The notes below the pieces were generated by a model, which made no database searches, was not told the origin of the DNA, and saw nothing but the letters and a program-made list of their open reading frames with translations. A stretch of 64,000 bases of DNA, taken from contig JAFLBJ010000001.1 in NCBI GenBank assembly GCA_017303415.1, positions 1,922,001 to 1,986,000 on the forward strand. The letters are read 5' to 3'. The position numbers and the translations under genes are program-made. The DNA is from Chitinophagales bacterium. Its GTDB lineage: Bacteria; Bacteroidota; Bacteroidia; Chitinophagales; Chitinophagaceae. Shown here piece after piece: positions 1-64,000 of this stretch. The number at the start of each line of letters is the position of its first letter. Positions within the stretch are counted from its first letter, which is position 1.

Positions 1-474
1 CTGATCCGGTCCATCTTTCCGTTGGATATCGTTCCTCTTTCTGCGCCACCCATGTATGTGACGGTGGTGCACCCCCAGATAGAAGTGAAGACCTCCGATG
101 CGCGTCAGATCCTGCGAAAAGAAGTGCAATTGAAGAATGCCATTCGACAGTGGGGTAATATCGCGGGACTGGTTACCGGGTTGCTGCAATCGGATTATGC
201 ACTTATCGGCCGGTCCCTGGAGGATGTAGTGGTAGAACCCATTCGCAGTATCCTTATTCCGGGTTTTGAAGAGGTTAAAAAAAGAAGCAAGGAAGCAGGG
301 GCTCTGGGGGGAGGTATCTCCGGATCAGGACCATCGCTATTTATGTTGTGCCAGGAAGAGAATACCGCCCATCAGATAGCAGGTGAAATGAAATCAGTGT
401 ATCAGCAATTGGGATTGGATCACCGGATATATGTAACACAGATCAATAGGGAAGGTGTCAGCATTGTTAATTAG
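1..474 (+). CDS. thrB: Homoserine kinase, C-terminal part (5' end outside window)
   Basis: The frame is open from base 1, and the last 157 residues of a protein of about 310 are present. Homoserine kinase is a GHMP-family enzyme that phosphorylates L-homoserine in threonine synthesis. The segment holds the typical VHPQIEVKTSDAR stretch and the C-terminal GHMP glycine-rich loop GALGGGISGSGPS (from about base 298), which shapes the substrate/ATP site. The threonine synthase gene follows 25 bases downstream on the same strand, the usual thr operon order, so the two steps homoserine to O-phosphohomoserine to threonine are adjacent. The apparent start at base 22 (TTG) is only an internal leucine; the true start lies before the window. 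Confidence 0.95.
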   Translation: MIRSIFPLDIVPLSAPPMYVTVVHPQIEVKTSDARQILRKEVQLKNAIRQWGNIAGLVTGLLQSDYALIGRSLEDVVVEPIRSILIPGFEEVKKRSKEAGALGGGISGSGPSLFMLCQEENTAHQIAGEMKSVYQQLGLDHRIYVTQINREGVSIVN

Positions 475-499
475 GGTTTATTTTTAAAGACAAAGCCTC

Positions 500-1846
500 A
501 TGCAATTTTATAGTTTAAATAAAAAATCAAATCCCGTTTCTTTTCGTGAAGCCACCATTGCAGGGCAGGCACCGGATAAGGGGTTATATTTTCCGGAACA
601 TATTCCAGTTTTTGAAAAGGATTTTTTTACCTCCATTGAAAAGCGGTCGGATATCGAGACTGCCTTTCAGGTGATCCGTCCTTATGCCGGGGATAGTATT
701 CCTGATGCTGAATTATACCGGATCGTGGAAGAGACCCTTTCCTTTCCCATTCCATTGGTGAAACTGAGTGAGGATGTATATACCCTTGAACTTTTTCATG
801 GACCTACATTGGCTTTTAAAGACGTTGGTGCCAGGTTTATGAGTCGTTGTCTTGGCTATTTTTCCAAAGAAAGATCAGAGAAAGTGACCGTCCTCGTGGC
901 TACTTCAGGTGATACTGGAGGAGCGGTAGCAGATGGCTTTTATGAGGTCCCTGGTGTTGAGGTGGTGATCCTTTATCCTTCGGGGAAAGTGAGCCCGGTG
1001 CAGGAAAAACAATTGACCACCCTCGGCAAGAACATAAGGGCGCTGGAAGTAAACGGAAATTTTGATGATTGCCAGGCACTCGTAAAAAAAGCTTTTGCCG
1101 ATACAGAGTTGAAGAAAAGCCTTTTTCTTACTTCCGCCAATTCGATCAATGTTGCCCGCTGGCTTCCCCAGCAATTTTATTATTTCAGTATCTGGAGGCA
1201 ATGGGCAAAAAAAGATACCCCTCCCATTATTTCTGTACCCAGTGGCAATTTCGGAAATATATGTGCCGGGATGTTGGCGCATCAGTCCGGGTTGCCGGTA
1301 AAACATTTTATTGCAGCCTGCAATGAGAATGATGTGGTCACCCGGTTTCTCCAGGACGGGGCATATCAACCCAAAACGGCGGTGCCCACTATTTCAAATG
1401 CGATGGATGTAGGCGACCCGAGTAATTTTATCCGGATCATGGAATTGTTTGATCAGGAAACTGAACCATTAAAAGATATCTTAAGCAGTTACCGGTTCAC
1501 CGATGATCAAACCCGGAAAGCTATGGAAAGATTGTATCAGGAATATGGATATATGGCAGATCCACATGGGGCTGTTGGTTTCCTCGCCCTGGAAGCATAC
1601 TGTCGGGAGCATGGTAAAATTGGATCAACTTTGAGTCAGAATTTCAATCCTTCATATCCAACAAATCCTGGTGTCTTTTTAGAAACAGCCCACCCGGTAA
1701 AATTTCCTGATGAAGTTGAAAAGGCGATTAAAAAAACTATCCCCTGGCCCGACTCTATAAAGGCCCTGGCTAATAAAGAAAAGCAGGCCGGGTTACTTGA
1801 ACCTGTGTATGAAGGATTCCGGGATTATTTGCTCAGACACTCATAA
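500..1846 (+). CDS. thrC: Threonine synthase
   Basis: PLP-dependent enzyme converting O-phosphohomoserine to threonine. The 448-residue length fits the longer threonine synthase class. The PLP lysine is in HGPTLAFKD (Lys107), the glycine-rich phosphate loop is SGDTGGA (about residues 136-142), and a PSGNFGN loop lies near residue 246. The ATG at 500 lies 25 bases after the thrB stop, so the genes are probably co-transcribed. The stop at 1844-1846 overlaps the 3' end of a convergent small gene by 6 bases, with no terminator hairpin between them. Confidence 0.97.
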   Translation: MQFYSLNKKSNPVSFREATIAGQAPDKGLYFPEHIPVFEKDFFTSIEKRSDIETAFQVIRPYAGDSIPDAELYRIVEETLSFPIPLVKLSEDVYTLELFHGPTLAFKDVGARFMSRCLGYFSKERSEKVTVLVATSGDTGGAVADGFYEVPGVEVVILYPSGKVSPVQEKQLTTLGKNIRALEVNGNFDDCQALVKKAFADTELKKSLFLTSANSINVARWLPQQFYYFSIWRQWAKKDTPPIISVPSGNFGNICAGMLAHQSGLPVKHFIAACNENDVVTRFLQDGAYQPKTAVPTISNAMDVGDPSNFIRIMELFDQETEPLKDILSSYRFTDDQTRKAMERLYQEYGYMADPHGAVGFLALEAYCREHGKIGSTLSQNFNPSYPTNPGVFLETAHPVKFPDEVEKAIKKTIPWPDSIKALANKEKQAGLLEPVYEGFRDYLLRHS

Positions 1847-2227
1847 TCGGGGGTTCAGGATCATTTTGGCAATACGCGCTTCAATGATTGGTCTTTCCAC
1901 TTCAAAATCCAATTTGATCTTCCACTTCTGGAGGGTGTTGACGCCAATGATCACCTCTTCACTTAAGTCGGGGATGACCAGGAATTCATCACTCAATCGC
2001 AATTCGTCCAGGTAAAATTCGCAACAAATTCTTTCAGTCACCTCCAAAAAATGACCGGCACTCGCAGTCGCAAAAATCATGGGCCTGGGGAGCTTTTCCA
2101 CATGACCTAGTTCACTAGCCAGATCGGGGTGAATGCCAGAATAGGAGGCCCCGGAATCAAATAAGGCATACAGAATTCGCTCACCAAGAGAGCCTTCAAA
2201 ACGGATGGGAAAACGAATGATTGACAT
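1841..2227 (-). CDS. Retropepsin-like aspartic protease domain protein
   Basis: This 128-residue protein carries the single-domain retropepsin pattern. The catalytic motif is FDSGAS (Asp24), and the second hallmark is the hydrophobic-hydrophobic-glycine element VIIGVNTL (about residues 92-99) before the C-terminal strand. Enzymes of this type must dimerise because each chain supplies one aspartate. No signal peptide or membrane segment is visible, so a cytoplasmic location is inferred. The substrate is unknown. The gene overlaps the end of thrC by 6 bases in convergent orientation and is divergent from galK. Assignment to the clan AA aspartyl protease fold rests on these two motifs and the length; activity is not shown. 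Confidence 0.75.
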   Translation of the reverse strand: MSIIRFPIRFEGSLGERILYALFDSGASYSGIHPDLASELGHVEKLPRPMIFATASAGHFLEVTERICCEFYLDELRLSDEFLVIPDLSEEVIIGVNTLQKWKIKLDFEVERPIIEARIAKMILNPRL

Positions 2228-2353
2228 GTTACAAATCTAAATAGCCAATACATAAAATTTGAATTTTGGACAATGAGTTAATACCCTGTTTTGAGGGTTT
2301 TTCCACGATATTGGTCAGGGGGAAATTTGCCAACGCTGTTGTACCTTCCGCTC

Positions 2354-3499
2354 ATGAAACTGGCCCCCTTATTCCGGGAACTTTTTGAAGCGGAACCGCT
2401 CGTGGTCCGTTCACCCGGTCGCGTGAATATCATTGGCGAACACACCGATTACAATGAAGGGTTTGTGCTCCCTGCGGCGATTGACAAGGCCGCCTGGGTA
2501 GCTGTGTCTGCCCGACAGGACGAGGAGATCCGGCTTTTTGCCCGGGACCTGGATCAGCATTTTTCCATGAAGCTGAAAGACCTGAAACCATTGGCCACCC
2601 TTTCCTGGCCCAATTATATCCTCGGGGTTGTCGCCCAATTCAAACAGGCGGGCATTCCTGTCCGTGGGTTCAACCTGATACTGAGCAGTGATGTCCCCAT
2701 TGGTGCCGGGTTGTCTTCTTCCGCCGCGGTGGAATGTGCCACGGCTTTTGCCCTGAATGAGCTCTGGCAAACCGGGTTTGACCGCATGCAGTTGGTCAAA
2801 ATGGCCCAGAAAGCGGAACACGAATATGCAGGCGTGAAATGCGGGATCATGGATCAGTTTGCAAGCATGTTTGGGAAAAAAGACCATTGCCTCCGGCTCG
2901 ATTGCCGAAGTCTGGAATATACGACCATACCTCTTCAATTGCCCGGGTACAAAATATTGTTGCTGGATACCCATGTCAAACATTCTCTGGCGGGGAGCGA
3001 ATACAACGACCGTCGCCTGGAGTGTGAAAGAGGCGTGGAAAGGGTGAGGAAAAATTATCCGCAAGTCCATAGTCTCCGGGATATCAGCCTGTCTATGCTG
3101 GAAGAATGTTTGGATACCAGTTCTCTCACTTTTCGCCGTTGCCGGTATGTGGTCGAAGAAAATGAACGGTTGCTTGGGGTATGTGCTTCCTTATCGAAGG
3201 GCGACCTGGCGGCAGCAGGACAATTGATGTTTCGAACCCATGAAGGCTTGAGTAAAGATTATGGGGTCAGTTGCCCCGAACTTGATTTTTTGGTTGACCA
3301 GGTCAGGACCGACCCGCAGGTAGCAGGTGCCCGGATGATGGGCGGAGGGTTTGGAGGGTGTACCATCAACCTGGTGAAGGAAGAACATATACCCATATTG
3401 ATCGGGCGGTTGAAGCCAGCTTATGAAAGAGCTACCGGTAGGGAATTGGGTCATTATATCGCCTCTATTGAGGAGGGGACTTCGATCATCACTGCTTAA
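2354..3499 (+). CDS. galK: Galactokinase
   Basis: GHMP kinase of the Leloir pathway (galactose to galactose-1-phosphate). The galactokinase signature GRVNIIGEHTDYNEGFVLP lies at about residues 22-40, the ATP-binding GHMP motif is VPIGAGLSSSAAVE, and the C-terminal loop is GARMMGGGFGGCT. I take the ATG at 2354 because the protein then has 381 residues, the family's usual size; the frame could extend to a TTG at 2291, but those 21 residues match nothing in the family. The gene stands alone, without galT or galM beside it. Its stop overlaps the convergent DUF1800 gene by 4 bases. Confidence 0.95.
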   Translation: MKLAPLFRELFEAEPLVVRSPGRVNIIGEHTDYNEGFVLPAAIDKAAWVAVSARQDEEIRLFARDLDQHFSMKLKDLKPLATLSWPNYILGVVAQFKQAGIPVRGFNLILSSDVPIGAGLSSSAAVECATAFALNELWQTGFDRMQLVKMAQKAEHEYAGVKCGIMDQFASMFGKKDHCLRLDCRSLEYTTIPLQLPGYKILLLDTHVKHSLAGSEYNDRRLECERGVERVRKNYPQVHSLRDISLSMLEECLDTSSLTFRRCRYVVEENERLLGVCASLSKGDLAAAGQLMFRTHEGLSKDYGVSCPELDFLVDQVRTDPQVAGARMMGGGFGGCTINLVKEEHIPILIGRLKPAYERATGRELGHYIASIEEGTSIITA

Positions 3500-5067
3500 T
3501 GAAGTTGATACTCGGGTAAGGAGAAAAGAAAATTCATGGTATCCGTCAATAACCTCTTTTGTATTTCCACGTAGTCTCCGGAAGGATCCTTTTGGATGAG
3601 TAATTTCCATTTGCGGTTATCCAATTGATGACGGTTCATTAAATGACGACTGAGGTCGGGTATCAAGGATTTTTCCAACGGCCTTGACAAAACCTCGGTG
3701 GATATTTGAAATAAAAATTCCTCAAAGGATTCAGGTAGATGACGGTCTAATTCCTTCTCCCAACTGGGTTTTCGAATATCCATATTAAAGCAGATCCCTT
3801 CATGAAATAATTCACGCATCGTGGCTGACCGGTCATATTGCATGGCGGGGGTAGACCAATGCTGATGATAGGGTGCCACCAAAAAGGAGGGCCAACCAGT
3901 ATTAAGTGGTGGATATCCGGGCGTGTATTCAACGGAATGAAGCTTCTGCGCGATCCAGTTCCAAAGGTCATAGTACTTGATTCCGCGGGTATTTTCATCA
4001 GGTTCTACCAGATGTAATTGACGAATGGCGGTAAACAGGAATTCAATGGGCGAACGAACCAATACGCCGCGATATCCTGGATCCCGGAAGGCAGGACTTT
4101 GGAAAAGATGCTTGATGAGCATGGAAATATTGCCCTCAGAAGCATACCATTTATTCATGAGGCCGTTGATCGTCTTTTCGGCTAATGCATTTTCTGTTTT
4201 ATGATAAATAAATTCCCGGAACAAACGCTGAGAGAGGTTTTCAACGGATTTCTCCATCCCGCAAAACTGATGGATCCAGGTTTTTAATTCAATCTCCTGA
4301 CTATCCGTTCGTTTCCCTTCCGATGTATTCCATTGGTGAAGAAGGTGGGAGAAACGGGAAAGGTCCTCTCTGCTAACCAATGTTCGGCAATCGGCTCCAA
4401 ACAAATATTGAGATAATACCTGTCGCGCAAAATGATGGCTGTCCTGTTGCTTCATCTTCCCCCCATTACGCAAGGTGTTCAGGAATGGACTATGGAGGAG
4501 AACACTTGAAACAAGTTCAGCAAATGAACCCTGGCAATTTTTTCTCAGGATCTCAAAATAGTCAAACCCTTCCCGGGCGGAAGACAAGCCAGGCAGGTGG
4601 ATGGGAAAATATTGATGCCAAAATAGCAAAAGTCGCGGGTACAGACTTTTGTGTTGGGTAAACAAGGAGCCAATAAACCATCTGGAAAGACTTTGCAGCC
4701 GTTTTTGGTTGACCTCTGAGTCAGGATTCCAGTCATTCACCCAGGTTTCTCCATATCCAATTTCTGAATCAGGAAATTGACAGTTGACCGAATTATAATC
4801 TTTCAACGGCAACTTGGGAGTATAAGAGTCAGGGGAAAGTAATTGCTCCAAGACAGCTGCATCATTCAGGTCTGAGAAGGAGTTAAATTCATGTCGGGTC
4901 ACCGATAACAATGCACGTCGCAGTAAATGCCACCTTTCTCCGGAGAAATGGTCTGCTTCAACGGAAATTTCCGCACCAATCTTTTCATATCCCATTTTCC
5001 CGGTGTCCATGTAATTGGTAAAGAATTCATCTCTTGTTAATAAAGAGAGAGGAAAAATAGTACACAT
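3496..5067 (-). CDS. DUF1800 domain-containing protein
   Basis: A 523-residue protein resembling the DUF1800 family. The pattern includes HLLRRALLSVTRHEF near the N-terminus, a central LLLFWHQYF block, a long helical middle, and FRDPGYRGVLVRSPIEFLFTAIRQL-like sequence in the C-terminal half. Function of the family is not established. DUF1800 genes are often paired with a DUF1501 gene, but no DUF1501 gene is next to it here. It lies 66 bases downstream of the DUF354 gene on the same strand, so it may be the last gene of the glycan cluster. No clear signal peptide is seen in the chosen start (ATG at 5067). Confidence 0.7.
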   Translation of the reverse strand: MCTIFPLSLLTRDEFFTNYMDTGKMGYEKIGAEISVEADHFSGERWHLLRRALLSVTRHEFNSFSDLNDAAVLEQLLSPDSYTPKLPLKDYNSVNCQFPDSEIGYGETWVNDWNPDSEVNQKRLQSLSRWFIGSLFTQHKSLYPRLLLFWHQYFPIHLPGLSSAREGFDYFEILRKNCQGSFAELVSSVLLHSPFLNTLRNGGKMKQQDSHHFARQVLSQYLFGADCRTLVSREDLSRFSHLLHQWNTSEGKRTDSQEIELKTWIHQFCGMEKSVENLSQRLFREFIYHKTENALAEKTINGLMNKWYASEGNISMLIKHLFQSPAFRDPGYRGVLVRSPIEFLFTAIRQLHLVEPDENTRGIKYYDLWNWIAQKLHSVEYTPGYPPLNTGWPSFLVAPYHQHWSTPAMQYDRSATMRELFHEGICFNMDIRKPSWEKELDRHLPESFEEFLFQISTEVLSRPLEKSLIPDLSRHLMNRHQLDNRKWKLLIQKDPSGDYVEIQKRLLTDTMNFLFSLPEYQLH

Positions 5068-5133
5068 TATCAGGTTTGCGTCTAACCTTTCAATTGATAA
5101 CGGTAAGTTTAAGATTTATTAAAAAGAAGTTCA

Positions 5134-6246
5134 TTATTTGTTAACAGGCTCCAGTACCGGGGATAGTCTGGGTTGAGGAAGAAACCGGTCCTGAAAGGAG
5201 GGGTCACGGTGAAGTATCTCCAGGCTTTTGGGAAATTCATCAAGTACCCATACGAGGAATGCGGTACAATCAATATGGTTTTGAGCGGCTTTGGCGGCTC
5301 TTTCCTTGAATAGGCTTTGATCGGTCTTGCCGGAAGAAAGTTCCTTTATCTTTTCCAGGGCTGCGGCAGCATTTTCATACCGAAAAACCAATTGATTTTT
5401 TTCATGCTCTTTAATGTAGCCGGTAGTAAGGGTATTCACCAGCACGCTGGGAACACCCAATAAGGCAGATTCCGATGCCGTGGTGATCCCCTCACCGACA
5501 TACAGTTGCGCAAAGGAAAGCAGGCTGTGAAACTTATCAGGGGTCACCCGGATGCGGTAAGGTTCGAATTCCCTGGGTAACCCGTCTTCAGAGGAGATAA
5601 ACAAACGGGATTTATTGGATAAGAGATTAGCGATCTCAATTTTTGCTTTTTCTGAGATTCCTGTTTCTCCGGCATCATGACCGGCATTAAAGGAAACAAA
5701 CCGCATTACCGAGAATGGTTCGCCTTTCTCCATACCCAGTTCCATCCAGATTCTGTCATCCGGTTGAAAGTAATTTGGATGCAGGTAGAAGCTTTCCATA
5801 TGCCCCTTGAACCTGATCTGTTTTGGCCCAAAGTCAGTTTCAAATGTAGATGGGGTAAAAACGTGGTCAGTAAAAGGCAGTGTCAAACGTATACTGAATT
5901 TGGCAAATTCCGTGTCGGTGAATCCAATCACCGGCTTGCGTATCAACGCGCCAACATGGGCCGCAAAAGGGCTAAAGAAGCTAAACAACAGGTCAGGTTG
6001 AAACCGACGGGCTTCCTGATAGATCGCTTTATCGTTACGGACCATCGTCAGGAATTTATTGAAGGTTCCTTTTTTATTTTTTCCGGTACATACAAAGGGG
6101 AATTCATAGCGGTGCAGCAGATCCAGTGTTACCTCTTTATCCCTGGTAGTGATCAGGAATTCATGCCCTTTTTTTTCAAGAGCACGTATGGCATATTTGA
6201 AGTAATGCACGTGGGCAGGATGTCCGATATCAACCAGTATCTTCAT
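5134..6246 (-). CDS. DUF354 family glycosyltransferase-like protein
   Basis: This 370-residue protein begins MKILVDIGHPAHVHYFKYAI and continues with the DUF354 pattern, including GHEFLITTRDKEVT, DLLFSFFSPFAAHVGALIRKP and the later GEGITTASESALLGVPSVLV block. The last block resembles the nucleotide-sugar site of GT-B enzymes such as WecB and MurG. A role in cell-surface glycan or amino-sugar metabolism is inferred from this resemblance and from the neighbours. The ATG overlaps the stop of the FemAB-like gene (ATGA), so translation is probably coupled. It is the fourth gene of the run starting at 8936. Confidence 0.8.
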   Translation of the reverse strand: MKILVDIGHPAHVHYFKYAIRALEKKGHEFLITTRDKEVTLDLLHRYEFPFVCTGKNKKGTFNKFLTMVRNDKAIYQEARRFQPDLLFSFFSPFAAHVGALIRKPVIGFTDTEFAKFSIRLTLPFTDHVFTPSTFETDFGPKQIRFKGHMESFYLHPNYFQPDDRIWMELGMEKGEPFSVMRFVSFNAGHDAGETGISEKAKIEIANLLSNKSRLFISSEDGLPREFEPYRIRVTPDKFHSLLSFAQLYVGEGITTASESALLGVPSVLVNTLTTGYIKEHEKNQLVFRYENAAAALEKIKELSSGKTDQSLFKERAAKAAQNHIDCTAFLVWVLDEFPKSLEILHRDPSFQDRFLPQPRLSPVLEPVNK

Positions 6247-7283
6247 ATCATTCGAATAAATTTATAAAATCGGATTCCCCATTGTCCCAGTTTGAATAAA
6301 AACGTACGATGTACCAACTGAAACCGGCCGGGCTCTACAAGTCGGCCGCCAAATCGTTCTTTGTAGGTCCGAACTCCGTAATCAATCCCGGGTCGTCCTG
6401 CACCGCCAAAATCATAGGTGCTAAACCCATTTCTTTTCGCCCATTTCATCACTTCCCACGGAAGGAGGTCATTGGGTTGATAACGGTGATACTTCTCATC
6501 ACTTCCCGCATACCAGTCATAGAGTATATCGCCAGAGAGCAAATAAAACCGGGCAGCGATCATTTGTTTACCCAGAAAGGCAGCAAAAAGTTTCGATTTG
6601 TCTGGTATCTGTTTTCTCAGGTTCAAAAATAATTCAGGACCTGCTGCAGGAAGGTTAACTCTGCGATAAGTTTTCTGTATCAAATTATAGCCGGAGACCC
6701 ATTCTTCCTCGCTCACTATTTGCCGAACATTGACTTCTTTTTTCCGGGCTCTTCGGATATTGGCAGCACGCTTGGGATGCATTTGGTGGATAAGGTTCTT
6801 TTCCTCCTGCGTGAGGTCAATTAGTATGTTTAAATGTGGTTTGTAAACAAATCCCTGTTTACTCAGGGTTTTTGGGTCGGGGATTAGTGGCCAGTTATTT
6901 CGGATCTCAGTATAGATTGCTTTTTCTGACAAAGCAAGTTCCACCAGTTGACGGATCAGCTGGTCGAGTACGCCCTGGTCATTTTCGCTGACCAAGGGCC
7001 CTCCATGCACAATACACCGCTTGGAGAATGCACCTTTCCATCCCTTTTCCTTGAGGATACTATACACCAAAATACCTTTTATAGCACCCCTTTCGAGTAA
7101 AGCAATCGAACCAGCCTTATTGCCAGGAATGGCATTTAGAAGATCACGCATGTCGCGCGACTGAAAAATTGCAGCACCGGGGAATGTCTCAATAAATGCT
7201 TCCCATTTAACTGGATCCGGGTCCAAGGAGATTTCCCAGTCATTCTTGTTTTGGATCACGGTCATTTCGTTGGAAGAATACAT
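6243..7283 (-). CDS. FemAB/FemX-like GNAT acyltransferase
   Basis: A 346-residue FemAB-like protein with two GNAT-like halves. The family motif MHPKRAANIRRARKKEVNV lies at about residues 168-186. A second block has GDILYDWYAGSDEKYHRYQPNDLLPWEVMKWA, then FGGAGRPGIDYGVRTYKERFGG, as in lipid II:glycine glycyltransferases and exopolysaccharide-associated FemAB proteins. Such enzymes transfer an amino acid from aminoacyl-tRNA, or another acyl group, to a cell-wall or glycan precursor. Because it sits between a deacetylase and glycosyltransferases, a glycan-modifying role is more likely than peptidoglycan cross-bridge synthesis, but this is inference. The start region overlaps the preceding deacetylase gene by 44 bases; a second ATG at 7265 would shorten the overlap. 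Confidence 0.82.
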   Translation of the reverse strand: MYSSNEMTVIQNKNDWEISLDPDPVKWEAFIETFPGAAIFQSRDMRDLLNAIPGNKAGSIALLERGAIKGILVYSILKEKGWKGAFSKRCIVHGGPLVSENDQGVLDQLIRQLVELALSEKAIYTEIRNNWPLIPDPKTLSKQGFVYKPHLNILIDLTQEEKNLIHQMHPKRAANIRRARKKEVNVRQIVSEEEWVSGYNLIQKTYRRVNLPAAGPELFLNLRKQIPDKSKLFAAFLGKQMIAARFYLLSGDILYDWYAGSDEKYHRYQPNDLLPWEVMKWAKRNGFSTYDFGGAGRPGIDYGVRTYKERFGGRLVEPGRFQLVHRTFLFKLGQWGIRFYKFIRMI

Positions 7284-8022
7284 ATTTGATCCAGTTTTTC
7301 TGTTGTTGTACCCACTTCTCCCGGTGCCAGGTCAAAACGCTATTTGTCCAACGTTGGGGATGTACATTGATCATTATTTTGTTGGGTAAAACCCCGGTTT
7401 CAAATCCCGCCATTAATTCGCTGGTTGTTCGAATATCCAGGCTTAAACCTTCTTCTACGCGATCACGCCGGTTAAATGGAGAGTTCCAGCTTCTTCCGGT
7501 ATCTGTGAGGTAAAGGATTTGATTGAAGTCAGTATCTAAGGTTACATCGGCTTGTATACCCCAGGACTTGTATTCCTTATCTATCCATTGGTCTCGGTTG
7601 TCGTACGAGGAAAGTGGGCTTCCATGGGGAGAAATGGTCTGAACCGGACAAATTTCCCTGAATCGCTCCATGGCCTTGACAAACTTATAAAGGGCTTTCT
7701 CCCGGTCTCCCTTCTCCAGGCTAAATGTTTCATAATGATATCCGATCTCATGACCACAACGGTAAATACTCCGCAACAGGTTTTCCTGAAACACTTCCTT
7801 TGTAAATCGGAAGTAGTATGAACTATATATTCCCATTCGGCATTCCAGTTCAGCCATCTCAAGGGCCCGGGTAGGGTAGTCATCCACATCATGACGAAGC
7901 AACAATACTCTTTTATCCGTATCAGAATGAAAAGGCCAATCCCGATAAGGAATAATTGTATACCCTGACCTTTTAATGCACAGGATCAATTGCTCATATA
8001 CATCCAGGGTGAAATCCTTCAA
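7240..8022 (-). CDS. Polysaccharide deacetylase-like protein (NodB fold)
   Basis: A 260-residue protein with the metal-binding pattern of polysaccharide deacetylases: LLRHDVDD (residues 42-48, metal-binding and catalytic Asp) and GHEIGYHYE (His91 and His96). It is shorter than many NodB proteins and resembles the deacetylases of exopolysaccharide loci. The likely reaction is removal of N-acetyl groups from a glycan intermediate. No signal peptide is seen. The start is a TTG at 8022 that overlaps the glycosyltransferase stop in a TTGA arrangement; no in-frame ATG lies nearby, and the overlap supports coupled translation. Second gene of the minus-strand run 8936-5134. Confidence 0.8.
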   Translation of the reverse strand: MKDFTLDVYEQLILCIKRSGYTIIPYRDWPFHSDTDKRVLLLRHDVDDYPTRALEMAELECRMGIYSSYYFRFTKEVFQENLLRSIYRCGHEIGYHYETFSLEKGDREKALYKFVKAMERFREICPVQTISPHGSPLSSYDNRDQWIDKEYKSWGIQADVTLDTDFNQILYLTDTGRSWNSPFNRRDRVEEGLSLDIRTTSELMAGFETGVLPNKIMINVHPQRWTNSVLTWHREKWVQQQKNWIKYVFFQRNDRDPKQE

Positions 8023-8936
8023 CTGGCATTTTTTATAATGGATAAATAAACGGTCTTGATCCGGTCTGCTACCTTCTCATTGTCGTATTCCTGTATCACC
8101 TCATTTTCTTTTAGACGAACTCCCTGTTCCAGAATATGATCGATGGCCAGCGCTATTTTTTTTGCGTCGTATGGTACAATATGGATTCCCTTTATTCTTT
8201 CCGCCAGTTTAGCCACATCCCCAACCGGAGTAGATACAACCGGAAGACGGCAAGCCACAGCTTCCTTTACCACCTGGGGACTTCCTTCACTAAAAGAGGT
8301 CATCAGTAATAGATTGCAGGCGTTCATCAAAAGGTTCACTTCCTGACGGGTATAGTTTTTAAGTTCAACCAAATTTGGTTGCTGCGTAGTGCATTGAATG
8401 GCCTCCTTGGCAAGCGGGTAATTTTTTACCGGATTGTCAAAGGCCGAGGTGAAAAGTACCAATGGCTGATCAGGTAACAGGCCCAACAATTGCCTGGCCC
8501 GTATGGGATTGACCTCATAGAAGGTGGTGAGGTCAATGCCACAGGGAATGGTTGAAAAATTTTGTGTGCGTAAACGTTGGCCAAAACTTCCTTCGACAAC
8601 AATATTATGTGCCGCCCGATGAGCCGCAAGTCTGGATAAGAACAAGACTTTACCTTTCATGACATCACTTCCATGAAACGTGATCACCACCGGAAGTTTT
8701 TTCTGGAGAATGGCCAATAGCCCCGACAACCCATAATGGGCATGAATAAGGTCATATGAATTTTCGGTTATCTTTTTTCGCAAAGCGCGCAATTTGGACA
8801 GATACCCGCTGAATCCATGGCCTTTGATTAAGAAATAGTCAAAAGCGATGCCTTTCTTCGTTAAGGCGTTGACTTGCTCAGTAATAAAAGGATTGATCTT
8901 CCCCTTATTTCCGCTACAAACGATCAGGACACGCAT
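8019..8936 (-). CDS. Glycosyltransferase family 4
   Basis: A 305-residue GT-B glycosyltransferase. The N-terminal domain has DLIHAHYGLSG and VVITFHGSDV; the C-terminal donor-binding domain has LLLMTSFSEGSPQVVKEAVACRLPVVSTPVGDV with the ESGSPQ-type acidic region (here SFSEGSPQVVKEA). Retaining transfer of a sugar from a nucleotide-sugar donor onto a glycan acceptor in the cytoplasm is expected. It is the first gene of the four-gene run that ends at 5134, and the gene after it overlaps by 4 bases. The promoter should lie in the 143-base divergent gap shared with the S41 peptidase gene. Confidence 0.88.
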   Translation of the reverse strand: MRVLIVCSGNKGKINPFITEQVNALTKKGIAFDYFLIKGHGFSGYLSKLRALRKKITENSYDLIHAHYGLSGLLAILQKKLPVVITFHGSDVMKGKVLFLSRLAAHRAAHNIVVEGSFGQRLRTQNFSTIPCGIDLTTFYEVNPIRARQLLGLLPDQPLVLFTSAFDNPVKNYPLAKEAIQCTTQQPNLVELKNYTRQEVNLLMNACNLLLMTSFSEGSPQVVKEAVACRLPVVSTPVGDVAKLAERIKGIHIVPYDAKKIALAIDHILEQGVRLKENEVIQEYDNEKVADRIKTVYLSIIKNAS

Positions 8937-9079
8937 TTTTTTTTACAAAAATTGGTGTTTAATGTTAACTCAGTGTGAACTCAATATAGGATTCCGGGAT
9001 TTCTGGTAATGATCTCTTAATAATAGGTTAACCCGGTAGATGAAGGTGCGGAGCATTATTTGCGACATCTTGCCAAGCG

Positions 9080-10507
9080 ATGCGAATGCAAACCCCCAAA
9101 GCAATTAGCCTACTCATAGTAGTTGTAGCTTTAGCCCTGTTCGCTTCCTGTAAGAAGGAGGGGGGCATTGACCTGGTGCTCCCTCAACCCACAGACTCCC
9201 TCCAAAAAATCAACCGGTGGGTACTGGATAGCATGATAAAATATTATTTGTGGAGCGATGATTATGGTACTTTCCCTTCTCTATCAGAAACTACGCCTGA
9301 TTTCTACCGCCGACTTTTGAATACAACCGACGAATTTTCCTGGATCACGAATGGAGGAAGTATTGGCCCGGAAAAGAGTACCTATGAGTCCTTTGGGTTT
9401 CAATACCTGTTGGTTAGTATCCCTTCCTATTCTTCCACAAGCCTGGTTGGCGTTGTTTCGCTGGTGGCCCCGGGGAGCCCGGCAGCCAATGCCGGGTTAA
9501 AGCGTGGTGATTATTTTTCCAAAGTCAATAGCCAACCTATTTCTGACCAAAACAAAGCTCAGATTATTACAGCCTTACAGCAAAGCAGTCCGCTCAAGGT
9601 TACGATGTTAACGAATACCACGGGAGTCTGGGCGGAAGGTGTGGTAAAAACCATGAGCTCTGCCTATTATGAAGAAAGACCGGTATTTGTAAGAAAGGTA
9701 TTCAGGCATAATAATATTGTTACTGGTTATTTGTTCTATAATCAGTTCACGGAAACTTTTGACAGGGATGTATTGGATGCACTGGATAGTTTTCGGGTAA
9801 AGAATGTACAGGAATTGATCATCGATCTTCGCTACAATCCGGGTGGCAGTGTAGCAACAGCAGCCAAGATCAGTGCTATGTTGTTAAAGAATATCAACGC
9901 TACCGAAACATTTTCCTATTATGCAGGAAACAGCAAGTTAGGGTTGAATAAACAAAGTTTTGATAAAGCAGTGCTCAGCTCGGGAAATGCATATCGCCGA
10001 AGCTTTGATCAACTGCATAGTCAGGCCCTGACATTGAACCGGATATTCCTGTTGACCGGAAACCACTCGGCCTCGGCCGCTGAGATGTTGGTGAATAACC
10101 TGAAACCGTATATAACAGTAGTTCAGATAGGGGAGAAAACAAGGGGAAAGGATAAGGCGGGTGTACTTATAAAGGATCTGCGGCAACCAAAACAGGTGTA
10201 TTGGCAGTTATACCCCATGGTTTTTCGGATACAAAATGCAAACCAACAGGGAAATTACCCGGATGGAATCGATCCGTTGTATCCGGTGGCAGAGTATGCT
10301 ACTCTACCACTTCGGAATTTGGGTGATGTGAATGAATCGATGTTAAAGGAAGCCTTGTTTCGAATTTATGGCACCCATCAGGTGAGCGGAGAGAGCTTTC
10401 GTTTGCAGGCCGATGAGTGGCGCATGTCGTTGCAGTCCACGCAGATAAGATACAGTTCAATAGAAGAAAGAAGAAGCGAAAAGTTTCAGGCAGTGATATC
10501 TTTTTAA
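9080..10507 (+). CDS. S41 family peptidase lipoprotein (PDZ, C-terminal processing type)
   Basis: A 475-residue lipoprotein: hydrophobic signal with lipobox LFASC (Cys24). A PDZ-like segment (about residues 105-190) contains PGSPAANAGLKRGDYFSKVN. The S41 catalytic domain has IDLRYNPGGSV (about 248-258), the nucleophile region GNHSASAAE (Ser330/Ser332) and the lysine in GEKTRGK (Lys357), which form the Ser-Lys dyad region. It should act as a periplasmic or outer-membrane-anchored tail-specific-type protease. It lies upstream of the TonB receptor with a 216-base gap, so common regulation is possible but not shown. Confidence 0.9.
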   Translation: MRMQTPKAISLLIVVVALALFASCKKEGGIDLVLPQPTDSLQKINRWVLDSMIKYYLWSDDYGTFPSLSETTPDFYRRLLNTTDEFSWITNGGSIGPEKSTYESFGFQYLLVSIPSYSSTSLVGVVSLVAPGSPAANAGLKRGDYFSKVNSQPISDQNKAQIITALQQSSPLKVTMLTNTTGVWAEGVVKTMSSAYYEERPVFVRKVFRHNNIVTGYLFYNQFTETFDRDVLDALDSFRVKNVQELIIDLRYNPGGSVATAAKISAMLLKNINATETFSYYAGNSKLGLNKQSFDKAVLSSGNAYRRSFDQLHSQALTLNRIFLLTGNHSASAAEMLVNNLKPYITVVQIGEKTRGKDKAGVLIKDLRQPKQVYWQLYPMVFRIQNANQQGNYPDGIDPLYPVAEYATLPLRNLGDVNESMLKEALFRIYGTHQVSGESFRLQADEWRMSLQSTQIRYSSIEERRSEKFQAVISF

Positions 10508-10665
10508 TCGGGGGAGAAAAATTTTAAAGGAGACAGAAGGAGAATATAGGGATTAACGATTAGTTAAAGATGCGTTAACCTTGGTTCGGTTTTAAATCAC
10601 CACCTTTGAGCTCCTGATCCAAAATCAGATCCACATCCTCACAAAGACCTGCATAAATAATAAAA

Positions 10666-10687
10666 GGGCGTCATGGACATGACACCC
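10666..10687 (+). promoter_or_regulatory. Hairpin in the leader of the TonB receptor gene
   Basis: GTCATG GA CATGAC (10670-10683) is a perfect inverted repeat extended by GGG/CCC across one mismatch. It lies 37 bases before the ATG of the receptor gene and has no T-run, so it looks more like an mRNA leader structure or operator than a terminator. The remaining 10508-10723 gap shows no gene; a loose Bacteroidota-type promoter (TTG at 10581, CACCTTTG at 10601-10608) is possible but weak. Confidence 0.4.
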
Positions 10688-10693
10688 CGTTGC

Positions 10694-10713
10694 GTAATTA
10701 ATAATTAATTAAA
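10694..10713 (+). promoter_or_regulatory. Shared AT-rich leader motif, copy 1
   Basis: GTAATTAATAATTAATTAAA ends 10 bases before the receptor ATG at 10724. An 18/20 match (GTAATTCTTAATTAATTAAA) lies at 13728-13747, at the same place before the next gene. This may be a shared translation-initiation leader or regulator site. Confidence 0.5.
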
Positions 10714-10723
10714 GACCAAAGGT

Positions 10724-13639
10724 ATGAATAATTATCGAGCAGGCCTAATACCCTGCCTGGTAGTCTGTATCCTGTTTTGTGCTTCTTTTCCTATCTCATT
10801 ATCAGCCCAAAAGCTGGGTTCTAAAGGAAGGCTGATATTGGTAGTACGCAATGAGAATAATGAGAAACTGTCGAGTGCCACCGTAACGCTGAATGTGGTG
10901 GGAATCAATCCAAAATCTACCGATGTAAATGGTGAAGCAGAGTTTGACCTGGAGCCGGGTATATATTCGGTTACGGTAAGTTATGCCAGTTATGAGACCA
11001 AAAATGATACAGGCCTTGTGGTGGTGAAAGGAGAAGTGGTCAGGCATCCGGTCAGTCTGGCTTTCAAGACCAGTGAAGCAGTAGTGGTCACATCCCAAAG
11101 AAGACCCAGCCGTGAATCAGTGGGTGCTGTTTTAGCCATTCAAAAGAATAACAGCGCTGTTTCGGATGTGATGAGCATTGAGCAGATTCGCCGTACGCCT
11201 GATGTAACTGTCGGCGACGCCATCAAACGAATGAATGGGGTAACAGTGGTGGACAATAAATTTGTCGTGGTCCGTGGGATGGGGGAGCGGTACAATACTA
11301 CCTTGCTTAATGGTTCGCAACTCCCCAGTACAGAAGCCAACAAGAAGAACTTTTCATTTGACCTTATCCCTTCCAGTGTCATAGACAATATCATCGTCAC
11401 CAAAACGGCTACCCCTGATCTGCCGGCTGATTTCTCCGGTGGCATTGTACAAGTTACCACCAAGGAGATTCCGGACAAGAATTCGTATTCCATTACCATT
11501 GGTACCGGCTATAATTCCATCAGTACCGGCCGGGCTTTTATCAGTACGCCCATTGACCGAAAAGAATTTTTTTCCGTCATTCCTTCCGACCGAAAATGGT
11601 ATTTCAGCAAATGGAACCCCAATATTTACCTGAAGCTCGCATCCAATGATCCACAAGCATTGAGGGCGATGACTGCCAGGATTCCCAATAACTGGGCCTA
11701 TCAACAATATATTGCTGCACCCACTCAGAATTACCAATTCAGTGCTGGGTTGAGAAAAAGGTTTAAGAACAAATCTTCTTTGGGCTTTTTGTTAGCCGGT
11801 TCTTACCGCAATGCGCAGAGTATTGAACAGGAGATCCGCCAGTTGAATGGGAATAATGATTCCACCTTTGGTAAGAATTATACGTTTACCACCGATATCA
11901 GTGCCTTGGCATCGCTGGGTTATAGTTTTGGAACCAATAAACTCACCTTTCGTAGTATATATACCCGAAAGCTGACACACGAGAACAATGTTTTTTCAGG
12001 ATCAAATATCAATGCCGAATTCCTCGATGCCTATAGTTCCTATCTTACTACCGTAGACCTGTTACAAAACCGGATAGAAGGGGAGCATATTTTTACCGGA
12101 AAAAAGCTTCGGCTGAAATGGTATGGGGATCTGGCACAGGTGAGCAGGAACCTGGAAGATGGACGTACATCTTCACGGTATAGTGTGGGGACTTCGACCC
12201 CTTCTTATGATTATACAGATAAATTTCCCTCCCGTGGAGGCGTTAGTGCCTCCAAATATGAGGAGACCAGATACAATCTTGGGTTAGACCTGTCCGTGCC
12301 CTTTCAATTATTTAAACAGAAACAAACCATCAAGGTTGGTTATTTGTATTCCAACCGGGAAGTAGATTATTACTATTCTTTTTTGCGTTACCTGATTCCT
12401 CCCGGGCCGAATGTGACAGATATCAGGGATGTGAAGTTTTTTGGTAAAACCCTGGATCAGATAATGACCCCTCAGAATATCCTCGATGGTTTTGTAACCT
12501 ATACCCCGATTTCTTCTACGATTCAGTCTGCCGGAGGACAAAGTGTTTCAGCGGATTTTTATTCGGGTTCACAGATCAATAAAAGTTATTTCTTCCTGGG
12601 CGACCTGAATCTTACGGAGAAAGTCAGATTGATCGCAGGTGTTCGGTATGAGGACAACGCTATAAAAATTGATCAGGTACTTGAACGGGACTCTGCCACT
12701 AATAATCCGAAGTCCGTTAAAACAAACAATATTCTTCAGGATCGGTTTTTCCCATCTGCCAATCTGGTGTATAAACTGTCCAAACTTTCGAATATCCGGC
12801 TTGCCTATTCACAAACGACCGCGCGGCCGGATTTCAGGGACGCTGTCAAGATCGGCTATTTTGACTTCACAACATTTAACGATGTAGTCGGTAATGATTC
12901 CCTTCGGAACAGCCTGATTTCAAACTATGACCTTCGGTTTGAGTTGTTCCCTACGCCTGGAGAAGTGTTTAGTGTGACGGTATTTTATAAGAAGTTCGAA
13001 GATCCCATTGAGAGCAACCTGAGAGATTTGGGGTCCGACAATTTTCAGGTAACGCCTGTCAACCTGTTATCTTCAACCAACCTGGGCGTGGAAATGGATT
13101 TTCGCAAATCACTTTCCTTTATCCGTAAATCATCTAAATGGTGGAAGAGATTCTATGTAAGTGGAAATTTTTCTTATATGAAATCGGAGGTTAAGCTCGA
13201 TCCCAAATTTTCCGGATCAGCCAATGCCGAGGTCAGGGAAAGACCGTTGCAAGGCTTGTCACCGTATTCCATCAACGGTGGACTACTGTATGATGGGGAA
13301 AAAGTGGGGGCAAATATTACCTATAACCGGTTTGGCCGCCGCCTTCTCTTCCAGGGAGACCGCGATTACCAGGATATCTATGAGTTTTCACGTAATGTGA
13401 TCGATCTGCAGTTCTTTGTGCGGATGCTCAAGAAGAAACTGGAGTTGAAATTGAATTTTAATGACATCCTGAACGACCCCTATATATTATACTCCAATAT
13501 CGCTGATGCCGGGAGCAACCGGATTTCGGGCACACCAGACCCCAATAATAAATTGGATTACAAAGCGTCAGAGGATTATCTGCGCAGAAGGACCAACAGA
13601 GGGACGGGAATTTCCTTTTCCCTGAACTATAAGTTTTAA
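10724..13639 (+). CDS. TonB-dependent outer-membrane receptor with carboxypeptidase-regulatory N-domain
   Basis: A 971-residue receptor. Signal peptide about residues 1-28 (ends SLSAQ), then a carboxypeptidase-regulatory-like beta-sandwich (about 36-115), a plug domain (about 150-255, with TPDVTVGDAIKRMNGV, VVVRGMGERYNTTLLNG and ADFSGGIVQVTTK), then a long barrel ending in aromatic FSLNYKF, as expected for BAM-assembled barrels. It is not of the SusC type, since no SusD gene follows. The following beta-helix lipoprotein gene shares its leader motif, so the pair probably works together in uptake of an unknown substrate. Confidence 0.92.
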   Translation: MNNYRAGLIPCLVVCILFCASFPISLSAQKLGSKGRLILVVRNENNEKLSSATVTLNVVGINPKSTDVNGEAEFDLEPGIYSVTVSYASYETKNDTGLVVVKGEVVRHPVSLAFKTSEAVVVTSQRRPSRESVGAVLAIQKNNSAVSDVMSIEQIRRTPDVTVGDAIKRMNGVTVVDNKFVVVRGMGERYNTTLLNGSQLPSTEANKKNFSFDLIPSSVIDNIIVTKTATPDLPADFSGGIVQVTTKEIPDKNSYSITIGTGYNSISTGRAFISTPIDRKEFFSVIPSDRKWYFSKWNPNIYLKLASNDPQALRAMTARIPNNWAYQQYIAAPTQNYQFSAGLRKRFKNKSSLGFLLAGSYRNAQSIEQEIRQLNGNNDSTFGKNYTFTTDISALASLGYSFGTNKLTFRSIYTRKLTHENNVFSGSNINAEFLDAYSSYLTTVDLLQNRIEGEHIFTGKKLRLKWYGDLAQVSRNLEDGRTSSRYSVGTSTPSYDYTDKFPSRGGVSASKYEETRYNLGLDLSVPFQLFKQKQTIKVGYLYSNREVDYYYSFLRYLIPPGPNVTDIRDVKFFGKTLDQIMTPQNILDGFVTYTPISSTIQSAGGQSVSADFYSGSQINKSYFFLGDLNLTEKVRLIAGVRYEDNAIKIDQVLERDSATNNPKSVKTNNILQDRFFPSANLVYKLSKLSNIRLAYSQTTARPDFRDAVKIGYFDFTTFNDVVGNDSLRNSLISNYDLRFELFPTPGEVFSVTVFYKKFEDPIESNLRDLGSDNFQVTPVNLLSSTNLGVEMDFRKSLSFIRKSSKWWKRFYVSGNFSYMKSEVKLDPKFSGSANAEVRERPLQGLSPYSINGGLLYDGEKVGANITYNRFGRRLLFQGDRDYQDIYEFSRNVIDLQFFVRMLKKKLELKLNFNDILNDPYILYSNIADAGSNRISGTPDPNNKLDYKASEDYLRRRTNRGTGISFSLNYKF

Positions 13640-13666
13640 GATTTATTTGGTAACAGTCTGATAACT

Positions 13667-13683
13667 GCCTGAACCAATCAGGC
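13667..13683 (+). other. Small stem-loop after the TonB receptor gene
   Basis: GCCTGA-accaa-TCAGGC forms a 6-bp stem 28 bases after the receptor stop. No T-run follows, so it may attenuate, process or stabilise the mRNA rather than end it. Weak evidence. Confidence 0.3.
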
Positions 13684-13727
13684 GCATGAATTTTGAAGTT
13701 CTTTTCTTGTTTCCATATATCACTTGT

Positions 13728-13747
13728 GTAATTCTTAATTAATTAAA
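13728..13747 (+). promoter_or_regulatory. Shared AT-rich leader motif, copy 2
   Basis: GTAATTCTTAATTAATTAAA precedes the ATG at 13759 by 11 bases and matches 18 of 20 positions of the motif at 10694-10713, which stands 10 bases before the receptor ATG. Position and sequence are both conserved. Confidence 0.5.
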
Positions 13748-13758
13748 AAAAAACAAAA

Positions 13759-15219
13759 ATGAAAAAAGCGCTCATTCTTTTTGGCGCAGCTGCATTGACC
13801 CTGACGGCCTGTAAGAAAGACGTATCCAGGAACGAAGCTTCTGAGCTTGATCTGTCCCTGAACGCCTCTACCACTGCCATTGTGGACACTGTATTCCTGC
13901 CCCAGATCATTTCTGCTAACCGTACGCTGTCTGCTGACACCCTGTATGTGCTCAATGGAAAAGTGTATGTAACTGGCGGTACGCTGACCATTCCTGCTGG
14001 TACCCGCCTCGAAGGTGTGTACAAAGCTGACCCCAACTTTGCTTCTGCCCTGATCATAACCAAAACGGGTAAGATCTCTGCCAAAGGTACTGAAGCCAAC
14101 CCTGTTATCTTTACTTCTCACCTCGACAGCTTACCTGGGGGCCGTACTACCCGCCTTCCTGGTGACTGGGGTGGAATCGTGATGCTGGGTGATGCCCCAA
14201 CTAACAAACCCACTACTCAGGTAATCGAAGGTATCAACGTTTCTAACGTTCCTGTTGGTGTTGATCCTACCTATGGCGGTGCAAATGCTGCTCACAGTGC
14301 TGGTGTACTGGTGTATGCCCGTATCGAGTTCGCTGGTGCCGCTATTGCTCCTACCAATGAGTTGAACAGCCTTACTTTGGGTGGTTGCGGTAACAAAACC
14401 ACACTCCGCTTTGTTATGGCCAGCAATGGCGCTGACGATGCGTTTGAGTTCTTTGGTGGTCTTGTTAACCCCAAATACCTGATCGCAAACTCACAGAACG
14501 ACGACGCGTTCGACTTTGACTTTGGATATCGTGGTAACTTCCAGTTCGGTGTTTCTGTACGCAACCCTGCTCTTGTTTACGCTGATGCCAATGGTATCGA
14601 GTGCGACAACGAAGGTTCTGCTCCTTTCACTGCAACTCCCACAACCCGTCCTGAGCTGTCTAACCTGACTATCGTTGGTCGTCCAGGTTTGGCTGGTATC
14701 TTCCGTGGTGCTCGTTTCAGAAGAGGTACTGACCTCCGTATGCGTAACAGCATCGTGATGGCTTATCCTACTGCCGGTACTACTTTCGAAGATACTCGTA
14801 TCACTGGTACAACTCAGGCGCCTGCTTTCTATCGCAGCAACGCCACCAACGGTGTAGCCGCCGATTTCTTATTCACTGGTACAACAGTGGGTGGTACACC
14901 TAACGTTCCTGTTGCCGGCCCTGTAGGTCTGAACAACGTTTCTGTTGTCGGTGCAGCTCCAGCCAACTGGGTAAACAACTTTAACCCCGCCAGCCACGCT
15001 ACGTACAAGAGCTCTGCTCTGGTATACAATGCCGCTGGTCCGCTGGCTCCTGGTGTATTCCCTGCAAACTTTGCCGGTTTGACAACCAACTTCCTGAATG
15101 TTCCCTATATCGGAGCGCTCGGGCCAGGTTCTCCCATCCGTGTGAATGGTGTATGGGTTACTCCTAACAACTGGATTGCTGGTAGCGCCGGTGCATGGGT
15201 AAATTTCGACCCACTATAG
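13759..15219 (+). CDS. Beta-helix-like surface lipoprotein paired with the TonB receptor
   Basis: A 486-residue lipoprotein with signal peptide and lipobox LTLTAC (Cys18). After an acidic linker comes a long repetitive region rich in G, N, T and V (for example GDWGGIVMLGDAPTN, ARIEFAGAAIAP, NDDAFEFFGG and NDDAFDFDFG-like turns) that suggests a right-handed beta-helix. I know the type from Bacteroidota neighbours of TonB receptors, but no function is assigned. Codon choice is far more biased than in adjacent genes (mostly GGT, GCT, CGT, AAC, TTC), as expected of an abundant protein. A strong terminator follows at 15277. Confidence 0.75.
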   Translation: MKKALILFGAAALTLTACKKDVSRNEASELDLSLNASTTAIVDTVFLPQIISANRTLSADTLYVLNGKVYVTGGTLTIPAGTRLEGVYKADPNFASALIITKTGKISAKGTEANPVIFTSHLDSLPGGRTTRLPGDWGGIVMLGDAPTNKPTTQVIEGINVSNVPVGVDPTYGGANAAHSAGVLVYARIEFAGAAIAPTNELNSLTLGGCGNKTTLRFVMASNGADDAFEFFGGLVNPKYLIANSQNDDAFDFDFGYRGNFQFGVSVRNPALVYADANGIECDNEGSAPFTATPTTRPELSNLTIVGRPGLAGIFRGARFRRGTDLRMRNSIVMAYPTAGTTFEDTRITGTTQAPAFYRSNATNGVAADFLFTGTTVGGTPNVPVAGPVGLNNVSVVGAAPANWVNNFNPASHATYKSSALVYNAAGPLAPGVFPANFAGLTTNFLNVPYIGALGPGSPIRVNGVWVTPNNWIAGSAGAWVNFDPL

Positions 15220-15276
15220 TAGTTCTTATTTAGGATACAATGGATATATGGTAACAATCGCTTTGCAATAATTCAG

Positions 15277-15306
15277 GGGCCGGGTTTCCGCCCGGCCCTT
15301 CTTTAA
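15277..15306 (+). terminator. Intrinsic terminator after the beta-helix lipoprotein gene
   Basis: GGGCCGGG-tttccg-CCCGGCCC is a perfect 8-bp GC-rich stem with a 6-base loop, followed by TTCTTT. It lies 58 bases after the stop at 15219 and ends just before the next gene (ATG 15320), so read-through would be needed for co-expression. Confidence 0.85.
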
Positions 15307-15319
15307 AAGCTTTAGTTCG

Positions 15320-16270
15320 ATGAAACCTGTTTTGCGTAATAGTCTTTACCTCCTGCTGATCCTCGTGACTGCTTTGGCTTGCCAAAAAGGAGATGCTGTG
15401 GACCAGGGGAATTTCATGAAAGTTAAACTCACCGTTTACCACCCCGATACGGCTGTTTATTCCACCGTAAGTATCGGAGAAGATAACCTGGCCAATACCC
15501 AGGTATACTATACAGACAATGAAGTGTATGATGTATTTTTAAGCAAGAACTGGACTTCGTTCCAGGATTCGGCCCAGTTTCGTGTGAAACTGACAAAAAC
15601 TACAAACGGAAATTCACTCCTCTATAATAGTCGGATCAAATTTCGCAATGCCAATGATTTTTTACTTTTTCAAACCTGTCCGGGTACCGACCCCCTTTTC
15701 ATTGACAAAACTGTTGGCGATGCCACTGAAGTGCCCTTACCAACAAATGACAGCATAAGAGTCAGGTTCTTTTTTAGTACCAACGATATGATCAGTAACC
15801 CGAATACCGGGTATGTCGGGAGACTATTGTCCAGAATGCGTTTACAAATTTTCACCTTTACCCCGAACGCGAACCCCAACCTGCCGCCGGCATCCTCCTC
15901 TTTCGTTACGGTATATAGTGCGTTAGATTTCAATGCCTGTGGCCTAAGCGACTATATTACCCTGGCCAGGAATAAGAAATATGGTGTTCGGATCAGAGAT
16001 ATTTCCCCTGGAATTCCGGGATCCGCCGCAGCAAACCTGGTGCAGCAATTGCTACCGGATGCTGATATCCAGGTCGTAAATGATCCCAATACGGGTTTGT
16101 CTGACTGGGATTTTAAAAAAGGGAAGATCAACCTGAGCGCTGAAGCCAATCATAAATTCCAAACCATTCGAATAAAGCGTTCATCTATTTCCTTTACCGA
16201 CAGGAACGGGAATGACGGAACGGAAAGTTCTTATAACGGTCAGTTCATTTTAGGATTAAATCGAAACTGA
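15320..16270 (+). CDS. Lipoprotein of unknown function
   Basis: A 316-residue lipoprotein: hydrophobic signal and lipobox TALAC (Cys21) followed by QKGD. The rest is beta-rich with no recognised catalytic motif (for example [22 protein letters not shown] near the N-terminus). It starts 14 bases after a strong terminator and ends one base before the acetyltransferase ATG at 16272, so it may be the first gene of a transcript running into the sugar-modification genes. Whether it belongs to the TonB/lipoprotein module upstream or to the glycan genes downstream cannot be decided from sequence. Confidence 0.7.
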
Positions 16271-16271
16271 T

Positions 16272-16901
16272 ATGGCCACCGTCATTCACCTATCCAAATC
16301 ATACGAGCGTACCATGGAAAGTAATTATTACGCGCATCCAACGGCTGTAATTGATGAAGGCTGCCGGATCGGTGACGGGGTTAAAATTTGGCATTTCTGC
16401 CATATCATGCCCGGTTGTGAAATAGGGGATGGTTGCAGTTTTGGGCAAAATGTAGTGGTATCTCCGGGAGTGATGTTAGGCAGGAATGTAAAAGTACAGA
16501 ACAATGTGTCGATCTATACCGGAGTGATCTGTGAAGATGATGTGTTCCTGGGCCCTTCCATGGTGTTTACCAATGTGATCAATCCCCGTAGTGCCGTGAA
16601 CCGGAAAAGTGAGTACAAGACCACCCTGGTACAAAAGGGGGCAACAATTGGAGCGAATGCCACGATCGTGTGTGGCATTACCATTGGCCGGTTCGCCTTT
16701 ATTGGGGCCGGTGCGGTGGTTACTAAGACGGTGCCTGCTTACGCGCTTATGGTGGGAAACCCGGCGAGACAAACCGGTTGGATGAGTGAGCATGGACACA
16801 AACTGAAATTCGATTCGCAAGGAAAGGCTGTTTGTCCGGAGTCCGGATTGGCCTACCTGCTTGAAAATAATTCCGTAAAACAATCAAACGCTTTGCAATG
16901 A
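16272..16901 (+). CDS. WlbB/WbpD-like hexapeptide acyltransferase
   Basis: A left-handed parallel beta-helix acetyltransferase of 209 residues (195 if the ATG at 16314, [14 protein letters not shown], is used; that start resembles family members better). Hexapeptide turns are visible throughout ([68 protein letters not shown]). It most resembles UDP-2-acetamido-3-amino-2,3-dideoxyglucuronate N-acetyltransferases that make di-N-acetylated uronic acid sugars for surface glycans. The next gene, a WlbA-like dehydrogenase, overlaps it by 4 bases (ATGA), as in that pathway. The 3-aminotransferase (WlbC type) is not present nearby. Confidence 0.85.
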
Positions 16902-18058
16902 AACAGGAAAGGGAAAAAATCCGATTTGCCGTAGCAGGCTGCGGCCATATCGGAAAGCGGCATGCCGAAATGATCACCCGTAATCCGGAGGCTGAATTGG
17001 TAGCGATGGCCGATATCAAACCCCGGTCGGAATTAAAACTATCGGCCTATGACCATGTTCCATTTTATGAGAACCTGGAGGAGATGCTCGAATATGCCGG
17101 GGAGGAGATCGATGTGGTCACCATCGCCACCCCCAATGGTTTGCATGCCAGCCAGGCCTTACGCGCCCTTTCCCAGGGAAAGCATGTCGTGATTGAGAAG
17201 CCCATTGCCCTGAACCGGAATGACGCGGAGAAAATATTGTTCAAAGCCTTAAAGATGGACCGCCAGGTATTTTCAGTCATGCAAAACCGGTATTCTCCAC
17301 CTTCGATCTGGCTTAAGGAATTGGTAGAAAGTGGTGTACTTGGTAAGATTTTCATGGTACAGATTAATTGTTTCTGGAATCGTGACGAACGGTATTACAC
17401 GCCGGAGAGTTGGCATGGTTGCGGCAAAATGGATGGAGGCACACTTTACACACAATTCTCGCATTTCATTGATATCATGTTCTGGTTGTTCGGGGATATC
17501 AAAGATGTACAGTCCCGATTCACCTCCAATAACCATGGCCACCTGACCGACTTTGAAGACAGTGGCATGGTCAACTTCCAATTCCTGAATGGGGGAATGG
17601 GGGCATTGAATTTTACTACCTCAGTTTGGGACAAGAACCTGGAGAGCAGTATGACCATTATAGCCGAGAATGGAAGCATCAAGGTGGGCGGGCAATACAT
17701 GAATGAAGTGGAATACTGTCATGTAAGGGGATATCAAATGCCCGAACTAGCCCCCACCAATCCGGCAAATGATTATGGTGCCTATAAAGGATCAGCCGCC
17801 AATCATCACTATATCATTCAGAACGTGGTTAATGTGTTGAAAGGAAAGGATTCCATTACCACGAATGCCCTGGAGGGTTTAAAAGTGGTAGAGATCATTG
17901 ATAAAGTATATCAGGCCGGGCAACCTTCTGTTAAGACACCGGAGATCTATCCCGTCAATGATGTATTTCAAAGCCTGGTCAATGATATTCATCGGCATGA
18001 AGTGATGCTGGCGGAGAAATTCCATCTATTGAAGAACCGAATTGCCGGCGTGGCTTAA
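16898..18058 (+). CDS. Gfo/Idh/MocA oxidoreductase, WlbA-like sugar dehydrogenase
   Basis: A 386-residue NAD(P)-dependent dehydrogenase. The Rossmann motif is [12 protein letters not shown] (residues 13-24) and the catalytic EKPIALN motif has Lys101. The WlbA-type signature [16 protein letters not shown], then [15 protein letters not shown], points to oxidation at C3 of a UDP-N-acetylhexosaminuronic acid. It is translationally coupled (ATGA) with the WlbB-like acetyltransferase, which fits consecutive steps in one amino-sugar pathway. Substrate identity is inference from family resemblance. Confidence 0.87.
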
Positions 18059-18072
18059 TTCAAAAATATCAC

Positions 18073-18807
18073 ATGGTGGTCATTGACAATGCTGTAAAGC
18101 CCTATTTAGCGGGCGAAAAATTTGACAACGGTCTACGGGTGCGCATCGCGGAGAAACAGAAACTTTTTTCCCGGATCGAATTCCTGGTGCGTTATGCAGA
18201 AGGAAAGAAGGTAATCCATATGGGATGTGCGGACCATATACCTATCATATTAGAGAAGGTGCAAAACAACACCTGGTTGCACAAACGGATCGATCAGGTG
18301 GCCCAAAAGCAAATTGGGATCGATATCCTGCCGGAAGCGGTGGAATACATTCGCAAAGAACTTGGATTTGTAAATATCCTGACCCTGGATATCGTTAAAG
18401 ATCCGGTACCGGAGGAGATCAAATCAGACCTGTGGGATTGTATGATCTTAGGAGAAATCGTAGAGCATATCGATAACCCGGTTGAATTTCTGACAGAGAT
18501 TCGGCAGAAATATGCCCCCTTTGTCAGGGAGATCGTTATTACCGTACCGAATGCCCTTTCGGTATCTAATTTTTACCAGGCCATTGGGAAAAATACAGAG
18601 AAGATCAATACCGACCATCGCTATTGGTTCACTCCTTTTACCATGCAGAAGATTTTGATCCGGTCAGGTTTCAAACCTTTGTATCATGAATTTGCCACCT
18701 ATTATCCATTAAATAAAAAGAAACCGGTCAGGAATTTTTTGCTTCGCACTTTATTGGTAAACAGACCGGCTCTAAGGGGTAACCTGATTATGGTGGCCGA
18801 ATTCTAA
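18073..18807 (+). CDS. SAM-dependent methyltransferase (class I)
   Basis: A 244-residue class I methyltransferase. A Rossmann-like SAM site is suggested by KKVIHMGCADHIP (motif I region), an acidic GIDILPEAVEYIRKE (motif II) and LWDCMILGEIVEHIDNPVEFL (motif IV/post region), as in methyltransferase types 11/12. It follows the WlbA-like gene by 14 bases and closes the plus-strand trio, so methylation of the modified sugar or of a glycan end is the likely role. The acceptor is not known. Confidence 0.8.
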   Translation: MVVIDNAVKPYLAGEKFDNGLRVRIAEKQKLFSRIEFLVRYAEGKKVIHMGCADHIPIILEKVQNNTWLHKRIDQVAQKQIGIDILPEAVEYIRKELGFVNILTLDIVKDPVPEEIKSDLWDCMILGEIVEHIDNPVEFLTEIRQKYAPFVREIVITVPNALSVSNFYQAIGKNTEKINTDHRYWFTPFTMQKILIRSGFKPLYHEFATYYPLNKKKPVRNFLLRTLLVNRPALRGNLIMVAEF

Positions 18808-18823
18808 AAAAATCGCAGCGAAT

Positions 18824-19495
18824 TTATTTTGAAGCTTGTTCCTTGCAGTGGTCTTTAACAAGGTCGCTGACACGGATGGCAGCAGCAATCTTCTTCAATT
18901 CAGTCTCGGCATCTTTTGAATCCACCACCTGAATGCTGATGAGAAAGCGGTTGCATACAAAAAGCCGGAGTTCCCCCTTATTCTCCTCAGGGAATAGATT
19001 GAAGGCGGCTTCAGTATCAGGCAAGGCGAGGTCAACCCGGCGCATTTCCTGTATTTTGGTATTCAGGCTCGTGGATAAGTAAAGCCTTCTAAATCCTTCA
19101 AACTCATTTCTTCCGGGCAGAAAATCTACCAGGGCAATCTCTGCCCTCGATTTGCCTTTTTCATACTGTTGTTTGGCAAAGGACCCGTATTTGGGATTGG
19201 CAACCGGGCTTCGGGTTTCACCAGTGGCCTGGCCATCATATTTATCATTAATATCCGGATAACCAATCGTTTTATATCCGACTACTTTTTCTGGTAAATA
19301 GGTAATCAACACCTTGTGGTCCATGGCCTGAAAACTGGTATCATTAACAAGGGTGGTAGGACCGGCTTTAAAGGTGGTATCCATTACCTGCGTAGCATCT
19401 TCCTTGGTTACTGATTCATTATTACAGGCAGACAGAATGAACAGGCTCCCAAAGACTAAGACATGGGTACCCAGACGGTTTAAATTAGTATTCAT
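18824..19495 (-). CDS. Lipoprotein of unknown function
   Basis: A 223-residue lipoprotein: signal peptide and lipobox ILSAC (Cys24). The mature part is rich in charged residues and has a repeated VDFLPGRNEFEG-type loop, but no known catalytic motif. It lies 11 bases after the stop of the beta-propeller lipoprotein gene upstream on the same strand, so the two probably form one transcript with the exopolysaccharide genes further upstream or a separate two-gene unit. It converges on the methyltransferase gene with a gap of 16 bases. Confidence 0.7.
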   Translation of the reverse strand: MNTNLNRLGTHVLVFGSLFILSACNNESVTKEDATQVMDTTFKAGPTTLVNDTSFQAMDHKVLITYLPEKVVGYKTIGYPDINDKYDGQATGETRSPVANPKYGSFAKQQYEKGKSRAEIALVDFLPGRNEFEGFRRLYLSTSLNTKIQEMRRVDLALPDTEAAFNLFPEENKGELRLFVCNRFLISIQVVDSKDAETELKKIAAAIRVSDLVKDHCKEQASK

Positions 19496-19506
19496 ACCTG
19501 AATTGA

Positions 19507-20490
19507 TTAGTTGTTGACGCCGAATCCACCAAAGGTCCAGGCGGTGGAGTTTTTTGAAATGGGTTTGATCTCTGATTTGGCCAGGTTGGTCCGGTAGATG
19601 CCTGAGGCAAACTGCCCTGGATTTCCCTGCGTGGAAAAAAAGAAGTCGGCATTATTGTTATCCCAGGAGGGTCGGTAGCCGCTTAGCGCTAGGTCTTGCA
19701 GATCGGTGCCATCCGCGTTCATCACTTTAATCGCTCCGTCGATACTGATCAGGATCCTTGAACCGTCGGGAGATATACTGGGAACGGCACCCAGTACATC
19801 GGTGGCTACAAAATTTCGAATCAGCAAAAGCTCATTGCTGACCATATCCTGTCGGTAAATATTTATTTGTTTGGCTCCTGTAATGGTGGGATCAGATTGA
19901 ACAAAGTACATATAGCGGCTATCACGCGAAAAGGATCCACCATAGGATTCAGTGCTGATAAGGGCAGGGGACTGACTGGTCTCAAAACTGGTCAACCTTG
20001 TCACGCGCTGTCCACAAGGACACATCCGATATAACTCGATCACTTTACGCCCGGTTCGGGGAATCTGTAAACTAAAGACAACATGCTCCTCATCCCTTGA
20101 TGCCACGACCTGATAGAATTTTCGGTTCTGGGTATCATTGTCCTTATAAACAGGCTTGAACTCATCGCCATTGGAAGAAACTGAATATACCCCGTTTACA
20201 TTCGGAGATGTGGTATTAATGGCAAAGAAAATCTTACGTCTGTCAGACGACCAGGCCGGACTGCTTAAATAATTGCCCAGATCATTGGTGATGACGCGGG
20301 TAAAATTCGCCCCATCCGAACGCAGGTAATAAAGGTTAACCGTATTCGATGAGGTATTCTTTACCTGGATAGCCAGGGCATCTTCCACCACTTTATTTTT
20401 ATCCTTATCCTTTTTGCAGGAAACCAGGACTAAAAATAAAATGCCGAGAATCAAGGGTATTTTCTTCACAGTAAGGCCAGTGGGGTTCAC
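19507..20490 (-). CDS. TolB-like/PD40 beta-propeller lipoprotein
   Basis: A 327-residue lipoprotein with lipobox LVLVSC (Cys25) followed by a lysine/aspartate run. Repeats of the WD40-like PD40 type recur (SPAWSSDRRKIFFAINT, GGSFSRDSRYMYFVQSD, SISPDGSRILISIDG, YRPSWDNNNADFFFSTQG), giving a partial six-bladed propeller as in TolB. It may bind or monitor surface polymer or other periplasmic proteins. The start is GTG (20490); a second in-frame GTG at 20469 lies closer to the signal peptide. The gene is separated from the membrane protein gene by 106 bases without a visible gene. Confidence 0.75.
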   Translation of the reverse strand: MNPTGLTVKKIPLILGILFLVLVSCKKDKDKNKVVEDALAIQVKNTSSNTVNLYYLRSDGANFTRVITNDLGNYLSSPAWSSDRRKIFFAINTTSPNVNGVYSVSSNGDEFKPVYKDNDTQNRKFYQVVASRDEEHVVFSLQIPRTGRKVIELYRMCPCGQRVTRLTSFETSQSPALISTESYGGSFSRDSRYMYFVQSDPTITGAKQINIYRQDMVSNELLLIRNFVATDVLGAVPSISPDGSRILISIDGAIKVMNADGTDLQDLALSGYRPSWDNNNADFFFSTQGNPGQFASGIYRTNLAKSEIKPISKNSTAWTFGGFGVNN

Positions 20491-20596
20491 AATTACGTAA
20501 TAATGATTCGATCAGACTGCATAGTTACGAACACAAAAATCCATAGCCTTTAAGCCAGGGTTAAAGGAAGATTATTTTAATGTTAAGGGAATGTGT

Positions 20597-22018
20597 TTAG
20601 GCCCTTCCGGCAAGTTTTACATAATTCCAGCCAAGGATCATCAAAAAAATCAATACAAGATAGACCGGAAAGAACCGTCGCATGCCAGGGTGGCCGTTTT
20701 GCATCCCCTTGGCTGCAAGGATCAGCAAGAAGGGAACAACAGGGAGGTGAAACCGTTCTGAAATGGCAAACCCGGAATTCGCCAGGATAAGGAGGTAGCC
20801 CAGCACAAAATAGAGCAACAGGCTGCTGTTGCGAAAATCTTTACGGATGATCCAAATAATGGCACTGATCACAAAAATGGCATATATATTCCGGATCGTA
20901 TTCCCGCCAATAAACATCCAGAGCAGGTCTTGCTCGAATACAACCACTACCGATGGGAATGGCGCAATTAGAATAATGGATACAAATAACGGCGCACTGG
21001 CCATTACCGCCAATTTATTTCCTCCATCCCGGGTGGCCCTGAATTGCATATTCTCCGTTTGGGCCGTCTGGCTTTTCTCCAGATATTCTGCCAACTCATT
21101 GCCAATTTCACTATTGAGCATGAAATACCCCAACACCACCAATAAGGCGCCTGCGGAAAAAATATTCATCCAGCCTTTACGCAAAGGTTTCAGCGTAATG
21201 GCATAGGCCGCAAAACTCATCAGGCAAACGGCTCCCAAAATGGTGCGAAAAAGGAAAAGACTGAATCCTGTCAACATCAAAGTCATCAGAAGTGTTATGT
21301 TCCTTTCTCCTCCCTTAATAAACCGAACGGTAGCATCCAAAAAGAGCAGGACAAGAAAGATCATTAAAGGTTCCTTCAGGTGGGTTCCCAGGTATAACAT
21401 CAGGTTGGGTAATAGCAGGGCAGCAAGGGAAGCCGAACGCGCTACCTGCTCATTGTAGATATTCTTTGCTATTCGGTAAATCAACCATACCGAGAACGCA
21501 CTATAGATCACATTGATCAACCGCACGGCAATAATCGATGGTCCAAAGATGGAATAAATAAAGCCCAGGTAAATATTATAGCCCCTGTCGGAGAACCCGA
21601 CTTCCTTTAATTGTTCTGTAAAATTAAAGTTGAATTGGGAGATGCTTTCAGATAATCTGGTTCCAACCAGATGATAGAATTTTGAATCCACTGCATAAAA
21701 TTCAAAGGGCTCACCGGTTTTCCATTTATAGAAAAGATAAAGTGCTATCGCCACTATCGTTCGTATGACAAGTGCAAGGGACAACAATCGGATCTGGAAT
21801 CGACGCGTGGGCAGGTCATTCCATGCACCCACCAACCAACGATGAACACTATAAAAAAGAAGGATCACGATCATTCCACCCAATATATATCCCAGTGGAA
21901 CAAGCCGGGAAGGGTAGACGAGGGCCAATACCCAAAACAGGATCAGTGTAAATACCGATACCTGAAATAATTGCTTTTGAGAAAGCCGTGCAGATGATAT
22001 GTTCAACAGGTCAGGCAT
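20597..22018 (-). CDS. Polytopic membrane protein, GT-C/PMT-like glycosyltransferase
   Basis: A 473-residue protein with about 11-12 hydrophobic segments. The loop after the third segment has YAVDSKFYHLVGTRL, reminiscent of the acidic first loop of GT-C enzymes, and GYNIYLGFIYSIFGPSIIAVRLINVIYS resembles PMT_2 (glycosyltransferase 39) proteins. Lipid-linked sugar transfer at the periplasmic face is therefore the best guess; an O-antigen polymerase (Wzy-like) role is the main alternative, as the locus otherwise lacks a polymerase. Its ATG overlaps the flippase stop by 8 bases. Confidence 0.65.
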   Translation of the reverse strand: MPDLLNISSARLSQKQLFQVSVFTLILFWVLALVYPSRLVPLGYILGGMIVILLFYSVHRWLVGAWNDLPTRRFQIRLLSLALVIRTIVAIALYLFYKWKTGEPFEFYAVDSKFYHLVGTRLSESISQFNFNFTEQLKEVGFSDRGYNIYLGFIYSIFGPSIIAVRLINVIYSAFSVWLIYRIAKNIYNEQVARSASLAALLLPNLMLYLGTHLKEPLMIFLVLLFLDATVRFIKGGERNITLLMTLMLTGFSLFLFRTILGAVCLMSFAAYAITLKPLRKGWMNIFSAGALLVVLGYFMLNSEIGNELAEYLEKSQTAQTENMQFRATRDGGNKLAVMASAPLFVSIILIAPFPSVVVVFEQDLLWMFIGGNTIRNIYAIFVISAIIWIIRKDFRNSSLLLYFVLGYLLILANSGFAISERFHLPVVPFLLILAAKGMQNGHPGMRRFFPVYLVLIFLMILGWNYVKLAGRA

Positions 22019-23510
22019 GCTTCCCTTTCTTTTTTGTAGGGCGGTTTATTACCTTCCTGATTTGTGTAAGCACAAATTGAAGAGAAGCTTTTTCCCATTG
22101 AACTGCCAGAAAGTAATAAAAAACGGCTCCTGTAGCGCCAACGATCAGACAGGATAACCAGTGGGGGATATCTACAGGCAGATAATGATGGACTCCATAC
22201 ATTCCTGCACCGGCAAGCAGGGAAATAAAAAACACCGGGGCCAGGTTTTTAAGCATATCGGTCAGTTTCAGGCCTATCAGGCGATAACACACATACCATC
22301 CGGGAAGCCAGAGCAAGACGATAAACGCCACTGTATAAGATATGGCTACGCCTTCGACTCCCCATTTAAGGCCAATAAGAATAGAGCTTACAATGATAGT
22401 AGTACTATAGATCGCCCATTTGAACATGACATCAGTCCGGCCAATGGCTTTATAGATCCATCCGGTGGTAACCCCGATCGTGTCGACAAGGCTATACACA
22501 CAGAATATCTTTAAAAGGTAGCCGGTCTCTGCCCATTTATCACCCAACAGCAACCGCACAAGGGGATCCGACATAACAAAAACAAAGGTGATGGCCGGGA
22601 ATACAAGAAACGAAACCAGACGTGTGCTCTTAAGATAGGCCAAACGGATTTGTTCAGGTTGATCCTGCAATTTGGCAAAGACAGGAAACATCACCCTTGC
22701 CAGTACCTGATTGGTCAGGTTGATGGGTTGGAGCATCAGAAAATACGCGCGCGAGTAAAAACCCAGAGAGGCTGCCCCCAGGAATTTACCGATCAGCAGG
22801 TTGTCAATATTTCGGGATACAAAACTAAGCAGGTCATGTGCCAACAGGTTTTTGCCAAATTGTTGTAGGGAACCTATGGGTTTTAAGGAAAAGCGAAAAG
22901 AGGGTACCCAGGAGGAGGTGAACCAGATGACCAGGGTACTGACCAGCGTAATAACAAGATATTGCCATACCAGGGTCCAAACCCCGTATCCATTCCAGGC
23001 TAGCCACAAGGCGAGAAAACCACCGCTTAGCACAGCCACAGCTTCAGCCACGAACAATCTTTTGAATTGAAGTTGTTTTTGCAGTAATGCATCCTGTACC
23101 ACATTAAAGGAACCAATCAGGAAGATCAGCGAATAGACACGGGTGATATTTTCAAGTGCAGGGGCTTTATAAAATGCGGCGATCCAGGGAGCCGCCAGTT
23201 GAAAAATTCCAAGCAGTAAAATTCCAACCAGTATATTGACCCAGAATACCGCGTTCAGCAACTCAGGTTCCAGATCTTTTTTATGTACCAGGGCCTGGCC
23301 TAAACCCAGGTTCTTGAGGATATCGGTCAGCGAGGAAAAAACAAGGATCATACCCAGCAACCCAAAATCGGAAGGATCGAGTAAACGGGCCAGCAATATC
23401 TGAAAAGCCAGTTGAATAAATTGCCGGAAGAATTTGGCAGCCGAACTCCAGCCAATACCACGCATGGTCTTATCCTGGAGTTCTTTTTTATCGATGACCT
23501 GGGCTTCCAC
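22011..23510 (-). CDS. Polysaccharide flippase (MOP superfamily, Wzx-like)
   Basis: A 499-residue protein with 12-14 hydrophobic segments and the usual N-terminal GIGWSSAAKFFRQFIQLAFQILLARLLDPSDFG of Wzx-type flippases. It should move undecaprenyl-linked repeat units across the inner membrane. The start is GTG at 23510, three bases after the Wzc-like gene stop; this is the first start in a continuous open frame, and it overlaps no gene. The order Wza, Wzc, Wzx and a polytopic enzyme fits a Wzy-dependent export locus. Confidence 0.9.
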   Translation of the reverse strand: MEAQVIDKKELQDKTMRGIGWSSAAKFFRQFIQLAFQILLARLLDPSDFGLLGMILVFSSLTDILKNLGLGQALVHKKDLEPELLNAVFWVNILVGILLLGIFQLAAPWIAAFYKAPALENITRVYSLIFLIGSFNVVQDALLQKQLQFKRLFVAEAVAVLSGGFLALWLAWNGYGVWTLVWQYLVITLVSTLVIWFTSSWVPSFRFSLKPIGSLQQFGKNLLAHDLLSFVSRNIDNLLIGKFLGAASLGFYSRAYFLMLQPINLTNQVLARVMFPVFAKLQDQPEQIRLAYLKSTRLVSFLVFPAITFVFVMSDPLVRLLLGDKWAETGYLLKIFCVYSLVDTIGVTTGWIYKAIGRTDVMFKWAIYSTTIIVSSILIGLKWGVEGVAISYTVAFIVLLWLPGWYVCYRLIGLKLTDMLKNLAPVFFISLLAGAGMYGVHHYLPVDIPHWLSCLIVGATGAVFYYFLAVQWEKASLQFVLTQIRKVINRPTKKKGKHA

Positions 23511-23513
23511 ACC

Positions 23514-25790
23514 TTATTGATAATGATAATAGCTCTTTAATTGCTTTCGACTGAATAGTTCATTTGTCGGCAGATCGTTATAGATAACTGCCGGTTGTTT
23601 CATGGACCCCCGGTCAATGAAGTGTTTCATATCCTCCAAAAGCCTGATCCGGGTATGACGGTGCCTTACAACCATCAGGTTGAGATCAGAAAAGGATTCA
23701 ATATGAAAGGTGTCCGTGAAGTACAGAAAAGGCGGGGTGTTCACGATCACATAATCATACTCTTTCTTCAGTAGAGTGAAAAGGGCTTCCAGGGTCTCCT
23801 GATGGAGAATATCCTGGGTTCCTTCCAATGGCATGTCACCTGACAGAATATGCACATTCCCATCCTTTTCGATCTTTCGAATCAAAGGTGTTGGATCCTT
23901 GATCTCCCCTTTTAAGAGGGAAATAAAGGAAGCAGCAGGCGCTGTAGGGTAAATACTGGAAAGTTTTTGTTTGCGCAGGTCCAGGTCAAATAGCACCACT
24001 TTTCTGTTCCACCGGGCAAAAGTGATGGCGAGGTTCAGGGATACAAAACTCTTTCCGTCATTATCCATCGGGGAAGTAACGAGGATCACTTTCAAGGTCT
24101 GGTCAACATTCCCTTTTTCGATCGAGGTTCGCATCCATCGAAACTGCTCTGATACGATATTTTCTCCGGCAGGAAGGACGTATTCGAATCGTTTCATGCG
24201 GGGAATATGGCCCATGACGGAGAAACCAAGGTTTTCGCGTACATATCGGATGTTTACCTTTCTGTTCAACGCATCTCGTAATGTAATGATCCCGACAGGT
24301 ATCAGCAGCCCCGCCAACAGCGCCATTCCGAGGATGACCAGCTTCCTGGGTTTCACGGGTTTGATGGAACCATAGGGAGCATCAATGATCCGCATTTTGG
24401 AAAATACAGAGGCATCACTCAGGGATGCCTCCTCCCGTTTTTCCAATAGATAGGAGTAGATATTTTCCCGGATACTTTTTTCCCGCATCAATTCAACCAG
24501 GTTTTTCTCACTGGCGGGCACTTTCCCAATACTTCCCGAAAGTCGACCCTGGCTTTGCCGAAGCAACTGGATTCGCTGGGAGAGACCTTGTTGTTGCAGA
24601 TCTATATTCTTCTTAAGATTCGATCGCATTTCCTCGGCCTGCTTTTTCAGGGATAATACTGAAGGGTGCATCGGACCACTTTTTCGCTCTGCCTTCTGGC
24701 GGTCCATCTCCAACTGACTCAATTGCGTGATCATATTGGTCAATACAGGGTCGTTCAGACTCGTATTGGGGGGCGTCACTACCGTTCCCGATTCGGCAAC
24801 ATATTCCTGAATCCGTTCCAGATTGGTCAACTGTACCTCGGCATCTACCAATTCTTTATTGTTGTTGCTTGCCTGATCAAGGTAAGACCGGGCATCATCG
24901 CTTAAGAAGGTGATCCCTTTCTCTTCTTTATAGGTTTCCTCTTTGTTCTCGAGTTTTTTTAGTTGGGTGCCAATCAGGGCCAATCGATCCTCAATAAGTG
25001 TAATAATCGAATCGGTCTGGTTTCTTTTTTCGGCAATATTGGCCTGGTCATATTCATGAATGATCTCTTTTAAGATCGCTGAGCCCCGGGTGCGGGATGG
25101 ATGAAGCATGGAAACATAAAGGACACTCGAGTTCTTACTGGGAGTGGAGGCAGATATTGATTTTCTTAACTGTTGGGTAGTAGCTTCCGGGTCGGAACAA
25201 ATAACCTTCATTTTTGGCGAAGGAAGAGAAAACAATGGCGATTTTCTGACAACGATACGGGCTGTCTCAAAAATGTTCAATGTATCTCCGTAACGACCTT
25301 TGACACCACCCGGGTCGATACTCATGTCATCCTTTCCCAGTTGGAGGATCAGCGGTTCTTTGTATAGTTCCGGATTTGCTTTTATAATTTCCAGCTGTAT
25401 GGGCGAGGATTCAAAAACAGGTTGATACAAACCCCATTGATCAGGGAGATAATAACCCAGGTTCAGGTTCATCCGGGTTACCACTTTACTGATGATGTTT
25501 TCGGAGCGGATGATCTCGGCTTCGTTGTCCACAATCTTTTGCTCATCCAGAAAGTCAAGTTCTTTGAGTGTCAAACTAATTGATTCCCCTTTTTTCTCAT
25601 CTTTGATCACCAGGGAGGACTGGATCCTGTAAAGTGGGGTGGAAAGCAGCAAATAACCAACGGCAGCGGCTCCTGCTATCAACATGGTAAAAAGGAACAG
25701 AAATTTATGCCTCGCGTATCTGTTCAAGGTTTCCCTCAATGAAAAATCCTCTTCTGTCTGTCGGTTTGCCCGGTTCTTTTCAATGTCCAT
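23514..25790 (-). CDS. Wzc-like polysaccharide co-polymerase/tyrosine kinase with altered Walker B
   Basis: A 758-residue PCP2-type protein: cytoplasmic start, membrane segment about 31-50, a large periplasmic region with coiled coil (about 245-445), second membrane segment about 483-505, then a BY-kinase domain. Walker A is SPMDNDGKS (573-581), Walker A' FDLDLRK (601-607), and Walker B VIVNTPP (681-687). Asn684 replaces the usual Asp; the codon is AAC, read at 23739-23741. The C-terminus has a short tyrosine cluster YYHY (754-757) typical of these kinases. It should control chain length and export with the Wza protein encoded upstream. Confidence 0.88.
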   Translation of the reverse strand: MDIEKNRANRQTEEDFSLRETLNRYARHKFLFLFTMLIAGAAAVGYLLLSTPLYRIQSSLVIKDEKKGESISLTLKELDFLDEQKIVDNEAEIIRSENIISKVVTRMNLNLGYYLPDQWGLYQPVFESSPIQLEIIKANPELYKEPLILQLGKDDMSIDPGGVKGRYGDTLNIFETARIVVRKSPLFSLPSPKMKVICSDPEATTQQLRKSISASTPSKNSSVLYVSMLHPSRTRGSAILKEIIHEYDQANIAEKRNQTDSIITLIEDRLALIGTQLKKLENKEETYKEEKGITFLSDDARSYLDQASNNNKELVDAEVQLTNLERIQEYVAESGTVVTPPNTSLNDPVLTNMITQLSQLEMDRQKAERKSGPMHPSVLSLKKQAEEMRSNLKKNIDLQQQGLSQRIQLLRQSQGRLSGSIGKVPASEKNLVELMREKSIRENIYSYLLEKREEASLSDASVFSKMRIIDAPYGSIKPVKPRKLVILGMALLAGLLIPVGIITLRDALNRKVNIRYVRENLGFSVMGHIPRMKRFEYVLPAGENIVSEQFRWMRTSIEKGNVDQTLKVILVTSPMDNDGKSFVSLNLAITFARWNRKVVLFDLDLRKQKLSSIYPTAPAASFISLLKGEIKDPTPLIRKIEKDGNVHILSGDMPLEGTQDILHQETLEALFTLLKKEYDYVIVNTPPFLYFTDTFHIESFSDLNLMVVRHRHTRIRLLEDMKHFIDRGSMKQPAVIYNDLPTNELFSRKQLKSYYHYQ

Positions 25791-25805
25791 AATCGTAATA
25801 TGCGG

Positions 25806-26609
25806 TTATAATCGGGTAGCCAGAATGGTCGCAAGAGATATAGAAGTAGTGATAAAAGTAAATAACTGCCATCTTCGGGTATCGGTACTGGCGATACGGG
25901 TGCGGGATGGTTCAACATATATCACATCGTTGGGCTTTAAATAATAGTACGGTGACCCAAGCACCTCACTTTTCCGGAGATCAAGCTTGGCATAAGATCT
26001 TTTTCCGTTTTCTTCCCTGATGATGAGTACATTGTTTCGTTTGGCATTGATCGTCAGATCCCCCGCCAGACTGAGCGCTTCAGGGAGGGATATCTTGGTA
26101 TCTGGTATGTTGAACGTTCCTGGCCGGGCAACCTCTCCCAGTATCGAGACCTTAAGATTCATGACACGCACATTGACAGTAGGATCCTTTAAGAATGGCT
26201 GTAGTGCCACTTTAAGCCTTTCTCTGATTTCCATGGTGGTTAACCCTTTAATATTCATATCACCTAAGTAGGGTAGTTGTATAATGCCGGTACTATCCAC
26301 CACATAGGCATTCTGCATCGCATGGTCCTGGCTGAATCGAAATCCACTACGGGTGAAGTGAATATAGTCCTCTGATTCCAGGCTCGTTACTGAGATCTCA
26401 ATTATATCACCATACGAAAGGCTGTGCTGTTGTGAAAAGGCAACGGTGTCGATCCGCTTTAGATCAATATCCTGGAAGTACAAGATCTGTTTTGGACTCG
26501 TACAGGAAAAAGCAAAAATGGAGAACAGAAAGAGCCCAAAGCACAGAAACCGGGAAATAGTACTGTTCACGTTCAAAGATTTAGGAAGCGAAGAAATGCA
26601 ATATGCCAA
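25806..26609 (-). CDS. Outer-membrane polysaccharide export lipoprotein (Wza-like)
   Basis: A 267-residue protein with a poly_export domain: YGDIIEISVTSLE, then GIIQLPYLGDMNIKGLTTMEIRERLKVALQPFLKDPTVNVRVMN, then SLBB-like VSILGEVARPGTFNIPDTKISLPEALSLAGDL. Lipobox FAFSC near residue 30, and a hydrophobic C-terminal helix. It forms the outer-membrane exit channel with the Wzc-like protein, whose gene starts 16 bases downstream. The start is uncertain: TTG at 26609 gives the longest frame, while GTG at 26570 would put the signal peptide closer to the N-terminus. Confidence 0.9.
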   Translation of the reverse strand: MAYCISSLPKSLNVNSTISRFLCFGLFLFSIFAFSCTSPKQILYFQDIDLKRIDTVAFSQQHSLSYGDIIEISVTSLESEDYIHFTRSGFRFSQDHAMQNAYVVDSTGIIQLPYLGDMNIKGLTTMEIRERLKVALQPFLKDPTVNVRVMNLKVSILGEVARPGTFNIPDTKISLPEALSLAGDLTINAKRNNVLIIREENGKRSYAKLDLRKSEVLGSPYYYLKPNDVIYVEPSRTRIASTDTRRWQLFTFITTSISLATILATRL

Positions 26610-26624
26610 CGCTTCGTTGGGTGA

Positions 26625-27761
26625 TTACATTACCTTATTATGAACTTTAGGCGAAGGAATCGTTAAGGGGAATTCCTCTTCAGGAAAAAGGAATGATAAC
26701 AACATGGCCGCATTCTTGTTCCAATCAAAGAGGGGCGTGAGTTTTTCTTTAGCTTGATGGCTGATATTCCTTGCTTTATCCGGATCATGGATCAGTGATT
26801 CTATCGCCTGTTGGATGGCCGTGGGGGAGGGTTCGACCAATAATCCGGTTTCTTCATTTCGTAACAATTCCTTAATACCGCCGATGGAAGTGGCAATAAC
26901 AGGAATATCTTTTGAAATGGCCTCCAGAATACTGAGAGAAACACCTCCTTCCGCATAGGTAATATGCAAATAGAGGTCACTTACAGATAAGGGTAGATAA
27001 ACATTTTCCATATCCCCTGTAAAATGCACCCGGTGTTGAAGCCCCATGGATCGGACCTGTTTTTCCAGGGATGCCCGGTATTTCCCATCTTTTGTGACCA
27101 GTAAATGAACCGTTCGGCGTTGATTCAAGTTCTTCATGACATTTATCAGCAAGGCAAGACCTCTTGCTTTTTCCCGATGAGCGGTCATTGCCTGGGAACA
27201 GAGAATAATGTCTTTTTTATCTATCCCAAATTTCCGCAGAAATTCAACTTTTTCCTTCTCTGGTTGGATAATAGGCGTGGGGAATCCAGCATGCATGATC
27301 ATTGAGTGACGGCAATCAATACCTTCATCCCGACTATAGTATTCGCGAAGCGCTTCCGATACAAAAAGGAGTTGATCACATCGCCGCGTAAGGTATTTCA
27401 TTAGCCACCGCAGGGGCTTGTTCATCTTTTCTTCCGGCCAGGTATGAAAGATATGAACCACTTGTTGCCGATAAATCCACTTGTGGATTAAGGCGGGTAA
27501 AAGACAATACCAGTCATTGCTGGTTACTATCGGAACTCCGGCTTGTTGCCGAAGAAGGCGGAGGGTTTTTATGACAAAGAATAGTTTTGAACACGAAAGG
27601 ATGGTTTGTTCCGGATCAATGCCGTGTCGGGAAAGAACACGAATGCCTATCCCTCTTTTCTTAAGGGCTTCAACAAGGTTGATCAGATACGTAGAGATTC
27701 CACCACCCTGACTTTTTTTCCAATAATTGGATATGAATAGTATTTCCGGATTTTTGGCCAT
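26625..27761 (-). CDS. Glycosyltransferase family 4
   Basis: A GT-B glycosyltransferase of 378 residues from the ATG at 27761 (a GTG three codons upstream is possible). The start region has FISNYWKKSQGGGISTYLINLVEAL, and the donor site has LYLHITYAEGGVSLSILEAISKDIPVIATSIGGIKELL with the EX7E-like acidic pair. It begins the minus-strand export operon, with Wza 15 bases downstream, so it likely adds a sugar to the exported repeat unit. The divergent gap to the beta-helix gene carries a stem-loop (27783-27814). Confidence 0.88.
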   Translation of the reverse strand: MAKNPEILFISNYWKKSQGGGISTYLINLVEALKKRGIGIRVLSRHGIDPEQTILSCSKLFFVIKTLRLLRQQAGVPIVTSNDWYCLLPALIHKWIYRQQVVHIFHTWPEEKMNKPLRWLMKYLTRRCDQLLFVSEALREYYSRDEGIDCRHSMIMHAGFPTPIIQPEKEKVEFLRKFGIDKKDIILCSQAMTAHREKARGLALLINVMKNLNQRRTVHLLVTKDGKYRASLEKQVRSMGLQHRVHFTGDMENVYLPLSVSDLYLHITYAEGGVSLSILEAISKDIPVIATSIGGIKELLRNEETGLLVEPSPTAIQQAIESLIHDPDKARNISHQAKEKLTPLFDWNKNAAMLLSFLFPEEEFPLTIPSPKVHNKVM

Positions 27762-27782
27762 GCTTATCACAAATAAGGTCTG

Positions 27783-27814
27783 CTCACTATACTAAGTACG
27801 TGCAGAATAGTGAG
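27783..27814. repeat. Stem-loop in a divergent promoter region
   Basis: CTCACTAT (27783-27790) and ATAGTGAG (27807-27814) form a perfect 8-bp inverted repeat with a 16-base loop between the divergent GT4 and beta-helix genes. It could be an operator for both sides. The unit resembles the 7-mer AGTGAAT repeats at 31.6 kb, which may be chance. Confidence 0.4.
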
Positions 27815-27896
27815 AAGGATGGCTCACCCGGAGAAATTAATTTTATGGTAACATGCAGCTTCGCGAATGGATAGAGGGGATAAATAATTTTGAAGG

Positions 27897-29378
27897 ATGA
27901 TCCTTTTTTTATTATGGCTCTCCTTGATAGGGAAACAAGGAGGAATCAATGACCGTATTTCCAGTAAGGAGAATGTTGTCACCTTTGAACAATTTGGGGC
28001 AAAAGGAAATGGTGAAGATGATACTGCTCCAATATTAAAAGCCATTACTTATGCGAAGCAGATGAACTGGCCAATTCGCCTGGAAGGGAAAAAGTATATT
28101 TTTTCTCCACGCTCAACGGTAGACATCACAGGTATTCCGGAATGGACTGGGGAAGGAACCCTGGACCTGACAAAAACCGGACCTGCTGTAGGTAATAAAT
28201 CGATGACCGCCATTTTTCAAATTTCAGGTACAAAGAAATTACTTCAGCGAAAAATAAAAGATGTGGAGAAGGGAAGAAAAGTGCTTTGGATTGAAAAAAA
28301 CCTATCGTTGAAACGGAATGCGGTTTTATTTCTGACGAGTTCTGAAGCATTACCTAACCCCAAACGGGATTATTATTGTAAAGGGCAACGATGTGTTGTT
28401 GCGGCCTATGATAATAAAACAGGAAAATTGGAGGTTCAGGATCCTTTTTTTTATTCCATTCAGGACGCTACTTTATGGTGGAATGATTTCCAACCTTTAT
28501 TAAAAATTGGACCTGATCTGCGGTTTGAAACAAGCCCTATGAATTTTATTACCTGCTTCCGTTTTTATTATGCCCGTGGCATTGTTTCAGGTTATTTCAA
28601 AAATTTCGCCCTCACAGCCATCATGTTCAAATCTTCCTGGGGAACCGTGGAAGGGATGGAAGCTGAATTACCCGTGAATGAGAATAACGGTTACAGTTAT
28701 TGTATTCAGGTTGCTGATATGTCAGATGTCAGGATTATCAAATGTCGGCTTTCCGGGGGCAGACATGTAGTGAGTGGGGGTGGTGGCGGACTATGGGAAA
28801 AAGAAGAATCAGGTGGGAAGGGGCATGCAGGCTATCCCTCTGTTTTGGAAGTGAACGGGGGTATTTATAAAGGAAACCCGATCGTACACACCATTAATGA
28901 ACATATAGGCACCCTTGATTCCCACGGATTAGTTGAAAGGATGGTGATCAGAAATTGCACTGTATATGGAGGTATCAACCTGGGTGCCAATTATGTGACC
29001 GTGGATAGTTGCATCATTTATGCTGATAAGAAACGGATATTGAATGTGGGGAGTGATGTATTACCAGGCACGGACTGGGGACATTATACAATAAGAAACT
29101 GCCGCTTTATTGGAGACCCTGCTACCAACCATTCCCTGATCTATGGAAAGGCCAATGTGAAGGAGTTGGTGTTGGAACAAGTAGAAGTGGAAGATCTCCG
29201 AAAAGGTGTATATCTCGCTGATCTCCGGTATTTCACCCCCGGCGCCACAACTTTTAACCGGATCAGGTTCAAGAATAGTGCGCAAAGACAAGACAACCTT
29301 ATCCTTAAGCTAAAGAATGGGAACCTGAGGATCGATAAATCTGAATTAACCATGGCGGCCGTTAAAGAACTTGATTAA
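27897..29378 (+). CDS. Secreted right-handed beta-helix protein (pectate lyase-like)
   Basis: A 493-residue protein with a short hydrophobic N-terminus. The motif VVTFEQFGAKGNGEDDTAPILKAITYAK at about residues 27-54 matches the N-terminal cap of pectate lyase-3 and related polysaccharide-active beta-helices. The rest has regular short strands and Asn/Gly turns (GGRHVVSGGGGG; IGTLDSHGLVERMVIRNC; GGINLGANYVTVDSCI). It is likely a polysaccharide lyase, hydrolase or depolymerase acting on the exported polymer, which is common in exopolysaccharide loci; the catalytic residues cannot be named from sequence alone. Confidence 0.75.
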   Translation: MILFLLWLSLIGKQGGINDRISSKENVVTFEQFGAKGNGEDDTAPILKAITYAKQMNWPIRLEGKKYIFSPRSTVDITGIPEWTGEGTLDLTKTGPAVGNKSMTAIFQISGTKKLLQRKIKDVEKGRKVLWIEKNLSLKRNAVLFLTSSEALPNPKRDYYCKGQRCVVAAYDNKTGKLEVQDPFFYSIQDATLWWNDFQPLLKIGPDLRFETSPMNFITCFRFYYARGIVSGYFKNFALTAIMFKSSWGTVEGMEAELPVNENNGYSYCIQVADMSDVRIIKCRLSGGRHVVSGGGGGLWEKEESGGKGHAGYPSVLEVNGGIYKGNPIVHTINEHIGTLDSHGLVERMVIRNCTVYGGINLGANYVTVDSCIIYADKKRILNVGSDVLPGTDWGHYTIRNCRFIGDPATNHSLIYGKANVKELVLEQVEVEDLRKGVYLADLRYFTPGATTFNRIRFKNSAQRQDNLILKLKNGNLRIDKSELTMAAVKELD

Positions 29379-29466
29379 GGCTATTCATCATAATTTGTTA
29401 ATGACAGGTTAACAGGCAATGAATATCCAAAGGCTACTTTTATTCCTGTAAAGTACCTGCCTATTT

Positions 29467-30435
29467 ATGATTCTTTCATTGTCAATCCCGGAACCCTTTG
29501 CCACCAACCAGACCCAGGTAGGGAAGACCGGATTTGATATTTTACAACGGCACAGACTCCATTCACGCATGGATATGATCCGGGATTGTGACAAGGTACT
29601 GGAAGAAAAGAACAAGGAGATGAAGCTGGGGGAATACCTGGATGGTTTCTCCCGTTTGAATGCCTATCATAAGTATCATTATTACCGACTTGGGCTATAT
29701 GGGCGGATCGGATACTTTTTTGCCTTTTTGTTTCATCGCTTATTTCCCAAATTACATCCCGTTACAAGGAAGTTATATCTGGCCATCACCAAAGGAAAGA
29801 CCCAATATTTTTCCAAAACAGAGGTATTGGGCCGTCTTTTTCGTGCCGGCTTTCAAATGGTGGCTTTCTCCGAGGAAAAAGGCGAAATACGCTTTCGCGT
29901 CTATAAATCAGCCGAGTTTGGCGAAACTTCCCCTCCTTCTTATTGGCCTGTATTTCGGATGCGTCGGGTAGGAAAAAATGGAAAGATCATTCATGTATAT
30001 AAATGGAGGACCATGCACCCTTATGCCGAGTATGTACAGGAGTTTATCCGGGTGACGCAGGGGCTTGACGAGACAGGTAAATTCAAAAATGATTTTAGGG
30101 TTACTCGTTGGGGTAAGTTCCTTCGAAAATATTGGCTGGATGAATTGCCCATGCTTTTTAACCTGTTTTCGGGAAATATCAAATTGATCGGGGTACGCCC
30201 CATTTCTGCCAATTACTTAAAGTTGTACCCGGAAAGTTTTCAGGAGTACAGAAAGAAATTCAAACCAGGTCTGATCCCTCCATACTACGCCGATATGCCT
30301 CGGAATTTCGATGAAATTGTGGCCTCGGAAAATCGTTACTTCGAATCCTACGAGAAAAATGCCTTTACGACCGACCTGCGCTATTTTTCCCGTATTCTGT
30401 CCAATATTCTTGTCAAAAAGGCAAGAAGCAAATAA
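29467..30435 (+). CDS. Bacterial sugar transferase (initiating glycosyl-1-phosphate transferase-like)
   Basis: A 322-residue protein whose C-terminal two-thirds match the bacterial sugar transferase family: FRMRRVGKNGKIIHVYKWRTMHPYAEY, then KNDFRVTRWGKFLRKYWLDELPMLFNLFSGNIKLIGVRPI. Such enzymes start repeat-unit synthesis by moving a sugar-1-phosphate to undecaprenyl phosphate. The N-terminal 130 residues are less hydrophobic than in WbaP/PglC relatives, and only one weak membrane segment (about 77-92) is seen. It is in the export locus that otherwise lacks an initiating enzyme, so it may fill that role. Confidence 0.82.
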   Translation: MILSLSIPEPFATNQTQVGKTGFDILQRHRLHSRMDMIRDCDKVLEEKNKEMKLGEYLDGFSRLNAYHKYHYYRLGLYGRIGYFFAFLFHRLFPKLHPVTRKLYLAITKGKTQYFSKTEVLGRLFRAGFQMVAFSEEKGEIRFRVYKSAEFGETSPPSYWPVFRMRRVGKNGKIIHVYKWRTMHPYAEYVQEFIRVTQGLDETGKFKNDFRVTRWGKFLRKYWLDELPMLFNLFSGNIKLIGVRPISANYLKLYPESFQEYRKKFKPGLIPPYYADMPRNFDEIVASENRYFESYEKNAFTTDLRYFSRILSNILVKKARSK

Positions 30436-30465
30436 CTGCCTGTATTTTCCTAATTTTCAGGTTCA

Positions 30466-30720
30466 ATGGCAAATGCTGACCTTCTCCCGGAAGACCATTT
30501 CCGCATTGAAGTTGGAAAGGTGGTCATGCACTGCGAGCGGTTAAAAATCGGTTCCACCGATACCTATCGGATCGTTTTTAGCAGTGCCCGGGATCCACTT
30601 GTCATAACCCGGGCTAAAGCCGAGGATGGTTCCTGGTTCTGGACCTCCATTCCCGAAGGCCGGCAAAAAGAAGCTACAGGAATGGGCAAGATACTGGAGG
30701 AACATTTTCTAAAAATGTAA
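30466..30720 (+). CDS. Small protein of unknown function, next to the SRAP gene
   Basis: An 84-residue protein with no recognised domain. It is mixed alpha/beta by composition, starts at the first ATG after the sugar transferase gene and ends five bases before the SRAP ATG, with plausible codon use. That tight spacing suggests co-transcription with the damage-response gene, but it could also be the last gene of the exopolysaccharide cluster. No signal peptide. Confidence 0.6.
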   Translation: MANADLLPEDHFRIEVGKVVMHCERLKIGSTDTYRIVFSSARDPLVITRAKAEDGSWFWTSIPEGRQKEATGMGKILEEHFLKM

Positions 30721-30725
30721 TTTTC

Positions 30726-31523
30726 ATGTGCTACTACAACGGTCAAAAAGTAACCCACGCTGAGTACATACGTCTCAAACACCTGGAAAAGGCAGTGGCA
30801 AAATATGACTTCCTTATACGTGATCTCCAGGTAGGGTTTGATTATAATAAGAACGCAGTACTGAAACCCATCCCGGGCCAGGAGGATTTTGATATTGTGC
30901 AAATGGAATGGGGCTTTATATTCCCCAACCTCAGAACAAGGGACGATGTACATAAACTTCGATTAGGGTATAAAGATGCCAGAGGTTTTTTCAAACCTCC
31001 GATCATGACCCTCAATGCGGTTGCCGAGGAAATGCTTCTTCCGAATAAAGTGTACCGCGATGCCGCCCTTCACCGTCGTTGCCTCGTTCTCTCCAGCGGC
31101 TTTTATGAGTGGCGCCATATATACCGAACAAATAAAAGAACGGGCGAACCCCTGAAGACGCCCGATAAGTACCCTTATTTTATTAAGGTAAAAGACAAGG
31201 AGTATTTTTATATGGCAGGAATCTGGCAGCCCTGGACCGACAAAGCCACCGGCGAATATGTTGAGAGTTTTGCCATTGTTACAACGGCGGCAAACGCACT
31301 CATGGAGAAAATACATAACAGTAAAAAAAGAATGCCCGCCATTCTTTCTGAAGACCTTGCCTGGGAATGGTTATTCGGCAACCCGGATGAAAAAAGAATT
31401 ACGGATATCGCCATGACACCATTTCCCGCAGAACAAATGGAAGCCTATACGATAGCTAAAGATTTCCGCGATTCTCTGGAGCCGACGAAGAGGGTGGAGT
31501 ATGAGGAGCTTCGTGAGGCGTGA
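30726..31523 (+). CDS. SOS response-associated peptidase, YedK/HMCES-like (SRAP)
   Basis: A 265-residue SRAP protein. SRAP proteins form a covalent link with abasic sites in single-stranded DNA. The key residues are all visible: Cys2 directly after Met1 (MCYYNGQKV), Asn97 in the TLNAVAEE motif, Glu128 in GFYEW, and His197 in EKIHNSKKRMPAIL. It lies five bases after the 84-residue gene, and it faces the dinB-dnaE pair across a repeat array. Its last codons (R-E-A and the TGA stop at 31521-31523) already lie inside the first repeat units. Confidence 0.93.
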   Translation: MCYYNGQKVTHAEYIRLKHLEKAVAKYDFLIRDLQVGFDYNKNAVLKPIPGQEDFDIVQMEWGFIFPNLRTRDDVHKLRLGYKDARGFFKPPIMTLNAVAEEMLLPNKVYRDAALHRRCLVLSSGFYEWRHIYRTNKRTGEPLKTPDKYPYFIKVKDKEYFYMAGIWQPWTDKATGEYVESFAIVTTAANALMEKIHNSKKRMPAILSEDLAWEWLFGNPDEKRITDIAMTPFPAEQMEAYTIAKDFRDSLEPTKRVEYEELREA

Positions 31524-31857
31524 GGCGTGAGACGTGAGACGTGAGGCGTGAGTTTCGTGAGACGTGAGACGTGAGTTTCGTGAGACGTGAGACGTGAGTT
31601 TCGTGAGTTTCGTGAGACGTGAATAGTGAATGGTGAATAGTGAATAGTGAATAGTGAATAGTGAATAGTGAATAGTGAAACTTAAACTTAAACCCTATAT
31701 CTTACATCCCAAAATATTTTCTCATTACTTATTACTTATTTCTCATTTCTCATTTCTCACCATTCACTATTCACTATTCACTATTCACGTCTCACGAAAC
31801 TCACGTCTCACGTCTCACGCCTCACGTCTCACGCCTCACGTCTCACGAAACTCACGC
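31512..31857. repeat. Inverted array of 7-mer (and 9-mer) repeats between SRAP and dinB
   Basis: Left arm 31512-31678: units CGTGAGG, CGTGAGA and CGTGAGTTT, then eight or nine AGTGAAT-type units. Right arm 31730-31857 carries the same units in reverse complement (CACGTCT, CACGCCT, CACGAAACT, ATTCACT). The arms are similar enough to fold into a long stem around an A/T-rich spacer (about 31679-31729). It fills the only stretch above 300 bases without a gene (31524-31851). Function unknown; it may act as a bidirectional transcription end. Confidence 0.85.
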
Positions 31858-33003
31858 CCCCGCCCCCCTTCCCACCTTCCCCTCCCCAAATTGCCGCTTG
31901 ATTCTGTCGATCGCCTGGTAGAGGCGGATGGATTCCTGGGTGTCTTCGAAAAGATTGATTTGATAGGTGCCGGGAATAAGATGGGTAAAGCGTACCCCGA
32001 TCAACCGCACCAACTGGCGGCGTGAGTAAAGTTGGGCAAATAGCGCGCATACTGTTTTAAGCAACACATGATCGGCATTGGTATATGGCACCGCGCGTTG
32101 AAGGGTATGTGTTTCAAAGTCGGCGTAGCGGATCTTGACGGTGATACAACCCGTGAGACGATCCTGGCTTCGGAGTTCAAACGCGATATGCTCGGTCATA
32201 CGCACCAAATGGCTGTGGAGGAACTCGGTGTCGGTGGTGTCGGATGAAAAGGTGTTCTCGGTCGAAATGGATTTTTGTTCGCGGTAGGGGATAACAGGTG
32301 TTTCATCGATCCCATTCGCGCGTCGCCAGAGCTCGGTGCCATTTTTCCCTAACAGGTTTTGCAATAGTTCCACAGGTATATCACTCAGCAGTTTGACGGT
32401 CTCTACCCCCATTTTGATCAACTTATACCCGGTCTCTTTTCCAATACCCGGTATTTTCAATACACTCAGTGGCGCGAGAAAACTTTTTTCTTCGCCAAAA
32501 GGTATCTCGATCTGTCCGTTGGGTTTTACCTCATTGGTGGCCACTTTGCTGATGAGTTTGTTACTCGCAAGCCCGTAGGAGATTGGGAGACCTGTTTCCT
32601 TGTTCACTTTTTGTTTTAGCTCCCGGGTAAAAAGGCTGCAGCCAAAGAACCGGTCCATACCCGTGAGGTCCACATAGAACTCATCAATACTGGCTTTTTC
32701 AAACAAGGGGACAGTATCGGCGATCACTTCGGTCACGGCGCTGGAAGCCTTGCTGTAGGCTTCATAATCGCCACGCACCACAATGGCTTCTTTGCATAAA
32801 CGCAGGGCAACACGCATGGGCATGGCACTGTGGATCCCAAAGCGGCGGGCTTCATAACTACAGGCCGCCACCACACCGCGGTCACTACCTCCGCCAATGA
32901 GCAGGGGTTTGCCGCGTAACTTCGGATTGCGTTGCTGCTCCACCGATACAAAAAAAGCATCGAGGTCAAGATGGGCGATATGACGTTTGGGGTCGAGGAA
33001 CAT
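31852..33003 (-). CDS. dinB: DNA polymerase IV (Y family)
   Basis: A 383-residue Y-family polymerase from the ATG at 33003. Catalytic carboxylates are present (HLDLDAFF with Asp13; SIDEFYVD with Asp107 and Glu108), so this is an active-looking DinB, unlike the catalytically dead ImuB proteins that often sit beside DnaE2. The helix-hairpin-helix LKIPGIGKETGYKLI and little-finger region follow. The start four bases after the dnaE stop suggests a two-gene operon. A frame extension to 33075 overlaps dnaE and has no family match. The TGA stop lies in a 7-mer repeat unit. Confidence 0.93.
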   Translation of the reverse strand: MFLDPKRHIAHLDLDAFFVSVEQQRNPKLRGKPLLIGGGSDRGVVAACSYEARRFGIHSAMPMRVALRLCKEAIVVRGDYEAYSKASSAVTEVIADTVPLFEKASIDEFYVDLTGMDRFFGCSLFTRELKQKVNKETGLPISYGLASNKLISKVATNEVKPNGQIEIPFGEEKSFLAPLSVLKIPGIGKETGYKLIKMGVETVKLLSDIPVELLQNLLGKNGTELWRRANGIDETPVIPYREQKSISTENTFSSDTTDTEFLHSHLVRMTEHIAFELRSQDRLTGCITVKIRYADFETHTLQRAVPYTNADHVLLKTVCALFAQLYSRRQLVRLIGVRFTHLIPGTYQINLFEDTQESIRLYQAIDRIKRQFGEGKVGRGAGA

Positions 33004-33007
33004 GTGA

Positions 33008-35950
33008 TCAGAGATAAGGTCTTTTTTTATAGGCCACTCTTTCCATACGCCGTACTTCCAGGCTGTACACGCCAAAATCCTCTACAACTTTTCCCGTGAT
33101 GCGATAAAACCCACTTGTGTGCAAGGGATAGTTTTTCGCGGCATCGGGAAAATGGACCGTATCGATCCAGTTCAATTGATCATCCACAAAAGTGCCAAAG
33201 AACATATGGTCGTGATGTTTGGTGACCACATGTTTACGGGCAATGAAATAGGCCAGTACGGTGATGACCTTTCCCAGGTGCTTACCCAGGTCAGCCGCAG
33301 GTACATGAGCAGCGGGATCGGCATCGGCCAGTTCAAAGGGATTGGAGAGCGGGAAACCAAGTATCTCCATCTCGTCATACAGATCATCGATCCGCTGGTC
33401 TTCAAGCAAAGGAAGTTGAAAGGCAAGGGGCGGCTCCTGAAAAAGCGGGGCACTCCCGGCTGCCACAGGCTGGTGTTTTTTTTGCAAAAAATTGGCCTCC
33501 CACAAAAGGGTCTTTTTTGATTTGCCCGTGAACCGGAAGGCGCCGATGCTCACCAATGTGTTCAATTGTTCCAGACCGGGGTTCACCCGCTCAATAAAAT
33601 CCTGGAGGTGTAGATAAGGACCGTGTTCCTTTCTATCTTCGAGCAATTGCTCCACCAGTTTATCCTGCAGGCCTTTGATATGGATAAATCCGGTGTACAC
33701 TTCATCGCCTTTTATATTGGTGTATTGCTCACTATGGTTTACACAGGGGGCCTTGATCTGTCCGCCGGTTTTGAGCAGTTCCAGAAAATACAGTTCGCGG
33801 GAATAGAAACCCCCGAAATTATTGATCACCGCTACCATGAATTCTTTGGGGAAATAGGTCTTGAGGTAAAGACTCATATAACTCTCCACTGCAAAGGACG
33901 CGGAGTGGGCCTTGTTGAAACTGTACCCCGCAAAACTTTCCATCTGTCGCCAGATCTCGGCGGTGAGTGTTTCGTCACGACCCAGGGCCTTGGCCGACAA
34001 AAAGAACTCTTCGCGTATCTGGCGGAAATGATTGTGCGAACGGTATTTCCCACTCATCGCCCGGCGTAGGATATCGGCTTTGCCCAAACTCAACCCGCCA
34101 TAATAATGTGCGATCTTGATCACATCTTCCTGAAAGACCATGACGCCAAAGGTCTCCGACAAATGTTCTTCAAACAGCGGATGGAGGTATTTGACCTCAT
34201 CACGGTGGTGGTAGCGGTAAATGTATTCGCGCATCATACCCGATTGGGCTACGCCCGGACGTATGATCGATGAAGCCGCGACAAGGGTGATGTAATCATC
34301 ACAATGGAGTTTTTTGAGGAGTTGCCGCATGGCAGGTGATTCAATATAGAAGCAGCCAATGGTGTTGGCCTCGCGTATCTGCACCTTGATCTGCTCATCT
34401 TCGCGAAAGCGTTTGAAATCATGGATATCAATGTCGATGCCCTTGTTGAGTTTGACCAGGCGAAGGGTTTCTTTGATATGCCCCAGTCCCCGCTGACTCA
34501 GCACATCGAATTTATTCAACCCGATATCCTCGGCCGTGAACATATCCATCAGTGCGGTGGGGAAACCCTTGGGGGGAAGAAACAGGCTTGTATAGCGAAG
34601 GATAGGTTGTTGCGCGATCAGCATACCACAGGGATGGATGGAAGGGTGGGAGGGAAAACCCTGGAGCAGGGCCCCGTATTGGAAGATCCATTTGGCATAA
34701 CGGTCATGTGTGTGCGGATAACGCTGCAGGGTCTTGATCTCCTCATCCGGCAGGCCAAATACTTTTCCCAGTTGCCGCACGATGGCATCTTGCTTGAAAG
34801 TTGGGAAGGAGCCCAGCAGGGCGACATAGGCATGCCCATACCGTTTGAAGAGATAATCCATCACCTCATCGCGGTCGGTCCAGGAGAAATCAATATCAAA
34901 ATCCGGCGGCGAGGTCCGCTCCGGATTAAGGAACCGTTCGAAATAGAGGTTGAGTTCAATGGGATCGACATCGGTGATGCCGAGGCAATAGGCCACAATG
35001 GAATTGGCGCCACTGCCTCTGCCCACATAATAGTAACCCTGTGATTGGGCAAAACGCACCATATCGTGGTTGATCAGGAAATAGGCAGTAAACCCCAGGT
35101 CGCTGATCACCTTGAGTTCGTTGTACAGCCTTCTTAACGCTTCCGCATTCTTTAACCCAAAGCGTCTTTTTAATCCTGACAGAGCGAGTTTTTCCAGTAA
35201 CACTTTATCATCGGCTTCCGAACCACCAAACTGGCGTTTGGTTTTATCGGTATGAAAATTCATGTCCAACCGGCAACTGTCCATCAGTTTGTAGGTATTG
35301 GTCACCAGCCAGGGGTATTGCCTGAACTGTTGCAGGAGGTTTTCCGGGGAAATAAATATTTCATCGGGTTGACAACATTCCTCCGGAGGGAGTTTGGAGA
35401 GAAGGGTATTCAAATCAATGGCACGCAAGAGCCGGTGGAGATTGTAATGCGCTTTTCCTTGTACCGTCACGGGTTGAAGGATCACGAATTTCTCAGCATG
35501 GAGTTTCCAGTCAAGACCAAAAAGTTTGGTGAGTTCGGTGGCCCTTACCCCGATCCGTTCATTGGGGAGTAGCTCACCCGGGTTTTTTCGCCCTAAGGGA
35601 AACACGACAAAGCCATCCCAGCTTTCATCAAAAAAGCGATCCGGGTTTTCGGGAAAATCTTTTTTCCCCATCAGGTGTTCCGATAAAAAGCGGTGTATCC
35701 AGGTCAGCCCCCGGTCATTTGCCGCGAGCAGGATATACAAGACCTCGCGGCCATTGCGGATCTCCGTTCCGGCAATGGGGTTGATGCCCTGTTCGCGACA
35801 CAGTTTCACAAATTCCCAGATATCATAGGTGGAGTTGATATTGGTGAGCGCCAGGGCGGTCACGCCTTTCTCCACGGCAGCGCGCACCAGTTCGTCTGTC
35901 GAATACGTGCCATATTTAAAGCTGAAATAGGTCTTGCAGTTGAGGTACAT
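33008..35950 (-). CDS. DNA polymerase III alpha-like, short DnaE (probable translesion DnaE)
   Basis: A 980-residue C-family polymerase, shorter than the usual replicative DnaE (about 1150-1250). The PHP domain start reads NCKTYFSFKYG where active forms have HVHSEYS, so its metal-binding histidines are absent. The palm motif PDFDID is present (Asp352 and Asp354 as catalytic acids) with the upstream GRGSGANS phosphate loop, followed by finger, beta-binding and OB-like regions. It is paired with an active dinB and preceded by a perfect inverted repeat, which suggests damage-inducible expression. Roles in translesion synthesis are inferred from this context. Confidence 0.9.
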   Translation of the reverse strand: MYLNCKTYFSFKYGTYSTDELVRAAVEKGVTALALTNINSTYDIWEFVKLCREQGINPIAGTEIRNGREVLYILLAANDRGLTWIHRFLSEHLMGKKDFPENPDRFFDESWDGFVVFPLGRKNPGELLPNERIGVRATELTKLFGLDWKLHAEKFVILQPVTVQGKAHYNLHRLLRAIDLNTLLSKLPPEECCQPDEIFISPENLLQQFRQYPWLVTNTYKLMDSCRLDMNFHTDKTKRQFGGSEADDKVLLEKLALSGLKRRFGLKNAEALRRLYNELKVISDLGFTAYFLINHDMVRFAQSQGYYYVGRGSGANSIVAYCLGITDVDPIELNLYFERFLNPERTSPPDFDIDFSWTDRDEVMDYLFKRYGHAYVALLGSFPTFKQDAIVRQLGKVFGLPDEEIKTLQRYPHTHDRYAKWIFQYGALLQGFPSHPSIHPCGMLIAQQPILRYTSLFLPPKGFPTALMDMFTAEDIGLNKFDVLSQRGLGHIKETLRLVKLNKGIDIDIHDFKRFREDEQIKVQIREANTIGCFYIESPAMRQLLKKLHCDDYITLVAASSIIRPGVAQSGMMREYIYRYHHRDEVKYLHPLFEEHLSETFGVMVFQEDVIKIAHYYGGLSLGKADILRRAMSGKYRSHNHFRQIREEFFLSAKALGRDETLTAEIWRQMESFAGYSFNKAHSASFAVESYMSLYLKTYFPKEFMVAVINNFGGFYSRELYFLELLKTGGQIKAPCVNHSEQYTNIKGDEVYTGFIHIKGLQDKLVEQLLEDRKEHGPYLHLQDFIERVNPGLEQLNTLVSIGAFRFTGKSKKTLLWEANFLQKKHQPVAAGSAPLFQEPPLAFQLPLLEDQRIDDLYDEMEILGFPLSNPFELADADPAAHVPAADLGKHLGKVITVLAYFIARKHVVTKHHDHMFFGTFVDDQLNWIDTVHFPDAAKNYPLHTSGFYRITGKVVEDFGVYSLEVRRMERVAYKKRPYL

Positions 35951-35961
35951 AGGGAAGGCTA

Positions 35962-36008
35962 AACTACTAAAATATTTAGTAATAAATATACTAAATATTT
36001 TAGTAGTT
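35962..36008. promoter_or_regulatory. Double palindromic operator candidate upstream of dnaE-dinB
   Basis: The perfect 20-bp inverted repeat AACTACTAAAATATTTAGTA (35962-35981) and TACTAAATATTTTAGTAGTT (35989-36008) is split by ATAAATA. Each arm contains its own 17-bp palindrome, TACTAAAATATTTAGTA and TACTAAATATTTTAGTA, centred 24 bp apart. The block ends 11 bases before the dnaE ATG, so it probably overlaps the promoter. Confidence 0.75.
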
Positions 36009-36027
36009 GGTTTTCAGCTCAAATGAG

Positions 36028-36141
36028 GTTGGATGTTGGGTGTTGGATGACGGATGACGGATGACAGATGACGGATGACGGATGACGGATGTTGGATGTT
36101 GGATGTTGGAGGTTGGAGGTTGGAGGTTGGAGGTTGGAGGT
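36028..36141. repeat. Tandem 7-mer array upstream of dnaE
   Basis: About 16 units in direct tandem: GTTGGAT, GACGGAT (six copies, one with GACAGAT), GTTGGAT again, then GTTGGAG (five copies). No inverted partner is seen beyond the array. It lies between the double operator and the tRNA terminator. Apparent reading frames through it are low-complexity artefacts. Confidence 0.8.
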
Positions 36142-36150
36142 TTCTTTTCA

Positions 36151-36169
36151 TGCGTCCCATCGGGACGCA
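36151..36169. repeat. Short GC-rich hairpin (REP-like)
   Basis: TGCGTCCC-atc-GGGACGCA, a perfect 8-bp stem, lies between the 7-mer array and the tRNA terminator. It lacks a T-run. It resembles the short palindromic repeats scattered in many Bacteroidota genomes, but copy number cannot be tested here. Confidence 0.5.
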
Positions 36170-36181
36170 GGGTTGGTAACA

Positions 36182-36212
36182 AAAAAACCTCCAGTACAAC
36201 TGGAGGTTTTTT
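36182..36212 (-). terminator. Intrinsic terminator of tRNA-Leu
   Basis: CCTCCAGT-aca-ACTGGAGG forms an 8-bp stem flanked by A-run on one side and T-run on the other, so it can work in both directions. It starts two bases after the tRNA 3' end. Confidence 0.85.
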
Positions 36213-36213
36213 G

Positions 36214-36297
36214 TGCCCGAGATCGGAGTCGAACCGATACATCCTTGCGGACGGCAGATTTTGAGTCTGCTGCGTCTACCAATTCCGCCACCCGGGC
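36214..36297 (-). tRNA. tRNA-Leu (anticodon CAA)
   Basis: An 84-base tRNA. The acceptor stem pairs GCCCGGG with CTCGGGC (one wobble/mismatch). The anticodon stem is GCAGA/TCTGC with loop CTCAAAA, giving anticodon CAA. A long variable arm and the T-arm GGTTCGACTCC are visible, as expected of class II tRNA-Leu. The CCA end is not encoded. A terminator follows. Confidence 0.93.
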
Positions 36298-36315
36298 GTT
36301 TTTGAGCCTGCAATA

Positions 36316-36816
36316 TTACGTCATTCCCGTCAATTGCTCCTTCATACGATCGAGATATTTTTTGCGGTAGTAATACTCTTTTACCTCCATCAATTCTGCT
36401 GTGGTTGTAACACCTTCCTGGTATCCTTCAATTATGGATCGGACGGGAGAATATATTTCCTCTTCCAGTGCGGCGATCTGCTTCCGGAGTGCCTCAGGTT
36501 CCCCGGCATCCATCAGGGCCTCGTTCAGGTCCATGACCTCCATTAGGAATTCGGGTGACAAGGCATACTTCTCCTCTTCCTCCAACAGCCCTTTTAGCTT
36601 CAATACATATTTGATCGTTTCATCAGGGTTTTGAAAGATCCGGTAGGCCTGGTTGAGCTGGGCCGACTTTTCGAGGGCGCCGGCCTGGTCCTCCAGGCTC
36701 GCATTGGCATGATAATCAGGGTGATATTTTCGGCTCAGCGCAAAAAAACGCCCGGATAGGGCGACCGGGTCTGGTTTCAGGCTGACGGGAAGTTCAAAGA
36801 GTTCAAAATAATCCAT
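36316..36816 (-). CDS. hscB: Fe-S cluster assembly co-chaperone HscB (J-domain)
   Basis: A 166-residue protein with an N-terminal J-domain (YFELFELPVSLKPDP; HPD at residues 32-34) and a C-terminal helical region for scaffold binding (LNEALMDAGEPEALRKQIAALEEEIYSPV). It should help HscA deliver clusters from the IscU-type scaffold. It is divergent from the ECF sigma factor gene and has the tRNA-Leu gene 18 bases downstream. No other isc or suf genes are in the window. Confidence 0.88.
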   Translation of the reverse strand: MDYFELFELPVSLKPDPVALSGRFFALSRKYHPDYHANASLEDQAGALEKSAQLNQAYRIFQNPDETIKYVLKLKGLLEEEEKYALSPEFLMEVMDLNEALMDAGEPEALRKQIAALEEEIYSPVRSIIEGYQEGVTTTAELMEVKEYYYRKKYLDRMKEQLTGMT

Positions 36817-36906
36817 TGTGGGGGCTTCGTACTGAATATTTTAACAAATAACCATAGTTTCGGTTACAAAAATAGGCCCTTCGTTTACAAATAAAGGAAT
36901 CACAGC

Positions 36907-37512
36907 ATGGAATTAAGGAATTTGGTACCGGACCGCGAGATCCTGCTTAGCCTGCAAACAGGTAGCCGGATGAATGAGACCATTCGTGTCCTATACCGTG
37001 ACCATTTTGAAAACCTGTCCTGGTTTATCCAGAACAACGGCGGAAACAGACAGGATGCAGAAGATATCTTTCAGGAAGTGATCGTCAGTTTCATCGATCT
37101 CGTTCGCAAAGACAGGTTCCGTGGAGAATCGAGTATTAAAACCTTCCTTTTCTCCGTAAATAGAAACCTCTGGCTGAATGAATGGAAAAAAAGGGACAGG
37201 GCCATGATAAGAGAACAAAAATATGAGGCCGCTGGTACAAAAGAAGAAGCAGATATCAGCCATCAGATCGCTGAAAAAGAAGAACGGGACCGGTTGATCG
37301 CACTTGTTGACCAACTGGGAGATACCTGCAAGAAAATACTGCTGCTCTTTTATTACGAAGGCCGCTCGATGAAGGAAATTTGGGAAGAACTGGATTATGA
37401 CAGCGAGCAGGTGGTTCGCAACAAGAAGCACAAATGCATGAAAAAACTGGAAGAACTGATCAACGCCAACCCATCCATAAAAAACACACTTAAAACATTA
37501 TTGAATGGATAA
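36907..37512 (+). CDS. ECF-type RNA polymerase sigma factor
   Basis: A 201-residue ECF sigma factor. Region 2 is around DAEDIFQEVIVSFIDLVRKDRFRGESSIKTFLFSVNRNLWLNEWKK, and region 4 helix-turn-helix around RLIALVDQLGDTCKKILLLFYYEGRSMKEIWEELDYDSEQVVRNKKHKCMKKL. The downstream membrane protein overlaps it by 8 bases and is likely its anti-sigma factor. The upstream region has near-direct GTTACAAA/GTTTACAAA repeats (about 36863 and 36886), which could be part of an autoregulated promoter. Confidence 0.9.
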   Translation: MELRNLVPDREILLSLQTGSRMNETIRVLYRDHFENLSWFIQNNGGNRQDAEDIFQEVIVSFIDLVRKDRFRGESSIKTFLFSVNRNLWLNEWKKRDRAMIREQKYEAAGTKEEADISHQIAEKEERDRLIALVDQLGDTCKKILLLFYYEGRSMKEIWEELDYDSEQVVRNKKHKCMKKLEELINANPSIKNTLKTLLNG

Positions 37513-38269
37513 TTCTACTCAATACGACAGTGATGAACGATTGTTCCGTTATATCGACGGAGAAATGGAAGAGGAGGACAAACGAAGCCTGGAGGCCGAC
37601 CTGCAACAAGATGCAGCCCTCCTGGAAAAATTGACCAGCCTCCGCATGGCCCGGGAAGCCATTCTCCAATATGGCCTGAAGAATCAGGTGGCTTCCATTC
37701 ATCAGGATATTATGAAGGAACGCAATACTCCTGTTGTCCCCATGCGCCAGAACAATTTTCGTCGCTGGGCCATTGGAGTGGCCGCTACTGTGCTCTTTGC
37801 CTGGGCATCTATTCAGGCCTATCAATATTTTTCCCTGACCCCGGAGCGGGTCTATGCCCAGCAGTTTTCTTCGTATGAACTACCCGTTCTTCGTAGCGAA
37901 GAACAGAAAAATTCCAGTGAAATGGAAACGGCCTACCGGGATAAAGACTTCAACCGGGTGGTGCGTTTATGTAAATTGAATTCCGGATTTACGACCCGGG
38001 AGAATTTCCTCTGTGGCATGGCGGAAATGGAGTTGGGTAATTTTTCAGATGCTATCCGTTCCTTCAATCAGATCATTCAGTACAATACCGCCAATGCTAC
38101 CCGCGATTACCTGGATGAGGCCGAATACAACCTGGCTCTTGCCTATTTAAAGAACGGCGAATTTAACCGCTCCCTGGAACTTCTCCGTTCCATCCATAAT
38201 GACCCCAGGCATGTGTACCACCGGAAAGTGAGTAGCCGATTGATCAAACAGGTACAACGACTCTCTTAG
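37505..38269 (+). CDS. Membrane TPR protein, probable anti-sigma factor
   Basis: A 254-residue protein. The cytoplasmic N-terminal part (about residues 1-80; LFRYIDGEMEEEDKRSLEADL) resembles anti-sigma N-domains. One membrane segment is at about 86-105, and a periplasmic part has tetratricopeptide-like helices (AEYNLALAYLKNGEFNRSLELLRSI). It overlaps the sigma factor gene by 8 bases, so the two are almost certainly co-expressed and antagonistic. A strong terminator follows 27 bases after its stop. Confidence 0.8.
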   Translation: MDNSTQYDSDERLFRYIDGEMEEEDKRSLEADLQQDAALLEKLTSLRMAREAILQYGLKNQVASIHQDIMKERNTPVVPMRQNNFRRWAIGVAATVLFAWASIQAYQYFSLTPERVYAQQFSSYELPVLRSEEQKNSSEMETAYRDKDFNRVVRLCKLNSGFTTRENFLCGMAEMELGNFSDAIRSFNQIIQYNTANATRDYLDEAEYNLALAYLKNGEFNRSLELLRSIHNDPRHVYHRKVSSRLIKQVQRLS

Positions 38270-38295
38270 TCTTTCTCTACAGATCCATAGCAGCA

Positions 38296-38330
38296 GGGCT
38301 GTTCAGTTCACTGAAACAGCCCTTTTTTTT
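38296..38330 (+). terminator. Intrinsic terminator after the sigma/anti-sigma operon
   Basis: GGGCTGTT pairs with AACAGCCC around an inner CAG/CTG extension, followed by a run of eight T. It lies 27 bases after the stop at 38269. Confidence 0.88.
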
Positions 38331-38409
38331 ATTTTAAAGTTACAACATGGATATCGGCGGTGACTAATTTGAAAGTACACATTGTATCACACCTTATAAA
38401 AGTATAATC

Positions 38410-38823
38410 ATGAAAACAACACACAGTTGGCTAACCGGACTTTTTCTTTCGATACTCCTCGTATCCTGCACCAGTCGCCTGGATGACAGCAATAATACCA
38501 GCCAGGTAGCTACCTCTGGTAGCTGGCGGGTTACCTTGTTCACCGATAGTGGGAACGATGAAACCACCGATTTTGCAGGCTACACCTTCACCTTTAATGA
38601 CAATGGCACCATCAACGCGGTAAAGAACGGCATTACCCAAAGCGGAACATGGTCGGTGACCTCGGCTAAATTCAATATCGACCTGGGTCCAAAGATCGAT
38701 GCCAACAAACCCCTGGGCGAACTGACAGATGACTGGAAGATCCTGTCTACAACCAATACAGAGATCCGCCTGGGCGATGATAATGCCTCCAGCAATGAAT
38801 TTCTAACCTTCACAAAAAATTAA
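38410..38823 (+). CDS. Small lipocalin-like lipoprotein
   Basis: A 137-residue lipoprotein with lipobox LLVSC (Cys20). Its mature part has a beta pattern with GSWRVTLFTDSG, FAGYTFTFNDNGTI and GTWSVTSAKFNIDL, similar to lipocalin-like families of Bacteroidota. Ligand unknown. It is followed after 7 bases by the DUF4382 gene on the same strand. Confidence 0.65.
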   Translation: MKTTHSWLTGLFLSILLVSCTSRLDDSNNTSQVATSGSWRVTLFTDSGNDETTDFAGYTFTFNDNGTINAVKNGITQSGTWSVTSAKFNIDLGPKIDANKPLGELTDDWKILSTTNTEIRLGDDNASSNEFLTFTKN

Positions 38824-38830
38824 TCAGTAT

Positions 38831-39655
38831 ATGAAAAACACCCCCTTATTTATTCTGTTCCTGGCCCTTGGCGTAATCGGTTTCTATGCCTGTCAAAAAG
38901 AAAATTCAGCAACCGAGGGACTCGATGGCCCGTCTAAATTCACCGTTTACCTGACCGATCACCAGACACCTGTATTTGACAGTGTGTTTATTGACCTCCA
39001 GCAACTGGAAGTGAAATTGGAAGATGATTCCCTGGCCAACGATGGTTGGGTTTCCTTGACCATTGTACCGGGAGTATATAATATCCTGCGCTTTCGAAAT
39101 GGCCTGGATACGCTCTTTGCCACAGGTACTTTACCCAATGGACACATTCGCAAGATCCGCCTGACCCTGGGTACACAGAACAGTGTGATGAAGGATGGTC
39201 AGCGGTTTCCCTTGAAAGTAAAAGACAACGACCGCGAAGTGGTGATCAATATCAGCAGTGAGAATTTTGATATGCCTACTCCGGGTGAGGTCCAATTCTG
39301 GATCGATTTTGATGCAGCCCGTTCCATTCGGGTGGATAACAGTGGCTCCGGCAATAATAATGGCTATGAGTTGAAGGCCCATATCAAAGCCTTTACTAAA
39401 ACAAAATCAGGTCGGATCGAAGGACGGGTATTCCCTGCCGCGGCTGATCCGGTGGTACTTGCGATCAACGGCTCCGATACAGCCACCGCAATTCCGGAAA
39501 GACATGATGGCGAATTCAAGATCATGGGACTGAATCCAGGTACCTATACCGTGATCTTTGACGGAAATAACGGGTATCAGGACACCACGATCACCAATGT
39601 GGTGGTACGCCGCGGAGAGGATACACATTTGCCCACGATCACCTTGCGTCAATAA
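38831..39655 (+). CDS. DUF4382 domain lipoprotein
   Basis: A 274-residue lipoprotein (lipobox GFYAC, Cys21). The DUF4382 domain is at about residues 35-195 (FTVYLTDHQTPVFDSVFIDLQQLEVKLEDDS; YNILRFRNGLDTLFATGTLPNGHIRKIRLTLG), and a C-terminal carboxypeptidase-regulatory-like domain follows (MGLNPGTYTVIFDGNNGYQDTTITNVVVRRGED). Function of DUF4382 is not known. The gene pairs with the small lipoprotein before it. Confidence 0.8.
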   Translation: MKNTPLFILFLALGVIGFYACQKENSATEGLDGPSKFTVYLTDHQTPVFDSVFIDLQQLEVKLEDDSLANDGWVSLTIVPGVYNILRFRNGLDTLFATGTLPNGHIRKIRLTLGTQNSVMKDGQRFPLKVKDNDREVVINISSENFDMPTPGEVQFWIDFDAARSIRVDNSGSGNNNGYELKAHIKAFTKTKSGRIEGRVFPAAADPVVLAINGSDTATAIPERHDGEFKIMGLNPGTYTVIFDGNNGYQDTTITNVVVRRGEDTHLPTITLRQ

Positions 39656-39679
39656 AATATTTCAACTCCTATGTTGACC

Positions 39680-39718
39680 CCCTGAACTTACCCTGGTAAG
39701 TTCAGGGTTTTTTTTTTC
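39680..39718 (+). terminator. Intrinsic terminator after the DUF4382 gene, overlapping the CHAT gene's 3' end
   Basis: CCCTGAACTTACC pairs with GGTAAGTTCAGGG (13-bp stem with minimal loop) and is followed by nine or more T. On the minus strand the same bases encode the last residues and stop of the convergent CHAT gene (39688). Confidence 0.88.
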
Positions 39719-42525
39719 CGTGCCAATGAGATACCAACAAGTATTACCATGATCAACAGGGCAGGCAGGGCATACTGCCATACAGGTCGATGTACCTGCG
39801 TTTCATATTCACCTATATAGATTAGGTGTCCCCAGTATTCAGGTGTTTTCAAAACCGGATCGATGTTCTCATCATTCAGCAGATCAAGTTTAGCTTGTCT
39901 CAGCGCTGCATCTTTGGTCAACCCTTTTTGCAAATGATCATGCAATCGCCGCGTGATAAAGGAAGTGGTCCTGTCCTCTGCCTTCCACAACGAAGCAATA
40001 ATATTGGGGCAGCCGGCATAGGAGAAGGCCCTGGTCAGGCTCATCATTCCTTCTCCATGAACCAATTGGCCCGTACCAGTTTCACAGGCACTGAGAATTA
40101 CAAGGTTGGTGGAGTCAAGCCGCAGATCGTAGATCTCACGGGCAAATAATTTATACTGGCTGTCGGCCGGATAAAAGGAGATATAGGATTGCAAGGGTTC
40201 AGAATCATTCGCCCGGGCATGGGTAGCGAAATGAATGATGGGATAGCGGTTGGCATAAAAAAGCAGGCTATCCTTGGTTGCTTTCTCATTAAAGAGAATA
40301 TTACCAGGTAAGCCGCTTAACTCGCTGGCAGAATAGGGCAGGGGCTCAAAGCCACCCTTTTTCTCCTTGTTACTAAAAGGAGCCAGTCCAAGGGTAAGTC
40401 CCGGAATGGAAGTGATTGGGACACGCTTATCCAGCAAGGCGGTTGTATATTGGTATTGGATGCTGAAATCCTCCAATAAGTAACGGCCTTGGGTATCGGT
40501 CAGTGTTTCAAATGGAATATAGTTCAGTTCATCATCAGGGATGATAATCAGCCGTTGGATGCCATTCAAATCCGCACGAATGGGTTCTATGAGTTGGTCA
40601 TACAGGTTTCCGGAAAGGGTCAACAGGTCGCGGTGTGTACCCTGACCGGTAAGTCTTAACCTTATAAGAAAGGAATCAATTCGGGTAAAGAAAGTCGGAT
40701 CGATGGGGATGATCTTATAGTGAAAACTTCCCCGACGGATAACATAGGCCAGCATGTGTTCTTCTGACAAATGAAAAGAGAGTAACGCGGTTCGGCTGTC
40801 GAGGATATTCTCCTGCATTTTTTTTAAAGAAGGAATCCTTTCTACAATCGAGATATCCCTGTCACCACCCGATTCTCGCATTTTATCCTGTATCCTTCCC
40901 AGCTCGATCTCCTGGTCTCTGATCTGATTATTAAGCGTAGCGAGTTGAAGGGAATCGGTTAAATTGCCGGCCTTGATGGATAACCGGGTCAGGTTTCTCC
41001 GTATCCGGTTCTCTTCCTGTACCAGGGCAGCAGGAATATCACCCCGGGTTTTCAGCTCTGCCTCGCGAATATTCAAACTAAGAATCGACGCCTTATTACG
41101 CTGATCAAAAAGGTAGGCCTCTTCCTGGTAAAAAGCTTCTCCCGTAAGCTGATGAAGGGTTATGCAAAGGTCGATCGGCTTATGGTGAATATTGTATTTG
41201 ATCCGGTTAAGGAATAAACGGGCCTCATCTGAATCATAGTTTCGCTCTACATAATCCGCCAAACGGAAGGCAGAACGATAGGCATCCAATGCAGCCTTGA
41301 GTAATTGTATATCTTTTTTCTGGTCATACCATAATTGAAAAGCGGCCGCCTTGGCCGAAAGGGTATTGAACAAATTGATATAGGAGAAAATTCCGGAATA
41401 GGCGCCTGGGTTGATAAAGATATCCGGGTTATTGAAGTCATTGTCAAATTGAATGATGGCCTTATGGTAAAGCACCACTGCTTTTTCCTGTTCACCTTCT
41501 GCACTTAGTACATCCCCTTTATACCGCAGGGTGAGACCCAGTGTTGAATTCTTCCGGCTTCCTTGTTGTTCCTGGTTTAGCTTTTCGGCAAGTTGTAAAT
41601 AGTATTTACTCGAATCATAGTTTTTCAGATTGAAATAGGCCAATGCAAAATTATTGGCCAACCGGGCGGCAACCGGGCCTTTCAAAGGGATCTGACTAAA
41701 ATACTGAAGCGAACTACGAATGGAGCCCAGGTTGAGATTGATAATACCCATATTATGCAGGATATCATGGCGACTGACATTAAAGGGTAGTATCTGTTTG
41801 TAAAGTTCAATGGCCTCGTCGTATTCCTCCAGTTTGGTAAGGGTAGCCGCCAGGTTATTGTTATAGCTGACAAAGAATTCTTTGTAGTTGACATCCGACC
41901 GGGGGAGGGTGGAAACCGCTTTGGCAAAATAATTTCGGGCCTGCCGAAAATTTCCCGTCTCATAAAAAAGAGCCCCGAGTGAATTGAACAACCGCCCCGA
42001 TTCCTGTATCCCCTGGGGATAGAGATCGGCTATCGCTTCAGCCTCCTTGAACTGAAAAAGCGCGGAATCCATGTTGCCAAGCGAATAGTAAATATTTCCG
42101 CTATACAGCAAGGGTTTAAAAAGGGAGGAGTCCTTAATACCAAGATGGATGGATTTGACCGTAATGGCAGCACGGTAATGCGCTTGCGCCTCGGCTAGTC
42201 GGCCAAAGTAGTGATCGATCTCACCGCTTTTAAAATGACAATAAAAACGCAGGGAATCATAGGGGATACCTGACTGGTCCATGCGCTCCAGTAGTGCCAC
42301 AAACCCTTTTCGGGCCTCTTCGTTTAACCTTTCCTCTTCCTCTACTGACAGCCCAAGCCGTTCAGAGGCATTATCAGCATAGTCATAGAGCCGGTTTACC
42401 TGGCGGTAAGTTTCAAGAAAGGCAGACAGACTGGTTTCTTCCTGCTGTCCCTTTATGAACGGAAGCAAAATTATACCGCTGAAGAAGAGGATAGTGATGA
42501 ACAGGTATCGCCGCAAGCCAACCAT
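39688..42525 (-). CDS. TPR-CHAT protease, membrane-anchored
   Basis: A 945-residue protein: signal-like hydrophobic N-terminus (about residues 5-27), long tetratricopeptide array (about 45-440), then a C-terminal CHAT (caspase-like) domain. The catalytic dyad is His769 in HFATHA and Cys814 in LSACETG. A second hydrophobic segment (about 916-935) precedes a positive RKKK tail. If the N-terminal signal is cleaved, the protease domain faces the periplasm and is anchored at its C-end. The lipoprotein gene upstream on the same strand ends 36 bases before this start, so they likely form one unit. Confidence 0.85.
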   Translation of the reverse strand: MVGLRRYLFITILFFSGIILLPFIKGQQEETSLSAFLETYRQVNRLYDYADNASERLGLSVEEEERLNEEARKGFVALLERMDQSGIPYDSLRFYCHFKSGEIDHYFGRLAEAQAHYRAAITVKSIHLGIKDSSLFKPLLYSGNIYYSLGNMDSALFQFKEAEAIADLYPQGIQESGRLFNSLGALFYETGNFRQARNYFAKAVSTLPRSDVNYKEFFVSYNNNLAATLTKLEEYDEAIELYKQILPFNVSRHDILHNMGIINLNLGSIRSSLQYFSQIPLKGPVAARLANNFALAYFNLKNYDSSKYYLQLAEKLNQEQQGSRKNSTLGLTLRYKGDVLSAEGEQEKAVVLYHKAIIQFDNDFNNPDIFINPGAYSGIFSYINLFNTLSAKAAAFQLWYDQKKDIQLLKAALDAYRSAFRLADYVERNYDSDEARLFLNRIKYNIHHKPIDLCITLHQLTGEAFYQEEAYLFDQRNKASILSLNIREAELKTRGDIPAALVQEENRIRRNLTRLSIKAGNLTDSLQLATLNNQIRDQEIELGRIQDKMRESGGDRDISIVERIPSLKKMQENILDSRTALLSFHLSEEHMLAYVIRRGSFHYKIIPIDPTFFTRIDSFLIRLRLTGQGTHRDLLTLSGNLYDQLIEPIRADLNGIQRLIIIPDDELNYIPFETLTDTQGRYLLEDFSIQYQYTTALLDKRVPITSIPGLTLGLAPFSNKEKKGGFEPLPYSASELSGLPGNILFNEKATKDSLLFYANRYPIIHFATHARANDSEPLQSYISFYPADSQYKLFAREIYDLRLDSTNLVILSACETGTGQLVHGEGMMSLTRAFSYAGCPNIIASLWKAEDRTTSFITRRLHDHLQKGLTKDAALRQAKLDLLNDENIDPVLKTPEYWGHLIYIGEYETQVHRPVWQYALPALLIMVILVGISLARKKKTLNLPG

Positions 42526-42561
42526 ATTGATTGGTCAAATGTAATCAAATACAGAGAGCTA

Positions 42562-43338
42562 TCATTGCCCAACAATGATAATGCAGGGGGGGCGGGGACG
42601 TGCCAGCCTTTGGGTGCCACCTGTACGCAGAATGGTGCCGGCATGGTCGACCAGGAGAATATCCCAGAGGTATTGGGGAATATCCGCCTGGGTATTGTAA
42701 TAATAGAGTTTGATCTTGAGTTTATTCAGTTCTTTTCGGCTGGGGTCATCCATCCGGTAATAATAGGTAAATTCCTTTTGGTCATCATTGCTGCTCAACA
42801 GGCCGCCATTGCGCATGGTGGACAGGAGATTGATAGAGCCATTGCTCAGGGAAACGGCACATCCCTGACTATTACAACCATTGCCATCATCAAATACATT
42901 ATTGGTGCCGGTGCCAAATAAACCGGGTTGATACGGTTGTCCATTGGCATTATATACCGGAATGGCCAGGGTATCATTATTGGCCAGGTTGTAGATCTTA
43001 TCGTAAAAATTTAATCCGGAAACAACGATCATGGTGGAGGTAGAGTCACCGTCGGGAGATACATGGGTGATCTTATACCGGAGTCCACTTTCTGAATTAT
43101 TGACCTTGATAGTACCGTTATCGTCATCGATTTCAACACCATCGGGGAAACCGATGTATTCACCAGGTCTCACCTCGGTAGGCCGGATCTCATACTCACC
43201 CAATGCTGGATTTACATAAAAGATCGAATCACCATAGCTCAGTACATAGGGGTTCTCCTTGGCATCACCTTTCCGACATGACCAGGTAAAGCCTAGCATC
43301 GCTATACTGAGTAAGGAAAATAAGACCCTTGATCCCAT
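42562..43338 (-). CDS. Lipoprotein of unknown function, upstream partner of the CHAT gene
   Basis: A 258-residue lipoprotein from the ATG at 43338 (a GTG at 43380 would add 14 residues before the signal). Lipobox TWSC (Cys21), then a beta-rich region with PGEYIGFPDGVEIDDDNGTIKVNNSESGLRYKITHVSPDGDSTS-like strand pattern. It ends with a hydrophobic tail CIIIVGQ. No catalytic motif is seen. It should reach the outer membrane. Being directly upstream of the CHAT gene, it may be that protease's substrate or regulator; this is inference. Confidence 0.65.
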   Translation of the reverse strand: MGSRVLFSLLSIAMLGFTWSCRKGDAKENPYVLSYGDSIFYVNPALGEYEIRPTEVRPGEYIGFPDGVEIDDDNGTIKVNNSESGLRYKITHVSPDGDSTSTMIVVSGLNFYDKIYNLANNDTLAIPVYNANGQPYQPGLFGTGTNNVFDDGNGCNSQGCAVSLSNGSINLLSTMRNGGLLSSNDDQKEFTYYYRMDDPSRKELNKLKIKLYYYNTQADIPQYLWDILLVDHAGTILRTGGTQRLARPRPPCIIIVGQ

Positions 43339-43408
43339 GCTTTTTCTTTTTGTACTACTCAAACGGGCAAATGTAACCACCCGTATGCCTCTATTAGCAA
43401 ATTTTGTG

Positions 43409-43429
43409 CTAAAATATTACATATTTTAG
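43409..43429. promoter_or_regulatory. Palindrome between divergent CHAT-partner and dehydrogenase genes
   Basis: CTAAAATAT-tac-ATATTTTAG is a perfect 9-bp inverted repeat. The 9-mer CTAAAATAT also occurs in both arms of the dnaE operator candidate (35962-36008). A/T richness makes chance possible. Confidence 0.45.
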
Positions 43430-43452
43430 ATTATTTGATTGATTATCATCAG

Positions 43453-43486
43453 TTTGTTCGTTTGCCGAATTACTGGCAAATTTGCC
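43453..43486 (+). promoter_or_regulatory. Promoter candidate with GGCAAATTTGCC palindrome
   Basis: TTTG (43453), then 20 bases, then CAAATTTG (43477-43484), close to the Bacteroidota TTTG/TAnnTTTG promoter. GGCAAATTTGCC (43475-43486) is a perfect palindrome, and another TTTGCC half-site stands at 43461. It lies 16 bases before the ATG at 43502. Confidence 0.4.
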
Positions 43487-43501
43487 CAAGATTTAAGCCA
43501 T

Positions 43502-44704
43502 ATGATTAAAATAGGACTGATACGGGAAGGAAAGAGACCGGCCGATAACAGGGTGGCCCTGACACCCGCCCAATGTAAATGGGTACACAGAATGAGCGAT
43601 CAGGTGAAAATCATCGTACAACATTCCCCGGACCGGTGTTTCCCAGACCGCGACTACCTCCATGCCGGGGTGGAAGTAAAGGAGGATATAAACGAGTGCG
43701 ATATCTTTTTTGGCATTAAGGAGGTTCCGGTGGATCAACTCATACCCGGTAAAACCTACCTCTTCTTTTCCCATACCAAAAAGAAACAACCACATAACCG
43801 GGGTCTCCTGAAAGCTATATTGGACAAAAAGATCACCCTGGTGGATTACGAGTGCCTGGAGCATGAAGACGGGCAACGGATCATCGGGTTTGGTTTTTTT
43901 GCCGGAGTGGTGGGGGCCCATAATGGGATGATGGCCTATGGACTCCGGAAAGGCCTGTATAACCTTGACCGTGTTTATAAACAAAGAAGTTTTCGGGAAT
44001 TGATCCACACGTATTTTGGATTAAGACTCCCCAACGTTAAGATCGCTGTTACTGGTTCAGGGCGTGTGGCCCACGGCCTCCTGGAAGTGATGAACCTGAT
44101 GGGGATACACGAGGTGGAGCCAGATGAATACCTGGCAAGGCGATTCTCCTATCCTGTATATACGCAATTGAAAGGAGCCGATCTTTATGCCCATAAAGAA
44201 ACAGGGAAATACAGTCGCGAAGATTTTCACCATCACCCGGATCACTATCAATGTAAGTTTCTTCCGTATTCAGAACAAACAGATATCCTGCTCAACGGGG
44301 TATATTGGGAAAAAGGATTGCCCCGGCTTTTTGAAAAAGAAGACATCCGTTCAGACCGGTTTATCATCCAAACTATCTCCGATGTTACCGATGATGAGAA
44401 TGGTTCGGTACCGATCAACCTGGGTGACCAGACCATTGAAAGCCCTGTATATGGAGTGGACCGGCAATCATTGGAAAAAACGGCACCTTATCTCCCCAAT
44501 TCGATTGATGTCTTGGCAGTAGGAAATTTGCCGAATGAATTGCCAAGGGATGCAAGCCGGTATTTTGGGGAACAATTGATCAAGTATATTTTGGAAGACC
44601 TGGTAAAAGGTGGCTCCCCGATCATTGACCGAGCGACAATGGCAAAGAATGGGTCGCTGACGGAGGGGTATAAATATTTGGAGGATTATGTGAATGGCCT
44701 ATAG
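43502..44704 (+). CDS. Alanine/saccharopine dehydrogenase-like enzyme (AlaDh/PNT N-domain)
   Basis: A 400-residue protein from the ATG at 43502. The AlaDh/PNT N-terminal domain starts MIKIGLIREGKRPADNRVALTP and has LDKKITLVDYECLEHEDGQRIIGFGFFAGVVGAHNGMMAYGL, as in saccharopine dehydrogenases (lysine-forming type) and in pyridine-nucleotide transhydrogenases. The NAD site is VKIAVTGSGRVAHGLLEVM. A lysine-degradation or amino acid role is likely. It shares an intergenic region with the divergent lipoprotein gene. A stem-loop follows its stop. Confidence 0.85.
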   Translation: MIKIGLIREGKRPADNRVALTPAQCKWVHRMSDQVKIIVQHSPDRCFPDRDYLHAGVEVKEDINECDIFFGIKEVPVDQLIPGKTYLFFSHTKKKQPHNRGLLKAILDKKITLVDYECLEHEDGQRIIGFGFFAGVVGAHNGMMAYGLRKGLYNLDRVYKQRSFRELIHTYFGLRLPNVKIAVTGSGRVAHGLLEVMNLMGIHEVEPDEYLARRFSYPVYTQLKGADLYAHKETGKYSREDFHHHPDHYQCKFLPYSEQTDILLNGVYWEKGLPRLFEKEDIRSDRFIIQTISDVTDDENGSVPINLGDQTIESPVYGVDRQSLEKTAPYLPNSIDVLAVGNLPNELPRDASRYFGEQLIKYILEDLVKGGSPIIDRATMAKNGSLTEGYKYLEDYVNGL

Positions 44705-44707
44705 GAA

Positions 44708-44735
44708 GTTTCTCGCAGCGTTCGCTACGAGAAAC
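44708..44735. repeat. Stem-loop of a TTTCTCGC repeat family, convergent terminator
   Basis: GTTTCTCG pairs with CGAGAAAC (inner GCG/CGC) between the convergent dehydrogenase and trmN6 genes. The 12-mer TTTCTCGCAGCG also occurs, inverted, in the element at 46614-46634. It may serve as a bidirectional terminator. Confidence 0.6.
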
Positions 44736-44740
44736 GGATT

Positions 44741-45460
44741 TCACAAATAGTAATCCTTCACCAGTCCACGAAAGAACGCACTATAATCATTCCCCTCAAT
44801 AGCTATAATCTCTTCCGATTCGTAAACTAACAATGGTTTTTCCAGGGAGGCGCGTAATAAAATACGCGAAGGCAACGCCTTGCCTGTCGGTTTGATCTCG
44901 ACCCATTCCTCCACAAAAAGCCCTGCCTTATGTAGCATGGTATGAATAGCTTGTTTACGTTTGAACGGCAACAACGCATGAAACCTTCCCTCCTGCTTCA
45001 TATTGTTTTTTACCCAATCAAATAATTCCTCCAGCAATAACCCTTCTCCATGGTGCGCGGCCTGTTTACCCGGGCTGGCGGATGGTATTTCCTTTTCATA
45101 AAAAGGGGGATTGCTTATGATCTGGTCATATTTTTTTTCGGGGTGAAAATGATGCAGGTCTTCTGTGATCACGTTGATCCTGTCTGACCAGGGGGAGGCT
45201 TTTATATTTTCTGTGGCCTGCGCCGCAGCCTGGGGGTCGATCTCAATGGCATCTATCCGGGCCTGTGTTTGTTGCGCGATCATGAGGCTAAGCAGGCCCG
45301 TGCCGGTGCCAATATCCAGAAAAGATTTAACACCGTTCTCCTGTTGTGCAAGATTTTGGGCTACCCAGGCGCCAAACATACAGGCATCGGTGGTAACCTT
45401 CATGGCACACCGGTCATGATACACCGTAAATTGTTTGAACTGAAAATAAGGATTGGGCAT
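44741..45460 (-). CDS. trmN6: tRNA1(Val) (adenine(37)-N6)-methyltransferase
   Basis: A 239-residue class I methyltransferase with SAM site FLDIGTGTGLLSLMIAQQ, acidic EIDPQAAAQATENI, and the N6-adenine motif NPPF in DQIISNPPFYEKEIPS. These match the YfiC/TrmN6 family that modifies A37 of tRNA1-Val. It ends just after a stem-loop (44708-44735) and follows tsaD with a short gap. Confidence 0.88.
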   Translation of the reverse strand: MPNPYFQFKQFTVYHDRCAMKVTTDACMFGAWVAQNLAQQENGVKSFLDIGTGTGLLSLMIAQQTQARIDAIEIDPQAAAQATENIKASPWSDRINVITEDLHHFHPEKKYDQIISNPPFYEKEIPSASPGKQAAHHGEGLLLEELFDWVKNNMKQEGRFHALLPFKRKQAIHTMLHKAGLFVEEWVEIKPTGKALPSRILLRASLEKPLLVYESEEIIAIEGNDYSAFFRGLVKDYYL

Positions 45461-45465
45461 GGGGT

Positions 45466-46512
45466 TCAGGATTCAAATTCTGAACGGGCCGTAACCGTTG
45501 TATCAAGAGGGGATCGCTCTCCTTCGAGAAATTTGTAGTAAGCGGTAATGGCGATCATTCCGGCATTGTCCGTACAATACTGAAAAGCGGGGATAAATGT
45601 ATTCCATCCCTGTTCTTTCCCAAGTTCCTCAAACGATTTTCGCAACCCGCTGTTGGCAGACACTCCTCCTGCAATACAGATGTCACGGATACCGGTAAGA
45701 ATGGCGGCCTTCTTTACTTTATTCAGCAGGATGCTAACAATACGGCTTTGAATGGAGGCACAGATATCAGCCAGATTTTGCTCTATAAATAACTTACGTT
45801 CCTCCTCTGTTGCCATGCTCTCTTCTTTATACACCTGGCTCTTACCGGCATTTTGTAAAAAATAGAGAATGGCGGTCTTTAACCCGCTAAAGCTAAAGTT
45901 GAGTCCGGGTATCTGGGGTTCGGGAAACCTGAAACGATTGGGATTCCCGGTTGCTGCATATTTATCGATGAGGGGACCACCGGGATAGGGGAGTCCGATT
46001 AACTTGGCTGATTTATCAAATGCTTCTCCGGCCGCATCATCAATGGTTTCTCCAATGACCTGCATGGAGGTTGGGGAATCGCACCGTACGATCTGTGTGT
46101 GTCCGCCACTAACGGTGAGGCAGAGAAAGGGAAAATCAGGTCTGGGCTCATCGATCAGGTTGGCCAATACATGTGCCTGCATGTGGTGTACACCGATCAG
46201 GGGTACATTCAAGGTGAGTGCCATGGATTTGGCGAATTGTGCGCCTACGAGTAAGGAACCGATCAAGCCCGGGGCACGGGTAAAACCTATCGCGTCTATT
46301 TCGGTTGGCTTTATGCCTGCAGCCTGCAGGGCTTCATGTACTACCGGAACGATCTTTTGCATATGTGCGCGGGATGCGAGTTCAGGTACAACGCCACCAT
46401 AGGCCTCATGCACTTTTTGCGTAGCGATGAGATTGGATAGAATCTTTCCGTCGCGGCAGACAGCCGCTGATGTTTCGTCACAACTGGATTCTATGGCGAG
46501 GATGGTTGGCAT
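45466..46512 (-). CDS. tsaD: tRNA N6-adenosine threonylcarbamoyltransferase (TsaD)
   Basis: A 348-residue protein from the ATG at 46512 (MPTILAIESSCDETSAAV). It has the ASKHA-type ATP site, the metal-binding histidines in GVHHMQAHV, and GVSANSGLRK near the C-terminus. It adds threonylcarbamoyl to A37 of tRNAs that read ANN codons. The frame continues to 46713, but that extension runs through an inverted-repeat element and matches nothing, so I reject it. The downstream trmN6 gene starts 5 bases after its stop. Confidence 0.95.
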   Translation of the reverse strand: MPTILAIESSCDETSAAVCRDGKILSNLIATQKVHEAYGGVVPELASRAHMQKIVPVVHEALQAAGIKPTEIDAIGFTRAPGLIGSLLVGAQFAKSMALTLNVPLIGVHHMQAHVLANLIDEPRPDFPFLCLTVSGGHTQIVRCDSPTSMQVIGETIDDAAGEAFDKSAKLIGLPYPGGPLIDKYAATGNPNRFRFPEPQIPGLNFSFSGLKTAILYFLQNAGKSQVYKEESMATEEERKLFIEQNLADICASIQSRIVSILLNKVKKAAILTGIRDICIAGGVSANSGLRKSFEELGKEQGWNTFIPAFQYCTDNAGMIAITAYYKFLEGERSPLDTTVTARSEFES

Positions 46513-46528
46513 GTAGTGATTTTTTTTG

Positions 46529-46634
46529 TTTCTCGCGGCGTACGCAAAGCATAATGCGAGCGCAACGACAGTCTTCATTTCGATTTGATTAAGGCCGCTG
46601 CGTCCTCCAATTTCTTTGCGTGCGCTGCGAGAAA
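46529..46634. repeat. Inverted-repeat element between tsaD and tamB
   Basis: The 21-base arms 46529-46549 and 46614-46634 match at 19 of 21 positions as inverted copies, starting TTTCTCGCGGCG and ending (reverse complement) TTTCTCGCAGCG. Between them are 64 bases. The 12-mer core TTTCTCGCAGCG occurs again at 44708. It looks like a mobile or REP-like palindromic element, inserted in the 127-base gap between two minus-strand genes. Confidence 0.65.
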
Positions 46635-46639
46635 AATCG

Positions 46640-49600
46640 CTAAGGTGATTTCTTTTTCTTTTTTCTTGGTAATATATAATCAAATTCTTTCCGAAAGGCC
46701 AGGCTCGTTCCATATTTACGGGCCTTACTGTTGGAGGTAAAGCTGGCGCCGGTCAGAAAATCAATATTTTCTTTGTAGAAGAAGGTCGCTCGGAGGGACC
46801 CGCTTTTATTGATCAATATCTCCGTGGTAATATTGGGGAGCAACTGAGTGGAATAGTTGGCGTCGGCCCTGATGGGTACATCAAAAGCGCCTTCAACGGT
46901 TAAGATGATCCGGTTGTCAAGAAAGGATCGTCCTATGGTAAGATTGGAGCTGGCACGGTCAAAGCCTATCGTGCTTGTACTCTGGTTAAAGAAATCACGC
47001 TGGAAAGAACTGCTGAAATTGATACGCAGGTTGGGATCGATCTTGGTCAAAAAGTTATTCAGCAACTTGTTTACTTCATTGGCGATCTTTCCTGTGATGG
47101 TATTGACCACGGCATCTCCAAACGAAGTGATGTCGGCGGTGGAATTGCCCAGCGGAGCGAAATTATCCGACAGGATCAGATAGGCTACCTGTTTATTCAA
47201 TTCATCTTCATTGTTCTGAAGCTGTTTAAAAGTGAAGGAAAGTTCGGGGTCGGTCTTGGCGGGACTGCCTTCGGGAAAATCGAGGGCAAAACTGATATCG
47301 GGACGGAAGAGATCACCTCTCAGTTTCGCGATCACATAAACATAGTCCCGGATATTCGCGTTATTGCTGTTGAGATTGACACCACTATTGACGATAGGGG
47401 CGAAGCTGACCTTTTTATCATTCTTATACATCGCGTCGATCCGGATATTGGCATTATAAGGGTCACCGGTCCATTCAATATAGTTTCCGGCATTTTTCAA
47501 TAATTCAAATGGTTTGCGGATAAAGGACTGGAAGGTGAACATATAACTTCCCTCGGTGATATCATACCGACCGCGAATGGAAAGATCTTCACTCGTACCT
47601 GAACGGATTTTCAGGTCACCGGTACCCCTGCCCTGAATCTGATCACCGGTCAATGGGTCAAGGATCACATTGATAGTGACCAGGGTGTTGGCCCGGAGGT
47701 CCACATCGTAGGTGATATTTGTTTCCCCTCCCTGGGTACGCCCGGCGATCATCTCCTGACCATATTGTCTCTCCACCATAAAATCGGAAATGCCTGATTC
47801 GCGGCTGTCCGACGAAAGAATTGTGATATAGGAGCTGTCGTTATTGGAAGCCGTTGCATTGATCTTAAGTTGCATATCGGATTGAGGTCCGGTCAACACC
47901 AGTGAACCTGTTCCTCTTGCCCGGCCAAAGAAAGTTTGATTATCCTTTTCAGTGGTGTTCAACAACTCCAATGGCAATACACCGGTTCGCGCTGTTATAT
48001 TGTACGACATATCACCAAATGATTTGTGTCGTATCCATCCTTGTACCGTAGCCTGCCGCTGGAAACGGTCACGTAACGTAAGCGTCCCCAGATTGATCTC
48101 GTCTTCGGTGAACTCAATTTCGGTATCCTGTAATTCATACCGGCATTTGGTAAAATCTACGGTGACGGCTGCATTACGTAATCTGGGTTTGCCTATCACT
48201 TTGATCTTTCCACCCGGATTGATGAGTTTGACCTTCCCCGTTGCATAGCCTTCGAGATCAGAGAACAGTGCGCCGGTAAATCGTTCTACGATATTGATGG
48301 GGTAATTCTCCGCATTCACCTCCAGCACATCGTCAATGGTACCTGTTGAATCCTTTAAATTAAATTTCAGGTCAAGTGCCACTTTTTCGTCCGGATTTGT
48401 GTTGACGGCTTTTCCTGTCAATTCACCGGTCTTACTGATAAACGTAATATTGGCATTGACCTGCCCGATCGAGTCATCATCCCAACGCAACTCATTGGTG
48501 CGGATATCTGAAAGAATATTTAATTTGTTCTGTGGATCTTCGATCATGACTGTGCCCGATGCGGCACCTTCCACTCGTCCATTTTTCATCACATAGGGAG
48601 AAATATCCCCCAGGTTGATATCTTTCAGATCGATACGCACATCATTCCAATCGCCTACATCGGAAGGAATGGTAGAGAGTTTGATCTCCTGATTGCTTTC
48701 GCGTAATATCAACTGACCATAGGAGACCGTATTCTTTCGCAGACTAAGTTCTCCATTTTCATCAATACTCCATTTTTTCCCATTCAGCACAAAGGAAGAG
48801 GAATCAAACTGAATGGATACACCGTCATCAAAGGTTTGGACGCGGGCTCCGATCTCTGTGCTACCCAGTGTTCCCGAATTCCGGTCGGTAATGATCCGGA
48901 CATCCGAGATGTCATTTTGTGAAACAAAACTCAATTTGGTATTGGGCAGATAGGTACTGTCACTGAAGTTGACCTGGTCAACCGCGCCGGTAAAGCTCAG
49001 TTTTTCGAGGTCACCCCGGGCCTGTACCTGCGTATTATTGAATTGGATATTATTATAGGCAAAATAGGGGATATCGGCATCGAGCTCCAGTTCGTTTTTT
49101 GGCAGATTAATCCTTCCCTTGATGGTACTATTGCTAAGTCCGGAAATTCGCGGGTCGATGATCTTGGTCAGGTCATCTATATACCTTGTCCGGATGGAAA
49201 AAGTAAACACTTCCTTTCCAGGGTCCTGCCGGGGAGGGGCGACATAGGAGGGGTAGTATTTGTTCAGAAAAAGAGTAAAGGCAGCCGGTAGTTCACGCAG
49301 GGAAAAATCGCCTTCCACCTCACCGGAGAATTCATCCGATTCAAGACTAAGCAGTTTCTTTCCATCCTCAATATCAGAAATAACGGAAAGCCCTTTAAGG
49401 TAAAGACTGATCGTGTCCCGAACGAATTCAATATTGGAGCCGGTGATCGTTCCTAAAAAGTTATCAATATTGTCACCGGTGAAGTTCAGGTTGAATTTTC
49501 CGGTCACACCCAGGTTCTCATTGGAAAGATTGAGTGCTTTTAAAGAAGCCCTGTTGATCTCTGCCACCAGGTCGAAACTGGGCGTTTCTCCATTGAGATC

Positions 49601-51391
49601 GATCACCCCGTTCATTTTCATATCCAGGTTTTCGTCCTCTGCGGTGGCTAAACCGGTAAACCGGCGTTTATCCATTTGCCCGTTCAGGGTGATATTTTTA
49701 TACTCATAATTTTTAACAATCACGGATTTGATCCGGCCGTCAATTCCTGCTACCAGGCTTTCCCACTCCAATCCACGGCCAAGTACTTTTCCATCAAAGG
49801 TGATTGATCCAAGATTCGAATTGTCCAGAAATTTATCCAGCTGAAAATTATTGGCGGAAATACTACCTGAATAAATGGGGGCCCTTCCTGCCGGAAGTTT
49901 CATGTTTAAGTCAGTTGTTATCCGGCCGAGGTTGGTCTGGATATTTCCATAGGTTACAAAGTCGCGAATGAACCCGGTGAAGCTACCCGTAAAGTCAAGG
50001 TAGTTGATGGAACTGAGTTTGGGGTTTTTCACTTTACGTAATTGAGGAAACAGGCCCGCTGCATCAGCGTAGTTGGTCCTGAACCGATTGGCCTTAAAGT
50101 CAATAAAGGTTTGATCGATATCCGGCAATCCCACCAGACTGATGTCTCCATTCAGGTAGGTATTTTCGCCAGCACTGATCTCCAGGTTATCCGCAAATAA
50201 ATCACTTACGGTGCCACGCGCCCTTCCATTTACCCGGATCTTCTTTTTCCATTCGGAGAGGTTAGGGGAAAAGAATGCAATATCATCACTGTCGATCTCC
50301 GCATCAGCGAAATCAGCTTCCATGCTTACCTTATTGATATAGTCACCCATATCATTATTGAAATCCTCATACCGCATGGTATAGGCCTGACGAATGATAC
50401 TCTTGTTTGTACGGATCTCCATTTTTGTAAAAGCCATGCTCTCGGGGGTCACTTTGGCATCGGCTACCATGGATTTTACTTCAAACCCGCTGCGCTCCTT
50501 ACTGCTCAGGCTAAGCTGTGTCTGAATGGTATCTTTTTCCCAATGTAGTTGCCGGAATTCTGCTTTTATCGAAGTAAAGGCGATATGCTGACCATCAAAA
50601 TAGGGAAGGGGTTCCTTACCGGCTCTTTCCGTACGAAAGGAACCATTTTTGATCTCGATCAGATCGGCCTGTAATACCCAGCCTGCTTTATTCCATTTTA
50701 AAAGGGAGTCAATGACTTTTTCGCCCTTCAGGACTTCGGGTGATTTTACAGTAGTTTTTTGAGGTCGGTTGCCTGTATATTGGCGGATCAGTAATTCGGG
50801 TTGGGAGAGAACAAGGCTATTAATGTTCGCTTGTTTCTGTCCAAAATTGATGGCTTCCGCATCCAGGTCGAGTTTGCCAACAAAAAATTTCATATCCTCA
50901 CCCCGCCATTGGTCGATCTGATCAAAATGGACATTGGTTAATTCTATTTTCTTGAGGTCAAGTTCAACACCTCCTTTACCGCTACCCCCTCCACCGGAAA
51001 AATAATCAACGAGGAATTGATAATTCCAAACCGAGTCCGTTCTTTTCAATAGCACATGGGCATCTTCCAACCCAATGTACTTCAGTTCTACTTCATCTTT
51101 TACAAAGAACCAATCGGTGATGCGTACCCGAATCCGGCCGGCAGTCATCAAGGTATCCTGGTGCTGGTCTTCCACCAGTACATCATCGATATTGATTTTG
51201 TTGAAAAGCGAGAGGCTGATATGGCCGATTCTGACCTGGGCATTGAGTTTTTTGGAAAGACGGCTGGTGACCTGCCGGGTGATATAATTCTGTCCCCATT
51301 CAGACTGGATCATCAGGTAGCAGGCGGTTAGCAGGAAGAGCAGGATCCCGAGAACCCAGAGGCTTATTTTCTTGAATCGCTTCAGGGACAA
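46640..51391 (-). CDS. tamB: Translocation and assembly module protein TamB
   Basis: A 1583-residue TamB family protein: one N-terminal membrane helix (ISLWVLGILLFLLTACYLMIQ), a long repeat of beta strands and a C-terminal DUF490 domain with YVIAKLRGDLFRPDISFALDFP, near the C-end TSFGDAVVNTITGKIANEVNKLLNNFLTKIDPNLRINFSSS. It spans the periplasm and helps insert or supply outer-membrane proteins and lipids. The start is TTG at 51391: the codon before it is a stop (TAA), and no ATG lies before the membrane helix. The C-terminus is a lysine-rich tail. Confidence 0.9.
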   Translation of the reverse strand: MSLKRFKKISLWVLGILLFLLTACYLMIQSEWGQNYITRQVTSRLSKKLNAQVRIGHISLSLFNKINIDDVLVEDQHQDTLMTAGRIRVRITDWFFVKDEVELKYIGLEDAHVLLKRTDSVWNYQFLVDYFSGGGGSGKGGVELDLKKIELTNVHFDQIDQWRGEDMKFFVGKLDLDAEAINFGQKQANINSLVLSQPELLIRQYTGNRPQKTTVKSPEVLKGEKVIDSLLKWNKAGWVLQADLIEIKNGSFRTERAGKEPLPYFDGQHIAFTSIKAEFRQLHWEKDTIQTQLSLSSKERSGFEVKSMVADAKVTPESMAFTKMEIRTNKSIIRQAYTMRYEDFNNDMGDYINKVSMEADFADAEIDSDDIAFFSPNLSEWKKKIRVNGRARGTVSDLFADNLEISAGENTYLNGDISLVGLPDIDQTFIDFKANRFRTNYADAAGLFPQLRKVKNPKLSSINYLDFTGSFTGFIRDFVTYGNIQTNLGRITTDLNMKLPAGRAPIYSGSISANNFQLDKFLDNSNLGSITFDGKVLGRGLEWESLVAGIDGRIKSVIVKNYEYKNITLNGQMDKRRFTGLATAEDENLDMKMNGVIDLNGETPSFDLVAEINRASLKALNLSNENLGVTGKFNLNFTGDNIDNFLGTITGSNIEFVRDTISLYLKGLSVISDIEDGKKLLSLESDEFSGEVEGDFSLRELPAAFTLFLNKYYPSYVAPPRQDPGKEVFTFSIRTRYIDDLTKIIDPRISGLSNSTIKGRINLPKNELELDADIPYFAYNNIQFNNTQVQARGDLEKLSFTGAVDQVNFSDSTYLPNTKLSFVSQNDISDVRIITDRNSGTLGSTEIGARVQTFDDGVSIQFDSSSFVLNGKKWSIDENGELSLRKNTVSYGQLILRESNQEIKLSTIPSDVGDWNDVRIDLKDINLGDISPYVMKNGRVEGAASGTVMIEDPQNKLNILSDIRTNELRWDDDSIGQVNANITFISKTGELTGKAVNTNPDEKVALDLKFNLKDSTGTIDDVLEVNAENYPINIVERFTGALFSDLEGYATGKVKLINPGGKIKVIGKPRLRNAAVTVDFTKCRYELQDTEIEFTEDEINLGTLTLRDRFQRQATVQGWIRHKSFGDMSYNITARTGVLPLELLNTTEKDNQTFFGRARGTGSLVLTGPQSDMQLKINATASNNDSSYITILSSDSRESGISDFMVERQYGQEMIAGRTQGGETNITYDVDLRANTLVTINVILDPLTGDQIQGRGTGDLKIRSGTSEDLSIRGRYDITEGSYMFTFQSFIRKPFELLKNAGNYIEWTGDPYNANIRIDAMYKNDKKVSFAPIVNSGVNLNSNNANIRDYVYVIAKLRGDLFRPDISFALDFPEGSPAKTDPELSFTFKQLQNNEDELNKQVAYLILSDNFAPLGNSTADITSFGDAVVNTITGKIANEVNKLLNNFLTKIDPNLRINFSSSFQRDFFNQSTSTIGFDRASSNLTIGRSFLDNRIILTVEGAFDVPIRADANYSTQLLPNITTEILINKSGSLRATFFYKENIDFLTGASFTSNSKARKYGTSLAFRKEFDYILPRKKKKKSP

Positions 51392-51602
51392 TTATTTAAA
51401 GGTAAATTTACTGTTTAAACCTTGTTCAACAAATTCAGTACCAATCCTTTATTTGCTAAATTACCTTAACACACCCGGCACCTGCTGTCGGTCAAATTCT
51501 ACATAAACTTTTAAGGATCAACGGATAGCGGGGTACAATTTTAAGAGAACTTTTACGTTTTAGACAAGATCCTTTATCTGTAAAAACCAAATCCACCAAG
51601 GT

Positions 51603-51854
51603 ATGACTGTCCCGTACCACAACGACTCCGCTTATATCGCCGAGCAATTTCAGTTCATCGACGATAACACCATGGATGTTTCCCGTTTGGCCTTGTACAA
51701 GATCAGTTCCTACAAATTGTCGCTGACCAATGCGGCTTATTGTATCAGCCAGACCGAGATCAAGGAGATCATCCGCAATACATTGTTGAATTATATCGAG
51801 CCGATTACGCTGCTGGCCAATGCCGGTTTCTACGAGACCGAAGTGGACAATTGA
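51603..51854 (+). CDS. Small protein of unknown function
   Basis: An 83-residue protein that matches no domain I know. Codon use (AAC, ATC, TTC, TAC, CGT, GTC) looks like that of a well-expressed gene, which supports it as real. It abuts the end of the GNAT gene (stops 51854/51855) in convergent orientation. The 211-base gap upstream (51392-51602) shows no other gene. Confidence 0.6.
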   Translation: MTVPYHNDSAYIAEQFQFIDDNTMDVSRLALYKISSYKLSLTNAAYCISQTEIKEIIRNTLLNYIEPITLLANAGFYETEVDN

Positions 51855-52283
51855 TCAGAGCTTTTTCACCATCAGGTGGTGGGCAATACCCACTTCAGTG
51901 AAACCTTCTCCCACGAGGGAGTAACCACATTTTTCATAAAACCCGATCGCTACATCACGGGCATGCATCATCAGGGTATGATATCCGTTCCCCATGGCCC
52001 AGCTTTCTGCAAATTCCACGATCGCCCTTCCCCTTCCTTTGGATTGTATCTCTGAGGAGACTGCCATCTGGCGTAATTGGAGAATGCCTTCTTCATGCGG
52101 CGTTAGGATACAACAGGCGACTACCTGACCGGCTTCCATACCGGCTACAATTACATCCTCTTTTTCCTTGTCTAATTGTTCCTGTGTAAAGTCAAGCCCA
52201 AGTGGTTTGCGCAATACTTCACGGCGGAGCTCTACCATTTCTGTGTAGGAGGGAGTGCCATGCTTAATGATCCGGATGTCCAT
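51855..52283 (-). CDS. GNAT family N-acetyltransferase
   Basis: A 142-residue GNAT protein with the acetyl-CoA loop VSSEIQSKGRGRAIVEFAES and C-terminal GNGYHTLMMHARDVAIGFYEKCGYSLVG. Substrate not known. Its start is 16 bases downstream of the ABC-F stop on the same strand, so it may be co-transcribed. Confidence 0.85.
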   Translation of the reverse strand: MDIRIIKHGTPSYTEMVELRREVLRKPLGLDFTQEQLDKEKEDVIVAGMEAGQVVACCILTPHEEGILQLRQMAVSSEIQSKGRGRAIVEFAESWAMGNGYHTLMMHARDVAIGFYEKCGYSLVGEGFTEVGIAHHLMVKKL

Positions 52284-52298
52284 ACGTTAATTTTGAGT

Positions 52299-53975
<1,677 letters not shown>

Positions 53976-54008
53976 TTAGGGGGAAATGGGGGTATTTACG
54001 AGAAGCGA

Positions 54009-54058
54009 TTAGCTATTAGTTGTTAGCCATTAGGAAATGGCTAATGGCTAACAGCTAA
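54009..54058. repeat. 7-mer inverted repeat after ompA
   Basis: TTAGCTATTAGTTGTTA followed by GCCATTAG forms a stem with CTAATGGCTAACAGCTAA (54041-54058) around a 7-base loop (one mismatch in 18). It is built from 7-mers (TTAGCTA, TTAGTTG, TTAGCCA). It lies just after the stop of the OmpA-type gene at 54070 and may act as a terminator. The first 17 bases recur at 57186-57202. Confidence 0.75.
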
Positions 54059-54069
54059 CAGCAAAATAT

Positions 54070-56091
54070 CTAGTATTTCTTCACATTGATCAATGCCCTC
54101 CGGTTCTTGCTCCGTCCATCGGGGTTATCGCGTCCGTTCAGGAGTTCCATCTCCACGGGGCAGCAGGCGCCAAAGGAGACAAAACTGATCCGCACGGGGT
54201 CGATCCCTTTCTTGATGAGATAGTTGGCGCAAGCCCGCGCGCGTTTGTCGGACAGGATCTTGTTATAGTTTTCAGTTCCCAATCCATCGGTATATCCCGA
54301 GATCTGAATGGTCGCACCCGGGTTCTCGAGGAGCACGGTGTAGATGGAATCAAGTTTAGCAACGGCTGGTGATTTTAGGTTGTGTTTGTCAAAGTCAAAA
54401 TAAACAGTCACCACATCTTCTACCCGAATGACGAGTTTTTCTACAGGAGGTGGTTCTACCGGCGCAATACAGGCTGGTTCAAAAGCGATACGGTCCGACA
54501 GAAGATCTGATTCATCAATATTGCTGGTGACCAGCGATTGGGTGGTGTCAGTGAATTCCGACTTTTTCAAATGAACGGAGAGCCCTTTCGCCCTTTCGCC
54601 CTCCATTTGAAAACGATATTGACCTTGTTCATTTGTGGTTGTCTGGGCTATAGCCTTGCCATTTTGTTTGAGTATAACCTCTGCATCGGCAAGGGGGCTA
54701 CCTGTTTTGCAATCCAGAATGATACCCGACATGGATTGAGTTTTTGGCTTTTTGGTTACCTGATAGGTTTCCAGGCAGCATCCAGTACCACGGTCAGATC
54801 CAACCAGGGCATGAGCCAGTAAAGACTGGTTTTCGGCAGCGTAGAAATAGATATCATCTCTGGATGAATTCACGGGATGACCCAGGTTCAGCGGGTGTAC
54901 CCATTCATTCTCTTTTCCTTCCACACTAAAGAGGTCAAACCCACCCATACCACCTTTCCCATTGGAACTATAGACCAGGGTAGTGGAGCTGGATTGATAA
55001 TAGGGTGCAATTTCATCTCCGGGTGTGTTCACCATGGCTCCGGCATTGATGGGTGTGCCAGGTTTTCCTTGCGCATCCAGCGAAGCGACCCAGATATCAA
55101 AACCTCCTTTGCCATTTTTCCGATCGGAACTGAAATAAAGATATTTGCCATCGGCAGAGCAATAAGGTTGTTTGCTGTTGGAGCCGGCGCTGTTCAAGGA
55201 ATTGGCCAGTTCAGGGTTGCCCCAGGATGTACCATTCTTCCGGGCCATCCATATTTGGGAAACAGTTTGCCCATTCTCTTTTTTCCATTGGGTGAAATAT
55301 AACCACTGTCCATCGGCGCTTACACTGGCTGCTCCCGTATTCCAACCAGGTGTTCCAGCAGGAATGTCCAACGGGCTTAATGCACCAAGTTGATTGCCCT
55401 GAAGACTGGCTGTATATAAACTGCTCTTGTTGGGATTTTCAGTTAAGGAAACTGTAGAGTCTGCCCTGGTACTGCTGACAAGAAATTGTCCACCGGCATA
55501 GGGAGTAAGGGCAAACATGCCTCGTTCAAAACTACCTGTTGCATCCACTTTCTTTACCTGAAAAAGAATGGAATCGGGCCGGGCCAGTTGTTGCTGGATA
55601 TATTGCAGGGTTTGTAATTCTTTTTTTGCAGCCTCATCCCATTTCTTAACTGAAGAACGTGTTTCAATATATTGTTCCAGGCTTTGTCTCGCAGAATCAT
55701 AATGACCCAGGCTTCGCTGGCAAACAGCAAACCAGTACAGGCCATCCACATAGGAATCCGGATTGGAACTGGCCAGTGTTTGATAGATCGAAGAGGCCTC
55801 CTGCCAGTAGTGTGCCAGGCGATAGCTTTCTGCCATTTTAGCCAGTACTTCCTCTTTGTTACGCACAACAGCAGCTGTACCACCTCTCCTTGATTTTATA
55901 CTCAAAGGGAAATCACCTACTGCACGTGTCTTCACGATGGGTTTAAGGTACTGTCCATACAGGTGGGCAGCGGTGTAATACTCTCCCGCAGCAAAATATT
56001 CGTCGGCCAGGGTAAGCGGGCTTTTCCCGGTTTGGGCCTGTGTGGTGAAAAGGAGAATGGTTCCCAGCAGGGAAAGTATTCCTTTTTTCAT
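54070..56091 (-). CDS. OmpA family protein with PD40 repeats (gliding/T9SS-associated)
   Basis: A 673-residue protein from the ATG at 56091 (MKKGILSLLGTILLFTTQAQ signal). Alternative starts at 56112 and 56118, and a GTG at 56148, would overlap or crowd the PorP gene. Tetratricopeptide-like helices come first, then PD40 beta-propeller repeats (FAVCQRSL to KGGMGGFDLFSVEGKENEW), then a carboxypeptidase-regulatory-like domain, then a C-terminal OmpA domain with peptidoglycan contacts (ISGYTDGLGTENYNKILSDKRA and NRRAL). It follows the PorP gene by 43 bases and may anchor the secreted adhesin's partner to the cell wall. Confidence 0.9.
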   Translation of the reverse strand: MKKGILSLLGTILLFTTQAQTGKSPLTLADEYFAAGEYYTAAHLYGQYLKPIVKTRAVGDFPLSIKSRRGGTAAVVRNKEEVLAKMAESYRLAHYWQEASSIYQTLASSNPDSYVDGLYWFAVCQRSLGHYDSARQSLEQYIETRSSVKKWDEAAKKELQTLQYIQQQLARPDSILFQVKKVDATGSFERGMFALTPYAGGQFLVSSTRADSTVSLTENPNKSSLYTASLQGNQLGALSPLDIPAGTPGWNTGAASVSADGQWLYFTQWKKENGQTVSQIWMARKNGTSWGNPELANSLNSAGSNSKQPYCSADGKYLYFSSDRKNGKGGFDIWVASLDAQGKPGTPINAGAMVNTPGDEIAPYYQSSSTTLVYSSNGKGGMGGFDLFSVEGKENEWVHPLNLGHPVNSSRDDIYFYAAENQSLLAHALVGSDRGTGCCLETYQVTKKPKTQSMSGIILDCKTGSPLADAEVILKQNGKAIAQTTTNEQGQYRFQMEGERAKGLSVHLKKSEFTDTTQSLVTSNIDESDLLSDRIAFEPACIAPVEPPPVEKLVIRVEDVVTVYFDFDKHNLKSPAVAKLDSIYTVLLENPGATIQISGYTDGLGTENYNKILSDKRARACANYLIKKGIDPVRISFVSFGACCPVEMELLNGRDNPDGRSKNRRALINVKKY

Positions 56092-56134
56092 GTCGTATTG
56101 GTACAGGTTCATCTTCATGTGAATCGATTGGAGT

Positions 56135-57148
56135 TTACAAACGGGCACAGCGGATAAAATCCACGATGCTGCGGGAAGCGGTACGTTTGATATAAGAAAG
56201 ACTTAATTCAAAACTGTTGACATTGCGGGCCATGGCACCAAGCTTAGAGGTATTGGCATCATAACTCAACCCGATCAGGAAATTTTTATAATCCACTCCC
56301 ACAAAGGGGGCGATCGCATCCTTGTACCGGTAATACCCGCCGATCATAACATCCGTTTCTGCATTTACATTAACCTGTGCATAAATTCCCAGCATGGTTT
56401 CCGTAGCAGATCCTTGTTTCATAAACAGGGCATGCGGTACAATACTGGTACGCTCACTTAAATTAAAACTGATACCTCCATGCAAGGTCATACGCATCGG
56501 GATGATGTTTCGCTCACTGCTCTGGCTGGAAACAATGGGATCCTTGGGTTTATTGATGTGGTAAAAAGCAAGTCCCCCAAAGCCATTCCATTTTTTACCC
56601 GGAGTGGCATCGTAGTACAAGGCCCCCGCACCGGCATCGAAGGTGGTGGAAGAGGTGGTAGCAAATGATTCGGTGGTCGGGTTGGAGGCATTGTACCCGG
56701 TGATGGGGTTCCATTGTTCGCCCCATTTGAATTTGGAAGCATCCACCCGGCGATTGATCAGGCCTAATTGCATGGCCAGTACCACCCGGTGGTTGTTGTC
56801 CGCTCCCAATTTTACCCCGGTATAAGCGATGGATGCATTTGCATTCAGGTAACTAAACCCGCCGTCGCCGGCCTTCTGGTTCAGTAAATTTCCTCCCAAC
56901 GCGATATTTTTATTCGTACGCGTATCAAAGGAAACCCCCATGGTTCGATAGGGATTGGAAATACTGCCCCACTGGCTGCGATAGACCGCCGATACCCGGT
57001 ATTCTCCGTCACTGCTTCCTGCCAGTGCCGGATTCAAATACATAGGATAGGTGTAATTCTGTGTAAAATGCGGGTCTGTTTGTGCCGCGGCCGTTACCGA
57101 CACCAGACATAAGAACCCGAGCATTACTTTATGGAAGCGTCTTTTCAT
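56135..57148 (-). CDS. PorP/SprF family type IX secretion-associated membrane protein
   Basis: A 337-residue outer-membrane protein. Signal peptide ends TAAAQ, then the PorP/SprF signature TDPHFTQNYTYPMYLNPALAGS and repeated strands (RSQWGSISNPYRTMGVSFD; LNANASIAYTG). PorP/SprF proteins are needed for surface attachment or secretion of cognate type B CTD proteins. It lies between the giant repeat protein (upstream in transcription) and the OmpA-type gene, so it is probably the partner of that repeat protein. Confidence 0.93.
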   Translation of the reverse strand: MKRRFHKVMLGFLCLVSVTAAAQTDPHFTQNYTYPMYLNPALAGSSDGEYRVSAVYRSQWGSISNPYRTMGVSFDTRTNKNIALGGNLLNQKAGDGGFSYLNANASIAYTGVKLGADNNHRVVLAMQLGLINRRVDASKFKWGEQWNPITGYNASNPTTESFATTSSTTFDAGAGALYYDATPGKKWNGFGGLAFYHINKPKDPIVSSQSSERNIIPMRMTLHGGISFNLSERTSIVPHALFMKQGSATETMLGIYAQVNVNAETDVMIGGYYRYKDAIAPFVGVDYKNFLIGLSYDANTSKLGAMARNVNSFELSLSYIKRTASRSIVDFIRCARL

Positions 57149-57185
57149 AATTGAGACTTTTTTATCAGCTATCAGCTTTAAGTGG

Positions 57186-57202
57186 TTAGCTATTAGTTGT
57201 TA
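57186..57202. repeat. 17-mer direct repeat with 54009-54025
   Basis: TTAGCTATTAGTTGTTA, identical to the 17-mer at 54009-54025, is preceded by TATCAGC 7-mers at 57163-57176. It lies just after the stop of the giant repeat protein gene (57204). The copies flank porP and ompA. Confidence 0.7.
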
Positions 57203-57203
57203 C

Positions 57204-60200
57204 CTATCTTACCAACGTAATCGATCCTTTCAAATTCACCACACGTCCGTCAGCGAGTTCGGCTTTCAATACGTACACATATACGCCCACTGGCTGGGGA
57301 GTTCCTTTGTGTTTGCCATCCCAACCCTGGCTCTTATTGGTGATCTCAGCGATCTGTTGACCCCACTGGTTGAAGATTCGCATCTCGAGTTTGTTAATGT
57401 AGTTGCCATATACATACAGCACTTCATTTTTGCCATCGCCATTGGGAGAGAATACGTTTGGAACAAATACATCTTTGTTCAACGGGTTCACCGTGATCAC
57501 AAATTGTCTGGCCTGGCCTACGCAACCATTGATATTTGGTGTAACGGTTACCGTACCAGTGATTGGTGTGCTGCCCAGGTTGGTAGCAGTAAAGGAAGGC
57601 ATATTGCCTGTTCCCGAAGCACCCAAACCAATGGCTGTATTATTGTTGGTCCAGTTTACACTACCAGCAGGTGTTGTGGTGAAAGTATATCCCGGTACAA
57701 AATTGCCATCGTATACGAGGGTGTCGTTGCGCACGGTCACTACAGGTATCGGGTTCACTTCCATGTTAAAGCTGGCCGTGGTCGCACATTGCCCGGCATC
57801 GGGTGTAAAGTTGTAGGTTCCTGAAACAGTATTGTCCACAACAGCGGGGCTCCAGGTTCCTGTAATACCGTTGGTAGAACTGGCCGGTAATGTGGGAACC
57901 GTTCCGCCAATGCAAATGGATTGGGAAATGCCAAAAGCAAAAGCCGGGGTCAGGATCGGATTGACCGTAACCGAATAGGTCACCGGCAATGCACAAAGTC
58001 CTGCAGTTGGCGTAAAGGTATAGGTGCCGGATGCGTTAGTGTTGACCACGGCGGGGCTCCAGGTACCCGTGATTCCATTATCTGATGTATTGGGTAAGGT
58101 CGGTACAGTACCACCTGCACAGATGGTCAGGGTAGAACCAAAACTAAATACGGGTGTGATATTGGGTTCAATCGTTACAGACAACGTTGTAGTTGTACCA
58201 CATTGACCCGCATTGGGAGTAAAGGTGTAGGTTCCAGATAGGGTGTTGTCAACGGTAGCCGGACTCCAGGTACCCTGGATACCATTATTCGATGTGTTCA
58301 CCAATACAGGAGCTGTACTTCCTTCACAAATAGTGATGCTGGTGCCAAAGTCAAAAGTGGGTGTCAGGATCGGATTGACCGTTACTGATAATGTAGTGGG
58401 CACGGCACAAAGTCCCGCATCCGGAGTAAATGTATAAGTTCCACTTGTTGTATTGTCGATCACGGCCGGGCTCCAGGTACCGGTAATTCCTTCAATTGAG
58501 GTACCGGCAAGCGCAGGAACAGTAGCTCCGTCACAAACACTCAGGCTGGTGCCAAAGGAGAAGGTGGGCGTGATATTCGGGTTAACAGTTACAGTGAATG
58601 TAAACGGAAGCGCACATAAGCCTGCTGTCGGAGTAAAGGTATAGGTACCATTGGTTGTGTTGTCTACAACGGCAGGACTCCAGCTTCCTGTAACACCATT
58701 ATCGGATGTGCCAGGTAACACAGGGACAGAGGCGCCTGCACAAATGGTCAGACTACTGCCGATGCTAAATACCGGTGTAATATTCGGGTCGATGGTTACA
58801 GTAAGGGTAGTACCAATGGCGCACTGACCCGCTGTTGGCGTAAAGGTATAAGTGCCACTGGTTGTATTATCAATTACAGCAGGGCTCCAGGTACCCGTCA
58901 CTCCATTGTCGGAAGTAGCCGGCAGTGCAGGCATGGTGCTTCCTTCACAGGCAGTTAAACTTGTTCCAAAGGCAAATGTGGGTGTCAGTATTGGATTGAC
59001 TGTAACGGTGAATGTGGTTGCTGTGGCACACTGACCTGCAGTAGGTGTAAAGGTATAGGTACCGCTGGTGGTGTTATCGACCACTGCAGGGCTCCAGGTA
59101 CCTGTATAGCCATTATCTGAAGTGCCAGGTAATACTGGAACTGTACCGCCATCACAGATCGTTAAACTGGTTCCAAAACTAAATGTTGGAGTGATATTGG
59201 GATTTACTGTAACATTCAGTGTAAAGGGGTTGGCACATTGACCGGCAGTAGGAGTAAAGGTGTAAGTGCCATTGGTGGTGTTGTCCACAACGGCCGGGCT
59301 CCAGGAACCGGTGATGCCATTATCGGATGTGCCAGGCAATGCAGGAGCAGATCCACCCGCACAGAGGTTAAGACTATTGCCAAAAGCAAAGGTTGGCGTT
59401 ACAATCGGGTTGACCGTTACGGTAAAGGTGGCTGTAGTGGCACAAAGACCAGCTGTTGGTGTAAAGGTGTATGTACCTGAGGTGGTGTTATCCACTGTTG
59501 CCGGGCTCCAGGTACCGGTGATCCCATTTGAAGAACTTGTAGGTAGCGTCGGTACGGATTCGCCCGCACAGATAGTCAGTGTAGTACCAAACGTAAAGGT
59601 TGGTGTGATATTCGGATTGACAGTAACGCTAAAGTTGGCTGGAAGGGCGCACTGTCCTGCATCCGGAGTAAAGGTGTAGGTGCCATTGGTCGTATTGTCT
59701 ACAACCGCAGGGCTCCAGGTACCCGTGATACCGTTATTTGAAGTGCCGGGTAAGGCAGGCACTGTGGCGCCTTCGCAAATGGTTAAGGAAGTACCAAAAC
59801 TAAAGGTCGGAGTGATATTCGGATCAATGGTCACCGAGAACACAAAAGGTGTTGTACACTGACCGGCACTTGGCGTAAAGGTGTAAGTACCCGAGGTTGT
59901 ATTGTCCACTACGGCAGGACTCCAGGTTCCGGTAATGCCATTGTCGGATGTGTTTGGTAGAACTGGAACTGATCCGCCAGTACAAATATTCTGGCTTGTG
60001 CCAAAGGGGAAAACTGGCGGTACGACCGGGTTTACCGTAACCGTGATACTCGTTTGCGTAGCGCACTGTCCGGCTGTTGGGGTAAAGGTATAGGTGCCGC
60101 TTGTCGTGTTATCGATTGAAGCAGGGCTCCAGGTACCATTGATCCCATTGGTGGATGTGGCAGGTAAAGCCGGAGGCGTGTCACCCGCACAAAGTGTGAT

Positions 60201-61520
60201 TGCCGAACCAAAACTAAATGTTGGGGTAATATTGGGGTTTACCGTAACAGTAAAGGTGGCGGTTGTGGCGCACTGTCCGGCATCCGGTGTAAATGTATAA
60301 GTGCCGCTGGTGGTATTATCAACTACAGCTGGGCTCCATGTTCCGGTATATCCATTCGACGAAATACCAGGCAATACAGGCACGCTTCCTCCATTACATA
60401 TGGATTGACTGGTGCCAAAGGAGAAGGTTGGTGTTTCGTTTGGAATCACGGTGATATTCACGGTAACGGGAATACCACAGGTTCCATTGGCAGGTGTAAA
60501 AGTATATGTACCGCTGGTGGTGTTATCGACCACCGCAGGGCTCCAGGTACCCGCCAGGCCGTTATTCGAAATTCCCGGCAAGGTTGGCGGGGTTGTTCCG
60601 GCGCAGAAAGGGGGTACTGATGAAAATGTCGGGATAAAGATCGGGTTGGAAAGGATCACCCCAGTGTTTAGATTGGTGGTGCATCCATTCACCAACAGGC
60701 TGAAGTTGGCGTAAAGACCGGCATTCAAACCTGAGATCGTTACCTGACCGCTGCCGTTGGCTGTATAAGAAGCGGAAGCAACCGGGCTGCCATTATCTGT
60801 ATAAGCGATCTGATAGGTGGCACCAGGGGTGAGTCCGCTGATAGTGATCGAACCCTCCGTCCCGTTACAGGTGGAGGGGTTGGTAGAAGAAAGGGTGGGG
60901 GCTTGTATTGAGAAAAAGGCTTTGTAATAATTACCGGCATTGTCATCATTTACTACATCCGTACAGCCACTGGAACTGGTCTGCGATCCTGTGGCCTGGA
61001 AATAAACATCCACGACATAATTTCCCGGGGCAAAATTGGTCAGGTTAACCGGAGCGTAAGGGACCGATGCACCGATCGGTATCACCCGCTGCCACCTTTG
61101 TCCACCATCCACACAAGGCCCGCCGGAAGGGAATTGACCCGTACCGGTATTACAGTTTTCGAATAAAGGCAGATCGATCGAACTAAACGCACCTGGAACA
61201 CCGCTCTGGAGGTAAACCCGGTAAAACATGGTTACCGCGCAAACATTACCTGAAGCCGGGGTTTTAAAGGTCTTAACAGCACCACCTCTCAGCAACAATG
61301 TACCTGCGTTCTGGGTATGAACACCAAAATTATTGTTGTGAAATGCGTTGGCATTGGGGCCGATCTCATCGGCCAGGCTTCCTGAAGTATTATAATAATT
61401 GCTTTGGTTGCAATCCGTGATCCATACGGCGGAGGCGGTGGTCCCGAACTGGGCCTGGGAGAAATGAAAAAACAGCAATAGCAGGAAAGTTCCTGCAAAG
61501 GACATTGGATTGGATTTCAT
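57204..61520 (-). CDS. Giant gliding-type surface protein with 14 repeats and CHU_C sorting domain
   Basis: A 1438-residue protein from the ATG at 61520 (the frame extends to a TTG at 61583, but the signal SFAGTFLLLLFFHFSQAQF fits the ATG). After the signal comes a region with secretory domains (about residues 30-295), then 14 tandem units of about 69 residues (296-1259), each with a conserved GTWSPA block, a TYTFTP block and two cysteines, then an Ig-like segment and the C-terminal CHU_C/type B sorting domain (FVPNVFSPNGDGKNEVLYVYGN; WGQQIAEITNKSQGWDGKHKG). It is a T9SS cargo, probably an adhesin, and its partner genes porP and ompA follow on the same strand. Confidence 0.93.
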   Translation of the reverse strand: MKSNPMSFAGTFLLLLFFHFSQAQFGTTASAVWITDCNQSNYYNTSGSLADEIGPNANAFHNNNFGVHTQNAGTLLLRGGAVKTFKTPASGNVCAVTMFYRVYLQSGVPGAFSSIDLPLFENCNTGTGQFPSGGPCVDGGQRWQRVIPIGASVPYAPVNLTNFAPGNYVVDVYFQATGSQTSSSGCTDVVNDDNAGNYYKAFFSIQAPTLSSTNPSTCNGTEGSITISGLTPGATYQIAYTDNGSPVASASYTANGSGQVTISGLNAGLYANFSLLVNGCTTNLNTGVILSNPIFIPTFSSVPPFCAGTTPPTLPGISNNGLAGTWSPAVVDNTTSGTYTFTPANGTCGIPVTVNITVIPNETPTFSFGTSQSICNGGSVPVLPGISSNGYTGTWSPAVVDNTTSGTYTFTPDAGQCATTATFTVTVNPNITPTFSFGSAITLCAGDTPPALPATSTNGINGTWSPASIDNTTSGTYTFTPTAGQCATQTSITVTVNPVVPPVFPFGTSQNICTGGSVPVLPNTSDNGITGTWSPAVVDNTTSGTYTFTPSAGQCTTPFVFSVTIDPNITPTFSFGTSLTICEGATVPALPGTSNNGITGTWSPAVVDNTTNGTYTFTPDAGQCALPANFSVTVNPNITPTFTFGTTLTICAGESVPTLPTSSSNGITGTWSPATVDNTTSGTYTFTPTAGLCATTATFTVTVNPIVTPTFAFGNSLNLCAGGSAPALPGTSDNGITGSWSPAVVDNTTNGTYTFTPTAGQCANPFTLNVTVNPNITPTFSFGTSLTICDGGTVPVLPGTSDNGYTGTWSPAVVDNTTSGTYTFTPTAGQCATATTFTVTVNPILTPTFAFGTSLTACEGSTMPALPATSDNGVTGTWSPAVIDNTTSGTYTFTPTAGQCAIGTTLTVTIDPNITPVFSIGSSLTICAGASVPVLPGTSDNGVTGSWSPAVVDNTTNGTYTFTPTAGLCALPFTFTVTVNPNITPTFSFGTSLSVCDGATVPALAGTSIEGITGTWSPAVIDNTTSGTYTFTPDAGLCAVPTTLSVTVNPILTPTFDFGTSITICEGSTAPVLVNTSNNGIQGTWSPATVDNTLSGTYTFTPNAGQCGTTTTLSVTIEPNITPVFSFGSTLTICAGGTVPTLPNTSDNGITGTWSPAVVNTNASGTYTFTPTAGLCALPVTYSVTVNPILTPAFAFGISQSICIGGTVPTLPASSTNGITGTWSPAVVDNTVSGTYNFTPDAGQCATTASFNMEVNPIPVVTVRNDTLVYDGNFVPGYTFTTTPAGSVNWTNNNTAIGLGASGTGNMPSFTATNLGSTPITGTVTVTPNINGCVGQARQFVITVNPLNKDVFVPNVFSPNGDGKNEVLYVYGNYINKLEMRIFNQWGQQIAEITNKSQGWDGKHKGTPQPVGVYVYVLKAELADGRVVNLKGSITLVR
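57744..60635 (-). repeat. Array of 14 coding repeats of 207 bases
   Basis: Tandem coding units of 69 codons (first is 67) inside the giant surface protein gene. The GTWSPA core recurs every 207 bases. Antisense frames opened by this periodicity (MPLVVLSTTAGLQ-type) are not genes. Confidence 0.9.
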
Positions 61521-61717
61521 GTTTGATCTTTTAACAGGGATGGTACGAGGATCCCTGGTAACAATACCTGATTGGTCTAACAATGGGTAGAAACGGTATC
61601 TACCTGTAAAAAATTGCGCGGGGTCAAGAGTTTTTCACATACCGGGTTAGGGGGAATTACGGGCTTTTCATTGGTAAAACCAGCCGTAAATGACCAATTT
61701 CACTATTTTTATAATCT

Positions 61718-62764
61718 ATGGATAGCAAGGACCAGGGCTTGGATTTGTTCCCGATTCTGGAAGAGTATGGGTTTAAGGCGGGCAGCTACGGGATCAGCTC
61801 CCTGGGTACAGGGCTGATCAATACTACCTGGAGAATAAAAGATAGCCGGGGGGATTTTGTCCTGCAAAAGATCAACCATGCAATTTTTTCCAATCCCTGG
61901 GCGATCGCAGAAAATATCCGGGCAATGGGTGAATACCTCGCCACCCGGCATCCCGATTATCTGTTTACCCGTCCTCTTCAGACAAAAAGGGGCGAGGAGA
62001 TGGTGGAGAAGGAGGGAATGGGCTTTTTTCGGATTTTCCCGTTTATCGTTGGTTCGGTCACCCATGATGTGGTTTCACATCCCCGGTTGGCCTATAAGGC
62101 GGCTCGGTCGTTTGGACGCTTTACCCGTTCTCTTGCCGGCCTTCCCATGGAACAATTGCAAACAACCCTCGAAGCCTTTCATGATCTTTCCCTCCGGTAT
62201 CAACAGTTCACTGAGGCCCTGGAAAAAGGAAACCCCGAACGGATCAGAGATTCGGCCTACCTGATCGACCAGGCCAGAGAATTGTCTTTTCTCGTTAACA
62301 AATACCAATCCATTCGGCAGGATCCTGCATTCTTACTCCGGCCTACGCATCATGATACCAAGATCAGCAATGTATTGTTTAATAAACAAGGCCAGGCCCT
62401 TTGTGTGATCGATCTTGATACGGTGATGCCTGGTTATTTTCTCAGCGACCTGGGAGATATGATGCGGACCTACCTGAGTCCGGTAAGCGAAGAAGAACAG
62501 GATTTTTCCCGTATCGAGGTGAGGGAGGAATATAAATCAGCGGTACTGGAAGGGTATTTGTCAGCAATGAAACCCGTTTTAAGTCCCGCAGAACTCGAAT
62601 CAGTCGATTTTGCCGGGCCTTATATTATATATATGCAAGCTCTTCGGTTTTTAACCGATCATTTGAACAATGACAGGTATTATGGAGCAAAATACCAGGG
62701 GCATAATAAACAAAGAGCGGAGAATCAGTTGGTTTTATTAAATAAACTAATGACCGACCGGTAG
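61718..62764 (+). CDS. Aminoglycoside phosphotransferase/N-acetylhexosamine kinase-like protein
   Basis: A 348-residue APH/choline-kinase-fold protein. The glycine-rich part is SLGTGLINTTWRIKD, the catalytic loop is HHDTKISNVLFN (Asp and Asn), and the metal-binding acidic motif is VIDLDTVMPG, followed by SDLGDMMRTYLSP. It resembles N-acetylhexosamine 1-kinases (NahK type). It is not linked to galK or other sugar genes. The A/T-rich 134-base gap before it holds no gene. Confidence 0.82.
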   Translation: MDSKDQGLDLFPILEEYGFKAGSYGISSLGTGLINTTWRIKDSRGDFVLQKINHAIFSNPWAIAENIRAMGEYLATRHPDYLFTRPLQTKRGEEMVEKEGMGFFRIFPFIVGSVTHDVVSHPRLAYKAARSFGRFTRSLAGLPMEQLQTTLEAFHDLSLRYQQFTEALEKGNPERIRDSAYLIDQARELSFLVNKYQSIRQDPAFLLRPTHHDTKISNVLFNKQGQALCVIDLDTVMPGYFLSDLGDMMRTYLSPVSEEEQDFSRIEVREEYKSAVLEGYLSAMKPVLSPAELESVDFAGPYIIYMQALRFLTDHLNNDRYYGAKYQGHNKQRAENQLVLLNKLMTDR

Positions 62765-62972
62765 TCTTAGCTATGGAGTAGAACTTTTTTTTCTCTGTAA
62801 ATTTTATGGATGACGGAAAATCACCTCTGCCAATCTTGTGTAAAAACAATCACGGTATTTCTATGGTAGTTTTTGGCTTACCAGAATATATACTTTGTAT
62901 ACTGATCAGTTCGCTTTCTTGAAGGCTTTCTCTTGACACGGTATTTTTTATAATCTTTAAAAGTTTGCTATT

Positions 62973-64000
62973 ATGAAAAAAAGAACCCTTTTTTTCCTGG
63001 GCGTATTATGCGCCTTTGGATATCTTTCTTGTAGTAAAAATGTGGAGCCAAAAGAGGAGGAATTGCTTTCCACTCAGGAAGACAGCCGGGGAGGTCACCA
63101 CAATGGAAGCAGTTGTGATCCTGATGATCTGATTGAACCGGGAGCACAGGTAGTTACCCTGGGGGAAGGATATAGTTTTACAGAAGGCCCTGCTGTTGAC
63201 AAATGGGGTAATGTGTTTTTTACTGATCAACCCAACGATAAAATTTATAAATGGAATGCGCAAACCGGGCAGATCACTAATTTTCTAACAGGTACAGGTC
63301 GTTCAAACGGAATGGCATTTGATAAACATGGCAACCTGATCGCCTGCGCCGATATGCATGGTGAGATTTGGAAAATCCGACCAAACGGTACGCATACCGT
63401 ATTGGTGAACAATTACCGGGGCAAACTCCTGAATGGTCCAAATGATGTCTGGATCAATCCCAAGACAGGAGGTATGTATATTACCGATCCCATCTTTCCC
63501 CGCGGTTACTGGGATGAAAATGATCCGCGCAAGCAAGGCTGGCCCCCCACTCATTCTGAACAGGCGGCCACCGGTAAGGGAGGGCATGTTTATTATCTGG
63601 CACCCGGAAGCCATAGTTTGGTTCGGGTAACCAATGAAGCAATGGGATGGGATGCCGATTCATGGCCAAATGGAGTAGTAGGAACACCCGATGGTAAAAA
63701 ACTATATGTCAATAAATGGGAAGGAGATAATATGGGTGGAACCTGGGTATTTGACATTAAACCCAATGGACGTTTGGCCAACATGCGCAAGTTTATTGAA
63801 ATGGGAGGGGATGGAATGTCAATGGATGAAAAAGGAAATATTTACATCAGCAATGGTTTGGGTGTAAATATTTTTTCACCCCAGGGTGTTCAGATCACAA
63901 CCATCTCCACGGGAAGCGGAGCGACCAATAACGTTTTTGCCGGCAGAAATGAGAAAACCCTGTTTATCACAGGACCTGTCGATAAAGTTTCTTCCATCAA
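62973..64000 (+). CDS. SMP-30/gluconolactonase-like lipoprotein, 3' end outside window
   Basis: The frame is open to the end of the window; 342 residues are visible and no stop occurs. Signal peptide and lipobox GYLSC (Cys20). SMP-30/gluconolaconase-like six-bladed propeller motifs: YSFTEGPAVDKWGNVFFTDQPNDKIYKW, SNGMAFDKHGNLIACADMHGEIWKI, LNGPNDVWINPKTGGMYITDP and VVGTPDGKKLYVNKWEGD. A secreted lactonase or sugar-binding role is likely. The 208-base gap before it shows no gene. The beginning fits the ATG at 62973. Confidence 0.82.
   Translation, partial: MKKRTLFFLGVLCAFGYLSCSKNVEPKEEELLSTQEDSRGGHHNGSSCDPDDLIEPGAQVVTLGEGYSFTEGPAVDKWGNVFFTDQPNDKIYKWNAQTGQITNFLTGTGRSNGMAFDKHGNLIACADMHGEIWKIRPNGTHTVLVNNYRGKLLNGPNDVWINPKTGGMYITDPIFPRGYWDENDPRKQGWPPTHSEQAATGKGGHVYYLAPGSHSLVRVTNEAMGWDADSWPNGVVGTPDGKKLYVNKWEGDNMGGTWVFDIKPNGRLANMRKFIEMGGDGMSMDEKGNIYISNGLGVNIFSPQGVQITTISTGSGATNNVFAGRNEKTLFITGPVDKVSSI

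Follow-up and report, generated by a model that had tools for sequence, protein, structure and literature searches.

A double palindrome before dnaE-dinB in a Chitinophagaceae bacterium consists of two Bacteroidetes SOS repressor boxes at a recurrent spacing

We report that the double palindrome preceding the dnaE-dinB operon of a Chitinophagaceae bacterium is two copies of a published Bacteroidetes SOS repressor box, CTAA-N5-TTAG, and that it is ordinary in kind; a known SOS system has a further member here. The less expected part, which is added here to the known system, is that in related bacteria the boxes are paired 22-24 bp apart at many repair genes. Taken as a whole and including the mechanism, the element is very probably best explained as tandem operators for a Bacteroidetes non-canonical LexA that is encoded in trans and controls dnaE-dinB. 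This explanation builds on the sites, the regulon, the repressor signature and the conserved spacing described below.

The double palindrome, its boxes and the regulon

The features referred to are listed here; "window" denotes the whole 64-kb stretch of DNA that was analysed, and coordinates are those of the window unless stated otherwise.

33008-35950, minus strand: dnaE, DNA polymerase III alpha subunit of the error-prone type, leading the operon (Pfam DNA_pol3_alpha, DNA_pol3_finger, HHH_6, PHP)
31852-33075, minus strand: dinB-like Y-family polymerase, its frame overlapping the dnaE end; the true start may be within the frame (Pfam IMS, IMS_C)
35967-35979: proximal LexA box CTAA-AATAT-TTAG, exact CTAA-N5-TTAG, within the arm 35962-35981
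35991-36003: distal LexA box CTAA-ATATT-TTAG, exact CTAA-N5-TTAG, within the arm 35989-36008, 24 bp from the proximal box
36028-36142, 31512-31679 and 31785-31847: heptanucleotide arrays
G000:C1:1545627-1546373 (this genome): HTH_3 + Peptidase_S24 repressor of the non-canonical LexA type (Pfam)

Positions 35962-36008 read AACTACTAAAATATTTAGTA-ATAAATA-TACTAAATATTTTAGTAGTT. The 20-bp arms (35962-35981 and 35989-36008) are perfect reverse complements with 7 bp between them, and 11 bp separate the structure from the dnaE start codon (ATG at 35950, minus strand), just as an earlier note on this DNA had described the inverted repeat. Because the 7-bp middle is non-palindromic, the whole 47-bp block is only 40/47 self-complementary. 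Within the arms lie two 17-mers (35965-35981 and 35989-36005; 24 bp from centre to centre) which the same note had taken for palindromes; this stands for the perfect 6+6 dyad, TACTAA/TTAGTA, that flanks five bases in each, but not for the full length, where a 17-mer shows three mismatches to its own reverse complement. Allowing up to three mismatches the 17-mer has five matches in the window versus 0.23 expected, a number reached in 0 of 100 shuffles, and elsewhere in the 3.7-Mb genome it has no match with fewer than three mismatches. A candidate further site at 36830-36846, before an hscB-like gene, was rejected as weak (three mismatches, not CTAA-N5-TTAG).

The core of both arms is exactly CTAA-N5-TTAG, so the suggested two-site layout with centres 24 bp apart corresponds to two exact boxes at that distance; the proximal one ends 16 bp from the dnaE start codon. 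Complementarity between the two boxes is complete, extending to the nine variable (spacer and flank) positions. None of the 18 relatives compared shows this, which makes such complementarity unusual among the 19 promoters.

Two motifs have been published for the Bacteroidetes 'non-canonical LexA', and CTAA-N5-TTAG is one of them (Sanchez-Osuna et al. 2021, PMC8565304). In that work the P. actiniarum repressor WP_025606010.1 bound the motif in vitro (EMSA with mutants), binding was lost when either dyad was mutated or the length of the spacer was changed, and RT-qPCR in other species showed mitomycin C induction of predicted genes. The reported regulon comprises dinB, recA, recN, umuDC, ruvB, splB and imuA-imuB-dnaE2, several promoters have two or more sites, and Chitinophagaceae is among the families with large regulons (PMC8565304). 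The earlier idea of a damage-inducible system without a known LexA box was therefore abandoned, the core being this published, EMSA-tested motif; the element is part of an SOS system already on record, which removes the supposed unknown.

There are 14 exact CTAA-N5-TTAG sites in the 3.7-Mb genome, and seven of these are no more than 100 bp ahead of one of five SOS operons: one each at recA (approximately 56 bp before the gene), umuDC (with a divergent LigT-splB pair on the opposite side of the site) and ruvB (a single box, 13 bp before the gene), and two each at the S24 repressor gene and dnaE-dinB. By chance approximately 0.002 sites would be expected in 5 x 100 bp of promoter versus the seven seen, where the five promoters were picked after looking, which leaves the conclusion unaffected. 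None of the other seven precedes a recognisable SOS gene, and none has a partner at 22-24 bp (≤1 mismatch); recA and umuD each have a one-mismatch partner box at 23 bp. The same box thus precedes core SOS genes of the same genome (recA, umuDC, ruvB). The earlier note had argued for SOS-type control through a two-site operator and had proposed a genome search for like sites, and both gain from the boxes found before recA, umuDC and the lexA-like gene.

The regulator had been predicted to act in trans, with no LexA- or S24-type gene seen in the window. No S24 gene was found within the 64 kb, and the S24 repressor gene indeed lies outside, preceded by two boxes 22 bp apart. Pfam assigns HTH_3-type domains to this repressor, and the canonical LexA winged HTH (PF01726) is absent from it. 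Using Pfam Peptidase_S24, two S24 domains were detected in the genome, i.e., those of the repressor and a UmuD, and only one gene combines HTH and S24. The Ala-Gly, Ser and Lys self-cleavage signature is intact in 30 of 30 sequences (the repressor and its 29 closest homologues).

The system thus resembles the Bacteroidetes non-canonical LexA in its identical box, in the regulon (recA, umuDC, ruvB, dinB, splB, dnaE2) and in an HTH_3 + S24 repressor with Ala-Gly and Ser-Lys whose own gene is preceded by the box; it differs in the order dnaE-dinB with no adjoining imuA and in having two perfect boxes, spaced by 24 bp, each the exact reverse complement of the other. As in the imuA-imuB-dnaE2 cassette under canonical LexA, a dnaE2-type alpha subunit and a Y-family polymerase share an operon controlled by damage, whereas the repressor here does not belong to the winged-HTH LexA type and the box bears no relation to CTGT-N8-ACAG. 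Another alpha subunit, of 1226 aa, is encoded elsewhere in the genome.

Conservation and spacing of the boxes in relatives

The comparison set consisted of 59 organism-named dnaE loci together with whole-genome relatives. Nearly all dnaE-first Chitinophagaceae loci have a box before dnaE, and at dinB-first loci (Pedobacter, Parapedobacter and others) the boxes are before dinB; the operator therefore moves with whichever gene leads the operon, which is how a promoter element should behave. Locus L048 and the Chitinophagaceae loci L052-L054 (dnaE less than approximately 57% identical) have no box before dnaE, while at L089 the box is 246 bp before the aligned start, which is not a start codon. 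No exact box was found near dnaE or dinB in Saprospiraceae, a Chitinophaga pinensis MAG, Moheibacter and Fulvivirga, and the dnaE promoters of several relatives have one box only.

In two-box dnaE-first Chitinophagaceae loci the spacing is mostly 22, 23 or 24 bp, and all partner boxes at dnaE (≤1 mismatch, within 40 bp) are 22-24 bp away. At the lexA-like gene of 30 relatives (boxes at ≤1 mismatch) the distance is 22 bp in seven cases, 23 bp in 13 and 24 bp in three, with four other distances occurring once each. Exact box pairs 13-43 bp apart are present in 107 of the 195 Chitinophagaceae genomes searched. Among the matches listed for these 195 genomes, which are related and hence not independent, 51 of 67 exact pairs are at 22-24 bp, counting repeat copies within one genome once. 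The 67 pairs are distributed as follows: 13 bp, one; 18, 19 and 20 bp, two each; 21 bp, four; 22 bp, eight; 23 bp, 29; 24 bp, 14; and 29-33 bp, five. In genomes of the genus g7 the spacing is mostly 18-21 bp.

Away from lexA, the pair precedes recA, umuD, splB or LigT-splB, or dinB-dnaE in 17 of 20 stretches; two of the other three are a repeated transposase-like element, and one is without a recognised SOS gene. Adjacent dyads at a fixed short spacing of 22-24 bp, the lambda OR-like arrangement, are thus found at several promoters, and the linkers between the paired boxes are unrelated across dnaE, lexA, recA, umuDC, splB and dinB. Conserved paired-box spacing was not found in the literature searched.

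At most Pedobacter loci (L105-L133) dinB is preceded by two exact boxes with a spacing of 52-54 bp, or about five helical turns; no consistent third box is present inside these 53-bp pairs. A TAnnTTTG-like -7 element abuts the boxes in some relatives only and not in this genome, and the idea of a shared -7 promoter element in a constant position was accordingly discarded.

Proposed mechanism and alternative readings

The repressor joins a lambda-CI-like HTH to an S24 peptidase of the self-cleaving kind. Two of its dimers would occupy the pair of CTAA-N5-TTAG boxes and so keep the error-prone dnaE-dinB operon from being transcribed. Upon DNA damage, RecA filaments would induce self-cleavage of the repressor at Ala-Gly, and dnaE-dinB would be derepressed along with recA, umuDC, ruvB and the repressor gene. 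Repressor binding and mitomycin induction have been shown by others in relatives, and by analogy both probably apply to this strain.

In phage lambda, OR1 and OR2 are 17-bp operators with a 7-bp spacer, 24 bp centre to centre. The dnaE-dinB promoter is like this pair in its CI-like repressor, its two side-by-side dyad boxes and the equal geometry, and unlike it in serving a cellular SOS regulon, in having two boxes rather than three and in being without a lysis-lysogeny switch. Given the fixed 22-24 bp spacing, the dimers would touch and bind cooperatively, and we consider such contact most likely by analogy with adjacent CI dimers, for which pairwise cooperativity has been described (PMC5880393). 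The term cooperativity is absent from the main text of PMC8565304. Spacing alone is no proof of cooperativity since the lambdoid 933W repressor is reported apparently not to bind adjacent sites cooperatively (PMC3317979).

The reading that competes most seriously with cooperative contact is that the two LexA boxes are independent, i.e., the second adds occupancy only, without contact between dimers, and the spacing reflects room around the promoter. We regard this as credible but on balance doubtful. It is consistent with one-box promoters (ruvB here and dnaE in several relatives), with the 52-54 bp spacing in Pedobacter and with the statement that multiple boxes are common in SOS promoters (PMC8565304), but 22-24 bp recurs with unrelated linkers at dnaE, lexA, recA, umuD, splB and dinB, and room around the promoter is disfavoured as the cause because it would not set one value at so many promoters. 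That the boxes act as a 20-bp-stem RNA hairpin or DNA cruciform (terminator, attenuator or stability element) instead of a protein operator is very improbable. The strand upstream of dnaE does fold strongly here (-24.7 kcal/mol, z -8.3); however, the nine variable box positions in 18 relatives pair at a mean of 3.9 versus 4.1 for shuffled partners, ruvB is preceded by a single box, and recA and umuD have imperfect partners. As pairing between the boxes is no better than shuffled, the long stem is not kept while the dyad of each box is, and judged by these comparisons the long hairpin is neither conserved nor the functional unit.

Binding by some other phage-type repressor instead of the SOS repressor is likewise highly unlikely: phage repressors are often of the HTH_3 type, but the sole HTH + S24 gene in the genome (Pfam Peptidase_S24) has these boxes before itself, and its close homologues likewise carry boxes before their own genes.

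Returning to cooperative tandem operators, the arrangement might extend to the entire Chitinophagaceae SOS regulon, such that CI-type LexA dimers would bind cooperatively to lambda-OR-like operators at 22-24 bp (dnaE-dinB, lexA, recA, umuDC, splB) and give a steeper damage switch than a single-box LexA; we put this forward tentatively, at a little short of an even chance. Paired boxes 22-24 bp apart constitute a testable layout rule. The Chitinophagaceae LexA is thought to have descended from phage-type repressors, and the layout allows testing of whether phage-style cooperative repression passed into a cellular stress response.

Operon surroundings, insertion sequences and UmuD

Heptanucleotide tandem arrays (GTTGGAT x16, CGTGAGA, GTGAATA and TCACGTC) are found in the gaps flanking dnaE-dinB and the SRAP gene, and one array lies between tRNA-Leu(CAA) and the double operator, 20 bp upstream of the latter. 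The SRAP/HMCES-type gene (30726-31523) adjoins dnaE-dinB in convergent orientation; with no nearby box at ≤1 mismatch, it was not retained as a regulon member.

Two boxes 22-24 bp apart were also observed directly before the transposase-like frame of a repeated element. Contig ends interrupt most of its copies, which are as follows:

G143: L201, L202, L216-L222, L255, L257-L266
G096: L223, L254
G228: L256, L268, L273, L275

A piece of copy L268 matches the IS1595-type DDE domain PF12762 (E 4e-7). The idea that IS1595 elements carry the double box in general was rejected; since 28 of 30 other best-scoring elements sampled are without an exact box near the frame examined (which for L277 and L282 may not be a transposase), the double box in IS1595 belongs to a sub-lineage only. 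Judged by these matches, the repeated element appears to be a sub-lineage of insertion sequences that the SOS system controls.

The self-cleavage signature is lost in the UmuD of the LexA-controlled umuDC (G000:C1:1044249-1044740). The UmuD sequences compared were:

This genome: L025, L224
Relatives: L225-L253, L212, L213

In the homologues Ser is replaced by Ala and Lys by Arg, and the scissile Gly follows Thr/Asn; both dyad residues are missing in 31 of 33 UmuD sequences and one more is without the Lys only, while the divergent copy L205 is intact. These substitutions suggest that UmuD here is a polymerase V accessory protein unable to self-cleave.
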